From contig CP073218.1 in NCBI GenBank assembly GCA_020342235.1, positions 992,001-1,056,000 of the forward strand: 64,000 bases of DNA. The letters run 5' to 3'. The DNA comes from Saccharomycopsis phalli. Its lineage: Eukaryota > Ascomycota > Saccharomycetes > Ascoideales > Saccharomycopsidaceae. The translations under genes were made by a program, and so were the position numbers. Positions 1 to 64,000 of the stretch are shown here, in pieces; the first letter of the stretch is position 1; each line of letters begins with the position of its first letter. Below the pieces are notes generated by a model. That model searched no databases and was not told where the DNA came from. It was given only the letters and a program-made list of their open reading frames with translations.

Positions 1-96
1 TAATAATATTATTATTATTATTAAAGCAATTCAACATGGTAAATACTAATTTTTCTTCTCAAAACTATTTAGACCAGCTAAATTCTTCCTCCGAGT

Positions 97-1137
97 CTAT
101 TTCATGTTGGAACAATAGCCTTTCGCGTTCATTAGACAGAATTTCATGTCCTTTGACAGCTTACGGAATGGCGAACATTTATTACCAACCTCTAACTCTG
201 GCAAGGTAACAGGTTTCTCAACAATAGAATATTTGCCCTCTACCATATCGCCTTCTCCTTGAAGTGTATAAACATATTTAAAACTAGAAAGATAGCAAAT
301 ATTCTTTTCATGATCTAAATTGCCAGGTCTTCCCTGGATAATCAAGTTTGGGTATTTACTAGTTAAGATCTGTTTAATGGCTTCCTGGCTGTACAATTTC
401 CCAATTATCAAATCAGAGATAGTTCTTTGGGCATAAGTACCATAATCTGTTAATAGAAACCTTCTAGTTGCTCTCATGTAGTCTATGTAACTTTGCTTCT
501 TTATAGGATATGACAGGGCTTTATCCAAAAGTTCATAGAACTTCAAGTACTGTTTAGGCGCGAGCTTCTTTTCATGTTGAAATTTCTTCAACTGTTTGTA
601 AGTCGATTCCTCTGGCAAGTCGTCGCATTGAACCTCATAGCATTGCTTATCGAAGGACGAAAACAGTGGTGCATGTTTCATGGCTTCTTTTAGTGGTGTG
701 TCCGCATCATTTGTTTTAGTCCAGTATTTGGTTATCCATTCCTGTTGGAAGAATGTAGGGCCGATCAACTTCTTGAAGAACTGAACTTCTTTAGGATCTG
801 GCTCAGCTTCCAATTTATTAAGCGCCTTCCACAATCCATGTATTTCAGCCGTCTCACGTTTAAAATGTAAGTAGTAGGCAAAAATCACTTCCAGGATTTT
901 TTCGTTTAAACAGCCAGAAACCACATTTTCTTTTTTTCTAACGACAGAACAAGTTCTCAAGTCCAGTGGATTGAAACTAGCAAGGAGATTATCAATCTTT
1001 TCACTGTCATCAATCTTTTCACTGTCATTAATATTGCCAGAATTACCAAGGTTTGGTTTGGTTGAAAGGGAAGCAGCCAGGCTGAATTCCAAAAAGAGCA
1101 AAGCTAATAGCAAGTCAAAGATGATTAAGATGTTCAT
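97..1137 (-). CDS. Secreted RNase T2-like protein (copy 1)
   Basis: 346 aa with an N-terminal signal peptide (hydrophobic core about residues 3-19, cleavage probably near Ala21-Ala22). Residues 100-103 read HGLW, resembling the first catalytic segment of the RNase T2 family, with Trp/Cys-rich sequence about 40 residues later. The second family signature (HEW.KHGTC type) is not recognisable, so ribonuclease activity is doubtful. Five cysteines line up with those of the paralogue at 48914-49954, which is also 346 aa and shares roughly a third of its residues by eye. The ATG is supported by the signal peptide and by a promoter similar to that of the paralogue (TATAAA, then about 30 nt to ATG). 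RNase T2 enzymes are secreted or vacuolar and cleave single-stranded RNA. The family call rests on motif and layout only and could be wrong; secretion is much surer. Confidence 0.55.
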   Translation of the reverse strand: MNILIIFDLLLALLFLEFSLAASLSTKPNLGNSGNINDSEKIDDSEKIDNLLASFNPLDLRTCSVVRKKENVVSGCLNEKILEVIFAYYLHFKRETAEIHGLWKALNKLEAEPDPKEVQFFKKLIGPTFFQQEWITKYWTKTNDADTPLKEAMKHAPLFSSFDKQCYEVQCDDLPEESTYKQLKKFQHEKKLAPKQYLKFYELLDKALSYPIKKQSYIDYMRATRRFLLTDYGTYAQRTISDLIIGKLYSQEAIKQILTSKYPNLIIQGRPGNLDHEKNICYLSSFKYVYTLQGEGDMVEGKYSIVEKPVTLPELEVGNKCSPFRKLSKDMKFCLMNAKGYCSNMK

Positions 1138-3121
1138 TGATGATGAACATAAGAGCGAATTCTAGGAATTTATAGGATTTTTTTTTTATTCTATCCATGT
1201 ATGGAGTCTAGTATATGGCTATTTTTGTGCATTGAAAACGCCGTTTATCATAATTATGTGGTATTTTGTCCATTTGATATCCATCGTGACTTACTATACC
1301 TGTGACTTACTATACCTGTGACTTACTATACCTGTGACTTACTATACCTGTGACTGTTGTTCAGTTTAAATTGTCCACTGGACATTATACTCGTTATTTA
1401 TTGCTATTATATTTATTATTTGCACGTCTATAAGTTGTATTTGTATATATTATTCATGTCACAAAATCTTTGCTACTTGTTGAAATGTCAAACATCACAT
1501 TTCTTTTAACCTCAAGTCGATGATCACTCACGCCGAGCACTAAACGGCACGACAAAATGTTCATGCGTAAAAATTTATAATGTGTGGAGACGATATTTTG
1601 TAAAATTCAAAGGCGATGAAAAATGAGATTCATCAGAGAATTAAATCAATCATTCAATTCCATAGGGAAATGGTTCATGTTTGTTTTCCTTCAGTCAACT
1701 ACTAAGCGGCCAAAGCATAGTGTCACATGAAACTAAGACCGCATTCAAAGCAAAAGCTGTTATGCACGGAATTTGAGGAACCCGTACCATTAACGGTCGG
1801 CGATATCTGACATTTGGAGCCCAATAAATCTACAACGGCATAATATCATGCAAGCAAGCCTCTCTTTTCTTTGACAAGATGGGATGTTAACAAAATTATA
1901 TGACTCTGCTCTTCAATGTTGGACCGGTAGATTGCTTATTTCTAGATCATATCAAGTCTACCGTGCTAGTTCTATGAATAGCGGTCAAACTTGGTGACAA
2001 GGGCAATCAAGCTTCTTACACAACCACCACAAGTACTACATATCAGAAATACAATTGTTCAAATTGAAGTTTAATCCTGGAAAGCTATTGGAGAGCTGAT
2101 GTGGGTTTTCTTCAGCGATGTTGCTTCGGGATTTTCCTGAGTGATCTGGATATTCAATTTACATGGTCTAAAATGGATAATAGAGTCTTGGAAATTTTTT
2201 CAAGGCTTTGACGGATGAAAGTTTTCGGGTCTGTAAATCAACCTTGGAATTTTTTTAATTGAATCTCTTGGGATGTCTTTAAAACATTCTTTTCTTTACG
2301 TCTCTTTACGTTTCTTTACGTCGCTTTACAACGTCACTGTACGTTTTTTTTTACTCCTCTTATTCTTCTATTCTTCAACTGCCCCTGATTCCCCTGGAGC
2401 ATCCTTTGGTCTTTACGTCTCAATGCACAAAGTCCCGTGCGTTTGACCCTGATTAATCAAAGCTTAAACTGTACCTCTGCCAACTATAAACCTTGGCAAA
2501 TTGCAACTACACAAGCTACATTCCAAACCCAATCACTGCCGATTTGGCCTCTTGACAAGTTGATTCGCATCGTTTCCCACAATTAACATGCCTTCCCGTC
2601 TAATTTCAACCATGTCCTACACAAGATTAGTACTTGAAACAGGTTACAGGGTATTCTTCGATGTAGCATGTCTCATTTTAGCAATGTCTCAGATATATTA
2701 TTAACGATGCTGATCCGTCGAGGAACGTCATTCACAATGCGTGCCTTTGTATGATTTATATACGCTCATGGAAAGCTACTATTTTTAAAGCATGGTTTTT
2801 TCCCATTGGGAAAGATGCAAGATACATGTGAATGTAGTTTTTTTTTTTTTCTTTTCTAGTGTCTGCTTGTAATCCGAGTACGAGTCAACATGCCAAACTA
2901 ACGACGTACGGTCGCCAATTCCACCTCACCATGATATTCACCCCCTTCAAAGTCGAAGTTTGATCAAAGGTCCATGTCTCAGACTCAAAATTCGTTTCGA
3001 GTCCAATAATTGGTCTTGACAACAATGAACGAGGAATTGTGTTCCGGGAGAAAATAATAATGAAGAAAATAAAAAAAAAAAAAAATGAAGAAAATGAAAA
3101 AAATGAAAAAAAAAGAAAAAA

Positions 3122-3155
<34 letters not shown>

Positions 3156-3886
3156 GAAAAGGTAAACATACTCAAGCGAATAAAAAACAAAATATACTCA
3201 CAAAAAGCAAAAAACTTTATCCCCAAGGTGATAAATACAAACAAAAGTGTATTTCCAAAAAGAAAAAATCACAAACACAAACGTACGTCCAGGAAGCAGC
3301 CGGTAGCGTCTGACAAGATGAGTCCGTGTATTCCTGAAATAGACCAAAGGGGTCTAAGGAAATAAACAAAGACGCACAAATCGGCACCGTCACTTGACTT
3401 ACTTATATGAGAATATCAATTTCGTTGTGCACAAGTTGAATAAACTCTGAAATTGCAAACAAACAATAGCATGCAACCCATCATCTTGTCACGTGACCGA
3501 TTTACAGTTTTGCCGAGTTTATATTGCAGCGTTGTGATGCATCAATTTGCAAACAAAGGCCTCTTGGACATGAAATTGTAGTAATCCAAGTAAAAATAGA
3601 ACAAATTTTTCTCTGCAATTTATAGAGCGCTATTACTACAAAGCACTACTATCCACTATTGCAATCCCCTTGTAGAGTAATTCCCCATCAATCCACCATT
3701 TTCCTCCACCAGTTGACAGCTTCCTTTTAGGCCTTGTCCAGCATGTGCAAAGTATGGATTCCTTGTACAGTATATATATATATGGCTGCATGGTGTTTGT
3801 GGACATGTAATGCAGGCAACTTGTCAATGCTGGGTATATAAGCATGGAGGTTTTGCCAAAAAGTTCAAATATTTTTGCATAAACTA
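1138..3886. other. Intergenic region with repeat relics
   Basis: There is no convincing gene. It holds four copies of a 16-bp unit at 1285-1354. Sequence at about 1675-1760 also occurs near 40715-40780. Stretches at about 2000-2170 resemble 48340-48470, a dispersed repeat family. An A-rich purine tract lies at 3058-3170 and its lysine/glutamate-rich open frames are low complexity, so they are not called. TCACGTGA occurs at about 3488, and a TATATATATA stretch near 3771-3782 could serve as the aquaporin core promoter. Confidence 0.6.
1285..1354. repeat. 16-bp tandem repeat, about 4 copies
   Basis: The unit GTGACTTACTATACCT is repeated about four times head to tail in the flank upstream of the RNase T2-like gene. 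No coding function is seen. Confidence 0.9.
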
Positions 3887-4756
3887 ATGTCTACTGTCGT
3901 CAACTCACCAGAGCCTTCACCAGTAAAACACCGAGACACCAGTCCTACGCCACATCAGATTGGGCCATCGGAGAAAGCGGTTCCTACCGCTAGCCCGGCA
4001 AAAAATCATCTCATTGCCGCCTTGGGCGAGTTCTTTGGCACCTTCATCTTCTTGTGGACCGCTTTTGTCATTGCCCAGATTGCCAACCACGACTACATTC
4101 AAGCAAGCGCCAAGGAGTCCGAGGGGTTTCTTGTGAGCACCTCGCGCTTGATTATGATCAGTTTTGGCTTTGGCTTTGGCGTGATGGTGGCAGTGTTTAT
4201 GTTCTTCCGTGTCTCTGGCGGTAACCTCAACCCAGCAGTGACGCTTTCGCTTGTGTTGGCAGGCGCGGTTCCTCCGCTTCGAGGCGCCATTATGGGTGTC
4301 AGTCAAATCATTGCTGGAATGGCCGCTGCAGGTGCTGCTTCGGCCATGACCCCAGGACCAGTGTTGTTTGCCAACGGATTGGGCGGCGGCTGTTCCAAAT
4401 CCAGAGCGGTGTTCATTGAGGCCTTTGCCACTGCGCTTTTGTGTATCACTGTGTTGTTTACTGCGGTGGAAAAGAGCAGAGTCACGTTCATGGCTCCGTT
4501 TGTCATTGGGATTTCGTTGTTCCTCGGCCACTTGATTGCAGTGTACTACACTGGAGCAGGGCTCAACCCGGCGCGGTCATTTGGCCCATGTGTTGCTGCC
4601 AGAAGCTTTCCAAACTACCATTGGGTGTACTGGGTTGGCCCGTTCCTTGGCTCGGCGATTGCATTTGGAATCTGGAAAATCTTCAAGGTCTTGAACTACG
4701 AAACCGCCAACCCAGGGCAGGACGACGACGGGTTGGGGCGGATGCAACAAGTTTGA
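3887..4756 (+). CDS. AQY1: Aquaporin (AQY1-like water channel)
   Basis: MIP-family channel of 289 aa counted from the ATG at 3887; the reading frame is open slightly further upstream, but only from a TTG. The two hallmark NPA loops are present: GGNLNPAV (NPA at residues 115-117) and [12 protein letters not shown] (NPA at 227-229). Six hydrophobic helices follow a Ser/Pro-rich cytosolic N-terminus of about 40 residues. The Arg after the second NPA is the selectivity-filter Arg of orthodox aquaporins. Its length and the lack of the longer aquaglyceroporin loops favour a water channel over a glycerol facilitator such as Fps1. Yeast orthologues sit in the plasma membrane and act in freeze tolerance and spore water balance. 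No CTG codon was found in frame. The neighbours are unrelated. Confidence 0.93.
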
Positions 4757-5358
4757 ATTACAAATTACCACACCATGAACTTTAATGAATTTTAATTAAT
4801 AATATGCACGCTTGCAAGAACTGTAACTTTGAAGAAATCCAACAAGTACCAACCTCAGATTGGGCCATGCAGCAAGACGCACGGAAACTATGAATACCGC
4901 TGCATTGTCTTTACCCTACGAACCGAGTTACCCGAGTATCACGTGACAAATACTAGAAGTTGCGCGTGATGACGTTTAGGCAAGTTGTTTTTTAGTGTCA
5001 ACCTCAATTTGAGTGATTTTGTTGGATAGGGTAATTTTGTGTATATATGGTTACCCTACCATGTGCAAATTGGAAAATACATGTACGTTGCGTGACTGAA
5101 GAAACGAAAATCTGCAATGACATCACGTGATAAAGGTAATGAATATCACCAAGTATATGTAATGTACGACACGCGATGAAATGTCAATGAATATTTAATT
5201 ATGCAACGATATCAGGTGGCCAAAGTAATGAGTAACGATAAAATCTCCGTTTTGTCGTTACTAACACTTGTAACTTCACTAATTAACAATATAATGAGTT
5301 GCTAACTACATGATGTACGTTGTATAGTTATCTCAGAATATATCTCTAAGTTACTTGA

Positions 5359-5574
5359 TGTAATATAGTAACTAAGATACGTGTTGATTAGATAATTACC
5401 CTAAACACATTCCTTTGACCAGTTGAGGCAATATTAAGGCAACAGTGCCGTACGCTTATGTCTCTCCTTTCCAGACTCCGTCACCACTTATTTTGCTAAT
5501 CTCGCCCCACTAAACAGGTCAAGCGAATATATTCTAACTATCTTATCAACACGTATCTTAGTTACTATATTACA
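5359..5574. mobile_element. Solo LTR (Ty-like fossil), 216 bp with target duplication
   Basis: It begins TGTAATATAG and ends CTATATTACA, and is flanked on both sides by the 5-bp direct repeat CTTGA (5354-5358 and 5575-5579). The outer 30 bp of the two ends are perfect inverted repeats, unusually long for an LTR. The 3' part resembles the ends of the other TGTAATA-type LTRs in the window. It is a solo relic with no coding part. The intact duplication suggests a fairly recent insertion. Confidence 0.8.
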
Positions 5575-5638
5575 CTTGATGATTTATTAGTTATTTCCTT
5601 TGCTATTTATATTCTTTCAGGAGCGGGGACACACCCTC

Positions 5639-5722
5639 AACAAGGCTTTTCTCTTAATCACCTCACAAGGCTTCTCTCTTAATCACCTCACAAGGCTTTT
5701 CTCTTAATCACCTTACAAGCCT
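5639..5722. repeat. About 28-bp tandem repeat, 3 copies
   Basis: Three adjacent copies of a unit containing AAGGCTTTTCTCTTAATCAC, with small differences between copies. Confidence 0.85.
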
Positions 5723-6152
5723 TTGCCTTGAACTACTGTACTTTCTTGTTTTTTCTCCTCACCATAAACGGCACTTCCATCGTAATGCCGTTGACGATAT
5801 CCACGCGACTTCACCATGTGACCAGCATGTGTGAAGCACGTGTCGAATGTAAAGGATATTTTATGGTTACAATCCAACTTCACCACGTGATGAAATGTAA
5901 AGGAATATTACAAAGTACATGTCATCACGTGATCAAGAATAAACACCAGCTTCCCTCAAAGCATTACCACGTGATCAAAAATAAACACCAGCTTCCCTCA
6001 AAGCATATATACCTTGACTCGTTCAAAACTACACATCAAACTGTGTCACAATTACCCGTACCCTATATAGACTACACAAGCCGCACCGGGCACAAGTACC
6101 CAGCGGGGCTCAGAACCGTTCACGTAGAATTTCTGGCGAGGCGTGTTGGTGT

Positions 6153-7158
6153 TCAAGCGCCTTCTTCATCGAGCACATGGTAGATACTCTTGGTAGGTTG
6201 GCTCTGTGTCTTTTCTTCCTTGGTCCCTGCTTTCTTTGTAGCTGATTTCCGTGCGCTTCCCCAGTCGAGCTCAGGCTCGTGCTTCTTGACGCCAAACTTC
6301 TTGGTTGGAGCCAACGGACCTCTCTTTGCGCCCCAATCAAGATCAGGCTCCTCTCTCTTGCGCTCAAACGGTCTGTCAAAATGTTTTCGCTCCTGTCTCT
6401 CCATAGGAGGCAACGGGCCGCGTTTTGCGCTCCAATCAATGTCAGGCTCCTCTCTTCTTGGCGGACGTGGCTCCCGCTGATCGGCCAATGGGCCTCTCTT
6501 TGCACCCCAGTCAAAATCAGGCTCCTCTCTTCTTGGTCCACGTCTTTCCTCACGGAATCCGCCCTCACGTGGGGGTAACGGCCCGGTCCGCTTGCCCCAA
6601 TCAAAGTCGGCCCCGCCGTCACGTGATCCGAACCCGTTTCTGTCTGGCGCGGCAACTGCAAGGTAGACGCGTCGGCCATTGAGTTCCTGTCCGGAGATCT
6701 CCAAACTGGAGACAAGCACGTCTCGCTCAAAGAAGGTGACAAAGCCATATCCCTTGAGCTTGCCGTTTTCCTTTGGAACCACCAACTTGGAGATCACATT
6801 CGGCCCCAACTTGTCCTCCAAGTATCCGCCAATGTCTTCTTCGGCGATTTCCCACGGCAAGTTACTGATCCGCGCCTTGTATGGAGGAGCGTCGGGAACC
6901 GGGAACTCGCGTCTCTCTTGCCGCCCAAACTCGTTGCCACCAAACCCTGTGTCGTAATGGCTGCCCGAGTCCTCAAAAGCCGGCTTACTGTTGGAAACCG
7001 GCACCGAGATCGAGGAGAAGTCCACGTCCTCGTCGGCCCACGAACCGCCTCCCAAGGATTCGTCCTGGAGGAAGGCGCCCAATGAGACCTTCTGTCCCTT
7101 TTGTTTTTTGACTGCCTGTTAATAAACGCCGCCGTGTCGCGATGCAGTACTCACCCAT
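6153..7158 (-). CDS. TIF3: Translation initiation factor eIF4B (Tif3), spliced
   Basis: eIF4B binds RNA and stimulates the eIF4A helicase during ribosome recruitment in the cytosol. The main exon (6153-7111) encodes one RRM near residues 72-155, with RNP2 ARISNLPW and RNP1 KGYGFVTF. Five imperfect repeats of the form EPDFDWGAKRGPL follow, the arrangement of yeast Tif3, and the tail is Lys/Thr-rich. The exon has no usable ATG at its 5' end. A 43-nt intron (7112-7154, GTGAGT donor, TATTAAC branch site, CAG acceptor) joins ATGG (7158-7155) in frame and gives MVKKQKGQKVSL, which resembles the basic start of known Tif3 proteins. The spliced product is 320 aa. Using the first AG after the branch site would break the frame, so the second AG must be used. 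The promoter side carries long purine/pyrimidine repeats at 7238-7585. Confidence 0.88.
7112..7154 (-). other. 43-nt spliceosomal intron in TIF3
   Basis: Inferred from the frame. The donor is GTGAGT directly after ATGG, the branch-like TATTAAC lies 6 nt from the acceptor, and the CAG end restores the eIF4B frame. It is not confirmed by transcripts. Confidence 0.8.
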
Positions 7159-7237
7159 TTGTGTCTTGAATTGGATGTTTGGATTTGAAAATTTTTTATT
7201 GTGTGGGGGCTCGCAACGCGGGCCAAGCGGGTGGTAA

Positions 7238-7585
7238 GAGGGAGAGAAGAGAAGAGAAGAGAAGAGAAGAGAAGAGAAGAGAAGAGGATAGAGAATGGAA
7301 TAGAATAGAGAATAGAATAGAATAGAGAATAGAATAGAATAGAGAATAGAATAGAATAGAGAATAGAATAGAATAGAATAGAGAATAGAATAGGGAATAG
7401 AATATAATAGAGAATAGAATAGAATAGGGAATAGAATAGGGAATAGAGAATAGAATAGAGAATAGAGAATATAAGAATTGGAGAATTGGAGAATTGGAGA
7501 ATTGGAGAATTGGAGAATTGGAGAATTGGAGAATTGGAGAATTGGAGAATTGGAGAATTGGAGAATTGGAGAATTGGAGAATTGG
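7238..7585. repeat. Polypurine microsatellite block
   Basis: Three successive arrays: GAGAA units, GAATA/GAGAATA units, then ATTGGAGA units of 8 bp. It lies just upstream of TIF3, where the sense strand is almost purely pyrimidine at first. Open frames across it are low complexity. Confidence 0.9.
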
Positions 7586-8139
7586 ATATAATTATATAGA
7601 ACTGTAATGAATGGAATAGAATAGAAATAGAAGGGGAATGAAAGGGGAACGCAATAGAATGTTATATAATTGCTATATAATTGTAAATATAACATTAATA
7701 TTAACTTGAATGACAATATCCTTATATACATACCCATTTATTGCCTCCAAATTACAATGATTCCACGCATATTACCTTGAAAATCCCATTGCTAAATTCA
7801 TCAAACACATTTTGGTCTTTAAAACTAAAACTTAATTCGTAGATTCACATGGATAAATCTTGACATTAACTTGACCAATTCTACCATGGATCTTGCCACA
7901 ACCTACTACCCATTGCATAATAAACAACTACACCACTCACGTAAATGACATCTCCCAATGCAATTTCTCCCATCGATTTAGTGATCAAAGACCGGTACCA
8001 CACAATTTCACCACCTTGTTTAACGACAAAACTGACATGCACCAGCCAGGTCCTATTGACTTGTAAGCTAATGTCAACCGTTACTCAGTATTTGAGCTAT
8101 AGTGGATTCTCAGATGAAAACATCAAAACTAAATGGCAC

Positions 8140-8465
8140 TGTAATGAAAAAAGATAAAAGAGTTATCTTAAAGATTTATTTACCGTCTGTTTGCTTCTTG
8201 GGAAATGGTCTAGCCAGGTCAATTTCCTCTATACAACACTCCGCCGTTCTCATGACCTCTGATCATTATCAAGATCTTCATTGCTCTCTTTGAAATGTTG
8301 TTTTCCTTGTTTTCTCCTTTTTCTTTTATTCTTGCTTTTTGACCAGTCTCCCAGTCAAAGGCAATGGACTTGGCTAGACCATTCCCTTTGACCAAAGAAT
8401 GCGTCTTACCTTCTCCAGATACAAATAACCAGACTATTCCCTGAATAATCAAGCAAATATATTTT
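8140..8465 (+). mobile_element. LTR relic, TGTAATA family (broken)
   Basis: It starts TGTAATGAAA and is clearly similar over about 300 bp to the LTR at 39756-40121, sharing the GACCTCTGATCATTA and AAATATATTTT segments. Its 3' end is replaced by another repeat family. It has no coding part, and it is older and more diverged than the LTRs with intact target duplications. Confidence 0.6.
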
Positions 8466-9395
8466 CACTCAGGAACATCTTGAGGCAGCATTCTGTTGAA
8501 AACCCTGTATTACCTAAACGGTTATATGGGCTGAAAAACTTCAATGGGCGCACGACTCGCTGGGTCTTTTATTGCTAGTTTTTTTGAGACTTCTTAGGTC
8601 TAGTTGTATCATGATTTATTGTCCAAGGCACTAGGCTCGGACGTCTTAATGTTACGTCAAATGGTCTAGGAAATGTGTTTGGTAAATGGCAAAGAGTAAG
8701 CGTAGGAGGTCATGAGTTTTTGTAATATCTAATAGTAATCGTAGGAGGTCACATGCTTTGGTAAATAGCTATTAATAATAATAATAATATTAACTTTTGT
8801 ATTTATCTATATATTGTCTCCGGCATTACGGTTATTCGACAGATATATTTTCACTCAGGAACATCAGGCACCATTGCCGTTGAAAACCCTTTGTCAGCCC
8901 TCATTTGGCTGCTTGGAACTAAAATCTTCAATAGGAGCAGTCATAAATAGCAAATAATAATCGTGGAAATTCGAGTCTCGTCTCAGAAAGAATCAAGGTA
9001 GATACGAACTTTACCCAGTGAATCTTGTAATCACAGTATTATCGACTGATACCAGAAATATAATTGGAAAAAAGCTACGCATGATAACCACCTATTACAT
9101 TACAATGCCACTTGCCAATTCTCAAGCAAACACATTCCAACTACAAGTAGTCAAACGGATTTAGCTCAGTTACAAGTCGCTACCAAATGTCCAAATACGC
9201 GCTTACCAAGCCATTACATAATCGGCAACGCTCGCTAAAACCCTTGTCCAACGTACCATATAAATATACTTGTGCCACGTGGGTCATAAAACTCTTGCTC
9301 AACGCCCAAATCATCTCATTTAAATTCACACCGCCTCATTCATTACACTAGCCCACATTACCAAACACGAATCCAATTTACCATCCAAATTTACA

Positions 9396-9403
9396 TCACG
9401 TGA
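9396..9403. promoter_or_regulatory. TCACGTGA palindrome upstream of FMP27
   Basis: The E-box palindrome lies 44 nt before the ATG. The same element sits 40 nt before CDC14 and RRG1. Cbf1-type bHLH factors bind such sites in yeasts; which factor acts here is inference. Confidence 0.5.
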
Positions 9404-9447
9404 CAGTGACGTGAGCCAGGAAAGTCGCCTGTCACTAATTTACCAGC

Positions 9448-12400
9448 ATGGCGTACCGAATCTTGGTACTATATTTGGCTGCCATTGGTGCAATTTATTT
9501 GCTCATAGGCAGCATTATTATATGTTTGACTCCTTTCTTTGGCCAGGTGCGGCTTCTCAAATTTCGGAACGTCCAGTTGCGTAAGTTTGGGTATTATTTG
9601 AGCTATGTCAAGCGGCAAGTGGTGCTAGTGTTTCGACTTAGCAATGTACAAATTGCCATTGATGTGGGAAAGAAGAGAAAGGAGAGGGGAAGAGAAGGGG
9701 AAAGAGAAGTGGAAGAGAAAGAAGTGGAAGAGAAAGAAGTGGAAGAGAAAGAAGTGGAAGAGAGAAAAGTGGAGAATGAAAAACTGCAAGTGCAAAATAC
9801 AAAACTTGCCAACAGGCTTCTTGGACCCATTTTAATATTTGGCGGAGGGATAATTGCCAGGTACTTGTCCAATTTGGCCTTTTTCTTCTACGACATTGAG
9901 CTAGTCTTGTACAATGGACAGAGGAGCAACAACCAGCTAGTGGTGAATTTGGGCCGGCTCAAAATTACAAACAAATTCTCCATCAAGCGTGAGCTCGTAT
10001 CTGTGGAAAGCGACTTGCTAATCAGCCGGATTTCGCTCAACCACGACACCCCTTTGGCAAAAAACGTCAGTGCAAACATCAGCTTCAACCTCGATTTAAA
10101 CACGCGCAAAATCTCCAAGGTGATTGTCACCATTGGAAACCAGCTGCTCGATTTACCATTGTATGATATTCTCCAGGCATTGTTGCCGTTTATACCCGAA
10201 AACCGTGTTTCCGAGGAATCAGCCGATTCCAACGAACGAGCCAAATCCCGGTTCACGGCTCCGTCACGATCACAGACGGATGAAATTGCCCAGCTGCACC
10301 ATTGCAAGGAAGAGAAATTGCGGATTTTCCTTGCCAAATTGCAAGCAAAGTTGCACAAGATTGTGCAGCTGACCAAGGTGCTTGAGCAGGTCAATTTCAA
10401 TCTCTCGAACATCACCATTGACCAGATGTACTTGTTTCTCACGCGGGTCAATAGGAAAAACTGCCACTCTATCTTTGAACGGCTCAAATCGTCGCCCGAG
10501 TCGCAATTTCTCAAGAGTGTCTACTTCCAGGCCAACGTGGCAAAACTCAACGTCAACATCAGCAAACTCACCAAGGACTCACCTGGATTCCAGTTGCTCT
10601 TCAACTACGACGACAGCTCGCTCCAATACATGGCTTCTGTGATGGATCTTCGGGTTTCGGTCCACTTGAAGGACAATCCCACGGTCGAGTTGATGCAGGT
10701 GCCAAGTGTGGACTTTAATTTGCAGACAAATGTGGCATTTCAGACGTGGAAGATGCTCAGCGACAGGAAATATAACGGCAATAGTGTGGTGAAAGTCATT
10801 AGTCACGTTTCGTCGCCGATAGTCGACATTAGCAGTGTGTATTTCGGGATCTTGGCGCTCCATTTCAAGCAGGTGAAGCACTTTTTCAAGCTCGCGGGCC
10901 CCAAGCCGCAAAAGAAGGAGCTGCTCTTGTCCAACTACATTTTCAACTACTTCTATTCGTCGGTGTCACGATTTCTCCCTCGCGTGTACCTCAAATTCAC
11001 CATCGAAGATCCGATCTTTCTTCTCAAGCTCGTGGACAAGGATACTCTCAAGACGTTGGCTTTCCTGTTGAACACCATTGGGTTTTCGATCCACAGCAAG
11101 AAGAAGTACTTCAACGGGAACCGCAACATTCTCCAGACGTCGCTCTTCAACAAGCTCGAGTTTTCGGGCATCAGAGCCACGTACCAGCTGGCAAAGTACA
11201 TGCAGAAGGACGTGTTTGACGACTCGTCGCTCGAGGAGGAAATTTTGTCGAGCGAGTTTGTCAATTTCCGCTTGGACTTGGAGGACTTGCCGAATTTGAA
11301 CGTCAACTCGACCGTGATGTTCCAGAGTCTCCATGTGAACTTGATCAATCTCGATGTGCTCGTTGGGTTGTCGGACATTTTGGACGATATCTATGCCAAA
11401 GTGCACTACTTTTACAACTCCGAGAAGTCAGAGGCAGTTTCTGCGGTGGTGAATCCCCACTTGGTGCCTCCACACACAAAGCCGTACCGTCGTTCGTTGA
11501 AATACCAAAAGGAGCAGTACAAGTCGCGGCTTTTTGACCAGTTGCCGCAGTGGATGACCCAGTTTAAGTTCAACTTTATTGACTTGAAAGTCGTCATTGG
11601 GTCGAGAAGCGTGCTCATCCCCAAGGAGTTGATGAAGACCAGCTGCTCCATCAATGAAAACGACATGAAGTATGGCAATCTCCGCAAAGTGGAGTATGTT
11701 GTTGGGGTCGTGAGTATGGACTTGGTCAATTATAATAAAAAGGACACGTCTGACGAGAAGTCCATACTCCCGAGTACCCTTGATCTTGATTTTGACGACG
11801 ACAAGTCTGAAGTGTCTTCAATGAATGTCAACAACTCGTTGTGGGACGTTGTCACTGAGGTGAAGGACGTGGCGATTAATGTGTATGATTATTATAATGA
11901 CGACTTTAGATGCGTGAATTTCGTCAAGGTGCCAAAAGTCGAGATAATAGTGTCTTCGATTGCCAATGAGGATGTTTTGTCGGCTGACGGTGATGCAGCG
12001 TCGAGCCACATGTTTGGGTTTTCTAATGGCTCAGATGTTTCTTCGGATGGCTCATATGTTCCTTCGTGTAACCCAGATATTCCTTCGCATAACCCAGATA
12101 TACCCTCATCAGCATACTTAAAAGTCGTGACCACCATCCCCGACATCAAGATCCACTACTCAGTCTACATCCACTTCATCATCATATCGTCAGTGGCACT
12201 TTTAAAAAACACCGTGCTAGGCCGCAAGAAAGTCAAAACCGCTACGCCGTCGGCAGCACATCCCAAAAAAATCCTGTTGAAACAGTTTGTCAAGACCACA
12301 GTCAACATCAACTACATCGACATGGACGTGGACTTCCTGTTGGACTTCAAGATGAAGTTCCAGTTGGTCAAGAATGCGATTCTGGTGCAATTTGAGCAGG

Positions 12401-15400
12401 ACGCGTTGTTCACCTGCCGGCTTCTACGGATCAGCGTGCCGTCGCCAAGCTACAAAGGATACTACGAGCGGCTTTTGGTGGTCAACGAGGTGACGTTTGT
12501 GCTCCATTTGGCGGAGTTGCAGACGTTCAAGCAGGCAGTGAGAAAGTTGCAGACCTCCGGCAACACCAATGTGGATTTGCGGTCGTTGGAGGTGGGCAAG
12601 TTGTCGTACAATTCGTCACGATTGTCGATCCCGTTCAAGTTTATCATCCACAAGATCTTTGACAACATTGGAGTGCTCAAGAAGATTATCAAGTACTTGA
12701 ACGGTGCGCTTGAGAGTCCCGATGTGGACATGTCGCCGAGCTACATACGAAGCATTCCGATAATCCCCAATGTGCAAATCAAGGCAAACAAGTTTCTATT
12801 CAACATCGACGACGATCCGTTTGAGGCGCAGCTCAATATGATTTTCCAGTCGGGATTGCCTGAGCAGAGAGCAAGAATCTCGAAGCAGCAGCAGTTTGAT
12901 AAGCTAGCGCGTCGGCACAAGGAGTATTCGGTGGAGTACATGGGCGACTACAGCATCCGGATCCAGGACCGGAGAAGCGTGTATGTGTATGATAACGACA
13001 CGTTGTACCAGATTGTGGATGGTGAGCGGAGCACGAGTCTGAATGGGACGGTGCTAGACATGTACCGGAAGTGGGAGCTTCTCCAGCGGAACATGACCAA
13101 GTCGTGGCAGTACAAGATCCGGCTTTTCAAGAAGCATATGCAGCAGGAGATTTCGAGCCACGCGGCATACTTGTGGAGGTTCAAGGACAAGAGCATGCCG
13201 CGGGATTTCAACCACAAGATCATGGACGGGATTGTGGCGCCTCCGCTTCTCAGCTCGATCATTGAGAACATCAACTTGTGCATTTCGACCGTGGACTTTT
13301 GCATTGACGACTTGCCGGAGTATCTATACAAGATTGGCAAGGGCATGCCGCGGGACACCAAGTATCAGATGTTGATTCCAATGAAGCTTGACTTGAAGTT
13401 TTCGGAGTTGCGGATCCATCTCCGGGACTTTCCGCTTCCGTTTGTGTATATTCCATGTCAGAGTGGGAGCGGGAAGGCATCGGGCAAGTCCAAGGAGCAA
13501 TCTTCGAGAGAGAAGTTTAAACTGGAGATTCCAGCCTCCAGAGAGGAGTCCAAGGAGAAATCTTTGAGAGAACAGTCCGAGGACACTCCAGCCTCTAGAG
13601 AAAAGTCCAAGGAGAGGTTTTCCAAAGACTTGCCAAAAGTAGAGGAGCAATTTTCCAAAGACTTGCCAAAAGTAGAGGAGCAATCTTCCAAAGACTTGCC
13701 AAAGATGGAGATGGGAGGCTCCCAAGACTTGCCAAAAGTAGAAGTGGTCCGAGCTTCGGGAGAAAAACTCGACTCACCATTGGGAAGCGCAATTGTCGGC
13801 AACATTGTCATTGCAGAAGAGTACGTCAACAAACCAGAAAACATCATGGAGTTGTTCATCCCATTGGTGCAAGACCTCCACCCAAGCGGACAGTACTACA
13901 GCATGAAGGTACCAAAGACCCTTGCGTCGGTCAAGACGTTTCTCAACTTGGACATGCAAATCAACTCCAAGGACGCAACGCGCATCACCTGGGGCGCGAG
14001 TTTCCAGCCGACGATCCAGCAGGTGATGTTGATCTTTGATGGGTTCACCAAGCCGCCAATCGACCCGTCGGACAAGGTCGGGTTCTGGGACAAGCTCCGG
14101 GCGAACATCCACGGGCGGATCCAGTTGAAATGGAGCCGCGAGGGACGGCTCGATGCGCTTTGCAAGGCGTCGAGAGACCCGTACCGGTTGTTGCACCAAG
14201 ATGCGGGGTTTATTCTCTCGTTTAGCGACGACGTGGTGGTGGATATCAACAAGCACGACGATCCGATGCGATTTATCTCGGTGGCAGCACACAAGATCCG
14301 GTGGATTTCGCCGGCCCATTTGAATCAGCCGTTGCTCGTATGGTCGCGAAGCTCGGAGGAGTCGGTGTTTCTTCCTGGGATTCGGGGGTTTAACATGAAT
14401 TATTTGGGAGGGTATTACTTTTGCACTGGTGGAGAGACGATGTTTTCGCCGTTGCCTGCGCCATATTATCTGAAGATTGTTGTGGAGGTTACTGGGCGGG
14501 TTGAGTTTAAGTGTGGGATATTATTTGAGAGAAAGGAGGAGGAAAGGGGGGATGGAAGGGAAAGGGAGGAAAGGGAAATGGAGGAGGAAAGGGAAAGGGA
14601 GGAAGAGGAAAAGGAGAAAGAGGAAAAGGAGAAAGAGGAAAAGGAGAAAGAGGAAAAGGAGAAAGAGGAAAAGGAGAAAGAGGAAAGGCCAGATAAAAGG
14701 GAAAAGGTGAATGAAAAGCAAGATGGAAAGGAAACGGAAAATATAAAGCAAGGTGCAAAGGAAAATATAAAGCAAGATGCAAAGGAGAATGCAAAGAATG
14801 CAAAGCAAGATGCAAAGGAAAATTCCATCAGACCATCCCACCAATTCATCCCGCACTACAAAGTACAACTCACAAACCCAGACTACGTCAAAAACCCCGA
14901 AACATACGACGCGTATCGCGGATTCCGGAGCGACTACATCCACTTGGCATTGAGCTTGGTGCTGACCCACGAGTCATACAACAGCATCCATTGCAGCCCC
15001 AACACCCTCGACTCGTTCTTCAACTGGTGGAAGATGTTCTCGGGGAACATGTCGCTCCCGATCCGCCACGGACGCATCTTTGGGCCCAGCAAGCCCAGCA
15101 AGAAGTTCTCCATGTACCTTGCAACCATCAAGTACTTGTTTGAGCTCCAGCCGCTCTACGTGTGTCACATGTGCCGGGATCAGCGCGTCGGCAAGCTGGA
15201 GGAGGACTCGTTCAGCATGACCGGCATCAAGGGCAAGATCGAACGGTTCAGCGTCGATTTGCACCAGCGGAAGGAGCCGACAGTGGTGCACAAGGAGATC
15301 CTCAACACCACCAAGAAGACCATGAAGATGAAGTTCCACGTTGGTGAGTTGGACGTGCTGAACATTGACTTTCGATTGGTGCATGGAGTGTTTGCCAACA

Positions 15401-17982
15401 ACGAAAAGACCGAGCTCAGAGTGTTTGACAGCGATGTCTCGTGGTTTGACTACAACGACTTTGAAGAATTGTCCTATCCGAGCATCCGAGGCTTGAGGCC
15501 CGAGGTGTCGATCCATCCCATGATGTTTGCTCCACGGATCATGTACATTCGCCGTGTGGCTTCGGGCCCAGAGCCGTTGCACCAGTATACCAATGATAAT
15601 TCGCACCGGTGTCTTCTTGACCGGACGTCGCCGGTTGATGCTCAGGCCGAGCTTCTTCTTGCGCGGATTGACGAGCTTGAGCAGCAGAAGCCGCACTTGA
15701 CTGGTCATGACTTGACGGTGTTGAAGGAGCTGCTCAAGGAGGTGCAAGAGAGTTATGAGGCGCTCCGGCAGGACGATACTGTGCTTGACGACGATTATGA
15801 CAATCAGTTTTTCATCCACAACATGTTGCTCAAGTGGACGGTGTACAACCGGAACTTGTTTTTCCGGTTCATCCACCTCATGAGTGTGCATCGGGCCATG
15901 GCATATTACATGGGCAATGATAGTCTCCGGAGCATTCTGCAGCAGCGTGAAGATTCCAAGAGTTCAGTGGTGCTTTCTCCAGTGGGGAAATCGAATATCC
16001 AAGTTGATCCAGCACTTTTGTCAGTTGAAACAAATCTCAATGTCAAAGCATCGCCTTGCCCAGCTGAAAATCACAATGTCAAAGCATCACCTTCCCCAGC
16101 TGAAAATCACAATGTCAAAGCATCATCTTCCCCAGCTGAAAATCACAATGTCAAAGCATCACCTTCCCCAGCTGCCCAATGTGACCCCGTGAAAGAATTC
16201 CAAAAAGACCTCCGGTACGTCAGCCTGGCCATGATGTTCCACTCAGACGACTACTACGTCCGCTTGATTCTGCCGCAAATCCAACTAATCGATAAACACT
16301 CCAGCGACTCATGCTTGTTGGTGGTTGCACCTCGCATCGAGTGTCACGTGATCAGGATCCAGCAGAAGCGGAGCAAGCGCGAAAAGAGCGAGGTCTTGGA
16401 GTATTCAGACACCGTTGAGACGCGCCACGGCGCGGTGTTGCGCCAGGCAAGCATCTTTGCGTTTTCCCGGCGCGACGTCCTTGAATCCACGTCGTATTTC
16501 GCCAAACGAGCATATGGCACCACCAGCAGCTGGCCGCCATGGCTAGGGGCCGAATTGAACACCAACGGGCTTGTGCTTGCACGGAACTTGATTCTCGAAA
16601 AGACCAGCATGTTTTTGCGCTACGACCGGATGTCCAGCAGCGTGGTGAATGAGACCGAGCGGAAAAACAAGCTCATCTTCAAGGTGCCAAAAGTCACCAT
16701 CTCGTGCGACTCGGAGCAGTACAGCACGTTGTACAGCTTGACCGTCGGGTTGCTCTTGTACAGCGAGCCGTCGTCCAAGGATTTGTCCAGCAAACTAGAG
16801 AAGTTGGCCATGAAGTCGTCCTTGAAGGAGGTCTCGGATCTCCACGACCAGGTGCAGCTGTTGCAGCAGGAGATCCGCATCCTCGCGGCGTTGGAGAACC
16901 AGTACGTCATCCAGAGACACTACTTTGACCCGCAGCAGGAGCAGGAGTTTGCCCTCATCCAGTATGAGAAGCGCACGCTCTTGAACGAGTTGTACATCCT
17001 CATGAGGTCCATTTCCCTTGGCGGATCCCAGCAGGGAAACCAAATCGAGTGGGACGTCGCTGCTGACTCCATAATCTGCCATATGTTGGTTGGTGATCGC
17101 CAGCCGTTTATCGACGTTGCACTCAGCAACGCAAAGTTCCGGCGCAAGGAGATCTTTGACGGGTCCAACGACAACATTCTCACCGTCGGAATGATGCAGG
17201 GCTTTAACCTAACCGGCGACACATACTACCAGGACATGTTGTCGCCGTTGGACGACACAAATGACGACCTGGACCTCGACCGGCTGGACTTGATTGTCGC
17301 AAAGTGGTCCATGCAGAAACCCGTCGGTGGTATCAAGGTCATGAAGTACTTCCACGTCGCCATGCGGCCAGTGAAGCTCCAATTGGACCAGCAGACGGGC
17401 CAGGCGATTTTCCAGTATTTTTTCAAGGACCGTGTGCCGGGAGAGGGAAACGTCGTGGGGGTGTTTGATGGCGGTGAATTGGATGTCGATGCCATTGAGA
17501 TTGAGGAGGATGATGAGGAGGAGGCATCGTCAGCAGGTTCGCTGTCCGTGGACCCATTTCTTGTGCGGAAATCGTCCACAAGCTCGCTCAAGAGCGACCG
17601 GACCGATGAGTTGCATCCAAACGAGCAGGTCGAGACGATGTTGAGTCGCGCAAGCAGCAACTTCAACATTGAGTCGTTCAAGCTCTCTGAGATTTCGTTG
17701 TGTATTTCGTACAAGGGCATGGGCAAACAGCGGCTTGTGTCGGTGAATAACTTCTTGATCCGGCTTCCGACGATTGTGATTACGCGGCAAATTTTGTCGT
17801 TTTACGAGATTACTGTGTTTATCAAGAAGGTCGTGGTGAAATTGGTGCTCCAGCACTCGGGGAAGTTGATTGGAAACAAGTTGAAGAGCCACCGGGTGAA
17901 GAAGGTCAAGGAGCCTTTGGAGCAGTTGAGGCGGTATGATCAGTTTGTGAGTATTGAGGATTTGGAAAGAAAGGGTGGGTGA
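9448..17982 (+). CDS. FMP27: Bridge-like lipid-transfer protein Fmp27 (Hob1/Hobbit family)
   Basis: 2844 aa in one exon. An N-terminal membrane anchor (about residues 5-30) is followed by a long beta-rich body, as in repeating-beta-groove lipid-transfer proteins that bridge the ER and plasma membrane. Two Pfam-naming motifs are visible: GFWDK at residues 1545-1549 and WPPW at 2362-2365. The C-terminal part (KWTVYNRNLFFRF region) matches the Apt1/Fmp27 domain. The length is close to that of yeast Fmp27 and Ypr117w (about 2500-2630 aa). The excess is explained by four low-complexity insertions: about 72-113 (Glu/Lys), 1344-1438 (SKDLPKVEEQ repeats), 1691-1794 (EKEEK repeats) and 2191-2244 (four NHNVKASPSPAE-like units). 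Csf1 is the main alternative, but GFWDK and WPPW favour Fmp27. Confidence 0.92.
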   Translation: MAYRILVLYLAAIGAIYLLIGSIIICLTPFFGQVRLLKFRNVQLRKFGYYLSYVKRQVVLVFRLSNVQIAIDVGKKRKERGREGEREVEEKEVEEKEVEEKEVEERKVENEKLQVQNTKLANRLLGPILIFGGGIIARYLSNLAFFFYDIELVLYNGQRSNNQLVVNLGRLKITNKFSIKRELVSVESDLLISRISLNHDTPLAKNVSANISFNLDLNTRKISKVIVTIGNQLLDLPLYDILQALLPFIPENRVSEESADSNERAKSRFTAPSRSQTDEIAQLHHCKEEKLRIFLAKLQAKLHKIVQLTKVLEQVNFNLSNITIDQMYLFLTRVNRKNCHSIFERLKSSPESQFLKSVYFQANVAKLNVNISKLTKDSPGFQLLFNYDDSSLQYMASVMDLRVSVHLKDNPTVELMQVPSVDFNLQTNVAFQTWKMLSDRKYNGNSVVKVISHVSSPIVDISSVYFGILALHFKQVKHFFKLAGPKPQKKELLLSNYIFNYFYSSVSRFLPRVYLKFTIEDPIFLLKLVDKDTLKTLAFLLNTIGFSIHSKKKYFNGNRNILQTSLFNKLEFSGIRATYQLAKYMQKDVFDDSSLEEEILSSEFVNFRLDLEDLPNLNVNSTVMFQSLHVNLINLDVLVGLSDILDDIYAKVHYFYNSEKSEAVSAVVNPHLVPPHTKPYRRSLKYQKEQYKSRLFDQLPQWMTQFKFNFIDLKVVIGSRSVLIPKELMKTSCSINENDMKYGNLRKVEYVVGVVSMDLVNYNKKDTSDEKSILPSTLDLDFDDDKSEVSSMNVNNSLWDVVTEVKDVAINVYDYYNDDFRCVNFVKVPKVEIIVSSIANEDVLSADGDAASSHMFGFSNGSDVSSDGSYVPSCNPDIPSHNPDIPSSAYLKVVTTIPDIKIHYSVYIHFIIISSVALLKNTVLGRKKVKTATPSAAHPKKILLKQFVKTTVNINYIDMDVDFLLDFKMKFQLVKNAILVQFEQDALFTCRLLRISVPSPSYKGYYERLLVVNEVTFVLHLAELQTFKQAVRKLQTSGNTNVDLRSLEVGKLSYNSSRLSIPFKFIIHKIFDNIGVLKKIIKYLNGALESPDVDMSPSYIRSIPIIPNVQIKANKFLFNIDDDPFEAQLNMIFQSGLPEQRARISKQQQFDKLARRHKEYSVEYMGDYSIRIQDRRSVYVYDNDTLYQIVDGERSTSLNGTVLDMYRKWELLQRNMTKSWQYKIRLFKKHMQQEISSHAAYLWRFKDKSMPRDFNHKIMDGIVAPPLLSSIIENINLCISTVDFCIDDLPEYLYKIGKGMPRDTKYQMLIPMKLDLKFSELRIHLRDFPLPFVYIPCQSGSGKASGKSKEQSSREKFKLEIPASREESKEKSLREQSEDTPASREKSKERFSKDLPKVEEQFSKDLPKVEEQSSKDLPKMEMGGSQDLPKVEVVRASGEKLDSPLGSAIVGNIVIAEEYVNKPENIMELFIPLVQDLHPSGQYYSMKVPKTLASVKTFLNLDMQINSKDATRITWGASFQPTIQQVMLIFDGFTKPPIDPSDKVGFWDKLRANIHGRIQLKWSREGRLDALCKASRDPYRLLHQDAGFILSFSDDVVVDINKHDDPMRFISVAAHKIRWISPAHLNQPLLVWSRSSEESVFLPGIRGFNMNYLGGYYFCTGGETMFSPLPAPYYLKIVVEVTGRVEFKCGILFERKEEERGDGREREEREMEEEREREEEEKEKEEKEKEEKEKEEKEKEEKEKEERPDKREKVNEKQDGKETENIKQGAKENIKQDAKENAKNAKQDAKENSIRPSHQFIPHYKVQLTNPDYVKNPETYDAYRGFRSDYIHLALSLVLTHESYNSIHCSPNTLDSFFNWWKMFSGNMSLPIRHGRIFGPSKPSKKFSMYLATIKYLFELQPLYVCHMCRDQRVGKLEEDSFSMTGIKGKIERFSVDLHQRKEPTVVHKEILNTTKKTMKMKFHVGELDVLNIDFRLVHGVFANNEKTELRVFDSDVSWFDYNDFEELSYPSIRGLRPEVSIHPMMFAPRIMYIRRVASGPEPLHQYTNDNSHRCLLDRTSPVDAQAELLLARIDELEQQKPHLTGHDLTVLKELLKEVQESYEALRQDDTVLDDDYDNQFFIHNMLLKWTVYNRNLFFRFIHLMSVHRAMAYYMGNDSLRSILQQREDSKSSVVLSPVGKSNIQVDPALLSVETNLNVKASPCPAENHNVKASPSPAENHNVKASSSPAENHNVKASPSPAAQCDPVKEFQKDLRYVSLAMMFHSDDYYVRLILPQIQLIDKHSSDSCLLVVAPRIECHVIRIQQKRSKREKSEVLEYSDTVETRHGAVLRQASIFAFSRRDVLESTSYFAKRAYGTTSSWPPWLGAELNTNGLVLARNLILEKTSMFLRYDRMSSSVVNETERKNKLIFKVPKVTISCDSEQYSTLYSLTVGLLLYSEPSSKDLSSKLEKLAMKSSLKEVSDLHDQVQLLQQEIRILAALENQYVIQRHYFDPQQEQEFALIQYEKRTLLNELYILMRSISLGGSQQGNQIEWDVAADSIICHMLVGDRQPFIDVALSNAKFRRKEIFDGSNDNILTVGMMQGFNLTGDTYYQDMLSPLDDTNDDLDLDRLDLIVAKWSMQKPVGGIKVMKYFHVAMRPVKLQLDQQTGQAIFQYFFKDRVPGEGNVVGVFDGGELDVDAIEIEEDDEEEASSAGSLSVDPFLVRKSSTSSLKSDRTDELHPNEQVETMLSRASSNFNIESFKLSEISLCISYKGMGKQRLVSVNNFLIRLPTIVITRQILSFYEITVFIKKVVVKLVLQHSGKLIGNKLKSHRVKKVKEPLEQLRRYDQFVSIEDLERKGG

Positions 17983-18059
17983 ATTAGGTGGGGGAGTGGG
18001 TGAGTGGTGAGCGAGTAAGATAAATGTACAATTGAATAGTGATATAATGTACAATTGAA

Positions 18060-19572
18060 TGTAATAAAATGGGTTACATTTCTTTCGAAAGCTACAATAA
18101 TCCTTTTGTTTTCGCATGCTTTTGGCTACGCACCATTTCCATTTTATAGTAACTGTCTAGTCTTTATCAATTATCTAGTCTTTATCAATTATCTAGTCTT
18201 TATCAATTGTCTAGTCTTATCAATTGTCTAGTCTTTATCAATTGTGCTTCTTCCTTTTATCCGTTGTGCGTCATCTCTTGATGAATCACCAGTTTGAAGA
18301 TCAAATCCCAATAGCCTTTGCCCTACTCTGACAAGGTCATTTCATGCAAGTATAAATAACCCGACTTTTCTCTAAATTGTCGACTGAATATATTTTAGCC
18401 ATTGCCAACCCGTATCCTAGTTACTATATTACATGGAGGTCGCACCAATAACAAATCAACACACTCCAACAATAACCAACACCCACCGATTAAATCGATA
18501 CTCTTTTCCATCTACAAACCCTACTGTGGAGATTCTTGACGATATTATCCCAGCACTTTGTCCAAAACACTTTTTAATCTCACCACTTTTTAATCTCACC
18601 ACTTTTTAATGATCTTCGTGCCTTGACCAAAATAATCCACTCTTTATCCAACTCAAACACAATGCAGAGATTATCAAAACAACCTCGGACCTCAAAATAT
18701 CTATACTAAGCTTAATGCAAAAACACCCACCTTTCAGCAAAATGCCAACACTGTTTGACTATTGGAACAGCTTGCCGACAAACTTTATGCTACCTACAGA
18801 GACTGTCGCAGTTTGCTCCAGCAAGCATCACGTTCTCATTATCTTACTTCTCAATCAAGATACCCTCAACCAATATCTATCCTACCTAATACGTACCAAT
18901 CATCCAGACTAATAAACACTGGTATCACCATAACATATGATAAACGTCCTTATCTATCCCAGTTTCCGGTAACCTAGTGTCCCTGGAACCAAAACCGTGT
19001 GCAAGTCATCTCTGAATATTATCCCCGATCTCAACGAGTGTACAACACTCTCCGAGTCTTTTTATTTAAATACTGATGTTCATAACTCCTCAGCACCCAC
19101 TTCAGACCTTTTGGTCGCTAATATTGCTGGCTTGACAGCAAGAGGGGGAGTAGAGTCAGAAAACAACAAGGATCCGTGTATGATGACAGAGTTGGTAACG
19201 AAACTTTTGAGACTCTCAACTACTTTGACCAAATTAAAGAAAAGTTTTGAGTGCCAAACGCAAAGCTAAAGGTTTTGTTGTCCAGATCAAGTTTCAAGGA
19301 CCAGACATTGAAGAAATTTACCAATGGCTCCGTCTCAGTGAGCTACGCACCATTTCCACTTTATAGCAATTGTGCTAGTCTTTTATCAATTGTGCGTTAT
19401 CTCTTGCTGAAATCACCAGTTTGAAGATAAGAACTAAGGCCTATTGGGATTAGTTCTTTTCTGACGAAAGGTTATTTCATCTTCAGGTATAAATAACTCG
19501 ACTTTTCTCTGAATTGTCAAGTGAATATATTTAGATATTTTACCAAACTCGTATTTTAGTTGCTAGATTACA
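18060..19572 (+). mobile_element. Internally deleted Ty-like LTR element (broken)
   Basis: It is bounded by TGTAATAAAA and AGATTACA and flanked by the 5-bp direct repeat TTGAA (18055-18059 and 19573-19577). The left LTR is about 18060-18433. The right LTR resembles it from about 19341 onward. The interior of roughly 0.9 kb has only short gag-like scraps and no reverse transcriptase, so it is broken, or a non-autonomous derivative moved by a relative. The intact duplication argues for insertion as a unit. Confidence 0.7.
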
Positions 19573-20689
19573 TTGAATGGTAATATGATAATGTATCAGT
19601 GATACGATAATATAAAAGTGGTGATAATATAAAAGTGGTGATAATATAAAAGTGGTGATAATATAAAAGTGGTGACAATATAAAAGTACTGAGTTGTATA
19701 ATAATAATGTTACATAAGGCTATAGCTATACTAAGCTCCCAGAGGAGATTTATACTTTGCCGTCTACGACTAACGATGGTGCTGGTATGTCGTCATCGAA
19801 AGAAAACTCGGCAACGGAGATATAAACTTTTGACTAGAGTTTGTAAATAGGTAATGAGTATTGGAGGGGCAATGAGCTTTTGCCTAGCTCTTTAGAGTGG
19901 TAATATACAAGTGGTAACCTACAAGTGCTCAGTGGTAATCTACAATTGCTAAATGTTAATCTACAAATGCCAAGTGAAAATCTACAAATGCTAATTTACA
20001 AATGCTAATCTAGAAATGCTAATTACAAGATATGTCATCATGGTCCAGTCGTGACCATCTGACGTAGTACTAAACAATAGATGTAAATACACCGTTGTGT
20101 AAAAATCAAGTGGGATGCCTGACGCATGTCTTAGAAATGTGGGCTGGCCGATGGAAAATATGGGCGACAAAAGAACCAGGCGCTATCTGCAATGTAGGAA
20201 ACGTGTAGGGGACAAAAGCAATTAATTGCTCATTTATGTAATTTAGGAGGTCGACCCGCAACGGAGATACCAGAGGCCCGTTAAAGTTTAACAGGCCCGC
20301 AGACGGGTTTTTCATCTAGAGTGGATTGTTGGGACTTGGCAATACATTGAGGGCAAACAGAGGAGAAGCGGAGGTTTTTCGCCAGGACCAACTGGGATTA
20401 AAGGGTCTTGGTATGCACCGTTGGATGGCGGGAATATCCGAGTCGGCAAAGCTGTTGATTGGACGGTGGTGATTTACGAGTTGTTTAGCCGCACTGCATA
20501 GACCATGATCGTGCATTGATAAGCAATTTCAGCCTGAGTTGCAGAGACAACAACAGTTGCATAACAATAAGAAAGCGTTGCATAACAATGGGAAAGCGTT
20601 GCATAGATAATAAGGAAAGAGCCGCGGAGACAGGTCTGGAATAGGAGATGATGATTTGTGAATAATGAGTGGTTTGTGAATTCCAGGGC

Positions 20690-20780
20690 AGAGCGAGGTG
20701 AGGTGTGAATATGGATGGGTGACGAGGTGTGAATATGGATGGGTGACGAGGTGTGAATATGGATGATGATTAGTGAGGTG
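20690..20780. repeat. 24-bp tandem repeat, about 3 copies
   Basis: The unit GAGGTGTGAATATGGATG plus GGTGAC is repeated about three times. No coding content. Confidence 0.8.
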
Positions 20781-21299
20781 AGGTGTGACGAAATTTGAAA
20801 TTGTATTTAATTTGATGGAAATTGCGTTACGAAAATAGCCAGGGACAATGGGGGAGGTTGCTAAACTTTATGCAGCACGATAGCACATCGATGTCACGTG
20901 ACATGTAATCTAGTGGCAGATCCTGGTGGAGGGATACTTGGTGGAGGAGTTGAGGTGACGTGAGCAATGGATCAAGGGAAATGAGTTGGCAGAAAAAGCT
21001 CGGAGTTTTACGGGTGGAAAAGGATAGAGTGGATAAGGAGGCGGAAATGGATGGGATGTGGAGAGTTGATGGGTGTGGAAAGTGGATGGGATATGGAGAG
21101 TGGAATTGAATAGATGAAGTTGGACTTGTATCTGCGTAGGCATGCGACATTTGTCATGCATGGAGGAAATGTGGACTAAAAAAGGGGAGAAATGGACAAG
21201 TTGAGGGAGAAATCAGGAGATGAGAATTGAGCAAGGGGAGAGTAGGAGTATTTTGGTGGTAGGTTGCTAATCTTGCCAGTGGGGTATACATGTGTGACC

Positions 21300-21860
21300 T
21301 AGTTGTGTATTCGGAGTGACTAGTGTGTATTCGGAGTGACTAGTGTGTATTTGGGGTGATATTTGGAGGTATTCATGGAGAAATTTGTAGTTTCCAAGTG
21401 TTTTATTCTGAGATGTATTGTAGATGTATTGTAGATGTATTGTAGATGTATTGTAGATGTATTCTGAAATGTATTCTGAAATGTATTCTGAAATGTATTC
21501 TGGAGATTCATGTTCATAAAGACATTTAGTATTCATGTTGTAGTACTCCAGTGTTTTGTATTCCAAGTGTTTTAGTATTCATGGAGATGAGTATTCTGGA
21601 GATTTATTCTGGAGATGTATTCTGGTGATGTATTCTGAAATGTATTCTGGTGATTCATTCATGGAGACTTAGTATTTATAATGTTGTATGACTGATGTTG
21701 TAATACTCGTGGACTGACGTTCAGTACTCATTCCTAATGTTTAGTACTCATTCCTAATGTTCAGTACTCATATTGACTGATATTGTTCTGTCATCTCTAC
21801 GTCTGTCATTTTCTACGTCTGTCATCTCCACGTCTGTCATCTCCACGTCTGTCATCTCTA
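21300..21860. repeat. Mixed minisatellite block
   Basis: Successive short arrays: GTGTATTCGGAGTGACTA, GTATTGTAGAT, GTATTCTGAAAT, GTTCAGTACTCATTC and CGTCTGTCATCTCCA units. The frames translated from it are repetitive and are not called as genes. Confidence 0.8.
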
Positions 21861-21909
21861 CACTGGTATATCCACCCTTCTACACTCGTACACTGCCTCA
21901 CCCATGATA

Positions 21910-23775
21910 TTAATACAAAAAACTCATCAAGTCGTTGCTGTCAATAAACGAGGAAATCACGTCGTGGTCGAAATCCAACCCCAGCTTCAAATCCAACTCC
22001 GGCTTGAAATCAAAATCCGGCTTGAAATCAAACTCCGACTTTACCTCCAACTTTACCTCCAACTCCGGCTTGCCCACCTTGAAAATCTCGTGTGTGTCGT
22101 GAAAAGTATGCACCTGGCTCGTGTGCACCGGGCTCGTGCTGCAAACTGCTGGGCTCTCTATACTGCTCACGCTGCTACACGAGCTGTTGTTCCGGCACGG
22201 CGAAAAAATGTCCAATGCGGCGCTGTCCAATGCGGCGCTGTCAATGCTGTGATTTGTCTCTCTGTCCATGCCATGATTTGTCTCTCTGTCCACGCCATGA
22301 TTTGTCTCTCTGTCCATGCCATGATTTGTCTCTCTGTCCATGCCATGATTTGTCTCTATGGAATGATTTCTCTTGGAATGACTTCTCTTGGAATGGCTCT
22401 CCATGGGAGAGTCCCTGGCCAGCGTCTTGTCCAGGGCATTTCGGAAATCAATCACCTGGCCATCCACAAAATCATACTCCCCCCGCTCAACACGCCGCTG
22501 CCATTGGACCTCTGCCTCCAGCCAGTCGACGGGAAAAACCCCCGCCAGCTTGAACGAGCTGCGCACCGCGTCCGGCCGGAACACCGACTCGGAGATCGCG
22601 CCGTACTGCCGGAGAAACAGCTCCGGAGTCACGACGCTCGACTCAACGAGCTCGGCAATCTGCCCAGCGACCTCCAGCATGTGGCCGCGGTGGATCGGCA
22701 GCATCACGCAGTTCAAGTACTGGCTGTGCAACATCGGCACAATGCGGTGTTTCATACAGTACTTGAGGAACTGCAACGTTCCGTGGCAGGTGCTATAGTT
22801 GCAAATGAGGATCCGGAGCCTGCCTGCGGCCTTTGCACGGGTCAACGCGTCGAACCGGCGGAGCCAGATCAAGGCCAACTCGCCGTTTGTGTATCCGCGC
22901 GGGTCGTTGACGACGTCGGAGTTGTTGTCGACGTTTGCAATGATGTCAATGACCGCCTGGTTGCTGATTTCCCGCAGATGGATGAGCGACTCGAGCACCG
23001 AGCCGTGGAGCACGTACAACGGGTCTAATTTGGAGCCGTCGCCGCAGAGAGTCTCGACGACGGTGATGCCGGTGCTTCCAGAGACGTCTGGCGCGCACTG
23101 GGCGTCGCCTAGTGCGTCAAAGAGAAGCAGGCAGCATTTTCCGTGGTCGAGCCGCACCGCCATCTCCGACACGTTGTACACCTGGCATGCGTCGACGGCG
23201 TTGTCGTCGAAGTAGACGCGGAGCCGTTTGTACCACTGGTGCAACATTGCCGCGTAGTGGTCGTTCTGGCGCGGTTTCTGGAGCATGACGGGCTTGACCT
23301 GCCTGATTTGGGGATGGCGCTTGAAGAACTTGCTGATCCACAGCGGGCTGACGTTCTGCTTGCGCTCCTTTGTGTCTGTGTCGACGGACGGCGCCAAGAA
23401 CATCTCGTTGTAGTTCATCTCGAGAAGCTGGTTTGCCAACACATACACCACCTGCTTGCTGACAAAGTCGCTGCAGGTTGCCAACAAGCTCACACAGGTC
23501 TCCAACTCGTTCTCGTAGCTCACGCTCAACAGCATCTCGTACTCGTGCGCCACCACCTTGTTTTTGCGCTCGCCATACAAGTATTTTGTGAGCGTGGTCC
23601 GGCTGGTGCCGTAAATCCGCGCCGCTTGCCGGATCAGAAGACCCTGGCAAGTCACTGCTTTGTAGGCGTCAAAAAGCTTCTGCTCGAGCACAGGATCAAT
23701 GGTGACATGCTCGGGGCGCGTCCGCGGCACAATGGCCTTGCTGATGGCCGGTCCAGAATTCTTCTTGCGCGCCAT
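21910..23775 (-). CDS. Domesticated pogo/CENP-B-like transposase
   Basis: 621 aa counted from the ATG at 23775; the frame extends upstream only from a GTG. Residues 27-69 look like a psq-type helix-turn-helix. Residues about 80-158 look like a CENP-B/Tc5 second helix-turn-helix (ending WISKFFKRHP), and about 170-425 are a DDE_1 core. All three catalytic acidic residues appear replaced: Ser203 in YNVSE (usually NMDE), Asn326 in ICNYSTCHG (usually LLLDGHGSH), and His362 in LPIHRG (usually QPLDVG). The fold-level spacing is kept and the frame is open, so selection as a DNA-binding protein is likely. Residues about 475-510 hold five copies of ETNHGMDR. The tail (570-621) is rich in Asp/Phe/Leu and resembles an activation domain. 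Related domesticated proteins include fission yeast Abp1/Cbh1 and CENP-B. Role here unknown. Confidence 0.8.
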   Translation of the reverse strand: MARKKNSGPAISKAIVPRTRPEHVTIDPVLEQKLFDAYKAVTCQGLLIRQAARIYGTSRTTLTKYLYGERKNKVVAHEYEMLLSVSYENELETCVSLLATCSDFVSKQVVYVLANQLLEMNYNEMFLAPSVDTDTKERKQNVSPLWISKFFKRHPQIRQVKPVMLQKPRQNDHYAAMLHQWYKRLRVYFDDNAVDACQVYNVSEMAVRLDHGKCCLLLFDALGDAQCAPDVSGSTGITVVETLCGDGSKLDPLYVLHGSVLESLIHLREISNQAVIDIIANVDNNSDVVNDPRGYTNGELALIWLRRFDALTRAKAAGRLRILICNYSTCHGTLQFLKYCMKHRIVPMLHSQYLNCVMLPIHRGHMLEVAGQIAELVESSVVTPELFLRQYGAISESVFRPDAVRSSFKLAGVFPVDWLEAEVQWQRRVERGEYDFVDGQVIDFRNALDKTLARDSPMESHSKRSHSKRNHSIETNHGMDRETNHGMDRETNHGVDRETNHGMDRETNHSIDSAALDSAALDIFSPCRNNSSCSSVSSIESPAVCSTSPVHTSQVHTFHDTHEIFKVGKPELEVKLEVKSEFDFKPDFDFKPELDLKLGLDFDHDVISSFIDSNDLMSFLY

Positions 23776-24423
23776 TGCAAAGAAAAAACCCGTGGGGCAT
23801 TTGTAGGTATTTATCCCTCGCCCCACGCCCTGGAAATGGGGTTGCCCGGCCGCATACTCCGAACATGTCTTCTCCACAAAAATTGCATGCACGACCCAAC
23901 GGTCTAGTGCAGGGCCGTGCGTCCTGGTTCGAGGGGAAGGTCCAGTAGCCTAATTTTGGGTCATCCAGGCTCCGTTGATGTGCTCGTGTTTACATTGATT
24001 TAAGCACCCGCGGCTTGGGCACCGGTTCCCCCACGGGTTTCGCGCGGTTTCGGCGCACGCACTTGCGCCCGCTCGTATATCCGGCCTCGGCTCACGCAAC
24101 CGCACTCTTATCTTCAGAGTGACACCACGACCGGCATGCGCTCGCCCTATTTCAGGCATGGTCCGGTGCTTCTTTGGGTAGGCTGACGTTTGCTGCTCTG
24201 ACGTATACATCTGCGTGAGTGAGAAGTGAGGAAGTGAAGTGAGAAGTGAAGTGAGAAGTGAAGTGAGGAAGTGAAGTGAAAAAGTGAAAAAGTACAACTA
24301 ATATAAACCAATATAAACCAATATAAACCAATATAAACCAATATCAACCACCATGACCAACTCAGTCTCTTCAAGTTTTACAATATCCCTCCACCTCCTC
24401 CACCTCCACCTTGCTACCCCACC
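23776..24423. promoter_or_regulatory. Divergent promoter between the pogo-like and Cdt1-like genes
   Basis: A 648-bp GC-rich divergent intergenic region. TTTCGCGCG at 24038-24046 resembles an E2F/MBF core. GAAGTGA repeats lie at 24225-24290. Five 10-bp ATATAAACCA-type units lie at 24301-24350 before the Cdt1-like ATG. Confidence 0.5.
24301..24350 (+). promoter_or_regulatory. TATA-box array with 10-bp period
   Basis: Four copies of ATATAAACCA and one variant (ATATCAACCA) follow head to tail, ending 73 nt before the ATG at 24424. TATAAA therefore recurs once per helical turn. It is an unusual core promoter for the downstream gene. Confidence 0.6.
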
Positions 24424-25938
24424 ATGTTGCGTGCCCTGGCTCCCCACCTCGAGTTTTTCACCTCCCATGTCCCACTCATGGTCCTCAAACCTCTCATTTC
24501 CCTAGGGTACTGCCCGCTAAACTCCCTCATCGACGTCCCAGACTCCCTCGCCGCCCTGCTCCGCACCCACAATTCCCCTGCCCTACTCTCCTCCTTCTCC
24601 TCCATCGCATCCGCCCTCTCCCACCTCCTCAAACTACCCTACACCCACTTCTCCGCTGACTTGGACCCTGCAATCCACTTTGGCGAATCCACACCGCCAT
24701 GGTCGTTTCTCTCCCTCATTCTCGTGCCCAGCGACACCCTTTTAGACACCCTCACAGGTCCCCACCAGGTACAATCCACTTCCCTTCTTTTGGTCCCAGG
24801 AAAGTGCCTCGAGCTTCTCACCGACGGCCTCGTGTTTGCAAACATCCTCTCCGCGTCACACATCACAGTCGCATCGTGCAACCTCCGCCCAGACTACAAA
24901 ATCAGCCCGCTTCCTCTCGAACCAGCTAGCCCTCCTACCTCCAACTGGATCGAGTCCCGAATCGCAAAGGTCAACCAGCACAACAAATCTACATTCTTCT
25001 ACCCAAACTCATACTCCACCTCCGGCTACTACGCAGCAGATCCCCAGTCAAACATCTATTACAATCATCAGCTCTTCCCCCACCAAGTTGCGCCGGGGCT
25101 CGCAACCTGCAGTGAGGTCACCGCCAATCCCTCGCAGGCTTACGTGCAGATCCAGTATCAAAAAGGCGTGCTAAAGTACTCCAAATTGGTCAACTTCTTG
25201 GCATGCCTCGACTCCTTGCTCTTCAACTACTTCCTCGCTCACACAAACACCCCTGCCATCGGCCGTTTCACCCCCCAAATCCTCCGTCTCGTGCCGCATG
25301 CAGACCCTGCAAACGACTTGCTTTTGGTGCATACCCTCTGCCCACACCTCTACCGGGTGCTGCGGTCACGTGACGACGTGTTGGTGGATGTGGTGGCCAA
25401 GGGTCGATTGTACCGCGATTTCGCGCTCCGGAAGCGCCAATTGCAGCTGGCTATTGACGAGTTTGTCGCAGAGGTCCGGCCCATTGGCATAAACACCATG
25501 CAGGTGTACCGCAACTTGCCGCACGAGAAGGCGGACCAACTGCGCAAACCGGTTCTGCGGATCGTCAAGCAGGAGAGGAAAAACGTCGCAAGTGGCAAGC
25601 TCACGTTGCTCGAGAGGATTAGGCTCAAGGAGGAGGCTCTGAGAGCTCAGGATGACGCTCCAATTGACCATTCCCCAACGATGTTGAAGGTGTTTGAGAT
25701 TCTCTACAACTTGGGCACGCAGTCGATATCGGTGGCTCAAGCGGTGCGAAAGGTTGTCGACAGTTGTTCTCGTGGCGTGAACGAGCAGCAGGTGGCGGCT
25801 GCTTTGGAGGAATTGGACAAGAAGTTGCCTGACGACGTGTTTCTGATTGTGGAGGTGTCCCAGAAGAAGTTGAAGGTGGTGCGGTTTGATTTCTTCAATA
25901 GGCGAAGCGAGGTGTTGGATATGATACGGCAAGGGTAG
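24424..25938 (+). CDS. TAH11: Probable DNA replication licensing factor Cdt1/Tah11
   Basis: 504 aa, poorly conserved overall. The best clue is TLLERIRLKEEALRA at residues 394-408, resembling the LLERIRAKE motif that opens the C-terminal winged-helix domain of Cdt1 proteins. About 85 residues of helical sequence follow, ending in a beta-hairpin-like LIVEVSQKKLKVVRFD. In yeasts Cdt1/Tah11 escorts Mcm2-7 to origins in G1, and its C-terminal winged helix binds the MCM ring. The length is near that of fungal Cdt1 (450-600 aa). The ATG follows the TATA array, and an E2F/MBF-like site about 380 nt upstream would suit a G1/S gene. The N-terminal two thirds are not recognisable to me, so this remains a motif-based call. 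Confidence 0.6.
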   Translation: MLRALAPHLEFFTSHVPLMVLKPLISLGYCPLNSLIDVPDSLAALLRTHNSPALLSSFSSIASALSHLLKLPYTHFSADLDPAIHFGESTPPWSFLSLILVPSDTLLDTLTGPHQVQSTSLLLVPGKCLELLTDGLVFANILSASHITVASCNLRPDYKISPLPLEPASPPTSNWIESRIAKVNQHNKSTFFYPNSYSTSGYYAADPQSNIYYNHQLFPHQVAPGLATCSEVTANPSQAYVQIQYQKGVLKYSKLVNFLACLDSLLFNYFLAHTNTPAIGRFTPQILRLVPHADPANDLLLVHTLCPHLYRVLRSRDDVLVDVVAKGRLYRDFALRKRQLQLAIDEFVAEVRPIGINTMQVYRNLPHEKADQLRKPVLRIVKQERKNVASGKLTLLERIRLKEEALRAQDDAPIDHSPTMLKVFEILYNLGTQSISVAQAVRKVVDSCSRGVNEQQVAAALEELDKKLPDDVFLIVEVSQKKLKVVRFDFFNRRSEVLDMIRQG

Positions 25939-26009
25939 TTGGATGGCTGGATGCGGATGTGGCTAGATAGTGAGGTGGTAGATGACAAGTATGGATAATA
26001 GGTCAAGTA

Positions 26010-26430
26010 TGTTGTGATTTATAGTCAATATGTTGATAAATACATTAATTTTAGTCAATGTAGTCAGTAAGTACGCTCCAATTTGCTAGTCAATATGTTG
26101 ATAAATACATTAATTTTAGTCAATGTAGTCAGTAAGTACGCTTTAATTTGCTAGTCAATATAGTTGGGATATGCTCTGACTCTGATTTATAGTCAACATG
26201 GTTGGGTTATGCTCTGATTTATAGTCAACATGGTTGATAAATACACTAATTTTACTCAATATAGTTGGGGTATGCTCTGATTTATAGTCAATGCGGCCAG
26301 TAAGTATGCTTTAATTTGTTACTCAATACAGTTGGAGTATGCTCTGATTTATAGTCAACATGGTTGATAAATACACTAATCTCACTCAATATATTCAGTA
26401 AGTACGCTTTAATTGGTTACTCATTATAGT
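26010..26430. repeat. Degenerate long-unit tandem repeat
   Basis: About five imperfect units of roughly 70-100 bp, rich in GTCAATATRGTTG and GTAAGTACGCTTTAATT segments, downstream of the Cdt1-like gene. Confidence 0.7.
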
Positions 26431-26722
26431 TGGTAAATAACCAATTCATACATCTTTTCATCTCATAAGTAACCTGCCACTACTCAATGCAACCCGTGCA
26501 AACAACGCAACTGCCCTTAACTCATCTTAACCCAATAGACATATCTACCTGGTTTGCATAATAGCATGCCGTGCCGGTTATTACATCTCTTGTGATCTTT
26601 GCATTGCTCAGCTCGCTTAACCATCTACATCAATTCATGGCAGCTAATCGGTCCGGCCTTGGCAAATATTTGGTTCAACAAATACCACTGGCCAATTTCT
26701 CTTTTAATACATTTTACAAGTG

Positions 26723-26947
26723 ATGGCTGCCTTGCCCAGAACTCTTGGCCGAATTATATCGCAATTGTCAAATAATACCCTCAGTGGTATACAACACTCA
26801 AAGCTTGCAATCCATCTACAATCTAGTTTCACCAGTTTGGAACATGGTTCTCCAGCCAACTTGAAAAGACATCAGGTTCCATACACAACCTCAGTACAAA
26901 GCAACAAAACTACTCAATCAAGTCCAAGCCCAGACATGCGAATGTAA
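26723..26947 (+). CDS. Small hypothetical protein, possible mitochondrial presequence
   Basis: 74 aa starting MAALPRTLGRII. The first 40 residues are rich in Leu, Ser, Arg and Lys and lack acidic residues until Glu near 40, a composition like a mitochondrial targeting sequence. The tail is Ser/Thr/Gln-rich. Nothing is recognised. It may be a real small gene, a decayed gene or chance. Confidence 0.25.
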   Translation: MAALPRTLGRIISQLSNNTLSGIQHSKLAIHLQSSFTSLEHGSPANLKRHQVPYTTSVQSNKTTQSSPSPDMRM

Positions 26948-27189
26948 TGAAAAAGAGTATATTACAGTGGACAATGTATAATTCCCAACCGTGCTCGGAA
27001 CTTTACAACAGTACCCGGTACTCTTACACAAGATACTCGTCAATCAATGTATTTCAGTGACGTGCTAAATACAATGTGAATATTTTTACAATAGAAACTA
27101 GAGGTCCGTCCGTGGTCCGTGGTGCGTCCCGGTATGGCACACGAGCCCCGTCCGGCCAATGCATACAAATCAACACCACTCAAATCACC

Positions 27190-27900
27190 ATGGTTTATAC
27201 ACTAACACAATTCAAAAAAGACCTCCAGCCGACATACCAGCGGCTCAGCGACGCAAACGCCGGGTATCTCACCAAGGCACAAGCCGACGGATTCACCCTT
27301 GAGCTCATTTCTCTACTAGCCGAGCAAGACATTGACCTGGCGTTGTTGCGCCGTTTGGCAGCGTTTCTCACGCCCGAGGCGTTTATGGATACAATTGACG
27401 AGCGGGAAATCAACCACAAATGCGGGTTGTTCGTCTGCAGCAAACCCACCGAGCGGAAATCAAATTGGCTTCCTAGGGACTCGCATCGGGCCGGGGTGCC
27501 GTTTGGGTACCTCAACACGTATTGCTCCAAAGCACACTTCCAGAACGCCCAGTTTTATCTCGCACAGTTGTCAGACAATGCCTTGTTCCAGCGGAAACAC
27601 GTTTTTGAGGCCGATGGCCCGTCGGTGATTTTGTTGGACGACGTGTGGGACAGAAGAGAATCCAGCCAAGGCTCCTTGATTGATATTTTGAACGAGTTGA
27701 AGTTGGGTGACGACAAGGAGACCCCTGCAGAGAGCAGTTTGATGGACATTGACGACATTGTGAGTAAGGAGATTGTGGAAAAGGTTCCGGATCAGGAGCA
27801 GGAGCAGGAAGTGGGAATAAGTGGCGAGGAGTTGGCAAAGATGGTGGAGGGATATGCTACGAAATTGGAATTGGACAATGGCAAACTGGCGCAGCGATGA
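27190..27900 (+). CDS. RTR1: RNA polymerase II CTD phosphatase Rtr1
   Basis: 236 aa from the ATG at 27190; an upstream in-frame extension has only a GTG. The Rtr1/RPAP2 zinc finger is visible: Cys78 and Cys83 in EINHKCGLFVCSK, Cys112 and His116 in YCSKAHF. It is preceded by the conserved FLTPEAFMDTIDERE segment and followed by QFYLAQLSDNALFQR. Rtr1 removes phosphate from the RNA polymerase II C-terminal repeat (Ser5/Tyr1) and helps import or assemble the polymerase. The C-terminal 80 residues are acidic and low complexity. The length matches yeast Rtr1 (226 aa). Confidence 0.9.
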   Translation: MVYTLTQFKKDLQPTYQRLSDANAGYLTKAQADGFTLELISLLAEQDIDLALLRRLAAFLTPEAFMDTIDEREINHKCGLFVCSKPTERKSNWLPRDSHRAGVPFGYLNTYCSKAHFQNAQFYLAQLSDNALFQRKHVFEADGPSVILLDDVWDRRESSQGSLIDILNELKLGDDKETPAESSLMDIDDIVSKEIVEKVPDQEQEQEVGISGEELAKMVEGYATKLELDNGKLAQR

Positions 27901-28012
27901 AGCTGTGATTTGGGTGTTGTTGGATGGAGGAGGTATCGGTACACCGACACGAACGTATATGAGTGCATTAATAAATTTTCCAGTCTGCATTGTATTACGA
28001 TATGATGGGGTA

Positions 28013-28099
28013 TGTAATATAATAACTAAGATACGTGTTGATAAGAAGCGAATACATTATAACTATCTTATCAACATGTATCTTAGTTATTATATTACA
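28013..28099. mobile_element. 87-bp miniature LTR derivative with target duplication
   Basis: It begins TGTAATATAA and ends TTATATTACA, flanked by the 5-bp direct repeat GGGTA (28008-28012 and 28100-28104). About 30 bp at each end are near-perfect inverted repeats, so it can fold almost end to end. Its ends match the 216-bp solo LTR at 5359-5574. It is a non-coding relic, and looks like a much shortened family member. Confidence 0.75.
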
Positions 28100-28306
28100 G
28101 GGTAGTATGAAACGGGGTAGTATGAAATGGGGTAGTATGAATGGTATGATGGGGTAGTATAAATGGTATGATGGGGTATGAAATCAGAGTATGAAATCAG
28201 AATAACGAATTTTATGTCAATCTTTAATATCTTTAATATGTTTATTTTTAATGCGTATCTTTAACATGTTTTTTATGTGCATGTTTAATACACCTATCTT
28301 CAACAT

Positions 28307-28494
28307 TGTAATATAGTAACTAAGATACGATTTTGGTAAAATAGCTAAAATATATTTGCATGAAAATTCACAAAGTCTGATTATTTATACTTGAGCAAAG
28401 GCAGGAAATAACAAAAGAATAGAGAAAAGACGATATTGTTGTTGGAAGGAGATGGGCTTTGTTACAAATATCTATATCTTTCAATATCATTACA
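28307..28494 (-). mobile_element. LTR relic, TGTAATA family (minus orientation)
   Basis: It starts TGTAATATAGTAACTAAG, followed by AAAATAGCTAAAATATATTT, the reverse complement of the 3' end of the LTRs at 39756-40121 and 18060-18433. The far end near 28494 is approximate. No clear target duplication was found. It is an old solo fragment. Confidence 0.5.
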
Positions 28495-28599
28495 TCTTTA
28501 CCATATCCAATATTTAAGATCTTCAATGCTTAACATCTTCAACATCTTTCAACCCAAGTCACTCATCTCTTTTCCACACCCCATTTTTTAGATTAATAC

Positions 28600-28880
28600 T
28601 CTATTCTTAGATTGACATTCTATTCTCAGATTGATACTATAGTCTTAGATTGACACTCTATTATATATTGATATTCTATTCTATATTGATATTCTATTCT
28701 TAGATTGATATTCTATTCTATATTAATACTCTATTCTATATTAATACTCTATTCTATATCAATACTCTATTCTATATCAATACTCTATTCTATATCAATA
28801 CTCTATCCTATATCAATACTCTATCCTATATCAATACTCTATCCTATATCAATACTCTATCCTATATCAATACTCTATTC
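28600..28880. repeat. 15-18-bp AT-rich tandem repeat
   Basis: More than a dozen units of the ATTCTATATTGAT / ACTCTATCCTATATCAAT type end just downstream of the RRG1 stop codon. The frame across it is repetitive and not called. Confidence 0.85.
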
Positions 28881-28898
28881 TTACACTCTTGTCACCCA

Positions 28899-29906
28899 CT
28901 AATCCCCCCTTCGTTCAAACCCATACCTCTTCAACACATCTCCCAAACTCTCATCCCCATTCACAACAACATCCACATCCAACAACCTCAGCTCCACCAA
29001 ATACTCCACCATTTCCTCAAATCTCCGCTTCTTCATCTTAAACTTGTCGTTGATTTGCACCTGAAGCCGCTGGCTCCGTCGAAAAAGCACTGCCCAATGC
29101 CCATGGCAATACCGTTCCTTCTTCAGCAACCTATCGTTCAATCTCCTTGAATAGCTCGTCAATGGATCCTTCCAAGCTTCCACATTCCTCTCAGCCTCAT
29201 ATGGTCCCATTTGTGAAACCCGCGCCTCCCATTTAGCCTCCATTTCCGCCAACGCAAGATAGTCTTTATACTTTTTTGTCGAATCCACATACTTCTGGTT
29301 CATGGTCTTGAGAGACCGAATAAGCGCACCAGTCCGGTCACTTGGCTTCCAGGGACCTCTTAGAATCTTTGGAATGAACCACGTCCCCACAGTGACGTCT
29401 ACAATCTTCATTTGATACGGTCCCCGGTCGACCTCCAGTTTGACGCGATTGTACTGCTTCAAATCGCGGAAAAACACACCCTTGCGGATCCGCTGCGCAT
29501 CAGACATCCCAGGCTCGTCCTTGTACGTTCTAATATACTTGATTTCCCTCTGTTGCACCTTGAGCCGGGCTTTTTCGGTTTCGTCTCGAACCACATTGTG
29601 CGGGTTCTCCACCGGTTTGTGGATTCTGGAACTCCGTCGAACCGCCTCCAGCCGCATTCTGGCGTCAATTTCCGCTATAATCTCGCTCTCCACGACCCCC
29701 TGGACCATGTTATTGTGGACATTGTGGGCTAGAACCAACTCTTCATAGACTTTTACCGCACTCATGGCACTTTGATGCTTGTGGAACCGGTCCTTGGACA
29801 AGGCCTTGACCCGGAGCATGCCACGAGAATTTGCATTTCTCAATATACCTCGATACAAGGAAAGTACACTAGCCTTGTGACTTGCCAACTGCTTAAAGTG
29901 GACCAT
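28899..29906 (-). CDS. RRG1: Required for respiratory growth protein 1 (Rrg1)
   Basis: 335 aa from the ATG at 29906; the frame extends 17 codons upstream, but only from GTG. An LYR motif (SLYRGILR, residues 16-23) stands in the N-terminus, as in yeast Rrg1 (SHKSYVLSLYR). The extreme C-terminus SLGDVLKRYGF matches the SVLAKYGF ending of Rrg1. The body is basic and helical, with a WFIPK...RG segment resembling WFVRS..NKGR. Rrg1 is a mitochondrial protein needed for mtDNA maintenance and respiratory growth. Two CACGTG sites (29926-29933 and 29947-29954) lie 20 and 40 nt before the ATG. The assignment uses remembered family sequence, not a search. Confidence 0.8.
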   Translation of the reverse strand: MVHFKQLASHKASVLSLYRGILRNANSRGMLRVKALSKDRFHKHQSAMSAVKVYEELVLAHNVHNNMVQGVVESEIIAEIDARMRLEAVRRSSRIHKPVENPHNVVRDETEKARLKVQQREIKYIRTYKDEPGMSDAQRIRKGVFFRDLKQYNRVKLEVDRGPYQMKIVDVTVGTWFIPKILRGPWKPSDRTGALIRSLKTMNQKYVDSTKKYKDYLALAEMEAKWEARVSQMGPYEAERNVEAWKDPLTSYSRRLNDRLLKKERYCHGHWAVLFRRSQRLQVQINDKFKMKKRRFEEMVEYLVELRLLDVDVVVNGDESLGDVLKRYGFERRGD

Positions 29907-30668
29907 GGTGCAAAGATTGTTTCCATCACGTGTGAAGCGGCCAAAGTCACGTGACACTGCATGGATACAGGGACGATTCCAAGGCTGGTTTGCTACTTAC
30001 GCCTGTCTCAAACAATCTCAAACAATCTCAAAAAAACGCAAATCGTTGTAAATAATTGCGGATCATACCAAATGTTCGCAAATCATCCAAAAGGATTGTA
30101 AATAATGGTGATAATTTTAGACCATCCCAAAACATGGAACCATGCACTCATTTATTTTCATTATCCAGAACCCAGTGTCTGCATCATCACTGTCGATTAT
30201 CCAGTGTCCATTATCACTATCTATTTATCACTATCCCATAACTTAGTGTATCAAACATGCAAATGACCAAGACGGTCAAATGTCACATTTTGATTCTCTC
30301 CTATACCTATTCCTACACCTACACCTATTCCTATTCATTCCTACACTTATTCCTATTCATTCCTACACCTACACTTATTCCTATTCATCCTATTCCTTCC
30401 CACTCTTCCAATCTTCCCAATCTTCCCACCACCATCTTCGTTAACACGCCATTTCACCACTTTCCGAATCCATCTGGAAATACAACTCCACCTTAAATCA
30501 CACCTTCCTTCAGCCCAAAGTACTGCATATCCAAAGCCCTTTTCATCAACAATAGAGCCTTTTTGTCCTGGCGCATGCAATGGGAACTTCTCATCCGATT
30601 CAACACCACTTGAGGTTGTAACCTATTTCATAACCTGCAACCGATCGAGTACCTGGGAAAGTAACAAT

Positions 30669-31028
30669 GTGCAGGGACCTATTCGGTACACGGTGCCTTT
30701 TTCATTCTCTCCAGATGTCTCAGTCTATTTTGGTATTGCATGGACAACAAAGATAATGTATTCTCAACAGAGCTCTACGCCGGTCTACAAAAATGCCAAA
30801 AAGCTCATTGAGTCCTATTTGGTCGACTTGTGCGTATCCCCGTGGCCCATTTCCAAAGTAATCACAATGGCCATGGTTCCGCCATGCCGCAATCTGAGAC
30901 ACACCGAGGCAAAATCTAAGCCATTTGACGCCACATGGGGACAATTAGTAAGACAGAAAAATACAATTCGCGTCGCCAGTGGAAGAATATGCCCAAATTG
31001 CCCAGCGGACCAAAAGGCCGGAGCGTAA
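30669..31028 (+). other. Unassigned open frame (possible decayed or spliced gene part)
   Basis: This is the 3' part of a frame that stays open from about 30400. Segments such as VYFGIAWTTKIMY and LIESYLVDLCVSPWP look protein-like. There is no ATG until about 30758. No splice pair with a convincing branch site was found. No family is recognised. It could be the relic of a lost gene next to the Rho-like pair. Confidence 0.2.
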
Positions 31029-31224
31029 AGTGGGGCATGTTTACAGTGGAGACAGCCGCGAATGTGCTTCCAAATACGGGCGTAAAAGAGCCAGACAATG
31101 TAGCTTCTCCATCATTGGGGATCAATCTTCTGCCGATGACAAAGTACATGACGCATATGCCACTCCCGGTGAACCATTATTCACATTGCAAGCTGTTACA
31201 CGGACCCAAGGGTATCCAAAATAA
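30979..31224 (+). other. Unassigned open frame upstream of Rho-like gene 1
   Basis: About 81 codons, with segments such as YAQIAQRTKRPERK and DAYATPGEPLFTLQAV, open from about 30955 and lacking a good start. The even amino acid composition suggests former or spliced coding sequence. It ends 31 nt before the ATG of the first Rho-like gene. Not recognised. Confidence 0.2.
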
Positions 31225-31255
31225 ATAAACTTGCAAATCCTGTTTTCCCATTGCA

Positions 31256-31858
31256 ATGTCAAGACGGAAAAAACTAACTGCCGTGGGAGATGTTTCACTG
31301 GGCAAGTCTGGGATCTTGCGAAATTTCATCGCCAGTACGTTCGACGTACCAGCAGGATATTTGGACACCACGCTTGAGTACTTTGACTTTGAGACCAAGG
31401 TCGATGGTAAGGAGATTGAAATACAGTTTATAGACACGGGATACTCCAGGCTACGGCCTACGTACTATAGAGAGGAGGTGGACGTAATCTTGCTAGTGTT
31501 TAGCGTGGTGAACCCCAAGTTGTTTGAAGATATTGAGGGAGTGATTCTCCCCGAAGTGCGGCACTTTTGTCCTGGAGTTCCTGTGATTCTCGTAGGCAAT
31601 CGGATCAACTTGCGAAACGATCCCAAGACGGTGGAGGTTTTGAAGCGGTTTTCCATGACCCCGATTCTGTCATACCAGGGCCAGGATTTGGCAGACAAGC
31701 TCAGTATTCCGTATTTTGAGACGGCTGATAGTGGTGAAGGAGTGCGATCGCTATTGGAAACTGCTACCTTATTGGCCATTAACCATGTGAGGCCAACCAA
31801 GCGGAAATGTGTGCTTCAGTCGTTAAAATTGTTAATTTACAAGCTTATTGTAAGGTGA
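31256..31858 (+). CDS. Atypical Rho-family GTPase-like protein 1
   Basis: 200 aa. The P-loop GDVSLGKS (residues 11-18) is intact. Other GTPase motifs depart from Rho consensus: switch II is DTGYSRLRP (60-68) with no AGQ, so the catalytic Gln is absent. The guanine-specificity motif reads GNRIN (114-118) where TKxD is usual, and the SAK region is ETADSGEG. The LR.D segment and insert-like region after 119 are Rho features. The C-terminus is basic and hydrophobic (LLIYKLIVR) and has no CAAX box, so prenylation is not expected. It is a tandem paralogue of the gene at 33202-33810 in the same orientation, 1.3 kb away. It may bind nucleotide without normal hydrolysis or specificity. Function unknown. 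Confidence 0.75.
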   Translation: MSRRKKLTAVGDVSLGKSGILRNFIASTFDVPAGYLDTTLEYFDFETKVDGKEIEIQFIDTGYSRLRPTYYREEVDVILLVFSVVNPKLFEDIEGVILPEVRHFCPGVPVILVGNRINLRNDPKTVEVLKRFSMTPILSYQGQDLADKLSIPYFETADSGEGVRSLLETATLLAINHVRPTKRKCVLQSLKLLIYKLIVR

Positions 31859-33201
31859 TGTTCAATTGGTGAGCATAGTCATGTCATGTTTTCAGCCACG
31901 GGTTGGGAATGGTAATTTATGGTGGAGTGTCTTCTCTTTTAATGTATAATTTGTTTTGAATATGGTGATTGAGTGTAGTGTTGGAAGTATTACCTTGGAC
32001 GAGTTTCAATAGATACAGTCTGTAAAACTCCGCAAGTTAAGCTTTCGGAGTAGGCATTTGTTTCAGTTTATGATCTGGGTGTGTAGCTACAAGATTAAGC
32101 TGAGCAATGCCAGGTGACTGGCTACAAACAACCAATGGACGGCATTGGTTTAGTGGTCCAAAGAATTTACATGGATATATTTAGCCAGTGTGTAATATGA
32201 TCCTGGGTGTCAATATGCAGGGCTGGTGGATGGAATGTTCTGGAAGTGCCGGTAATTATAAAAGCGGCTTGGTGATTGCAGAGAAGATGGGATTTACATT
32301 ACTTTCTATAAGCAATTAGACGATATTGGTGGTAACAAGGGCATGACGAGGTTATTATGGCAATAGGCATGTCACATAGACTAGTATTATTACACACTTG
32401 TCACATTGTTTGTCACATAGACTAGTATTATTACACACTTGTTACATTGCTTGTCACATAGACTAGCCCATTGACTAGCCACATTGACTAGCATTATCAC
32501 ATTACTTGTCACATTGATTTGCCACATTGACTAGCATTATCACATTACTTGTCACATTGATTTGCCACATTGACTAGCATTATCACATTGACTAGTCATT
32601 GACTTGTCACATTAACTAGCGTAATCACATTGCTTGTCATTAACTAGCATTATCACATTGCTTGTCATTAACTAGCATTATCACATTGCTTGTCATTAAC
32701 TAGCATTATCACATTGCTTTTCATTGACTTGCCACATCCATCAACTAGTATTGTCACACTCACATGGCTCTGGAATATGAGACATTTGGCAAATCTTATC
32801 TACTAGCCAACGGCGCCGTCGAAGTATAAATACAGCACGATTCTACAACCCAATGAATCTCCGCGCGATTTTGGACACATCACGAGCTTGTGCGAACGGA
32901 GACTTTGGGCAAGATTGCTATATCCACGGAAGACTAGTTGCAAAAATTATAACATGACAATGACAGCCCCAAGACAAAACACGCTTGGATTTGCGGACAC
33001 CAAGTCGGGATCTTTGTCCCCTGGGCCGAGGAACCTTGAGCCATTGTTACTAGTGGTTCAGTTTACTTGGCCATGTGCGAAGGAGTAGGGTGACTATGCT
33101 GGATCAGGCTTAGCAGGTGACCTGTGACAAGGTGTATATTTCCCCCAAGGCCTATTTATAGTTTCTGGTTTTTAACACTTGACACATTTACACTTGGGGA
33201 A
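31859..33201. other. Intergenic region with tandem repeats between the Rho-like genes
   Basis: 32390-32740 carries many imperfect copies of a roughly 28-bp unit (CATTGCTTGTCATTAACTAG type). A TATAAATA box near 32824 and CTATTTATAG near 33152 could serve as core promoters; the second is about 45 nt before the downstream ATG. A small frame around 32953-33088 is not convincing. Confidence 0.6.
32390..32740. repeat. About 28-bp degenerate tandem repeat
   Basis: Repeated units of TTGTCACATTGACTAGCATT and TTGTCATTAACTAGCATTAT type, about ten copies. No coding content. Confidence 0.85.
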
Positions 33202-33810
33202 ATGGCGCAGGAGAGAATAAACTTGGCGGCAGTTGGCGACGGCGCAGTGGGACTTACGGCTCTTATGAAAAAATACATGGACGGCACGTTTGACCAGAAC
33301 TTGTATGTGCCAACGGTATTTGACAACTATGACACCGAGGTCGAACTTGACGGGAGAAAAGTCCCAGTGCAGTTCAGAGATACTGCCGGCCAGGAAGAGT
33401 ATACCGGGATCCGTGAGCTCTGTTATCCGGGTGTCGACGTGGTTCTCATTGTGTACGCGGTGAACCAGGCAGATTCGCTCATCAACATTGAGCAGCTTTG
33501 GGTCCCCGAAGTGCGGCGCTGTTGCGAGGGTGTTCCTGCGATTTTGGTTGCCGCGAAGTTGGACTTGCGGCAGGAGTATGAGCTGGCTCCAAATCCCAGT
33601 GGGCCGGTGCCGATCTCGTACGAGGAAGGGAAGCGATGTGCGGACAAGTTTGGGCTTCCGTACATTGAGACGTCGGCAGTGACTGGCGAGAACGTGGAGA
33701 AGATGTTTCAGATGGCGGTGCGGATGGCGATGTCGAATCTGCGGCGGTCGAAACGCAAGGCCAAGCGGGAGTCGCTCAAGAGTTCGTTTTCCAACTTGAT
33801 CAAGAGGTGA
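33202..33810 (+). CDS. Atypical Rho-family GTPase-like protein 2 (P-loop Lys missing)
   Basis: 202 aa from the ATG at 33202; the frame extends further upstream, but this start matches Rho N-termini. It is clearly Rho-like: YVPTVFDNY switch I (35-43), DTAGQEEYTGIRELCYP switch II (60-76), AKLD (118-121) and ETSAVTGENV (156-165). The P-loop reads GDGAVGLT (12-19): the invariant Lys is Leu18, encoded by CTT and so independent of the CTG code. Loss of this Lys normally abolishes tight GTP binding. The C-terminus is polybasic (RRSKRKAKRE) but ends NLIKR with no CAAX cysteine. It may be a pseudo-GTPase binding membranes electrostatically or titrating Rho partners. It is paired with the gene at 31256-31858. 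Confidence 0.85.
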   Translation: MAQERINLAAVGDGAVGLTALMKKYMDGTFDQNLYVPTVFDNYDTEVELDGRKVPVQFRDTAGQEEYTGIRELCYPGVDVVLIVYAVNQADSLINIEQLWVPEVRRCCEGVPAILVAAKLDLRQEYELAPNPSGPVPISYEEGKRCADKFGLPYIETSAVTGENVEKMFQMAVRMAMSNLRRSKRKAKRESLKSSFSNLIKR

Positions 33811-33929
33811 GTGGTGGTGAGTGGTGGTTAGTGGTTGAGTGGTCTGCAAGGACAAATAATATTGCTATTGTGATGCAATTTCATTGGCTTAAACATGCCA
33901 TTGTCTAGATATGGTGTAGAGTTGGAAAT

Positions 33930-34095
33930 ATTAGTTGAAGTACTAGTTGGAATACTAGTTGGAATACTAGTTGGAGAATGTGTAGTTGGAAATTCTAGTT
34001 GAAATTCTAGTTGAAATTCTAGTTGAAATTGTGTAGTTGAAATTCTAGTTGAAATTCTAGTTGAAATTCTGATTGAAATTCTGATTGAAATTCTA
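33930..34095. repeat. 12-bp tandem repeat
   Basis: About a dozen units of GTTGAAATTCTA and the variant GTTGGAATACTA. Confidence 0.85.
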
Positions 34096-34504
34096 CATTG
34101 CCATATTTGGTATGCTTTGACACGGGCAGAGTTTAGCATAGCTCAGCATACAGTTTAAACTTCACCACATTTTATAGCCTCGCGTAAAACAGATTTGGAT
34201 TTGGCCAGAACAATGGATTTGGTCAACTTTGCTGGTACCTAGTTTTAATTCCAGTCGCATTGGTCTGCCTGAAGCCAGTGAGAGACTGCTAGGCGTGATT
34301 ATATTCTGGAAAAAGGGCAGCTGACTGGACTTGGACGAGTTTTGGTATAATTGCCAAGGTAATGGATTATGGATTCGGCAAACGTGCTCAAAGCATCCTC
34401 ACAATATCAAGCCATTTATTAGCAAATACCCATGACTTACAACATTCATTGACTAGAAAACGTCATTACAATTGCATTGGAATTAACAGAAATCTGTGTT
34501 TTGA

Positions 34505-34632
34505 AATATATACTGGCCATGTGTGTATACTGACCATGAGTGTATACTGACCATGAGTGTATACTGACCATGAGTGTATACTGACCATGATGTATACTGA
34601 CCATGATGTATACTGACCATGATGTATACTGA
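34505..34632. repeat. 16-17-bp tandem repeat
   Basis: About eight units of CCATGAGTGTATACTGA or CCATGATGTATACTGA. Confidence 0.9.
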
Positions 34633-35329
34633 CCGTATATATTGTTTATGGCCCATCTTGGAGTATTGCATTTACAACACGACACTAATTATGGTAATTT
34701 GCCGTCACCATACTTGAAACGTGAGCAGATATACATACAAAGCTCAATGAGTGCCTTCTCAGATACCACAATCCGATTAGGTGCCAAAGAAAATGGCCGA
34801 GAGTAAGCAGCCTTGGCAGAAACAGTCACATTGTACAATGAGAACCTCCCAAGACATAAAAACTCAAGAATAAGACATCAAAGCTCGAGAATAAGACATT
34901 AAATCTCGAGAATAATACATCCAAGCTCGAGGAATAACACATCAAAGACTCGAAACGTGTCAGTATGTGATGATTTCGTCATACACGTCCAGTATACACT
35001 AGGGCTAGAATTGTTTTGAAAATAGATAGACTAGATCGTGCAAATGGAATAGACATGGTAGAAAGTCTGTCGACTAAATCAGTACACATGGTAATTGAGC
35101 TGCCATGCTTTTGGCATGACCTCATGTGACTATAGCCTTGTACTGTTGACATTGTGTGCTACTTTTTAATGTCACATTTTTGAATGATTGTACCATGGAA
35201 AAATGAGCTGGCAATGGGAAGCATTGCTTGCTACTAGACTATACTGGAGAGGAGACTGCACCTGGGCAAATTAGAATGGGAAGCAATGGCACTAATCAGA
35301 AGGAAATCACTACAGAGGAATAATATTTT

Positions 35330-35720
35330 TAGTAGGGCCATAGCTATACTAGCTCAGAGATTTATACTAGCTCAGAGATTGGTGCTTCACCATCTACTAA
35401 GAATGGCTATGCAGTTGTCAAAAGAAATCAGTCACAGAGAGAAACTCCAACTAGTACTGGCGAATATGTAGAGTAATTGGCATTGGAAAAGCGTTACGCT
35501 ATCGCCTAGACAAATGGTGATACTAGCCAACTCGAGTCCATAGCACTAGCACCGTAGCCTTTTAATGTACTGTAGAGACAGGGAATCTACCAGTCCATCA
35601 TAAATGAGTAGAATCCTACACTTTTTTAATCTTTGCCTTGTCTGAGACGGCTCAATTCGTAGTGGTGATTTCATCACTACAGAGTGGTTGTGATTTATTT
35701 CATTTCCACATCTCATGGGG
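35330..35720. repeat. Dispersed repeat family copy
   Basis: It shares GGCTATAGCTATACTA, a CAGAGGAGATTTATACT-like segment and a GAGTAGAATCCTA segment with 36400-36760 and, in part, with 19715-19900, 44640-44935 and 45590-46170. No coding capacity was seen. It may be a non-coding retroelement part or a short interspersed element; ends not defined. Confidence 0.5.
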
Positions 35721-36235
35721 TAGTGAGTAGGATCTGAGTTGGCAGTAGTGTTGGAACGAAGGTTATATTCATTCTGTATTTAGCCATGTATTGTCACCAG
35801 AAGCACAGTGTGACGAGTATAATTTCACTCTAAACACCTGTGGCGGAATTGTTGAACAAGTCCATTATAACTAAGCTGATTTACGATTCTACTCGTCTGT
35901 TCTAGACGGGTTTCCCTTTTGCTACAGCACGTTAGGAGGGCTGAAAACTTTAATGTGAGAGTGTTGGTGTTTTTAATGTGACTGGTTATTGGTTATGCGA
36001 GAAGCCTGGCCATCCTTGGATAATGCAATTCGCCCGGTGAATCTCGTGACAATGGCGCAAGACTGGTCGAGTCTGTTATTGCTCGTTTTCGAGACTATGG
36101 TATTGTCTTTTGAGACTTTTGTGGGGCAGTTGGCGGGCTCGAACTCAGTCACTAACTCATGATGTGCCCTCCACAAGTCATGAGGTGGAAGGAGTGGAAG
36201 TGTGGTTGTATGCTTCTGAGTGGAGTGAAATTGTG

Positions 36236-36360
36236 ATTAATATAGTATTCTCAGGATGGAGTGAGAGTATGATGTATTACAGTATCTCAGAATGGAGTGA
36301 GAGTATGATGTATTACAGTATCTCAGAATGGAGCGAAAGTATGATGTATTACAGTATGGT
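36236..36360. repeat. 36-bp tandem repeat, about 3 copies
   Basis: Units containing GAGAGTATGATGTATTACAG followed by TATCTCAGAATGGAGT. A frame across it is an artefact of the repeats. Confidence 0.9.
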
Positions 36361-36399
36361 CCAGAATGGACTTGGAAGAAAATGGTATTGTATTATTTT

Positions 36400-36760
36400 A
36401 TTCAAGGCTATAGCTATACTAGGCTTCCAGAGGAGATTGATACTTTGCCGTCTACTACCAAGGACGGTGCTGCTATGTAGTCGTTGAAAGAAAACTCTGC
36501 AACAGAGATAAACTTTTGACTAGAGCTTGTAAATGTCTAAGGTAATGAGCATTGAAGGGGCAATGAGTTTTTCGCCTAGATCTTTGGAGGTGACTTTAGC
36601 CACTTCCCAGGGTACTAGCACGCTTCTCCTCCTAACGAGTTGTAGCCAAAAGGAAAACACCAGTTCAGCACAGATGAGTAGAATCCTATAAGATTGTCAA
36701 GCTTTGCCTTATCTGAAAAATAGACACAGGCTTCATTAGTGTTGGTAATTTCTTGGTGTA
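36400..36760. repeat. Dispersed repeat family copy
   Basis: Strongly similar to 19715-19900 in its first 190 bp (TAGCTATACTA, TACTTTGCCGTCTAC, TTGACTAGAG, GGGGCAATGAG) and to 35330-35720 in its second half. A copy of a repetitive element; no frame of note. Confidence 0.6.
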
Positions 36761-36768
36761 TTTGTGCT

Positions 36769-36953
36769 TGGGCTCGAAAGCCTAATAGTGCTGGGCTCCA
36801 AAGCCTAATAGTGCTGAGCTCCAAAGCCTAATAGTGCTGGGCTCCAAAGCCTAATAGTGCTGAGCTCCAAAGCCTAATAGTGCTGGGCTCCAAAGCCTAA
36901 TAGTGCTGGGCTCCAAAGCCTAATAGTGCTGGGCTCCAAAGCCTAATAGTGCT
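36769..36953. repeat. 23-bp minisatellite, 8 copies
   Basis: Eight almost identical head-to-tail units containing GGGCTCCAAAGCCTAATAGT, with GGG/GAG variation. The near identity suggests recent expansion. Confidence 0.95.
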
Positions 36954-37328
36954 GGGCAGGTAAAGTTATGGAAAACAGATGGTTTGGCATCCTCACATTT
37001 GTCGTATGATGGGCTCGGTTCGGCATTGAGTCAAGTCTTGGTTTTATGTGAAACTAGGCTTTGGCCGCTGAGGAGTTGGCTGGTTTTGCTTAGAGCTCGT
37101 TTGGGCCCAGTTAGGGCTTCCATGGGCATGATAGGTCATGGGATATTGTTGGAGAGGGATTGTCGCACCTAGGGAACTTGGGATTGCATCAGGTTAAGCT
37201 GTTCTTGATGGTGTTTGATGTCGTAATCTAGCGTTTCTCTCAATGGCATCCATATCTTACTATTGTAAATATGTTACTACTTGTTACTATTCTAGCTATT
37301 TCCTGTCCTATTTATATTCTCTTCTGAG

Positions 37329-37565
37329 ATGCCTTCAGTTACCTTTAACCTATGGGATCCTTGTCAGAATAATCCTTCTAGGTTATGCGATCCTAATCAA
37401 GATGACCTCCTTCAACAAGATTCTTGTCAGAATAATCCTTCTATGTTATGCGATCCTAATCAAGATGACCTCCTTCAAACATTTGATACCAAGATTTTTC
37501 CCTTTGAAGTTGGCTACTCAGGCTCGAAACTTTCTTTGGGCCAGCCAAAGCCTGTGATTTATTAA
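37329..37565 (+). CDS. Small hypothetical protein with two internal repeats
   Basis: 78 aa from an ATG. Residues about 11-49 contain two copies of a 20-residue unit (CQNNPSRLCDPNQDDLLQ type), encoded by a near-identical DNA duplication of about 63 bp at 37366-37480. The preceding ATTTCCTGTCCTATTTATAT resembles the sequence just after the solo LTR at 5359-5574, so it may be the start of a retroelement gag relic rather than a gene. Not recognised. Confidence 0.25.
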   Translation: MPSVTFNLWDPCQNNPSRLCDPNQDDLLQQDSCQNNPSMLCDPNQDDLLQTFDTKIFPFEVGYSGSKLSLGQPKPVIY

Positions 37566-37856
37566 AGTATGTACTCTCAGAATGGGTGGAAGAAATGGTT
37601 GGTTATAGTTATTTCAATCAGGAGTGAATGTGATTTATAGTATGGACCAGAAGAGTAAATGGTTGGTTATAGTTGTATCATTCAGGAGTATGGTTGGTTA
37701 TATTTGTCTCATTCAGAAGGAGTATTTATAGTATGCATGCTCCATCTGAGCATGATTATTAAACATATACTCAAAATCAAATTGCACATGTGATTTTATT
37801 ACAGTACATGCCCTGGCCTGGTTTTTTGGTCTTTGCAGTTTACGTCCCTCGTGGCA

Positions 37857-37864
37857 TCACGTGA
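37857..37864. promoter_or_regulatory. TCACGTGA palindrome upstream of CDC14
   Basis: The palindrome ends 40 nt before the CDC14 ATG at 37905, the same spacing as at RRG1 and close to FMP27. Confidence 0.5.
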
Positions 37865-37904
37865 CCACTGATATTTGTTGTTTGTTTGTTTTTGTTTCAA
37901 CGAC

Positions 37905-39581
37905 ATGGCCAAGAACAGCGGTGTACCAGTGATTGAGTTCCTCAAAGGTAAGTAGACTACGACTCCGGGCATACTAATCTCAGGCAGGATATACCTAGGC
38001 GCGTACAACTTTGCGCCGGCCAACACCGACGAGTTGGTGTACTTCACTGTGGAAGACCACTTGCCCTACAACTCGTTCCACTTGGACTTTGGGCCGCTCC
38101 ACATTGGTCACCTCTACCGGTTTGCGGTGGTGCTTCACAATATTTTGAACGACGATGCGAATCAGGGCAAGGCGATTGTGCTTTACTCGAGCACGGGACC
38201 AAAGGAGCGGGCCAACGCGGCGTGCCTCTTGTGCTGCTACATGGTGCTTGTGCAGTCGTGGTCGCCGCACCAGGTGCTCCAGCCGATCTCGCAGATAGTG
38301 CCGCCGTTGCTGGCGTTCCGCGACGCAGGGTACTCGCAGGCAGACTTTGAGATCACAATCCAGGACGTGGTGTACGGCGTGTGGCGCGCCAAGGAGCGCG
38401 GGCTTTTGGACTTGACTGCATTCAACTTGGAGGAGTTTGAGCAGTACGAGCGGGTGGACCAGGGGGATTTGAACGTGTTGGGCCACGACTACGTGGCGTT
38501 TGCGTCGCCGCAGCAGAAGCCCGGCCCGCTCAACGAGCCGTTCAAGAAGGTGTTGGCGTTCTTCAAGCAGCAGGACGTCCAGGTGGTGGTGCGGCTCAAC
38601 AGCCACTTGTACAGCGCGCAGGAGTTCACCAAGCGCGGCATCAAGCACATTGACATGATCTTCGACGACGGCACGTGCCCGACCATGGAGTTTGTCCAGC
38701 AGTTTATCGGCGTCTGCGAGCGCGTCATCGCCGACCGCGGCAAGGTCGCAGTGCACTGCAAGGCCGGCTTGGGCCGCACCGGTTGCCTCATTGGCGCCCA
38801 CCTCATCTACACCCACGGGTTCACTGCCAACGAGTGCATCGCCTACATGCGCATGATCCGCCCTGGCATGGTTGTGGGCCCGCAGCAGCACTGGCTCTAC
38901 TTGAACCAAAACGAGTTCCGCGCTTGGAAGTATACAATGGCTTTGGATACCGCGCCACGTGACTCGTTGGCCGGGTACCCCAGCCTCATCTCCTACGACG
39001 CGTTCCGCGCCAAGGGACGCGCCCACTCGCCTTCCGTCGCCAAACGGCGCGTCTCAGGCCGCATGAAGAAGTCCGTCCACACAGCAGTGCCGATAACCAG
39101 CCCGGGCCAGCCCCGCAAGGGAGACAACGGTCGATATGTGTCCAAGTCGTTTGCGACAAACTCCGACGAGGACTATGAGGACATTGACGAGCAGCGCGAG
39201 ATGTCCATGGACAAGGAAAACAGCTCCTCGCCGCCGGAAAACAAGCCCCCAGTGAGGCTGGCCGCCCTCGACAAAAAGGAGCCGTTCACCGTGCGCCAGG
39301 ACGACAAATCCGCGCCGCCAACCCCGAACGAGCGCCGTCGCAGCCGTGTCAGCCAGTCTCCACAATCCTCGTGGCGCGTTCTCCGCTCCATCACCTCCCC
39401 GCCAAACTCCAACAAGAAGCTGCCCAAGCCGGCCGATTCGCAGGATCTGGACGACGTACCAAAATCCCGTAGCCGCTCGGGCGCTCGAGTCCGCAACAGG
39501 TTGGCCAGCCAGTCGGTGGTGACTGATCCGATTATATCGAGCAGCACCATCCAGAAGATGAGGCCAAAGAAGGCAAAGTGA
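37905..39581 (+). CDS. CDC14: Dual-specificity phosphatase Cdc14, spliced
   Basis: Cdc14 reverses CDK phosphorylation at mitotic exit and is held in the nucleolus until anaphase in budding yeast. Exon 1 (37905-37947) encodes MAKNSGVPVIEFLK. A 36-nt intron (37948-37983) follows, and exon 2 runs to 39581, giving 546 aa. Joining yields EFLKGRIYLGAYN, matching the conserved Cdc14 start. The signature HCKAGLGRTG has catalytic Cys273 and Arg279, and the general acid is Asp243 in FDDGTCP, 30 residues before the Cys as in the family. FRDAGYSQADFEITIQDVVY and WLYLNQNEFR are near-invariant Cdc14 segments. The tail is Ser/Arg-rich and disordered and includes TSPGQPRKG, also present in yeast Cdc14. Confidence 0.96.
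37948..37983 (+). other. 36-nt spliceosomal intron in CDC14
   Basis: GTAAGT donor, TACTAAT branch site at 37972-37978 and CAG acceptor 5 nt later. Removal restores the conserved Cdc14 N-terminus in frame, and exon 1 alone cannot continue. Extremely short for a yeast intron. Confidence 0.88.
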
Positions 39582-39755
39582 GTGCATGGCACGGTGTGCA
39601 TATGCGGCTGTCTACAGACTGTTAATCTACGCGAACAATGCCCTGTTTTAATGTAGAATTGATGTGGATGACCATGAGATTGTGTGGGGGCCATGCGATT
39701 ATGTGGTCACGTGTTTATCATGCAGTCTCACCATCCACCTCACCATCTCATTCCA

Positions 39756-40121
39756 TGTAATAAAGAAAATAAAGAGTCACCCAAAAATTCATTCACCGCC
39801 TGTTTGGCTCTCAGGAAATGGCCTAGCAAAGTCCATCTCCTCTCAACCAAAGTAGCACCACGTCTTCTCATGACCTCTGATCATTGCCAAGTCTTTATTG
39901 CTCTCCTTGAAACGTCCTTTTCTTTGTTTTTCCTTTGTTTTTCTTTTATGTTTGCTTTTGACCCAATATCCTAGTCAAGGCAATGGTCTAGTCAAGTCCA
40001 TTCCTTGACCAATGAATGTGTCGCACCTTTTCCCGATATAAATAGCAAGTCTATTCTCTGAATAGTTGAGCGAATATATTTTAGCTATTTACAAAACTCG
40101 TATCCTAATTATTATATTACA
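39756..40121 (+). mobile_element. Solo LTR, TGTAATA family, 366 bp
   Basis: It begins TGTAATAAAG and ends ATTATATTACA. The flanking pentamers are TTCCA and ATCCA, a near match. It is similar to 8140-8465 throughout and to the LTRs at 18060-18433 and 28307-28494 at the 3' end. About 650 bp downstream have decayed, possibly gag-derived sequence and no intact frame. A broken fossil of moderate age. Confidence 0.65.
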
Positions 40122-40780
40122 ATCCATCTGATTATCTCATAATCATCTCGCCATCTCGCCATCTCGCCATCTTGCCATCTCGCCATCTCGCCATCATCTC
40201 ATTCTTGTAATCCCAACCCCATCCAAAGACCATAGACACACATTCAACCAGGAGTCGCAAACAAACTCCTTGCACATCTCTCATCAAAGAGACCCTCGCG
40301 GCTCTCAACATCAGCATTCCTGTCGTAATCACTGGAACAACTATAAAAAGCTAGGTAGAAAACTACCTAGGACATCTATCGTTTTAAGGACCTTTGGTTT
40401 AGATTCAATCATTCAAAGACGTTTCCTAAAATTCAACCAGCAAGCGAAACAGTTGATAAAATCAAACTGAGCCTGGCACACTACAAACGGGCCGTTGAAA
40501 CAGCGGAAAATTTCCGTCCCAAGCTACACAGAAAAAGATAGCCAAGAATGGCAAGAGCTCATTGACTCCAATGAGATCCGGTTCCCGTCCCATTACACAC
40601 TATACAAGGCTCAATTCGAGTGACTACTAAAAAGTCAACCACTACTTTCAGAAATCCCAGTTGGACCTAAGCAAACTGTCGTGGTTCACAAACACTCAGC
40701 AAGATCAGCCAACTACTCAGCGGCCAACGCTTAGTTTCACATAAAAAGACTTTATTCAACGCAGAGGCTAGCCCAAAGAA
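40122..40780 (+). mobile_element. Decayed internal retroelement sequence
   Basis: It follows the LTR directly after a CATCTCGC array (40139-40195). Composition and short lysine-rich frames suggest former gag-type coding sequence, many times broken. The segment near 40715-40780 recurs at about 1675-1760. Confidence 0.4.
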
Positions 40781-40972
40781 CGAGCACTGTAGCTTTTGTA
40801 GCATGCTGTAAAGACAAGAAATATATCAGACCAACATATATGAGTTATCTGATTTTGCCGAGTGCGTGTTTGGGCCAACTAGGGAAAACAATAGCTTTTA
40901 TTTTTAGTAGTCACTTGTACTGGGACAGGAGACAGATCTTGGAGTCAATGAGCTCTTGCCATTCTTGACAGG

Positions 40973-41350
40973 AATAATAATATTTATTTTTGGATTTAGC
41001 TATATAGTGTCTAGAATTGAACTCAAGTTAAACAGATTTGTCAATCCCAGTACTTGAGGTTGTGTAAACCTGGTGCCCTTGCCAAGTTTCCGAATCTCGC
41101 CATGTGCTATAGAATATTCCAACGCGTTCTGGTAAAACAATACAAGTTTATGGACTGGTTGGCAAACGTTTATGAAGCATTTTGCGTATTCCATGTGTGG
41201 AATCTAGCATTTCATCAATGCGTGATAGAATTCGGGCTAGAGCTCGGGACAATTGAGATTATGTACAATGTGTATTTGTCCAATCTGTTGCACTTTGGGC
41301 CATCATTGTCAAATAGTTTGAGCAACGAGCCTTCTGTGGCTTTTTCTGCT
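40973..41350. repeat. Dispersed repeat family copy
   Basis: It aligns by eye, in inverse orientation, with 48130-48540 over several segments (GACTGGTTGGCAAACG, GTATTCCATGTGTGGAATCT, AAATAGTTTGAGCAA). Other partial copies are near 1675-2170, 8465-8950, 35758-36180, 46190-46500 and 54290-54400. Probably a long LTR or a non-coding retroelement part, old and diverged. Confidence 0.5.
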
Positions 41351-41441
41351 GAGTAGCTGTGATGCCAAACTGAGGATTGCGTTGGGTCCTGCAAGAGCCT
41401 CCGTAAGGAGAGGAACAATTATAGAAGGCCTGGTAGAAAAC

Positions 41442-41783
41442 TGTCGTAGTTTATAGGTGTACCCTGAATAGACATAGAATTACAGCAAACTATAAACTAC
41501 TTAATTGTTTGTTTTGTTCCTTTAGGATTTGGATAACCGGGCTGGGTTGTGTTAGATAAAGCTATCCAGCTGAATTTGTCTTGTGATCGTTATGTTTGTA
41601 GCGAAATGTCGGCCTTCTTATAGAGAATGCCGATCCTCCTAGGATGTTGTTGTCCTTTAATCAGATGGTGGTTACCATTGATCGGCGGACGCACTACTGT
41701 ATTCTGTGGCTGAGTCCGGTAAGCTGCTCCGAACTCCTCCTGGAATACTGGACCTATTCTGGAGTGGTTAGTTAACCACGACA
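41442..41783 (-). mobile_element. 342-bp solo LTR with target duplication (copy 1)
   Basis: Read on the minus strand it starts TGTCGTGGTTAAC and ends ACTACGACA. The flanks are the 5-bp direct repeat AAAAC (41437-41441 and 41784-41788). It is nearly identical to 50473-50814, which has the same length. A solo fossil without coding part; likely young given the high identity and intact duplication. Confidence 0.85.
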
Positions 41784-42521
41784 AAAACTATGTGGACATT
41801 TATCGAATAAAGGATCTCTGATTATAATCAATTATTTACTTTTAAGGAACAACAAGATGTATAGGTTTATAGCAAGAGCTTTATAGTGGTTAAACAGCTG
41901 TACGTTTATAAACTCTGACTGGTTGGTTCAGGGTCCAAGCAAAGAAACTTGACGTGCATGAGGATTTTATTGGTGGACTAGCGAATTGTAGATACACCTA
42001 TATATCAAGCCTTGTCATACTGACTACGACCAACCACGGACCATCTAGTTGGCCATAGAAAGCCGCACATTTACTTGTTTGCCGGCAAATATGCTATAAA
42101 GCAATTTACCAAAAGCAGATGATTGCAATACCAGTGTGGAGGCAATACGCCTGGAATTACAGGTGAGGTACCAGAAACACCAAATCTGAAAGGTGTATGA
42201 AACAAGTATTGAAAACAAGTATAAAATTGATACATGTATAAATTGAAAACAAGTATAAAATTGATACATGTATAAATTGATAACATGTATAAATTGATAG
42301 CATGTATAAATTAATCACATGTATGAAGTATGCATAAACAAATTGATATAAACATGTATTGAAAACCAATTGATATAAGCATGTATTGAAACATGTATTA
42401 TATAAACAAGTATTGAAACCAGCATTGAAACAAGTATTGAAAACACCATGTAATATATATACATGTTCAACATGCTAACATGCAAACACGCTATACATGT
42501 CCAACACATACACTACAACAC

Positions 42522-44453
42522 TTAATAGACTCTCTTCCCTGGAGGAACAGTCTTGCACTCGTTGGCGTCCAAGGTGTGGCTGATGACGTTTCTGTAGTCC
42601 AACTTGACGTCATCACCATTGTCCTTTTGCCACGACAAGGTGTGCTTCATCCAGTTCTCGTCGTCTCTCTCCGGGTAGTCCTCGCGCGCATGCGCACCAC
42701 GTGACTCTTTCCGGGCGGCAGCCGACACCGCAGTCTGCTTGGCGCACGTGAGCAAGTTTTGCAACTCCAACGTCTCCACCAAGTCGCTGTTCCAGATCAT
42801 CGACCGGTCGGTTGTGCCGACGTCCTTGAAGCTCGCGTCAATCTCCGTGATCTTCTCCACACCCTCGTCCAAACTCTCCTGCACACGGAACACAGACACG
42901 TCTCTCTGCATGGTCTTTTGCATGTTGGTGCGGATCTCAAACGTTGGTTTTGGTCCACTGGCGTTGCGCACCTTGTCCAACCGCTCAATCGACTCTTTGC
43001 CCAACTCCGCATCGAGAACCTTGTGTGGGGTACCTGGAGTCAACGAGTCGCGAACAGTGTGGGAAACTGCGCGGCCAAACACCACCAAATCAAGCAACGA
43101 GTTGGCACCTAACCGGTTGGCTCCATGGACAGACACACAGGCGGCTTCACCACAGGCAAGCAACCCAGGAACGACCTTATCGTTACCATTTTCGTCCAAG
43201 GTCAACACCTCACCGGTCCATTTTGTTGGAATTCCGCCCATGTTGTAGTGGACTGTTGGCAAGATTGGAATTGGTTCCTTGGTGACGTCAACACCGGCGA
43301 AAATCGACGCGGTCTGCGAGATACCCGGCAAACGCTCCTGCAACACTGCAGGAGGCAAGTGCGACAATTGTAACAACATGTGGTCCTTCTCCGGTCCGAC
43401 TCCACGCCCAGCCCGGATCTCCATGGTAATGGCACGTGATACAACATCACGTGACGCCAAATCCTTGGCGGTTGGGGCGTATCTTTCCATGAATCGCTCG
43501 CCCTCGGAGTTGAGCAAGAAGCCACCTTCACCACGTGCACCTTCGGTGATCAAGCACCCAGAGCCGTAGATTCCCGATGGGTGGAACTGCACAAACTCCA
43601 AGTCCTGGAGCGGCAAGCCGGCACGTGATACCATGGCATACCCGTCACCGGTACAAGTGTGCGCCGAGGTGCAGGAGAAGTATGCACGGCCATATCCTCC
43701 AGTAGCAATCACGGTCTTGTGAGCGCGGAACCGGTGCAAAGTACCATCCTCCTGGTTGTAGGCGATGACACCGACACACTCGCCATTCTCCATGAGCAAG
43801 TCCAACGCAAAGAACTCAATGAAAAAGTGGGTGTCGTGACGCAACGACTGGCCATAAAGAGTATGCAACAATGCATGTCCAGTCCGATCGGCTACCGCAC
43901 ACGTCCGGTACGCTTGACCCCCGTGACCGTAGTCACGTGACTGTCCGCCGAAGGCCCGCTGGTAGATGCGTCCTTGGTCGGTTCTGGAAAATGGCACACC
44001 AAAGTGTTCAAGCTCGTAGATCGACTGAGGAGCTTCTCTGGTCATGTAGTGGATCGCGTCCTGGTCCCCCAACCAGTCAGACCCCTTGACCGTGTCGTAC
44101 ATGTGCCAATGCCAGTCGTCAGGGTGCATGTTGCCCAAGGCGGCATTGATGCCTCCTTGTGCGGCCACAGTGTGCGATCTCGTGGGAAAAAGCTTCGATA
44201 TACATGCAGTCTTGTACCCCTCGACCGCCAAGCCAAACGCAGCACGAAGCCCAGCGCCTCCGGCTCCAATCACCACACAATCGTACTCGTGGTCCACCAC
44301 ATGGTACTTGTCTCGCACCGCAGCTCCAGGGTTTGTTTTCCCCTGGACAGTTGACCCGTTGGTGATGATCTGGCTGGCCACGGCCGTCCGATGGAACAAT
44401 CTCTTTGTCTGTAACACGCGACTTCGCAATGCAACGTTGCGGATGTTAATCAT
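42522..44453 (-). CDS. SDH1: Succinate dehydrogenase flavoprotein subunit, mitochondrial
   Basis: Catalytic subunit of respiratory complex II: it oxidises succinate to fumarate with covalently bound FAD and passes electrons to the iron-sulfur subunit. 643 aa. The first 40 residues are basic and hydroxylated, a mitochondrial presequence. The FAD-binding GAGGAG lies at residues 63-68. [17 protein letters not shown] places the FAD-linked His at residue 94. [21 protein letters not shown] and the C-terminal MKHTLSW...V.LDYR segments are standard SDHA. The length matches yeast Sdh1 (640 aa). I found no in-frame CTG codon in the whole gene. CACGTGG at 44539-44545 lies about 85 nt upstream. Confidence 0.98.
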
Positions 44454-44959
44454 AATGTGCCAAGTTGTCTAAGCTGGAGAAAAAAAAGCTACCTCGCTCC
44501 CGTGATCTCAGTTTGCCCAGACCCCATTGGCTCGCGGTCACGTGGGAACCACTCCGTTGGCGGATTAGCATCGGGGACGTTCCCATTGGCTGGGAGATGG
44601 TCGGGTAATGGCATTGGACAAATGGTATGTAGGCTAGGTATCGTGATTGGACTTTGCGTCAACTAGCAACGCAATGTAAATGTCAAAGATTCTGCAATAG
44701 AGAAAACTTAAACTGCTAATGAATGTGTCGTGAATAATAACAACATTTAAATTTATAAATGTATTAGCCCGGTGATTATACTTTGCGTCGACTAGTGATG
44801 CTATGTAGTTGTCAAGGACTCGGCAATAGAGAAGACCTGTTGACTGGTGCTTATGAATATGTAAATTAATTGGCATTGCAGGACAGTGAGCTTTTGTCTA
44901 AATCATGTAGATTGTAGAAGAGTAATAGATTTCCTTGTGTTGATATGCCTTGAAAGAAG

Positions 44960-45235
44960 AATTAACAGATGGAAAATACAATTGATCTATTCAACTGAAA
45001 ATACAATTGCCGTGGATTTACTCTGAAAATACAATTGCCGTGGATTTACTCTGAAAATACAATTGCCGTGGATTTACTCTGAAAATACAATTGCCGTGGA
45101 TTTACTCTGAAAATACAATTGATCTATTCAACTGAAAATACAATTGCCGTGGATTTACTCTGAAAATACAATTGATCTATTCAACTGAAAATACAATTGA
45201 TCTATTCAACTGAAAATACAATTACCATGGTCATA
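44960..45235. repeat. Mixed 28-bp and 26-bp minisatellite
   Basis: About nine interspersed units beginning GAAAATACAATT and continuing either GCCGTGGATTTACTCT or GATCTATTCAACT. Two unit types alternate irregularly, implying unequal exchange or conversion. Confidence 0.9.
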
Positions 45236-45589
45236 TATTCAAGGTACACACCTAGCTAACCATTACGCAATAACACAAGCGTCCATTGCTTTGGACCCAG
45301 GACTGATATGGTCAGTCATGTAGAGATTATCCCTTTGCTCGTCTTTTGAAGCAGCTTTTTTGTCAGAAGAGGACTTGTTGATTTGTGGAGTTGGCATTGT
45401 TGATGATGAATAAGTTGGCGTAATCGTCTGTTTTATAGCCGATTTTATAGATTTGATGCATTCAGTTGCCTGCCTAATTGGTACATTACAATGGTGACTC
45501 GAAATATAATTGACCAAGTTTATGGATTGCCCAATCCTCTAGTTGCCTAATTAGTATACTACAATGGAAGATGGAGGTTTAAATTGGGT

Positions 45590-46170
45590 AATTTCAACTA
45601 GACCGAGTGAATATGTAAAGTAACAGACATCAGAGGGGAATGTGTTTTCCTACAACGTGGTGACTCCCCATGGTACAACGACAGCCCTCCTAACGTGCTG
45701 TGCAAAAGGAAACTACCAGTCCACCACACACCAGTAGAATTCTAGTTGATTAGATGCACAATATTCAAACACATTAGATATTTAAAGCAGATTAAATATC
45801 AGCCTCAAATTAGCCAAATTATCAACTCCACCAATGGCCAAGACCAGCGGCCTTTGTCCAACAACGTAAAACAGCCAAGAGCAACAGCTCCACTTACAAA
45901 ATGACACCAAAAACTACGTTCTCGGAGTCAATACCGGATTCCCGCTTCACCTCGTCGAACATTGCGTGCATCACGTCGACACGGTTAGACTTGCCAAAGA
46001 ACTCGTGGAGCAAATGGCAAACTGCCAGTGCAGCACGAGTAGAATCATAGAAGTTTACACTTTGCCTTACCTGACAAGAGGCGGGTATGTTTGGTGTTCC
46101 TTTGCAGTATTCTTGAGCTCAAAAGGCCAAGTGTGCTGGGTAGGTAAAGTCGTGGAGGATGGATGGCGCG
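45590..46170. repeat. Dispersed repeat family copies
   Basis: Segments such as GCCCTCCTAACGTGCTGTGC, GAGTAGAATCATAGAAG and CTTTGCCTTACCTGACAAGA match 35330-35720 and 36560-36760. One piece matches 35905-35945 in inverse orientation. Ends are unclear. Confidence 0.45.
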
Positions 46171-46969
46171 ATGATGTGTTTGTTAATTAATAATATTTAT
46201 TTTGTATTTAGATATATTTTCACTCAGGAACATTCTGAGGCAGCATTGCTGTTGAAGAAAACCCTTTGTCAACCCTCATTTGGTTGCTTGGGATTAAAAA
46301 CTTCAATGGGGGCAGTCATATTGTTGGTGCTTAGTGCTTGTGGTGATTGTGTAAGAAGCCTGGTCACTCTTGTTGTCGAATGTGACCGCTGAATCTCATC
46401 ATGTGTTGGAGGAATCGTATTCCAACACGTTCTGGTAGAACTCAATGAGTTGGCGGACGCTTGTATTGTTGCTTATTTGTATTGGCTGTGTAAGGTATGT
46501 TATAATAGTATGCTATAATAATATGTTATAATATGTTCATTACTTCTACAACCATACTACTCTCCCCTGGGTGTCATTGATATTTCACTGTCCAAAAACA
46601 AAAAACGGCATCGCAAAATCTTGAGCCAAGCGAAACCCCATTGGGATGAAAGCTTTTGTCTTGATAAATAACGGTTAAAGAGCAATGTCCCTGAAGTAGC
46701 TATAGTCTCGCCCTAGGACTGCCTACCGCCCTTGTGATCAGGGAAGTATACCGACAATGATTTCTTGACCCGCTAAATTGTAAACTTCTAGTTGTCCAAG
46801 GTGAATGAGTAGAGTAAATGGTAATAAAAACGCAGGGATTTAGTTTAAGGTGAACTAGAAGTTATTTTACAACTACTATAATTTGCAAATTCTATCTACA
46901 CATCATTTGAAATTCCGTCTATTTGAATTAATATGCAATACTAACCAGCAGTACTGCATCTTTATTAAC

Positions 46970-47287
46970 TTAGTTACCTTGAGTGGCTTCTGTGGCTTGT
47001 GGGTCTTGAGCAGCATTAGAAGCTTCATCATCTTGCAGTCCCAGGCCGGAGCCACTAAATAAAGAAGTAAATATACCGATAACATCATCAAAAAGGCCAG
47101 CGGCCTTCCCAGCTTTGTGAACTTTTGATCCGAAACTCTTTTGTTGGACATTCTCAGCGTCACCGGAAATATCAGTCCCATTGGATATTTGGCCATTGGA
47201 AGTTGGCAAAGTACCAGCCTCGTTTATTGGAGCGGCAATCACAGCTAAAGCAATGGAAGAAATCGTAAAGAGAGTTTGAAATTGCAT
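46970..47287 (-). CDS. Small secreted protein of the MQFQTLFT family, copy 1
   Basis: 105 aa. It has an N-terminal signal peptide (MQFQTLFT, hydrophobic to about Ala19) with likely cleavage after an Ala-Ala near residue 19. The mature part is polar and Asn/Asp/Gln-rich, with a central segment (about residues 53-83) that could form an amphipathic helix and contains Lys-rich then Phe/Ile/Leu-rich stretches. No cysteine and no dibasic processing site was seen. The signal peptide and the sequence around the ATG match the gene at 54586-54771, and both have GCTTTTATA (TATAAAAGC on the sense strand) upstream. Function unknown. Secretion is the only supported property. Confidence 0.6.
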   Translation of the reverse strand: MQFQTLFTISSIALAVIAAPINEAGTLPTSNGQISNGTDISGDAENVQQKSFGSKVHKAGKAAGLFDDVIGIFTSLFSGSGLGLQDDEASNAAQDPQATEATQGN

Positions 47288-47337
47288 TTTATGTTTGTGT
47301 TGTAATTGTAATGATGATAATTCATAAAATCAAGTCT

Positions 47338-47346
47338 GCTTTTATA
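47338..47346 (-). promoter_or_regulatory. TATA element of small secreted protein gene 1
   Basis: GCTTTTATA on the plus strand (sense TATAAAAGC), 51 nt from the ATG. It is repeated identically at 54809-54817 before the paralogue. Confidence 0.55.
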
Positions 47347-48129
47347 TCTCAATCATCTGGAATCTTTGTTTCTTACTCAGTCGAATTGTCTGTGGTAACT
47401 CAACCTTACAAAGTGGTACCAACGAGATATTATTTAATCAAGATATTACCATCAAAACAAATATTTGACATGACTCGTTCCCAAATGTTTGTCATGACAA
47501 ATGTCTCACATTACACCATTTTGAAAATGCGTCTGCATATGTCTCAGAGATTTGTTTGATGTCGCAATATGCGGTAAAATTTATCTTGGAAAGGTAAATT
47601 GCAGCAGGCCGATTTAAGATGCTTGAAAATAAACTAGGCAGATAGTTTTAGTATTCATAAAGTAGCACATGGCTGTATAGTATGAAGCAGTGGGTTTGGA
47701 ACTTTAAAACGTATGCGACTTGTTGTTGAGACGCTACCAAGACGTGGAAAGTGTAGTTGTGCGAATTTGGAGTAATATGAAACCAGTGCTGTACGTTAAT
47801 TATGGATATGTGATATTTTTGGACTATAATAGGTGCCCGAAAATGATCAATTGTCCAAAAAGATGAGTAGCGTATCTACCGCTTTCAGTAAAGAGACATA
47901 TTTGATTATACTGGTATTTGGATAGGTACTTGTATTACACAGGCACTTGTATTCCCAGTAAATTGTATCTTGATGCTAAACTTTCCCTGAGAATTGACTA
48001 ATTGGCTTACAATATTTTGCCCTATGCTTTGAAAAGAGGATCCTCTGTCGATATAAGTGCTACATTTCTGGATCTAGGTGTCAAGGAAATAGCCAGATGC
48101 CAAGGAAATTGGCAGAGGCAAAGAGGCAA

Positions 48130-48540
48130 TTCTGATGGACGACAGGCTGATCAAGCTATTTGGTAATGACGGGGCTTCAAACGAAATGAACAAATTCCAT
48201 CCATACGATTTCCATTATGATCTCTATCCAAAGATCTTAGCTCATATTCTATCGGGCATTGATGAAATTCTAGACTCCACTCATGGAATACACAACACGC
48301 CTGAAAAGCGTTTGCCAATCAGTCCATAAGCTTGGCAAGGGTTCCTGGCTTATACAACCTCAACTACTACTAATTGCCAGCCTGTTCAAATTGAGTTTAA
48401 TCCCAACTATTTGAGAGCTGATGAAGTTTCCTTCAACAGATGCCCCAGGACTTTCTTGAGTGAAAATATATTCGTCGAATAACCGCAATGCCGGATAAAA
48501 TATATAGTTGAGTACAAAAATAAATATTAATAGATATCAC
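48130..48540. repeat. Dispersed repeat family copy (inverse)
   Basis: Homologous by eye, in inverse orientation, to 40973-41350, and in its last 120 bp to 8817-8950 and 54297-54390 (TATTCGACGAATATATT-type core). Confidence 0.5.
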
Positions 48541-48913
48541 ATCTGTTTCACAGTTTGGTGAATTGGCAAGGCTAGAAACATCTCTAGGGCACGGCAACGA
48601 TTTAAGAGCATGCTCGGCATGATGAGCAAAAAGATTTACGGTAATATGAACAATATAAATATACTATTAAACAGATTAATATAATGATTAGTAGTGGACA
48701 CCGAGAATATTGTAGAAATTATACTGAATGGAGACAGGAATACTGAGTGAAGACAAGAATACTGAATCAGAATGGACATCAAACGAGCAAAGCATCAAGT
48801 CACGGCAGAACGGCAAATTACATCGTGATAGCACGGCAATGTACTCGAGTCTATTCATGGATATCATAAAAAATATAAACTCACAGAATCCGCACGTATT
48901 CTTATCTTGATCA

Positions 48914-49954
48914 ATGAACGCCTCAACCATCTTTAATGTGCTTTTAGCTTTGCTCCTTTTGGAATTCAGCCAAGCTGCTTCCAATAAAAATCCACAAAAC
49001 AGTGTCAACTCTGAAACCAACCGGGCAATTGAAAAAGCTAATCAGCTCCTTTCTGGCGTCGATGCATTTGACTTGAGTTCTTGTCCTGTCAATAGAAGAG
49101 AAGATGCTGAACCCGACTGCCTCAAGGAGGAGAAACTCAAATTGGTTTTTGCCTACAGCTACGAACGCCTCACGAATGCGGTGATAATCCAGGGATTGTG
49201 GCCTGATGGAAGTCTGTCACCGGAACCAAGAGAATCGAAACTCAGACTCGCTGAGAGTAATATCGACCCTAAGTTCTTCCAACAACCTTGGATTTTAAAC
49301 AGCTGGCCCTCGGAAAAAGGCCGGAACTTACCATTGACGGAAGCAATGAAGTACTCATTTTCATTCACGTCCCTTAACCAAAAGTGCTACCAGGTTCAAG
49401 ACTCGATGCCATCGACATCGGTTTACTGGCAGTTGAAGAAGATTCTCGGTAATCGGAAACTCGACCGTGAAAAGTTAAAAAACAGTGAGCCGTACAAGAA
49501 GTTTGCTAAAATGTCAAAAGATGCCAAACGTGACGCTATAGAAAACAAGGCTTACATGGACTATATCACTACAACTAGGAGATTGCTACTCTTTCCGCCC
49601 GTTGGTGTCTCTCCAGTAAAAAATATTGTCAGAGCCCTTAATAGGCAAAAAAAGTGTTCTCAAAAACAGCTTAGAAAAATGTTGGAGAAAGAACTCCCAA
49701 ATGTGAATGTCAAGGGAACAATTGTCAAAGAAGCAGATGGAAAGGATTATTGTCACCTTAAATATATTGATTTTTACATTGATCTTAAACTCCAAGGTGA
49801 TTTAGTGGACAGCAAATATGAAATTACCCAATCTAACAAAGTTAATTTTCCAAATACATCGTCTGATGAACAAGATTGCTCGCCATATCTTAAACTGTCA
49901 GAAAATTTACAATTCTATTTTCCATCCGAGGATAGAAAATACACAATTTTGTGA
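48914..49954 (+). CDS. Secreted RNase T2-like protein (copy 2)
   Basis: 346 aa, the same length as the paralogue at 97-1137, with a similar signal peptide (core LLALLLLEF, cleavage near Ala21-Ala22). The first RNase T2 segment reads QGLWPDG (residues 93-99), closer to the family consensus HGLWPDG than copy 1 except that the catalytic His position is Gln. It is followed by FFQQPWILNSWPS, which resembles the LxxYWPS segment before the second catalytic motif, but HEW.KHG itself is not recognisable. Five Cys positions agree with copy 1. The protein is likely secreted and probably not an active ribonuclease. The promoter from about -75 matches copy 1, including CATGGATA and TATAAA. The fold assignment is by motif only. 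Confidence 0.6.
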   Translation: MNASTIFNVLLALLLLEFSQAASNKNPQNSVNSETNRAIEKANQLLSGVDAFDLSSCPVNRREDAEPDCLKEEKLKLVFAYSYERLTNAVIIQGLWPDGSLSPEPRESKLRLAESNIDPKFFQQPWILNSWPSEKGRNLPLTEAMKYSFSFTSLNQKCYQVQDSMPSTSVYWQLKKILGNRKLDREKLKNSEPYKKFAKMSKDAKRDAIENKAYMDYITTTRRLLLFPPVGVSPVKNIVRALNRQKKCSQKQLRKMLEKELPNVNVKGTIVKEADGKDYCHLKYIDFYIDLKLQGDLVDSKYEITQSNKVNFPNTSSDEQDCSPYLKLSENLQFYFPSEDRKYTIL

Positions 49955-50089
49955 AAACACAGTTGATCTGTTGAGGTTGAGAACCACAAGTAAGACACCT
50001 ATAACGGAGAAGCAATTCTACGTTGTAATGTACTCACTGAGTAAGACAACTAAGCGGTTATGCTGTTGTAATAACCAGTGAAACTCATA

Positions 50090-50300
50090 ACAATAGGATC
50101 TTATAAGGGAATATTATCTCCTACAAAGAGAGGATATTTCCGTAGTTCAAAAAAACAACTAAATCAATCCAATCATCACTACCGTTCCGATTATTCACTT
50201 ATAAAGGAACAAAAACTCATCTATAATTAACTAAATATCTGAGTATAAGTTTGTAACGATGTCACACTCATTGGACGAGGATATAGACATCGACATGATC
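50090..50300 (-). mobile_element. LTR relic, GTTACAAACTTATACTC family
   Basis: Its reverse complement matches 59150-59345 closely (ACATCGTTACAAACTTATAC, AATAATCGGAACGGTAGTGA). A solo fragment, ends not defined, no coding part. Confidence 0.55.
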
Positions 50301-50409
50301 CAAGGTTGGTGGAGAATCTTAGCTGGTCTAGATTAAAAAGAATGATTGATATTGTTTGCCTCCTCTTTGTAGACAGAAGTAGGACGATTTTAGGATTCGG
50401 TACGACATG

Positions 50410-50960
50410 GAGAAATGTAGTGAAACTCATGATAATAGAAACTCATGAGGGGATATCTATCCTATAAAGGGGGGTCGTAGTTTATAGGTGTACCTTGAAT
50501 AGACATAGAATTACAGCAAACTATAAACTACTTAATTGTTTGTTTTGTTCCTTTAGGATTTGGATAACCGGACTGGGTTGTGCTAGATATAGATATCCAG
50601 CTGAATTTGTCTTGTGATCGTTATGTTTGCAGCGAAATGTCGGCCTTCTTATAGAGAACGCCGATCCTCTTTAAGAGGTTGTTGTCCTTTAATCAGATGG
50701 TGGTTACCATTGATTGGCGGACGCGCTACTGTATTCTGTGGCTGAGTTCGGTAAGCTACTCCGAACTCCTCCTTGAATACTGGACCTATTCTGCAGTGGT
50801 TGTTAACCACGACAAGGGGTGATATTTTGATAGTTGAGAAAGTAAAGAAATTCAATTAATCATCACCACCGTTTTGATTATTCAATTACAAAGAACAATG
50901 CTCGTTTATTGAGTAAAAATCTGAGATATGTTTGTAGCGATGGCACCCTCTAGGCGATTG
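50410..50960 (-). mobile_element. LTR relic interrupted by a second LTR
   Basis: The two flanks (about 50410-50472 and 50820-50960) together resemble the relic at 50090-50300. The 342-bp solo LTR sits inside it, so this relic is the older insertion. Confidence 0.5.
50473..50814 (-). mobile_element. 342-bp solo LTR with target duplication (copy 2)
   Basis: The same length as, and near identical to, 41442-41783. It is flanked by the 5-bp direct repeat AGGGG (50468-50472 and 50815-50819). It is nested in an older LTR relic. A solo fossil without coding part; young. Confidence 0.85.
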
Positions 50961-51539
50961 ACGTTGATAGAAGGGTATTTAGCTTATCAAAGCAAATGAT
51001 TTAGAGTTTGTAGTTTAGATTGTCGTTACTGATCTGAGTAGACAAATGCAGATTTGCAGTCTTCTTTATGGCGGTATAATTGATGAATCAATTCAACAGG
51101 AGGATGTCTGTCTTGTAAATTGATTTGAACTACTTGGAAAGTTGATGTATTTTCTCATTAAAGGACCTGTTATATCCACCATGCAAGTTCAATTGGGCAA
51201 TGTATTTTTTATGGTCCAGTCAGAGTAGGCATGTACACCATTCTGAGAATGATATGGAGCGATATTCTCCACTGAGATATTTCTACAATGGTTGGTGAAA
51301 GTTTCAAATATTGAAATAATGAGGCAGATTAAAATGACAATGGTTTGTAGCGTCTGTTTGTAGACATTGAATGTATCTGGATGAATTTTTGTAGTCCATT
51401 TAGCCGTGTATGGTGACTTCTAATTGCCTTTGGTATTGCAATTTCGCACTCGTCAGTCTTGAATGAGAATTTGCAATTATTCTACAATGATTATATTGAT
51501 ATCATTACATTGTAACTTATATGCACTTGTCACTGCCTT

Positions 51540-51785
51540 TTTGCTTCCTCCTTTTTGCTTTCTTTTGCTTTCTTTTGCTTTCTTTTGCTTTCTTTTGCTT
51601 TCTTTTGTTTCCTTTTGCTTCCTTTTGCTTTCTTTTGTTTCTTTTTGTTTCCTTTTGTTTCCTTTTGTTTCCTTTTGTTTCCTTTTGTTTCCTTTTGCTT
51701 TCTTTTGTTTCCTTTTGCTTCCTTTTGTTTCCTTTTGTTTCCTTTTGTTTCCTTTTGTTTCCTTTTGCTTCCTTTTGTTTCCTCC
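51540..51785. repeat. 10-bp TTTTGTTTCC minisatellite
   Basis: About 24 units of TTTTG followed by CTTTC, TTTCC or CTTCC. On the EXO70 strand it is a purine-only tract starting about 14 nt after the stop codon, so it probably lies in the 3' UTR. Long open frames across it are low complexity and rejected. Confidence 0.95.
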
Positions 51786-51798
51786 TCCTTAGCCTCCC

Positions 51799-53685
51799 TC
51801 ACAACCCCTGGATAACAGCAGCCAAGGCAGGCTTGTTATACTTGATATACTTACTACTATACTTGCTAAACTCACCCGTGCTGTACTTTTCGTAAAACCG
51901 ATTATACAACGGAATGATAAAACTGATATCCTTCACCAAATACTGGCGCAACTGCTGGTCCTTGATATTGTACGCCTTAAACCCACGGACCAACTCGTCT
52001 AGCTCGCTGTTAAACGTCTTAAACTTCTCCTTGATATGGTCCTTGTCCTTGGAACTGACCTTGCTCTTCTTGTTGGCTGTGACCGTGACGTCCAACAAAG
52101 TGCTGGCCAACTGCTTCCAGTCGACAAGAAACATGTTAAGGGCGCGTTTGCGGAGCTTCTCAAGCCGCTCGGCGCCGCTTGGCCCGAGAATCGCGTGGAT
52201 ATCCGACTTGCGGGCAATCTGGTCGATCAACGTCAAGTTGGTGAGGAGAAAGAACCCAATGGTGCCGGAACGCCGCGGAAGAAGCGCCTTGGCACGGATC
52301 TCCAAGCAGACCATGATGGCATCTAGACAGTCGCTGAAGTACGACGCGAGAAGAAGCACGTGGTCGTGTTCGTCGACGGGATTTGTGGTCGACACGCTGG
52401 AAAACACTGCGAGCCATTGGGGCTTTGGTGCCGGGATCCATGTTCCTGGTTTCATGGTGCCAATGACGTCTTCGACGGCGGCACGATGCTCTGAAAATCG
52501 CCGGAGCCGCGACATCAACTCGACGGTGATTTCGCTGACACCATTATCGGCTGGCATTGTTGCAATTCCCGCGGTTCTGGAGTCGACAAACCGCAAAAAA
52601 TCGATAAACAAGCTGGCGGCGACCGAGCGGACGCTGGCGAAAATCGACTCCAACTGGCCGACGCTGCTGTTGTTTGCCTTTGTGGCGTTCATCTTATCAA
52701 ACGTCGGTGCAAGCTGAAGACTGCACTCGACAAGCTCAAGCGACAAGAGTCCTGCGGCCAGATTCTTGCCGACAAAGTCGAGAATCGTGCGCACAATGTC
52801 GACATAAGTGCTCAAGACGTCGCGGAAAAGCCGCTCGAAGATGCGGAGCTTCTTTGCTGCGCTAAGCACCGCGTTTTTGAGCCGGTTTTCGGTGGTATAC
52901 TTGATGTTGGAGAACACAGTAATGATGAGCTGGTTCTCAGTGAGCATAAACTGGTTCAACGCCGCAGTATAGTGGCCAATCTGGTTGCTGTTTTTCTCAT
53001 ACGGCCCGCTTTGTGGTACACACCCGGCCCGCATGTGCTGGAGACTCTGCTGGATGTAGTTCCGCCGTTGCTCCACGTATAACTTCTCAATCTCCAACAA
53101 ATCGTCACCAGGCCGGTCCAACGTCCGGAAATCTGCAAAGTACTGGATGATCCGCACCAAGTCCTCAATTGCCCGCCCGCCTAGCACCGGGAAATCCATG
53201 CCCTGCGTCATAATCGGCTGGGGGTCGAATGGCGCAGAATGCTCCACAATACTCCGCTTTGCAAATGCCAACAAGTTCGCCTCGCCGCGCCGGATCATCC
53301 CAGAAAGGTTCTCAAACACCCCGCGGAACTCGTCAATCTTCTTGGTCCGCATCTCATGGAGCAACGCCTTGCTCGCTGCTAGACACTCCAAATACCCTCC
53401 GACATCTGACTCGAGAATATCCACATTGCCAATCGTCTCCTGGTACCGTGCAACCGTGTTTGCCACATCCTTCACCTTGTCCACAAGCTCAAGACACTGC
53501 TTGATGTTCCGCTGGTAGATCTCAAGCCGTCGGCTCGTGTCTATCATCGGCTTGATGAGCGTCTCGGATCGCTGTGACGTGTGGCTGATTTTCTTGAGCC
53601 CAAGGTTCACCTCGGAAATAAGACCCCGCGACTTGTTCATCGATTCTTCCAAAAACGCAACATCCGCTTCGTCAACGTCAATCAT
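51799..53685 (-). CDS. EXO70: Exocyst subunit Exo70
   Basis: 628 aa, close to yeast Exo70 (623 aa). The N-terminus IDVDEADVAFLEESMNKS matches the yeast start (IDIDEADV...). It is followed by a coiled-coil region (about residues 10-100) and an extended all-helical body, with a basic C-terminal region (LVKDISFIIPLYNRFYEKY) typical of the lipid-binding end. Exo70 tethers secretory vesicles at the plasma membrane by binding PI(4,5)P2 and Rho GTPases (Rho3, Cdc42). The start ATG at 53685 lies about 85 nt from the tRNA-Asp. That the window also holds atypical Rho-like genes and MSB1 is suggestive but not evidence of linkage. Confidence 0.95.
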   Translation of the reverse strand: MIDVDEADVAFLEESMNKSRGLISEVNLGLKKISHTSQRSETLIKPMIDTSRRLEIYQRNIKQCLELVDKVKDVANTVARYQETIGNVDILESDVGGYLECLAASKALLHEMRTKKIDEFRGVFENLSGMIRRGEANLLAFAKRSIVEHSAPFDPQPIMTQGMDFPVLGGRAIEDLVRIIQYFADFRTLDRPGDDLLEIEKLYVEQRRNYIQQSLQHMRAGCVPQSGPYEKNSNQIGHYTAALNQFMLTENQLIITVFSNIKYTTENRLKNAVLSAAKKLRIFERLFRDVLSTYVDIVRTILDFVGKNLAAGLLSLELVECSLQLAPTFDKMNATKANNSSVGQLESIFASVRSVAASLFIDFLRFVDSRTAGIATMPADNGVSEITVELMSRLRRFSEHRAAVEDVIGTMKPGTWIPAPKPQWLAVFSSVSTTNPVDEHDHVLLLASYFSDCLDAIMVCLEIRAKALLPRRSGTIGFFLLTNLTLIDQIARKSDIHAILGPSGAERLEKLRKRALNMFLVDWKQLASTLLDVTVTANKKSKVSSKDKDHIKEKFKTFNSELDELVRGFKAYNIKDQQLRQYLVKDISFIIPLYNRFYEKYSTGEFSKYSSKYIKYNKPALAAVIQGL

Positions 53686-53770
53686 GGTGTGCCAAAGGTA
53701 TTATGCAAGGTGTAAGATTGCACACTGACAAAAAAAAATACCCCCATTCAATCACACGCAAAAAAATATA

Positions 53771-53842
53771 CTCCGCGACGGGGAATTGAACCCCGGTCCT
53801 CCACGCGACAAGCGGAAATTCTAGCCACTAAACTATCACGGA
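53771..53842 (-). tRNA. tRNA-Asp (anticodon GUC)
   Basis: 72 nt on the minus strand. The acceptor stem TCCGTGA pairs with TCGCGGA and the discriminator base is G. The anticodon loop reads CTTGTCGCG, and the T-loop is GGGGTTCAATTCCCC. It agrees with yeast tRNA-Asp(GUC), has no intron and lacks an encoded CCA. Confidence 0.97.
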
Positions 53843-54585
53843 CTCGTTGTTATGAATTTTTTTTCAGGGCTACATCTGTGGAGAATTCATTTTACAGTTG
53901 GACAGTACTACATCAACGCAGGATGATATAAGACGATGGACACGTATTATGCGGACTAGGTAATACGAGAACCATGAACGTCGATACATGTCTAGTATGG
54001 CTCCTTTCCCACCGAGTGGACGCGTATATGTGAGGTACGGTATAAAGATGGTAGTGTAGACTTGAGATCTGACGTACATACTACGTATGTGCCGAATAAT
54101 CAGGGTCATTTCAAAAAGGAATCATACCAAGTAGCTACAATGAGGATAAGGAGAGAACAATAAGCAATCAACAATTAGTATTAAAGGGACAGGAGGTCCA
54201 TTAAATCAAGGTGCAAATTTTTATATATTATTATACATATATTACGGTTGTAATTCGTGCACTGTGACTTACACAACACTATTACACCCTGATATTTTTG
54301 TATTTAGCTATATATTGTCTCCGGCATTACGGTTATTCGACGAATATATTCTCACTCAGGGACATCAGGCACCATTGCTGTTGTCTGTGCTACATCGGTT
54401 CATCTTACATGTGCACGAGTCTTGTATGTCTATTATTAATCTATTCGTATAATCTATTCGTATATATATGCTGTCCAGCAGCATTGAGTCATAATTAAAA
54501 TGAGAATATGACTTACATATCACGGCTGTAACTAGTAAACTGTATCCAATACAGCACGGTTACCCACTGATACTGTTGCCAAAAA
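53843..54585. other. Intergenic region with a dispersed-repeat fragment
   Basis: A T-run follows the tRNA. 54290-54400 carries a piece of the dispersed family (TTTAGCTATATATTGTCTCC, TATTCGACGAATATATT). No gene is recognised. Confidence 0.6.
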
Positions 54586-54771
54586 CTACCAATCATCTGG
54601 TGAGCACCCGCTAACCAGAGGTGCATTAGAATTAACCGGGAAAGGTTTAAAGATACCCCCTTCGACACCATGAAAGTCTGGTGAAGTAGTCGAAGTAGTA
54701 GCTTGGTAAACTGGTGCAGCAGCAGCAGTCAAAACAATAGAAGCGACAGTAAAGAGAGTTTGGAATTGCAT
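54586..54771 (-). CDS. Small secreted protein of the MQFQTLFT family, copy 2
   Basis: 61 aa. It has a signal peptide starting MQFQTLFT with a hydrophobic core ending in an Ala run near residues 16-19, followed by about 42 residues of Thr/Ser/Pro-rich mature sequence ending in CSPDDW. It shares the signal peptide, codons around the ATG and the TATA element with the gene at 46970-47287, while the mature parts are unrelated to the eye. It could be a fast-evolving secreted peptide, a pheromone-like precursor or a shortened copy. No dibasic cleavage site or repeated peptide is visible, so a pheromone role is not supported. Confidence 0.5.
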   Translation of the reverse strand: MQFQTLFTVASIVLTAAAAPVYQATTSTTSPDFHGVEGGIFKPFPVNSNAPLVSGCSPDDW

Positions 54772-56307
54772 TGGTAAATATTTGATGCTATTTTCTGGAA
54801 ATCCTATTGCTTTTATACCACAAATTAAATAATATTAGCAGTAAGGTCCCAGTGGTTCATGGTAGCAGCTTACGATACGTCCTCGTGGTAATTAACCAAA
54901 ACTGCTCACTCCAAACGTGGTTGCATAATATTTTTTGTAATAAAAGTACGTATGGTGCTGATTTCCAACTGATTTCCATATCCATTTGTTTCAGGTTGAG
55001 CTACCAAGTCAATAGGTATACAAATTAGGCATGTCTCAGTTGCTATCCAGAGATTTCCAAATGGACATGTCTCATAGTATCCGTGGTATCTCCATGTCTT
55101 TAAACTAATCTGCATAGTTAATTGATTAACATTTTGATTTTCTATTAGTATTCGGGCCGTATGTGGAAAAGCTACTTTGACGAGGAAGTTGTATGTTTCA
55201 AATAGTCAAGACGCATGGTCAACATTATTGGACGTTAACATTTAATATTATCCTTCCTAGCGGGTGGGCAAACCAAGATCCGTTCCGTACCAAATTTTTC
55301 AAACATTGCAAATCGACAGAAACAATTCCAATTCATTCAGGATATGCCAAAAGTCTCAGCTCCAGGTCCGACTCAATGAGGACACTTTCATATAGAAGCT
55401 ATAACAGTCCTGCTGGATGCCCAAGGAAATTCGCGAAGATGACAGAAAAATTGTTGCATCTAATAGTGACTGCTACAAATATTATCCAAGCATATGACAA
55501 ACTTCTGCCTCTCACAGGCAAACTACGCTCCTACCGAGGTTCTTTTCCTACTGAAGTACTTTTCCCACTGAAGTACTTTTCCCACTGAAGTGATTACTTC
55601 TAACAGAAATGGTTGTTCCTACAGAGGCGATTGAATTAAGAAAATCCTCAGCTCAATCCCAATTACTTGATAAAGTCTCACATATGGCAAATTGCTCCGA
55701 CACACACCCGAAATGTTAAGATGTGAATCAATTATTTACCTTCAAAACCAGAACTCAAATTTCGTTTGAAATTAATGGGTACACTTTCTCTAGGGATATC
55801 AGCATAATTAACAGAATTTTGCTGATTACAATCCACTCATTGGATTATACCTGAATAAGATGGTGCACGGCGCATTCAGCACACATGTCATACAGACGGA
55901 CCAATTACTCCAGTTTAAGTTTTCAGTATCAAAAAGCGAGATAATGGAGTGAAGAGTAGTTATTGTTGATGACATATGAAGCTCATGTTGCTTATTACTC
56001 GATTACTAAGCTAAATGTATAGTAAGCACATACATTACTCAGCACTGACTAAACATTTGTCAGATCTGATAAAAGTCTACTTACAGCACTACTCAAGCAA
56101 AAATATCCCCGGAAACCCACCACACTTTTGGAAGAATCGCTAAATATCTCCGGAAATCTCTACACTTCCCGAAACACCGCTAAATATCACATTGAATATC
56201 ACCACAATAGCATCTGTCCTGCACCCCAAACCATGTTATTGTGCAATTGCATGCGCGCCGGGTAATATCTCCCTATTTAAACCCGCGCTTGTTTCCTTTG
56301 TCCAACC
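54772..56307. other. Intergenic region, no gene recognised
   Basis: 54809-54817 is the TATA element of the small secreted gene. Plus-strand frames at 54807-55028 and 55193-55588 have no recognisable content. CTATTTAAACC near 56273-56283 probably serves as the SOD2 TATA region. Confidence 0.5.
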
Positions 56308-56979
56308 ATGCTTGCTGCTTCTTTCAGAAATACCTTCAAAGTCAACACCAAAACTTTTGGATCGGTTTCGTCGATCCGCACAAAGGTCAGTCTTCCAGCA
56401 TTGGACTGGGACTACGGTGCATTGGAGCCACACATTTCAGGACAAATCAACGAGCTCCACTACACCAAGCACCACCAGACCTATGTGAATGGACTCAATG
56501 ACGCTACCGAAAAGTTTCTTGTTGCCGAGTCCAAGAACGACGTCAAGGCGGCGATTGAGTTGCAACAAAACATCAAATTCCACGGCGGCGGTTACACCAA
56601 CCACAACCTTTTCTGGAAGAACCTCTCGCCAGTATCGGAACATGGCGGAGCACCACCTACAGGGGCGCTTGCTTCGGCAATTGAGTCGCAATACGGGTCG
56701 TTGGACAAGTTGATTGCCCTCACCAACACCAAGTTGGCTGGGATCCAGGGGTCTGGCTGGGCGTTTATTGTGTTGAACAAGGAGAACAACGCGATTGAGG
56801 TTGTCCAGAGATATAACCAAGACACTGTCACTGGCAACTTGGTGCCATTGGTTGCCATTGACGCCTGGGAGCATGCGTACTACTTGCAGTACCAAAACGT
56901 CAAGGCGGACTACTTTAAGGCGATCTGGAACGTTATTAACTGGAAAGAGGCTGGCGACAGATATGCCAAGGTCATTTAG
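56308..56979 (+). CDS. SOD2: Manganese superoxide dismutase, mitochondrial
   Basis: 223 aa. Converts superoxide to oxygen and hydrogen peroxide in the matrix. Residues 1-26 form a basic mitochondrial presequence. The mature enzyme starts near VSLPALDWDYGALEP. Metal ligands are in place: His51 (ELHYTKHHQTYV), His99 (GGGYTNHNLFW), Asp185 and His189 (AIDAWEHAYY). The manganese-type signature (IQGSGWAF with the preceding Gly/Gln pattern) fits Mn rather than Fe specificity. The length equals that of yeast Sod2 (233 aa) within 10 residues. No in-frame CTG codon was found. Confidence 0.98.
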   Translation: MLAASFRNTFKVNTKTFGSVSSIRTKVSLPALDWDYGALEPHISGQINELHYTKHHQTYVNGLNDATEKFLVAESKNDVKAAIELQQNIKFHGGGYTNHNLFWKNLSPVSEHGGAPPTGALASAIESQYGSLDKLIALTNTKLAGIQGSGWAFIVLNKENNAIEVVQRYNQDTVTGNLVPLVAIDAWEHAYYLQYQNVKADYFKAIWNVINWKEAGDRYAKVI

Positions 56980-57775
56980 TGTATAAGACAAGATATGATG
57001 TTGACATGTGTAGATGGACAAGGTGGGAGGGAGAATGAGAAAATTGGAAATGTAAAAGGAATCAGAAAACTGGAGTTGGACAATTTAAAAGGAAGTGGAA
57101 AAGTGAAGTTGGAAAATGTAAAAGAATCGGAAATTTTAAGTTGGAAAATGCAAGTTGGAGAGGTTAAAGTTGGAAGATATAATGTTGAAAAACGTAAGTT
57201 GGAGAGGTTAAAGTCCTGAAATGTGAAATTCAATATGGTTTCAATTGGCAATTCAATTCCTATCCAAGAAATTCACACTTCTACAGTGGTATTTACTAAA
57301 AGGTAATTGCAAAAGTATGCTCAAAATAACCAACTTTGCTAGATACACATTAAATAACATCGAGGTTATACTACAATTTAGTTGACCTTTGCAGAATAGG
57401 CACGTGATCTCATAGTGATTGGGAACAACACTGCCAACTAGTGAGGCTGAATACAATAATAGGTCAACTATTTATTATTCAATGTCATACAATGGCTGGT
57501 ATTTGTCTCTAATATTCTCTATATAAAACGGCTGATTTGCGTTACAAAGTTTCAGACCAATTCAGTTTTCATTAGCTAGCAACTTGGTTATCCATTCCAA
57601 CAAATGATCTAGAGATTATAGATTACATTAATCAATTTCTGATCTGACTAAACCAAAAAAAAGTCTGAGAAATAATTAACCAAACGCTACATTCTAATAC
57701 AAGGTAAATGCCTTGGGCATTTCTACATTCATTTAAATAAACTTCATTACACTATTTACAAACAAAGCCAAGACC
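56980..57775. other. Intergenic region between convergent SOD2 and HSP20
   Basis: 57060-57215 has repeated GTTGGAAAATGTAAA-like and GAGAGGTTAAAGT units. The remainder shows nothing recognisable. It is expected to contain the 3' ends of both genes. Confidence 0.5.
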
Positions 57776-58234
57776 TCACGATTGACCAATTTCAATCTTC
57801 TTGATCTTGTCAGCTGGCTCAGGTTTCTTCACCTTTGGCAAACTGATGTTCAAAATTCCGTCCTTATAACTGGCCTTGATGTTATCCTCGTCGATCCGGC
57901 TATCGGCACTAAAGTCAATCACTCTTTCAAATGAGCCAGTCTTGATTTCTTTATAATGTCTTCCTCCCTCGTTGGTTTCAACCACAGTCTCTGGAACTGT
58001 TCCTGATATCTTCAATTCGTTCGACTCACGGTTAAAGTCGATTTGGAAATCAGTCTTGGCTGCTCCTGGAACAGACGCCCTCAATTCATATGAGTTTTCC
58101 TTCTCGGCCAAATCAATAGCAGGAACTATATCAAACTTGCTGTTGAAGTATTTGCCGACGGCTCTGTTTTGGAGAAAGTCCCGGTCGTAGGAGTCGAGGA
58201 AGTCGAAGAATGGTGATGATCTAATAAGCGACAT
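57776..58234 (-). CDS. Small heat-shock protein (Hsp20/alpha-crystallin)
   Basis: 152 aa ATP-independent chaperone that holds unfolding proteins. The alpha-crystallin domain spans about residues 35-137, with FDIVPAIDLAEKENSYELRASVPG opening it as ordinary Hsp20 beta strands (quoted in two parts: FDIVPAIDL and ENSYELRASVPG). It closes with the consensus KDGILNISLPK (124-134). A short N-terminal arm (FFDFLDSYDRDF) and a C-terminal IEI-type I-x-I motif (147-149) support oligomer formation. It is shorter than yeast Hsp26 and Hsp42 and resembles the small Hsp20s of CUG-clade yeasts (Hsp21/Hsp31-like naming uncertain). A three-unit heat-shock element and a TATA box stand upstream. Confidence 0.93.
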   Translation of the reverse strand: MSLIRSSPFFDFLDSYDRDFLQNRAVGKYFNSKFDIVPAIDLAEKENSYELRASVPGAAKTDFQIDFNRESNELKISGTVPETVVETNEGGRHYKEIKTGSFERVIDFSADSRIDEDNIKASYKDGILNISLPKVKKPEPADKIKKIEIGQS

Positions 58235-58280
58235 GATGATTAATTGTTGTTTGAATGAATCATTTTAGGGAGACTTGTCG

Positions 58281-58334
58281 GATATTTATAATGATCAGGT
58301 TGGTACACGAGAATGTGCCAGAATGCCCTAGAAT
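58281..58334 (-). promoter_or_regulatory. Heat-shock element and TATA box of the HSP20 gene
   Basis: Three AGAAT units start at 58310, 58320 and 58330, exactly 10 bp apart with 5-bp gaps: a step-type heat-shock element. ATTTATAA near 58284-58291 is the likely TATA box, about 50 nt before the ATG on the minus strand. Hsf1 binding is inferred. Confidence 0.75.
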
Positions 58335-59149
58335 ATGCATGCATATGCAATCGTACGCGTGTGGCTAATGGCATAACAAAAGACGCTCCAAAATGGACCC
58401 TGGTGTAGAATGAACAAGATTGATTTGGAAGCCATTTGCCGTTTGGTACGACTTTATAAGTCAATTAGTGCAATTGGAGTCGACTGACTGGAAAATTGAA
58501 CAATTTAATGGGCTTGTTGGTGTAAAACGGAACTTTCGGAAAATGAGAGAATATAAAGGCAATTTTGACGTAATCTGTGTACCTTGATTGCATTTTGAAT
58601 CTACTGATGGTGTTAAATTGTACAAGGACTCGGGCATTTCCATTGAATTATAGGGGTTCTAGTAGTCTAGTGTCAAAGGTAATCTCGTATGAATTGAGTT
58701 TACCTGGAAAAACTAGAGCTACTCTCGCGATTTAATTTTCGCAAAGAATTTTATCACCAGTTGGTTTAATTTTATGTATATAGTTTTCCATGTGTAGCCA
58801 GTTTGACATTGGTTGCTAGCAAGGTTAATGAGACATGGCCTGAACTACATGTGCAATGGTTAGGTATAGTAATAAGCTATTAATGAATAGGCATCAATGA
58901 TAGTTTCTGATTTAACTCTGCTTATAATGAGATACTGTCTTGGGCAAGACATTATGGTCCATAGTTGGACTGATTCAAACTAGACCAATTCCAGAGCACT
59001 TGGAAGTTTGAATTCTCACACGCATTGATGATTGCTTGTTGCCAAGTTTGTGGACTGATTTCTGATTGGTAAGCACGCTTCAAATAATTTGTATATCGTA
59101 GGAGGAGTCTAATATTTAGAGAATATGATAGACCCATGACTATCTGTCA

Positions 59150-59675
59150 ATGTCCAATTCCTCTTCCATTGAGTGTGACATCGTTACAAACTTATACTCA
59201 GATATTTAATAATTTATAGATAAGTTTTGTTCCTTTTATAATTGAATAATCGGAACGGTAGTGATGATTGAATTGATATTCTTAGATTCTCTTCTACTAC
59301 GGAAATATCTCTCCTTTTATAGTAGAAATATCCACTCATAAATTTACTCAGCCATGATCTTCACATTCCTTTACAACTGCATTAACTGCATGTTGTGCAG
59401 TGTCGTGAGTTCATTCTAACGGAGACCAGATCTCCGTTATCGGTAACTTACTCGTGGTGTTCAACACCAACACTATCACATTAGGTGACCAAAATTGGAC
59501 CACATATAAAATACAAGTTCTATCAAAAGGGCAGAAATTTATATCAAGGGAGTTTCCAATTCAATTTTTCAATTTACGTTATACAATAGATATGGCTGTA
59601 TTATTGAATCAAACGAGAATTACAAGGTCTTGGTTTCTCAATGGACCATACCTTCAATCAGTCCATAGATAGCGT
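59150..59675 (+). mobile_element. Ty1/copia-like LTR and gag relic (broken)
   Basis: 59150-59345 matches the LTR relic at 50090-50300. About 110 bp further on, a short frame contains LGDQNWTTYKIQV, resembling the start of copia-type Gag proteins (NY..WK.Q). Nothing of pol follows. A broken fossil; age not young. Confidence 0.45.
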
Positions 59676-60231
59676 CAACAAAAGAAATGTATCCAGTTAC
59701 AAATGTTGACAAACAGACGACTGAATAACTGCTAAATTCCATATCATTGAGGAAAAGAGTCAGAAGTGGCTGAGGAACTGAGGTTGAACATTTTACATCT
59801 GGTAATACAACTAGGATACGTGTTGAATGAATTAATGTACTTGGTAGAGTATCAAAATCTGGTCATTAAAAGACTCGTCTCCTATACTAGGCTTGATTAG
59901 ACCATTGCCTCTAAGAAGACTCGTTTCCTATACTGGACTTGATTAGACCATTGCCTTTGACAGAAGCTTGGCATGTAGTCAAAAAATAAACTGGTCATTG
60001 ATTACAGGGTTTTTGTATCAAGTTATAAAAAAGAATATTCATTGGCCAGTCCCTATAAAACAAAATGTATCTTTGTTTTCATGTGTTGACCAACAATAGA
60101 ATTACTACAATCCACACAATAAATGGATGTGATTGGGTACTAATGACGTTAGCGCAGGGACTGTGGCGGTACAGGGACTGTGGCAGTGACTCTTATCGGG
60201 GTCCAGTATTACCCGGCCCAGAGATAACGAG

Positions 60232-62175
60232 ATGGACGAAATCATACAACTTGATATGGGCAAAAGTAAAGTCAGCCAGTCGCATCATGGCAAAATTCGC
60301 CGCAAAAAGTTCTGGTTAAACACATGGGTTGCTGTTTTAGGATGCTTGGCCGTGTGGCATTTCCGGTCGGTATTTGGGGCAACCCGGTCGGGTCTGCCAA
60401 GCACCCTCGGACTCAACATGGGTCCGCCCTCGAGAAATCCGAGCTTGACCCCGGAAAGAGACGCACTAAAGGTTGGAAGTCACGGGGCGGTAGCTACCGA
60501 CGTGGAGCAATGCTCGCAGCTTGCCGGTCGGGTGCTTCGCGATTTCCGAGGGAATGCTGCCGACGCATCGGTAACCGCAGCATTGTGCCTCGGGCTCATC
60601 AACTCGTTTTCCTCCGGTATCGGTGGCGGGGCGTTCATTGTATCATCAATGCACCATTCAAACGGATCAAACAGCATGTTGAGCATCGACGCACGTGAGC
60701 AGGCGCCAAGCGCTGCCACCCGGAATATGTTCCGGGGAACCGAGGACGAGCTGAAGTACGGCGGGTTGGCCGTCGGTATTCCGGGCGAACTTAAAGGCTT
60801 GTATAAACTATTCCGGGAGCACGGTCTGGGTCACGTGTCGTGGTCGGAGTTGGTGACGCCGGTGGCAGAGATTGCCGAGCGTGGGTGGAACACCAGTTAT
60901 GTGTTGGAGCAGATGTTGGCGCGTGACCGCGACTATTTCAAGAAGGAGTTTCGCCAGTGGCGGTTCTTGGTCCGGAACTACGATGAGGTGGCAAAGTGCC
61001 ACGACCAGGGTCGAAACTGCCACCGGTGTTTTGAAAAAGTGGAACTTGTGAAGGAAGGCGACCATATCCGGCGACCGGAATTCGCAGAAACGTTGCGGCA
61101 GATTGCACAAAACGGCAGCGATGCAGTGTTTTACGACCCCGAGGGTCCGATTGTGCAGAGTTTGGTGGAAGCGATCCGAGGGCAGAACGGGATTGTGGAG
61201 CCGCTGGACTTTGCAACGTACCGCTTGAAGATTTCCGAGCCACTCCGGGTGCGGTTTCTCGACGATTACGAGGTGGCGACGATCCACTCGAGCGGGTCTT
61301 CCGGTCCTGCGCTTGTCGGGGGCATCAACATTTTGAATGAGTTTTTCGCCAAGGAGCACCACCGGGATCCGGACTACGCGGTGGGCGGCGACTTGTCGGA
61401 AGTCCATTCGCAGCGGATGGTGGAGATTATGAAGTGGATGGCGTCGGGACGCACAAAGTTGGGCGATACCGGTTCGCTAGCGGACGAGGTTGTGAGCTGG
61501 CGGTGGGCTGAACATGCATATTCCCGGATCTCAGACGAACGGACGCAAGGGTATGCGGCGTACGAGCCGGCGTACGAGCCGGTTGAGGACTCGGGGACGT
61601 GTCACTTTTCGGTCGTTGACCGGCACGGTAACGCGGTGAGCTTTACCACGTCGATCAACTTGGTGTTTGGGTCGCGGGTGCACGACATGGGCACGGGGAT
61701 TGTGCTCAATGACCAGATGGATGACTTTGCCATTGGGCAGACGAACAACTCGTTTGATTTGGCGCCGTCCAAGTACAACTACATTGCGCCCGGCAAGCGG
61801 CCGTTGTCATCGATGGTGCCCACGATTGTGTACCGGCAGACTGCCACCGGAATGTACCCCGACTTTGTAGTCGGCGGGGCCGGCGGCAGCCGGATCCTCA
61901 CCTCGGTGTTCCAGGCGGTGGTGCGCCGGTACGTGTACCGGATGCCGTTGTTGGAGACGATTGCGTACCCCCGGCTCCACCACCAGTTGATACCGGAGAC
62001 GTTGTACGCGGAGAACCGTACCGGGCTGCAGTTTCTCCACCAGATGCGGGCCAAGGGGCATGTGGTTGAGGTCATTGAGGCGCGTTCAGTGCTCAATGGC
62101 ATTGCGCGGCATGGGGAAACATGGCATGCGGTAAGCGACTGGTGGCGCAAGTTGGGGGTGTCTTGGGCGTACTAG
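60232..62175 (+). CDS. ECM38: Gamma-glutamyltransferase (Ecm38)
   Basis: 647 aa. Cleaves glutathione and its conjugates and transfers the gamma-glutamyl group; in yeast it acts at the vacuole membrane. A single N-terminal anchor covers about residues 28-48 after a basic stretch. The large subunit has SSGIGGGAF (127-135) and GLAVGIPGELKGL. The autoprocessing Thr456 lies in SGTCHFSVVDRHGNAVS, where the precursor cuts itself into large and small chains. Downstream PGKRPLSSMVPTIV and VVGGAGGSRI form the small-subunit substrate pocket. The length is close to yeast Ecm38 (660 aa). The CTG codon in EP(CTG)DFATY stands where relatives have Glu or Ser, consistent with Ser decoding. Confidence 0.95.
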   Translation: MDEIIQLDMGKSKVSQSHHGKIRRKKFWLNTWVAVLGCLAVWHFRSVFGATRSGLPSTLGLNMGPPSRNPSLTPERDALKVGSHGAVATDVEQCSQLAGRVLRDFRGNAADASVTAALCLGLINSFSSGIGGGAFIVSSMHHSNGSNSMLSIDAREQAPSAATRNMFRGTEDELKYGGLAVGIPGELKGLYKLFREHGLGHVSWSELVTPVAEIAERGWNTSYVLEQMLARDRDYFKKEFRQWRFLVRNYDEVAKCHDQGRNCHRCFEKVELVKEGDHIRRPEFAETLRQIAQNGSDAVFYDPEGPIVQSLVEAIRGQNGIVEPLDFATYRLKISEPLRVRFLDDYEVATIHSSGSSGPALVGGINILNEFFAKEHHRDPDYAVGGDLSEVHSQRMVEIMKWMASGRTKLGDTGSLADEVVSWRWAEHAYSRISDERTQGYAAYEPAYEPVEDSGTCHFSVVDRHGNAVSFTTSINLVFGSRVHDMGTGIVLNDQMDDFAIGQTNNSFDLAPSKYNYIAPGKRPLSSMVPTIVYRQTATGMYPDFVVGGAGGSRILTSVFQAVVRRYVYRMPLLETIAYPRLHHQLIPETLYAENRTGLQFLHQMRAKGHVVEVIEARSVLNGIARHGETWHAVSDWWRKLGVSWAY

Positions 62176-62767
62176 GTGTGCGGATGGGCGGCAATGGGCC
62201 ATTTGTGTTTTGATAGAGACGGGATTGTAACGGTGTTTTTCCATGTGTAATGTAGCGCGAGCCGTAGTATGCAACTTTTGCCAGCGGGAAATTTCCCAAT
62301 TGGGGCAAAGAATAATACAGGAGCCGGGCTGCACAACATGCCCAGAAAAAACTCATTGATCTGACAGGAGTTTTACAAAGATTGTGAGTACCGAAGGAGA
62401 AAAGAAAGACAAAGGAACGAGAGAAAAAAGGAAAAGAAAAGAACGAGAGAAAGAAGGAAAAGAAGAGAGGAACGAAAACAATCAAACTCACGAGGACTCG
62501 AAAATACACACTATAGAAAAGACTCGAAATCAGCGACACCAGTTGGCGCTAAAACCACACGACTCAGATTCAACCAACTGCCAACCAGTTAAGCCTGACT
62601 TTAATATTTCAGCGACTGGCTTTAATATATCAGAGACTGGCCTCAACACATCAGAGACTGGCTCCAACTTATCCGTCAGAGACTTGCCTCAACACATCAG
62701 TCAGAGACTTGCCTCAACTTATCCGTCAGATACTGGCCATTCCATCTAATTTCTCAACTCCCGCTGC
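62176..62767. other. Intergenic region upstream of MSB1
   Basis: 62390-62480 is purine-rich (GAAAAGAAAGAAGG type). 62600-62735 has about five imperfect 21-27-bp repeats (ATCAGAGACTGGCCTCAAC type). The plus-strand frame here is repeat-derived and ends before the MSB1 ATG. Confidence 0.6.
62600..62735. repeat. 21-27-bp imperfect tandem repeat
   Basis: About six units of TCAGAGACTTGCCTCAAC type just upstream of MSB1. Confidence 0.8.
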
Positions 62768-64000
62768 ATGAACCAAAAGACGTTTCTCAATGAAATCGAC
62801 CTCAACATGGTCACGGAATTCGACAGCGCCGACGTCAAGGACTTGATCCACATCATCACCCTGGAACTCAAGACAAAAGGCGCCAAGATCCCCTACATCT
62901 TCCTTCCGTTCCGGGCCCAGAGCGACGACCGCAAATTGTCCAAGTTCCTTCAAAAGGCCCTCCAAAACTTGAACGACTTGGACTATGTCGCCGCGTTGGT
63001 TAAGCGCACCGACGGATTCACCCTCATGGCGGCGTTGAAGTTCTTGTGGTGCCGTTTGAAGGACTCGTGTGTCATTGGCTGGGACGCTTATGAGAAGTTC
63101 CTGAAGGCAGAGAAGGAGCAGAACTACCCGAAAAACGCCTTCCTCGACATTATGCCCTTTTGTCTATCCGCCCCGGAACACGCCTCCATTGTTTATGACT
63201 TCATCGACTTGGTTACGAGAATCGCAGCCTACACCAAGGAAAACCGCCTAAGCGGCCGCAAGGTGTCCCGATTGGCCGGGCTATGGGCCTTTTCCGGCCC
63301 CCCGCCGGCCCGGCTTCTGGGCCTGACTGCGCTGGTACCCGCCCAGAGCCACTCGTTCATTGACGGTCTTGAGCACTGGACCCCGGCGTCGGACGCGATG
63401 TTCCATGTGTTTCTTCTGTTTTTGCGGCTGATGCTCCCTACAGACAGCAGCGAGAAGGTCAAGATGCAGCGGTCGCTTCTCACGTTGATTGGCGGCAATG
63501 TGTATCCGCCGGAAAACAGCTTTTCGTCGGCGAACCTCACCTCGATGCCGCTCTTGACGGTCTACAGCAAGCACTTGGCCTCGGATCCTCTCGAGTTGCT
63601 TGCGCGGACGTCCAAGACCCTTTCGTTCGACAGCCCAGAGCTCTTTGACGCCATCGAGGACTATCTCATGTTGAAGTCGCTCTTCCAGGACACAGAGTCG
63701 TCCATCGTCGACAAGCTCACGCCTGAGCTGCGCAAGATCGTCGAGAAGTTGTGTACTGACAAGCGTGTGCACCTCCTCAACAACGGGTGGTACCATCGGT
63801 CGCTCCGAGATGATGCCCAGGCAAACACCCACAAGATTTCGATTCTGCGCATTGCCATTGACGACTACTACATCTGGGCGTGGATGTCGAGCATTTCTGG
63901 CGAGAGTTCCGACCAGAAGCGGCTGCTTTTTGGTAATACTCTTGTTGCCGAGTTTGAGTACGAGAAGGACAAGGTCAAGTGGATCATCATCCAGGAATGC
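62768..64000 (+). CDS. MSB1: Msb1/Mug8-family morphogenesis protein (5' part, runs off window)
   Basis: 411 codons from the ATG at 62768 to the window edge; the frame is still open. Msb1 is a bud-site scaffold that links Cdc42 and Rho1 signalling with glucan synthase control, and the family has a RhoGAP-like fold. Segments matching yeast Msb1 as I recall it are IIGW-like VIGWDAYEKF, HASIVYDFIDLV, DAMFHVFLL and the IIIQEC near the end. The 5' extension of yeast Msb1 is absent: this protein starts almost at the domain. In-frame CTG codons fall at positions where yeast has Ser or Ala (for example FL(CTG)FLR(CTG)ML), supporting Ser decoding. The purine-rich frame upstream ends with a stop and is not part of it. 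Confidence 0.88.
   Translation, partial: MNQKTFLNEIDLNMVTEFDSADVKDLIHIITLELKTKGAKIPYIFLPFRAQSDDRKLSKFLQKALQNLNDLDYVAALVKRTDGFTLMAALKFLWCRLKDSCVIGWDAYEKFLKAEKEQNYPKNAFLDIMPFCLSAPEHASIVYDFIDLVTRIAAYTKENRLSGRKVSRLAGLWAFSGPPPARLLGLTALVPAQSHSFIDGLEHWTPASDAMFHVFLLFLRLMLPTDSSEKVKMQRSLLTLIGGNVYPPENSFSSANLTSMPLLTVYSKHLASDPLELLARTSKTLSFDSPELFDAIEDYLMLKSLFQDTESSIVDKLTPELRKIVEKLCTDKRVHLLNNGWYHRSLRDDAQANTHKISILRIAIDDYYIWAWMSSISGESSDQKRLLFGNTLVAEFEYEKDKVKWIIIQEC

What the first reader, a model, noticed from the sequence alone, without database searches (positions are those of the whole stretch)
31256..33810. Tandem pair of atypical Rho-like GTPases, one lacking the P-loop lysine
Two adjacent same-strand Rho-family paralogues have complementary defects. 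The first keeps GKS in the P-loop but lacks the switch II Gln (DTGYSRLRP) and the TKxD-type specificity motif (GNRIN). The second keeps switch I, DTAGQ and AKLD but has Leu18 instead of the invariant P-loop Lys (CTT codon, so not a genetic-code artefact). Neither has a CAAX box. Both frames are full length (200 and 202 aa), which argues against simple decay. They could be pseudo-GTPase regulators of polarity, possibly acting as a pair. Inference only.
Basis: partly seen in the sequence, partly recalled or inferred. Interest (0 to 1): 0.75.

Follow-up and report, generated by a model that had tools for sequence, protein, structure and literature searches.

The report
Paired Rho-like proteins with broken switches
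A yeast genome carries two neighbouring genes for Rho-type switch proteins in which parts of the switch machinery and the usual membrane anchor are missing, so they may act as fixed scaffolds or decoys instead of on/off switches; the kind is known, but this pairing is unusual and untested.

Summary
Confirmed: two intact same-strand Rho-family ORFs (31256-31858, 200 aa; 33202-33810, 202 aa) in a yeast-like window, 35% identical to each other and about 40% to RhoA/Rho1. ORF2 is near-canonical (keeps 33 of 42 positions invariant in nine Rho references) but has Leu for the P-loop Lys; CTT differs from both Lys codons at all three bases. ORF1 is degraded in all five G motifs (21 of 42): Gly14 to Val, four residues missing from switch II including the catalytic Gln, NRIN for NKxD, damaged G5. 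CAAX loss therefore probably preceded the duplication. No well-formed intron restores a CAAX. Codon-position divergence, codon usage and open frames show long protein-level selection, but no fungal relatives could be searched, so recent decay remains possible. Best reading: a pair of Rho pseudo-GTPases, ORF1 hydrolysis-dead and perhaps on-like, ORF2 unable to load nucleotide but keeping its effector loop. Pseudo-GTPases, including a fungal Rho (Trichoderma Rho6) without the P-loop Lys, are known. The CUG-clade assignment is unproven.

The parts
31256..31858 (+). ORF1, 200-aa Rho-like protein, all five G motifs degraded
31286..31309 (+). ORF1 P-loop GDVSLGKS: Lys and Ser kept, RhoA Gly14 (Ras Gly12) is Val
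31433..31441 (+). ORF1 DTG, remnant of DTAGQED; four residues including the catalytic Gln missing in frame
31595..31609 (+). ORF1 G4 motif GNRIN in place of GNKKD
31808..31819 (+). ORF1 internal CAAX-like CVLQ after KRK, where a CAAX box would be expected
31820..31855 (+). ORF1 12-residue C-terminal extension SLKLLIYKLIVR, homologous to the end of ORF2; inside a predicted helix 182-199
33202..33810 (+). ORF2, 202-aa Rho-like protein, near-canonical except the P-loop Lys, part of switch II and the C-terminus
33235..33258 (+). ORF2 P-loop GDGAVGLT; Leu18 codon CTT at 33253-33255
33304..33330 (+). ORF2 switch I YVPTVFDNY, identical to yeast Cdc42 (recalled sequence)
33772..33807 (+). ORF2 C-terminal extension SLKSSFSNLIKR, homologous to the end of ORF1; inside a predicted helix 163-201
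32370..32729 (.). minisatellite-like tandem arrays (periods 41, 43, 28 and others) between the two genes

Best explanation
The two genes are most likely an old tandem duplicate of a Rho1-like gene whose common ancestor had already lost its C-terminal CAAX box through a short C-terminal extension. Both products keep the Rho fold but no longer work as GTP switches. ORF1 keeps the phosphate-binding Lys/Ser and the switch I Thr but has lost the catalytic Gln, Gly14 and the guanine-specifying Asp; it should be unable to hydrolyse GTP and, if it still binds nucleotide, should exchange it fast and with relaxed base specificity, that is, stay in a fixed or on-like state. ORF2 lacks the P-loop Lys and should load nucleotide poorly or not at all, but its effector loop is intact, so it most likely acts as a non-cycling scaffold or decoy for Rho/Cdc42 partners. 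Their basic, probably helical tails would replace the prenyl anchor or bind partners. Shown: sequences, sequence match to Rho, shared tail, long-term protein selection. Predicted by model only: fold and helical tails. Inferred: common descent before CAAX loss, nucleotide states, decoy/scaffold role, tail function.
For: Rho identity. Predicted Rho fold: Foldseek best hits are Aspergillus Rho1 for ORF2 and RhoA for ORF1; mean pLDDT 71.3 for ORF2 (alignment of 2 sequences) and 80.7 for ORF1 (12 sequences). Motif table and invariant counts, 21 of 42 and 33 of 42. Selection on the protein over the total divergence: 192 aligned codons differ at 0.495/0.344/0.635 of positions 1/2/3, 42 of 72 identical residues use different codons; NG86 dN 0.61, dS about 3.2 (saturated); only 1 of 2000 neutral simulations kept the frame open. 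Codon adaptation 0.575 (ORF1) and 0.706 (ORF2) against means of 0.444 and 0.473 for random synonymous choice, 0 of 2000 draws reaching either; the six window genes from which the index was built score 0.685-0.774. Shared tail: 10 of 24 identical, 0 of 100000 shuffles reach the score; the last 12 residues 6 of 12 identical, 82 of 100000, or 139 of 20000 when slides are allowed. Analogy: Rac1 K16R is deficient in GTP loading; RhoH is GTPase-deficient through G3 changes and loss of Gly12; RhoA K118R is activating (PMC13236570, passages). Ras K117R lowers nucleotide affinity and raises exchange (PMC8295990, passages). Ras D119N and Arl3 D129N are called fast cycling (PMC9831603, passages).
Against: No orthologue was examined, so recent loss of constraint cannot be excluded. 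ORF1 has lower codon adaptation (0.575) than the six reference genes (0.685-0.774; these define the index, so the gap is overstated). Substitutions at Ras positions 12, 61, 117 or 119 tend to be activating whatever the residue (recalled in part), so ORF1's 'on-like' set is also what decay would give. ORF1's effector loop is altered (V38T, F39L, N41Y, Y42F), which argues against ordinary effector binding; ORF2 has R68G and L69I in switch II. The tree gives the pair weak support as sisters (53/11, long branches), and each is nearer to RhoA/Rho1 (about 40%) than to the other (33.5% in the alignment, 35% in BLASTP). The amphipathic character of the tail is weak: for the 12-residue tails 55% (ORF1) and 4.4% (ORF2) of shuffles do as well, for 20-residue tails 74% and 29%. 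Model confidence is low at the P-loop and switch I (ORF2 pLDDT below 50 at 31-38, ORF1 at 34-37).
Confidence: 0.45

Rival explanations
1. Recently released duplicates: an old functional CAAX-less Rho pair in which one or both copies, ORF1 above all, has lost constraint and is now drifting with the frame still open.
For: ORF1 lost 21 of 42 reference-invariant positions spread over all G motifs and its codon adaptation, 0.575, lies below ORF2 (0.706) and the six reference genes. No relative was available to show conservation.
Against: Both frames are open, the gaps in their alignment are whole codons, the tails are conserved, and ORF2 codon usage (0.706) lies within the range of the six reference genes.
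Confidence: 0.27
2. Antagonistic pair: ORF1 behaves as a natural always-on Rho and ORF2 as a natural dominant-negative that traps exchange factors.
For: ORF1 combines Gly14 loss, Gln63 loss, K118R and D120N equivalents, changes reported as activating or fast cycling in relatives. ORF2 lacks the Lys needed for nucleotide loading (analogy Rac1 K16R).
Against: In the Ras-SOS complex the P-loop Lys itself contacts a switch II Glu and stabilises the nucleotide-free GEF-bound state (PMC3919270, passages), so losing it should weaken a GEF trap. The ORF1 effector loop is altered. Neither has a prenyl anchor.
Confidence: 0.1
3. Still working GTPases: ORF2 binds nucleotide without the Lys through compensating contacts, and ORF1 binds guanine or another purine nucleotide; both cycle slowly.
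For: ORF1 keeps P-loop Lys/Ser, switch I Thr and the DT of switch II; apart from Lys18, ORF2 keeps GxxxxG, T, YVPTVFDNY, DTAGQ and AKLD. In septins, a predicted non-binder, Cdc11, appeared able to bind GTP and GDP in docking predictions (PMC10731463, passages).
Against: Rac1 K16R is deficient in GTP loading. I saw no obvious compensating basic residue in the ORF2 P-loop, but did not test for one.
Confidence: 0.1
4. Splicing restores an ordinary C-terminus: an optional 36-nt intron at 31819-31854 would end ORF1 at KRK-CVLQ.
For: Removing exactly 36 nt gives ...TKRKCVLQ-stop, and the CDC14 intron inferred in this window is also 36 nt (37948-37983).
Against: The donor would be GTCGTT and the acceptor GTAAG, against GTAAGT...CTAATCTCAG in CDC14. 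Of the 41 plus-strand candidates of the window-wide scan for CDC14-like introns none lies between 26399 and 34962. The CAAX scan (GT donors in the last 150 nt, AG acceptors within 1200 nt) found 0 solutions for ORF2 and 16 for ORF1, only this one with a branch-point-like match. It would not restore ORF1 switch motifs or ORF2 Lys18.
Confidence: 0.04

Closest known systems
Trichoderma Rho6 (fungal Rho lacking the P-loop Lys)
   Same: A fungal Rho-family protein whose G1 Lys is replaced (PMC8146680, section 3.2 read in full; the paper writes 'glutamine (G)').
   Different: Rho6 has an N-terminal extension of about 130 residues and is described as related to Rho5; ORF2 has no N-terminal extension, has Leu, and is nearest to Rho1/RhoA by identity among the references used. 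Orthology not tested.
RhoH / Rnd proteins (GTPase-deficient Rho; Rnd is listed as pseudo-GTPase class ii)
   Same: ORF1 shares loss of the Gly12 equivalent and switch II changes reported for RhoH (PMC13236570 passages).
   Different: ORF1 also loses the G4 Asp, part of G5 and the C-terminal CAAX box.
Class i pseudo-GTPases: p190RhoGAP pG1/pG2, CENP-M, fungal dynein LIC
   Same: Predicted loss of nucleotide binding in a Ras-like fold (PMC5593906, passages including Table 2).
   Different: [quoted passage not shown] ORF2 is a free-standing Rho with essentially one key G-motif loss. CENP-M and LIC were not compared here.
Septin pseudo-GTPases (Spn7, Shs1 candidates)
   Same: Repeated evolutionary loss of nucleotide-pocket residues in GTPase paralogues that work with relatives (PMC10731463, passages).
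   Different: Different GTPase family that forms hetero-oligomers; no evidence here that ORF1 and ORF2 assemble.
Rho1/RhoA
   Same: Nearest by identity (about 40%) among the references used and best hits by predicted fold.
   Different: ORF1 lacks the catalytic switch residues, ORF2 the P-loop Lys, and both a C-terminal CAAX.

Membership tests
Rho family (fold and homology) | Significant match to Ras/Rho models and nearest relatives in Rho | tested here: met
   Pfam Ras 73.6 and 139.6 bits; PDB top hits RhoA/RHO1; Foldseek best hits RhoA/Rho1 for the predicted models; HRas and Rab1 split off from the Rho rows with 99/98 support
Rho family (fold and homology) | Rho insert region between G4 and G5 | tested here: met
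   Present in ORF1, shortened in ORF2, absent in the HRas and Rab1 rows (alignment, references recalled)
Canonical Rho GTPase | G1 GxxxxGK[ST] | tested here: not met
   ORF2 not met (Leu for Lys); ORF1 keeps GKS but has Val14
Canonical Rho GTPase | Switch II DTAGQ with catalytic Gln | tested here: not met
   ORF1 not met (4-residue deletion); ORF2 keeps DTAGQ
Canonical Rho GTPase | G4 Asp (NKxD/TKxD type) | tested here: not met
   ORF1 not met (NRIN); ORF2 AKLD keeps the Asp
Canonical Rho GTPase | C-terminal CAAX box (99 of 111 fungal Rho proteins in PMC8146680) | tested here: not met
   Neither ends in CAAX; ORF1 has an internal CVLQ; no well-formed intron restores it
[quoted passage not shown]
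   Motifs. Fold: predicted models only
PseudoGTPase class i or ii | No nucleotide binding (i) or binding without catalysis (ii) | not testable with these tools
   Needs purified protein
Trichoderma Rho6 | N-terminal extension of about 130 residues before G1 | tested here: not met
   G1 begins at residue 11 (ORF1) and 12 (ORF2)
Trichoderma Rho6 | Orthology to Rho6 | not tested
   No Rho6 sequence was available
Functional gene under purifying selection | Orthologues with dN/dS below 1 | not testable with these tools
   No genome held for the window; viral and prokaryote collections gave no close relative

The most novel reading that the evidence does not exclude
The tandem genes encode a dedicated two-part, non-cycling Rho module: a permanently on-like ORF1 and a permanently empty ORF2 that bind each other or shared Rho/Cdc42 partners and are held at membranes by a duplicated helical tail that replaced an ancestral CAAX anchor after a stop-loss extension. 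This would be a Rho regulator pair that works by the ratio of two frozen states rather than by GTP cycling.
Probability: 0.1. Interest if true: 0.75.

Novelty: new variant of a known kind. Interest (0 to 1): 0.42.

Why it matters
PMC5593906 (passages) says that relatively few pseudo-GTPases have been discovered. A fungal pair that has jointly replaced its lipid anchor and separately lost catalysis and nucleotide loading would be a natural test of which Rho functions survive without the GTP cycle. If the genes are conserved, they make that question testable in a yeast; if they are drifting, they show how a duplicated switch protein comes apart.

Tried and rejected
Relatives: ORF2 alone and alignments A1 and A2 against viral contigs and A1 against genome contigs found none; A3 (Rho1, RhoA, Cdc42 only) found one Rab-like locus in viral contigs and ten loci in genome contigs, too far to bear on the pair; they served only as alignment depth for the ORF1 model. 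Other paralogues in the window: tblastn up to E 10 gave no row better than E 0.6 beyond the two ORFs. Genetic code: inconclusive; SDH1 uses 0 CTG among 52 leucine codons, which fits CTG avoidance but does not decide the code. Subfamily: neither a Rho1/RhoA clade nor a Rho4 clade with the pair is rejected (AU p 0.178 and 0.18). GEF-trap reading of ORF2 downgraded because of the role of the P-loop Lys in Ras-GEF complexes. XTP specificity of ORF1 from the D119N analogy: I read no passage on it, so it is recalled and not relied on beyond 'relaxed base specificity', which is inference. No paper on a CAAX-less or P-loop-Lys-less tandem Rho pair in yeasts was among the rows listed by ten searches; the library is open-access papers only and most listings were capped at 8 to 15 rows. 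RNase T2 idea for another paralogue pair in the window: no support from Pfam or PDB sequence searches.
Full report
What is there. The window is a yeast-like eukaryotic contig: SDH1, CDC14, EXO70, an Fmp27/Hobbit protein, gamma-glutamyltranspeptidase, a Mn/Fe-type superoxide dismutase, an aquaporin-type protein and a small heat-shock protein were recognised by Pfam. No genome is held for it. ORF1 (31256-31858) and ORF2 (33202-33810) lie on the + strand, separated by about 1.3 kb that contains minisatellite arrays. Both run from ATG to stop without interruption and are Rho-family proteins (NCBIfam small_GTP). tblastn finds no third copy in the window (no other row better than E 0.6).

G motifs. 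On an alignment with nine Rho references (eight recalled, one copied from PDB output) plus HRas and Rab1, 42 positions are invariant in the nine Rho references. ORF2 keeps 33, losing K7, V9, K18, L22, P31, L57, R68, L69 and C159; of these K18 is the key nucleotide contact. ORF1 keeps 21, with changes in all five G motifs: GDVSLGKS (Gly14 to Val, Ala15 to Ser, Thr19 to Ser, the last conservative), switch I YLDTTLEYF, DTG followed by a four-residue gap where Rho has DTAGQED, GNRIN, and E-TADS. ORF2's CTT differs from AAA and AAG at all three bases, so the Lys loss is not one sequencing error.

C-termini. Neither ends in CAAX. In ORF1 the Cys of KRK-CVLQ lies 17 residues after the Glu of E[MT]AT in the last helix; in RhoA the CAAX Cys lies 18 residues after it (RhoA end recalled). 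C-[VILA]-[VILA]-x occurs 11 times in 6664 positions of eight other window ORFs, so an occurrence at that place by chance is unlikely, though the comparison was chosen after seeing it. It is followed by SLKLLIYKLIVR, and ORF2 ends, in gapless register, with KRK-AKRE-SLKSSFSNLIKR. The 24-residue tail pair scores above all of 100000 shuffles; the last 12 residues are matched by 82 of 100000, or by 139 of 20000 when slides are allowed. So the extension was probably present before the duplication (inference), and a stop-loss after an ancestral CAAX box is a simple origin (inference; the first extension codon is TCG in both genes, one step from TAG). AlphaFold2 models put the tails in helices (ORF2 163-201 continuous with the last helix; ORF1 182-199), at moderate confidence. 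The hydrophobic moment is marginal in the 12-residue ORF2 tail (4.4% of shuffles do as well) and unremarkable in ORF1 (55%) and in both 20-residue tails (74%, 29%), so a membrane-binding amphipathic helix is a suggestion only.

Splicing. Both stops lie in AGGTGA, in ORF2 as AG|GTGAGT, which looks like a 5' splice site; but that GTGAGT is part of a four-copy 10-nt tandem repeat, GGTGAGTGGT, at 33806-33843, which makes a splice signal less likely. The one intron I could infer in the window, in CDC14, is 36 nt with GTAAGT...CTAATCTCAG (inferred from the missing N-terminus, not from RNA). A window-wide scan for that type gave 41 + strand and 10 - strand candidates, none on the + strand between 26399 and 34962. 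A search for introns that would end either protein in CAAX (GT donors in the last 150 nt, AG acceptors within 1200 nt) gave 0 for ORF2 and 16 for ORF1, one of them with a branch-point-like match: a 36-nt segment whose removal gives KRKCVLQ-stop. Its donor (GTCGTT) and acceptor (GTAAG) are poor, so I keep it as a low-probability rival.

Selection. Between the two ORFs 192 aligned codons differ at 0.495, 0.344 and 0.635 of first, second and third positions. NG86 gives dN 0.61 and dS 3.2, the latter saturated, so the ratio only says that the protein was constrained over most of the divergence. Changing 34% of sites at random leaves ORF2 open in 1 of 2000 runs. Codon adaptation to six window genes is 0.706 for ORF2, within the range of those genes (0.685-0.774), and 0.575 for ORF1, below that range; both exceed all 2000 random synonymous versions. 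The six genes define the index, so their own scores are somewhat inflated. None of this excludes a recent release from constraint.

Relationships. By identity ORF1 is nearest to RhoA (40.6%) and ORF2 to Rho1 (42.2%), each more than to the other (33.5%). In the tree they join on long branches with support 53/11, and neither a Rho1/RhoA clade nor a Rho4 clade including them is rejected (AU p 0.178 and 0.18). Tandem position and shared tail make common descent likely; the tree alone does not show it. Foldseek places both predicted models among Rho1/RhoA/Rac structures; the ORF2 model rests on a two-sequence alignment, and its P-loop and switch I are of low confidence.

Mechanism. For ORF2, Rac1 K16R is reported as deficient in GTP loading (PMC13236570, passages), so K18L should be too (inference). 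In Ras-SOS the same Lys stabilises the nucleotide-free GEF-bound state (PMC3919270, passages), which counts against a simple GEF trap; with an intact switch I (YVPTVFDNY) an effector or scaffold decoy is more likely (inference). For ORF1, RhoH is GTPase-deficient through switch II changes and loss of Gly12, RhoA K118R is activating and Ras K117R lowers nucleotide affinity, and D119N-type changes are fast cycling (the title of Cool et al. 1999, seen only in a reference list, calls the Ras mutant both dominant negative and activated). ORF1 therefore should not hydrolyse GTP and may be on-like or loosely loaded; but its effector loop is changed, and damage at these sites is also what decay would produce.

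Known context. Pseudo-GTPases are a recognised group with classes by nucleotide binding and activity (PMC5593906, passages with Table 2); septins lost GTPase function several times (PMC10731463, passages); a survey of 111 fungal Rho proteins found CAAX in 99 and G1-G3 intact in most, and cites Trichoderma Rho6 with the G1 Lys replaced (PMC8146680, section 3.2 read). So the kind is known; a tandem pair with a shared tail in place of CAAX and different switch lesions is, as far as the capped listings of ten searches go, a new variant.

Limits. No fungal sequence collection was available, so orthologues, dN/dS by branch and species identity are open. Reference Rho sequences other than Rho1 were recalled.

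Noticed in passing
window 97-1137 (-) and 48914-49954 (+): Two 346-aa secreted-looking paralogues, 34% identical, about 48 kb apart, with no convincing Pfam or PDB match. By eye they recall RNase T2 motifs with lost catalytic residues (motifs recalled), but searches did not support that.
   Followed up: partly
L004 1800-2588, L005 1875-2600, L006 1602-2207, L007 1869-2609: Rac-like small GTPases on Maricaulis (Alphaproteobacteria) MAG contigs, one 857 kb long (there the frame is interrupted at 2207 inside the match), each preceded by an N-terminal twin-arginine-like signal sequence (MKRRDLLKAGLALGLGG type, judged by eye): possibly exported Rac-like GTPases. Similar domains, without an obvious signal of that kind, in Zetaproteobacteria L002 and L003.
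   Followed up: no
window 21910-23892 (-): 660-aa ORF with weak Tc5-type HTH (E 0.09) and DDE_1 (E 0.11) matches below their cut-offs, perhaps a degenerate pogo/Tigger-type transposase.
   Followed up: no
window 32370-32729, 33806-34095, 34509-34634: Several minisatellite-like arrays directly around the two Rho-like genes; one (GGTGAGTGGT, 4 copies, 33806-33843) overlaps the stop codon of ORF2.
   Followed up: no
window 37905-39581 (+): CDC14 appears to have a 36-nt intron near its start (37948-37983) in which the branch-point-like CTAAT is followed directly by CTCAG, a very short intron (no RNA evidence).
   Followed up: partly
window 42522-44453 (-): SDH1 uses no CTG among 52 leucine codons and TTG in 38; CTG is uncommon in the other genes counted too. 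The CTG meaning could not be settled.
   Followed up: partly
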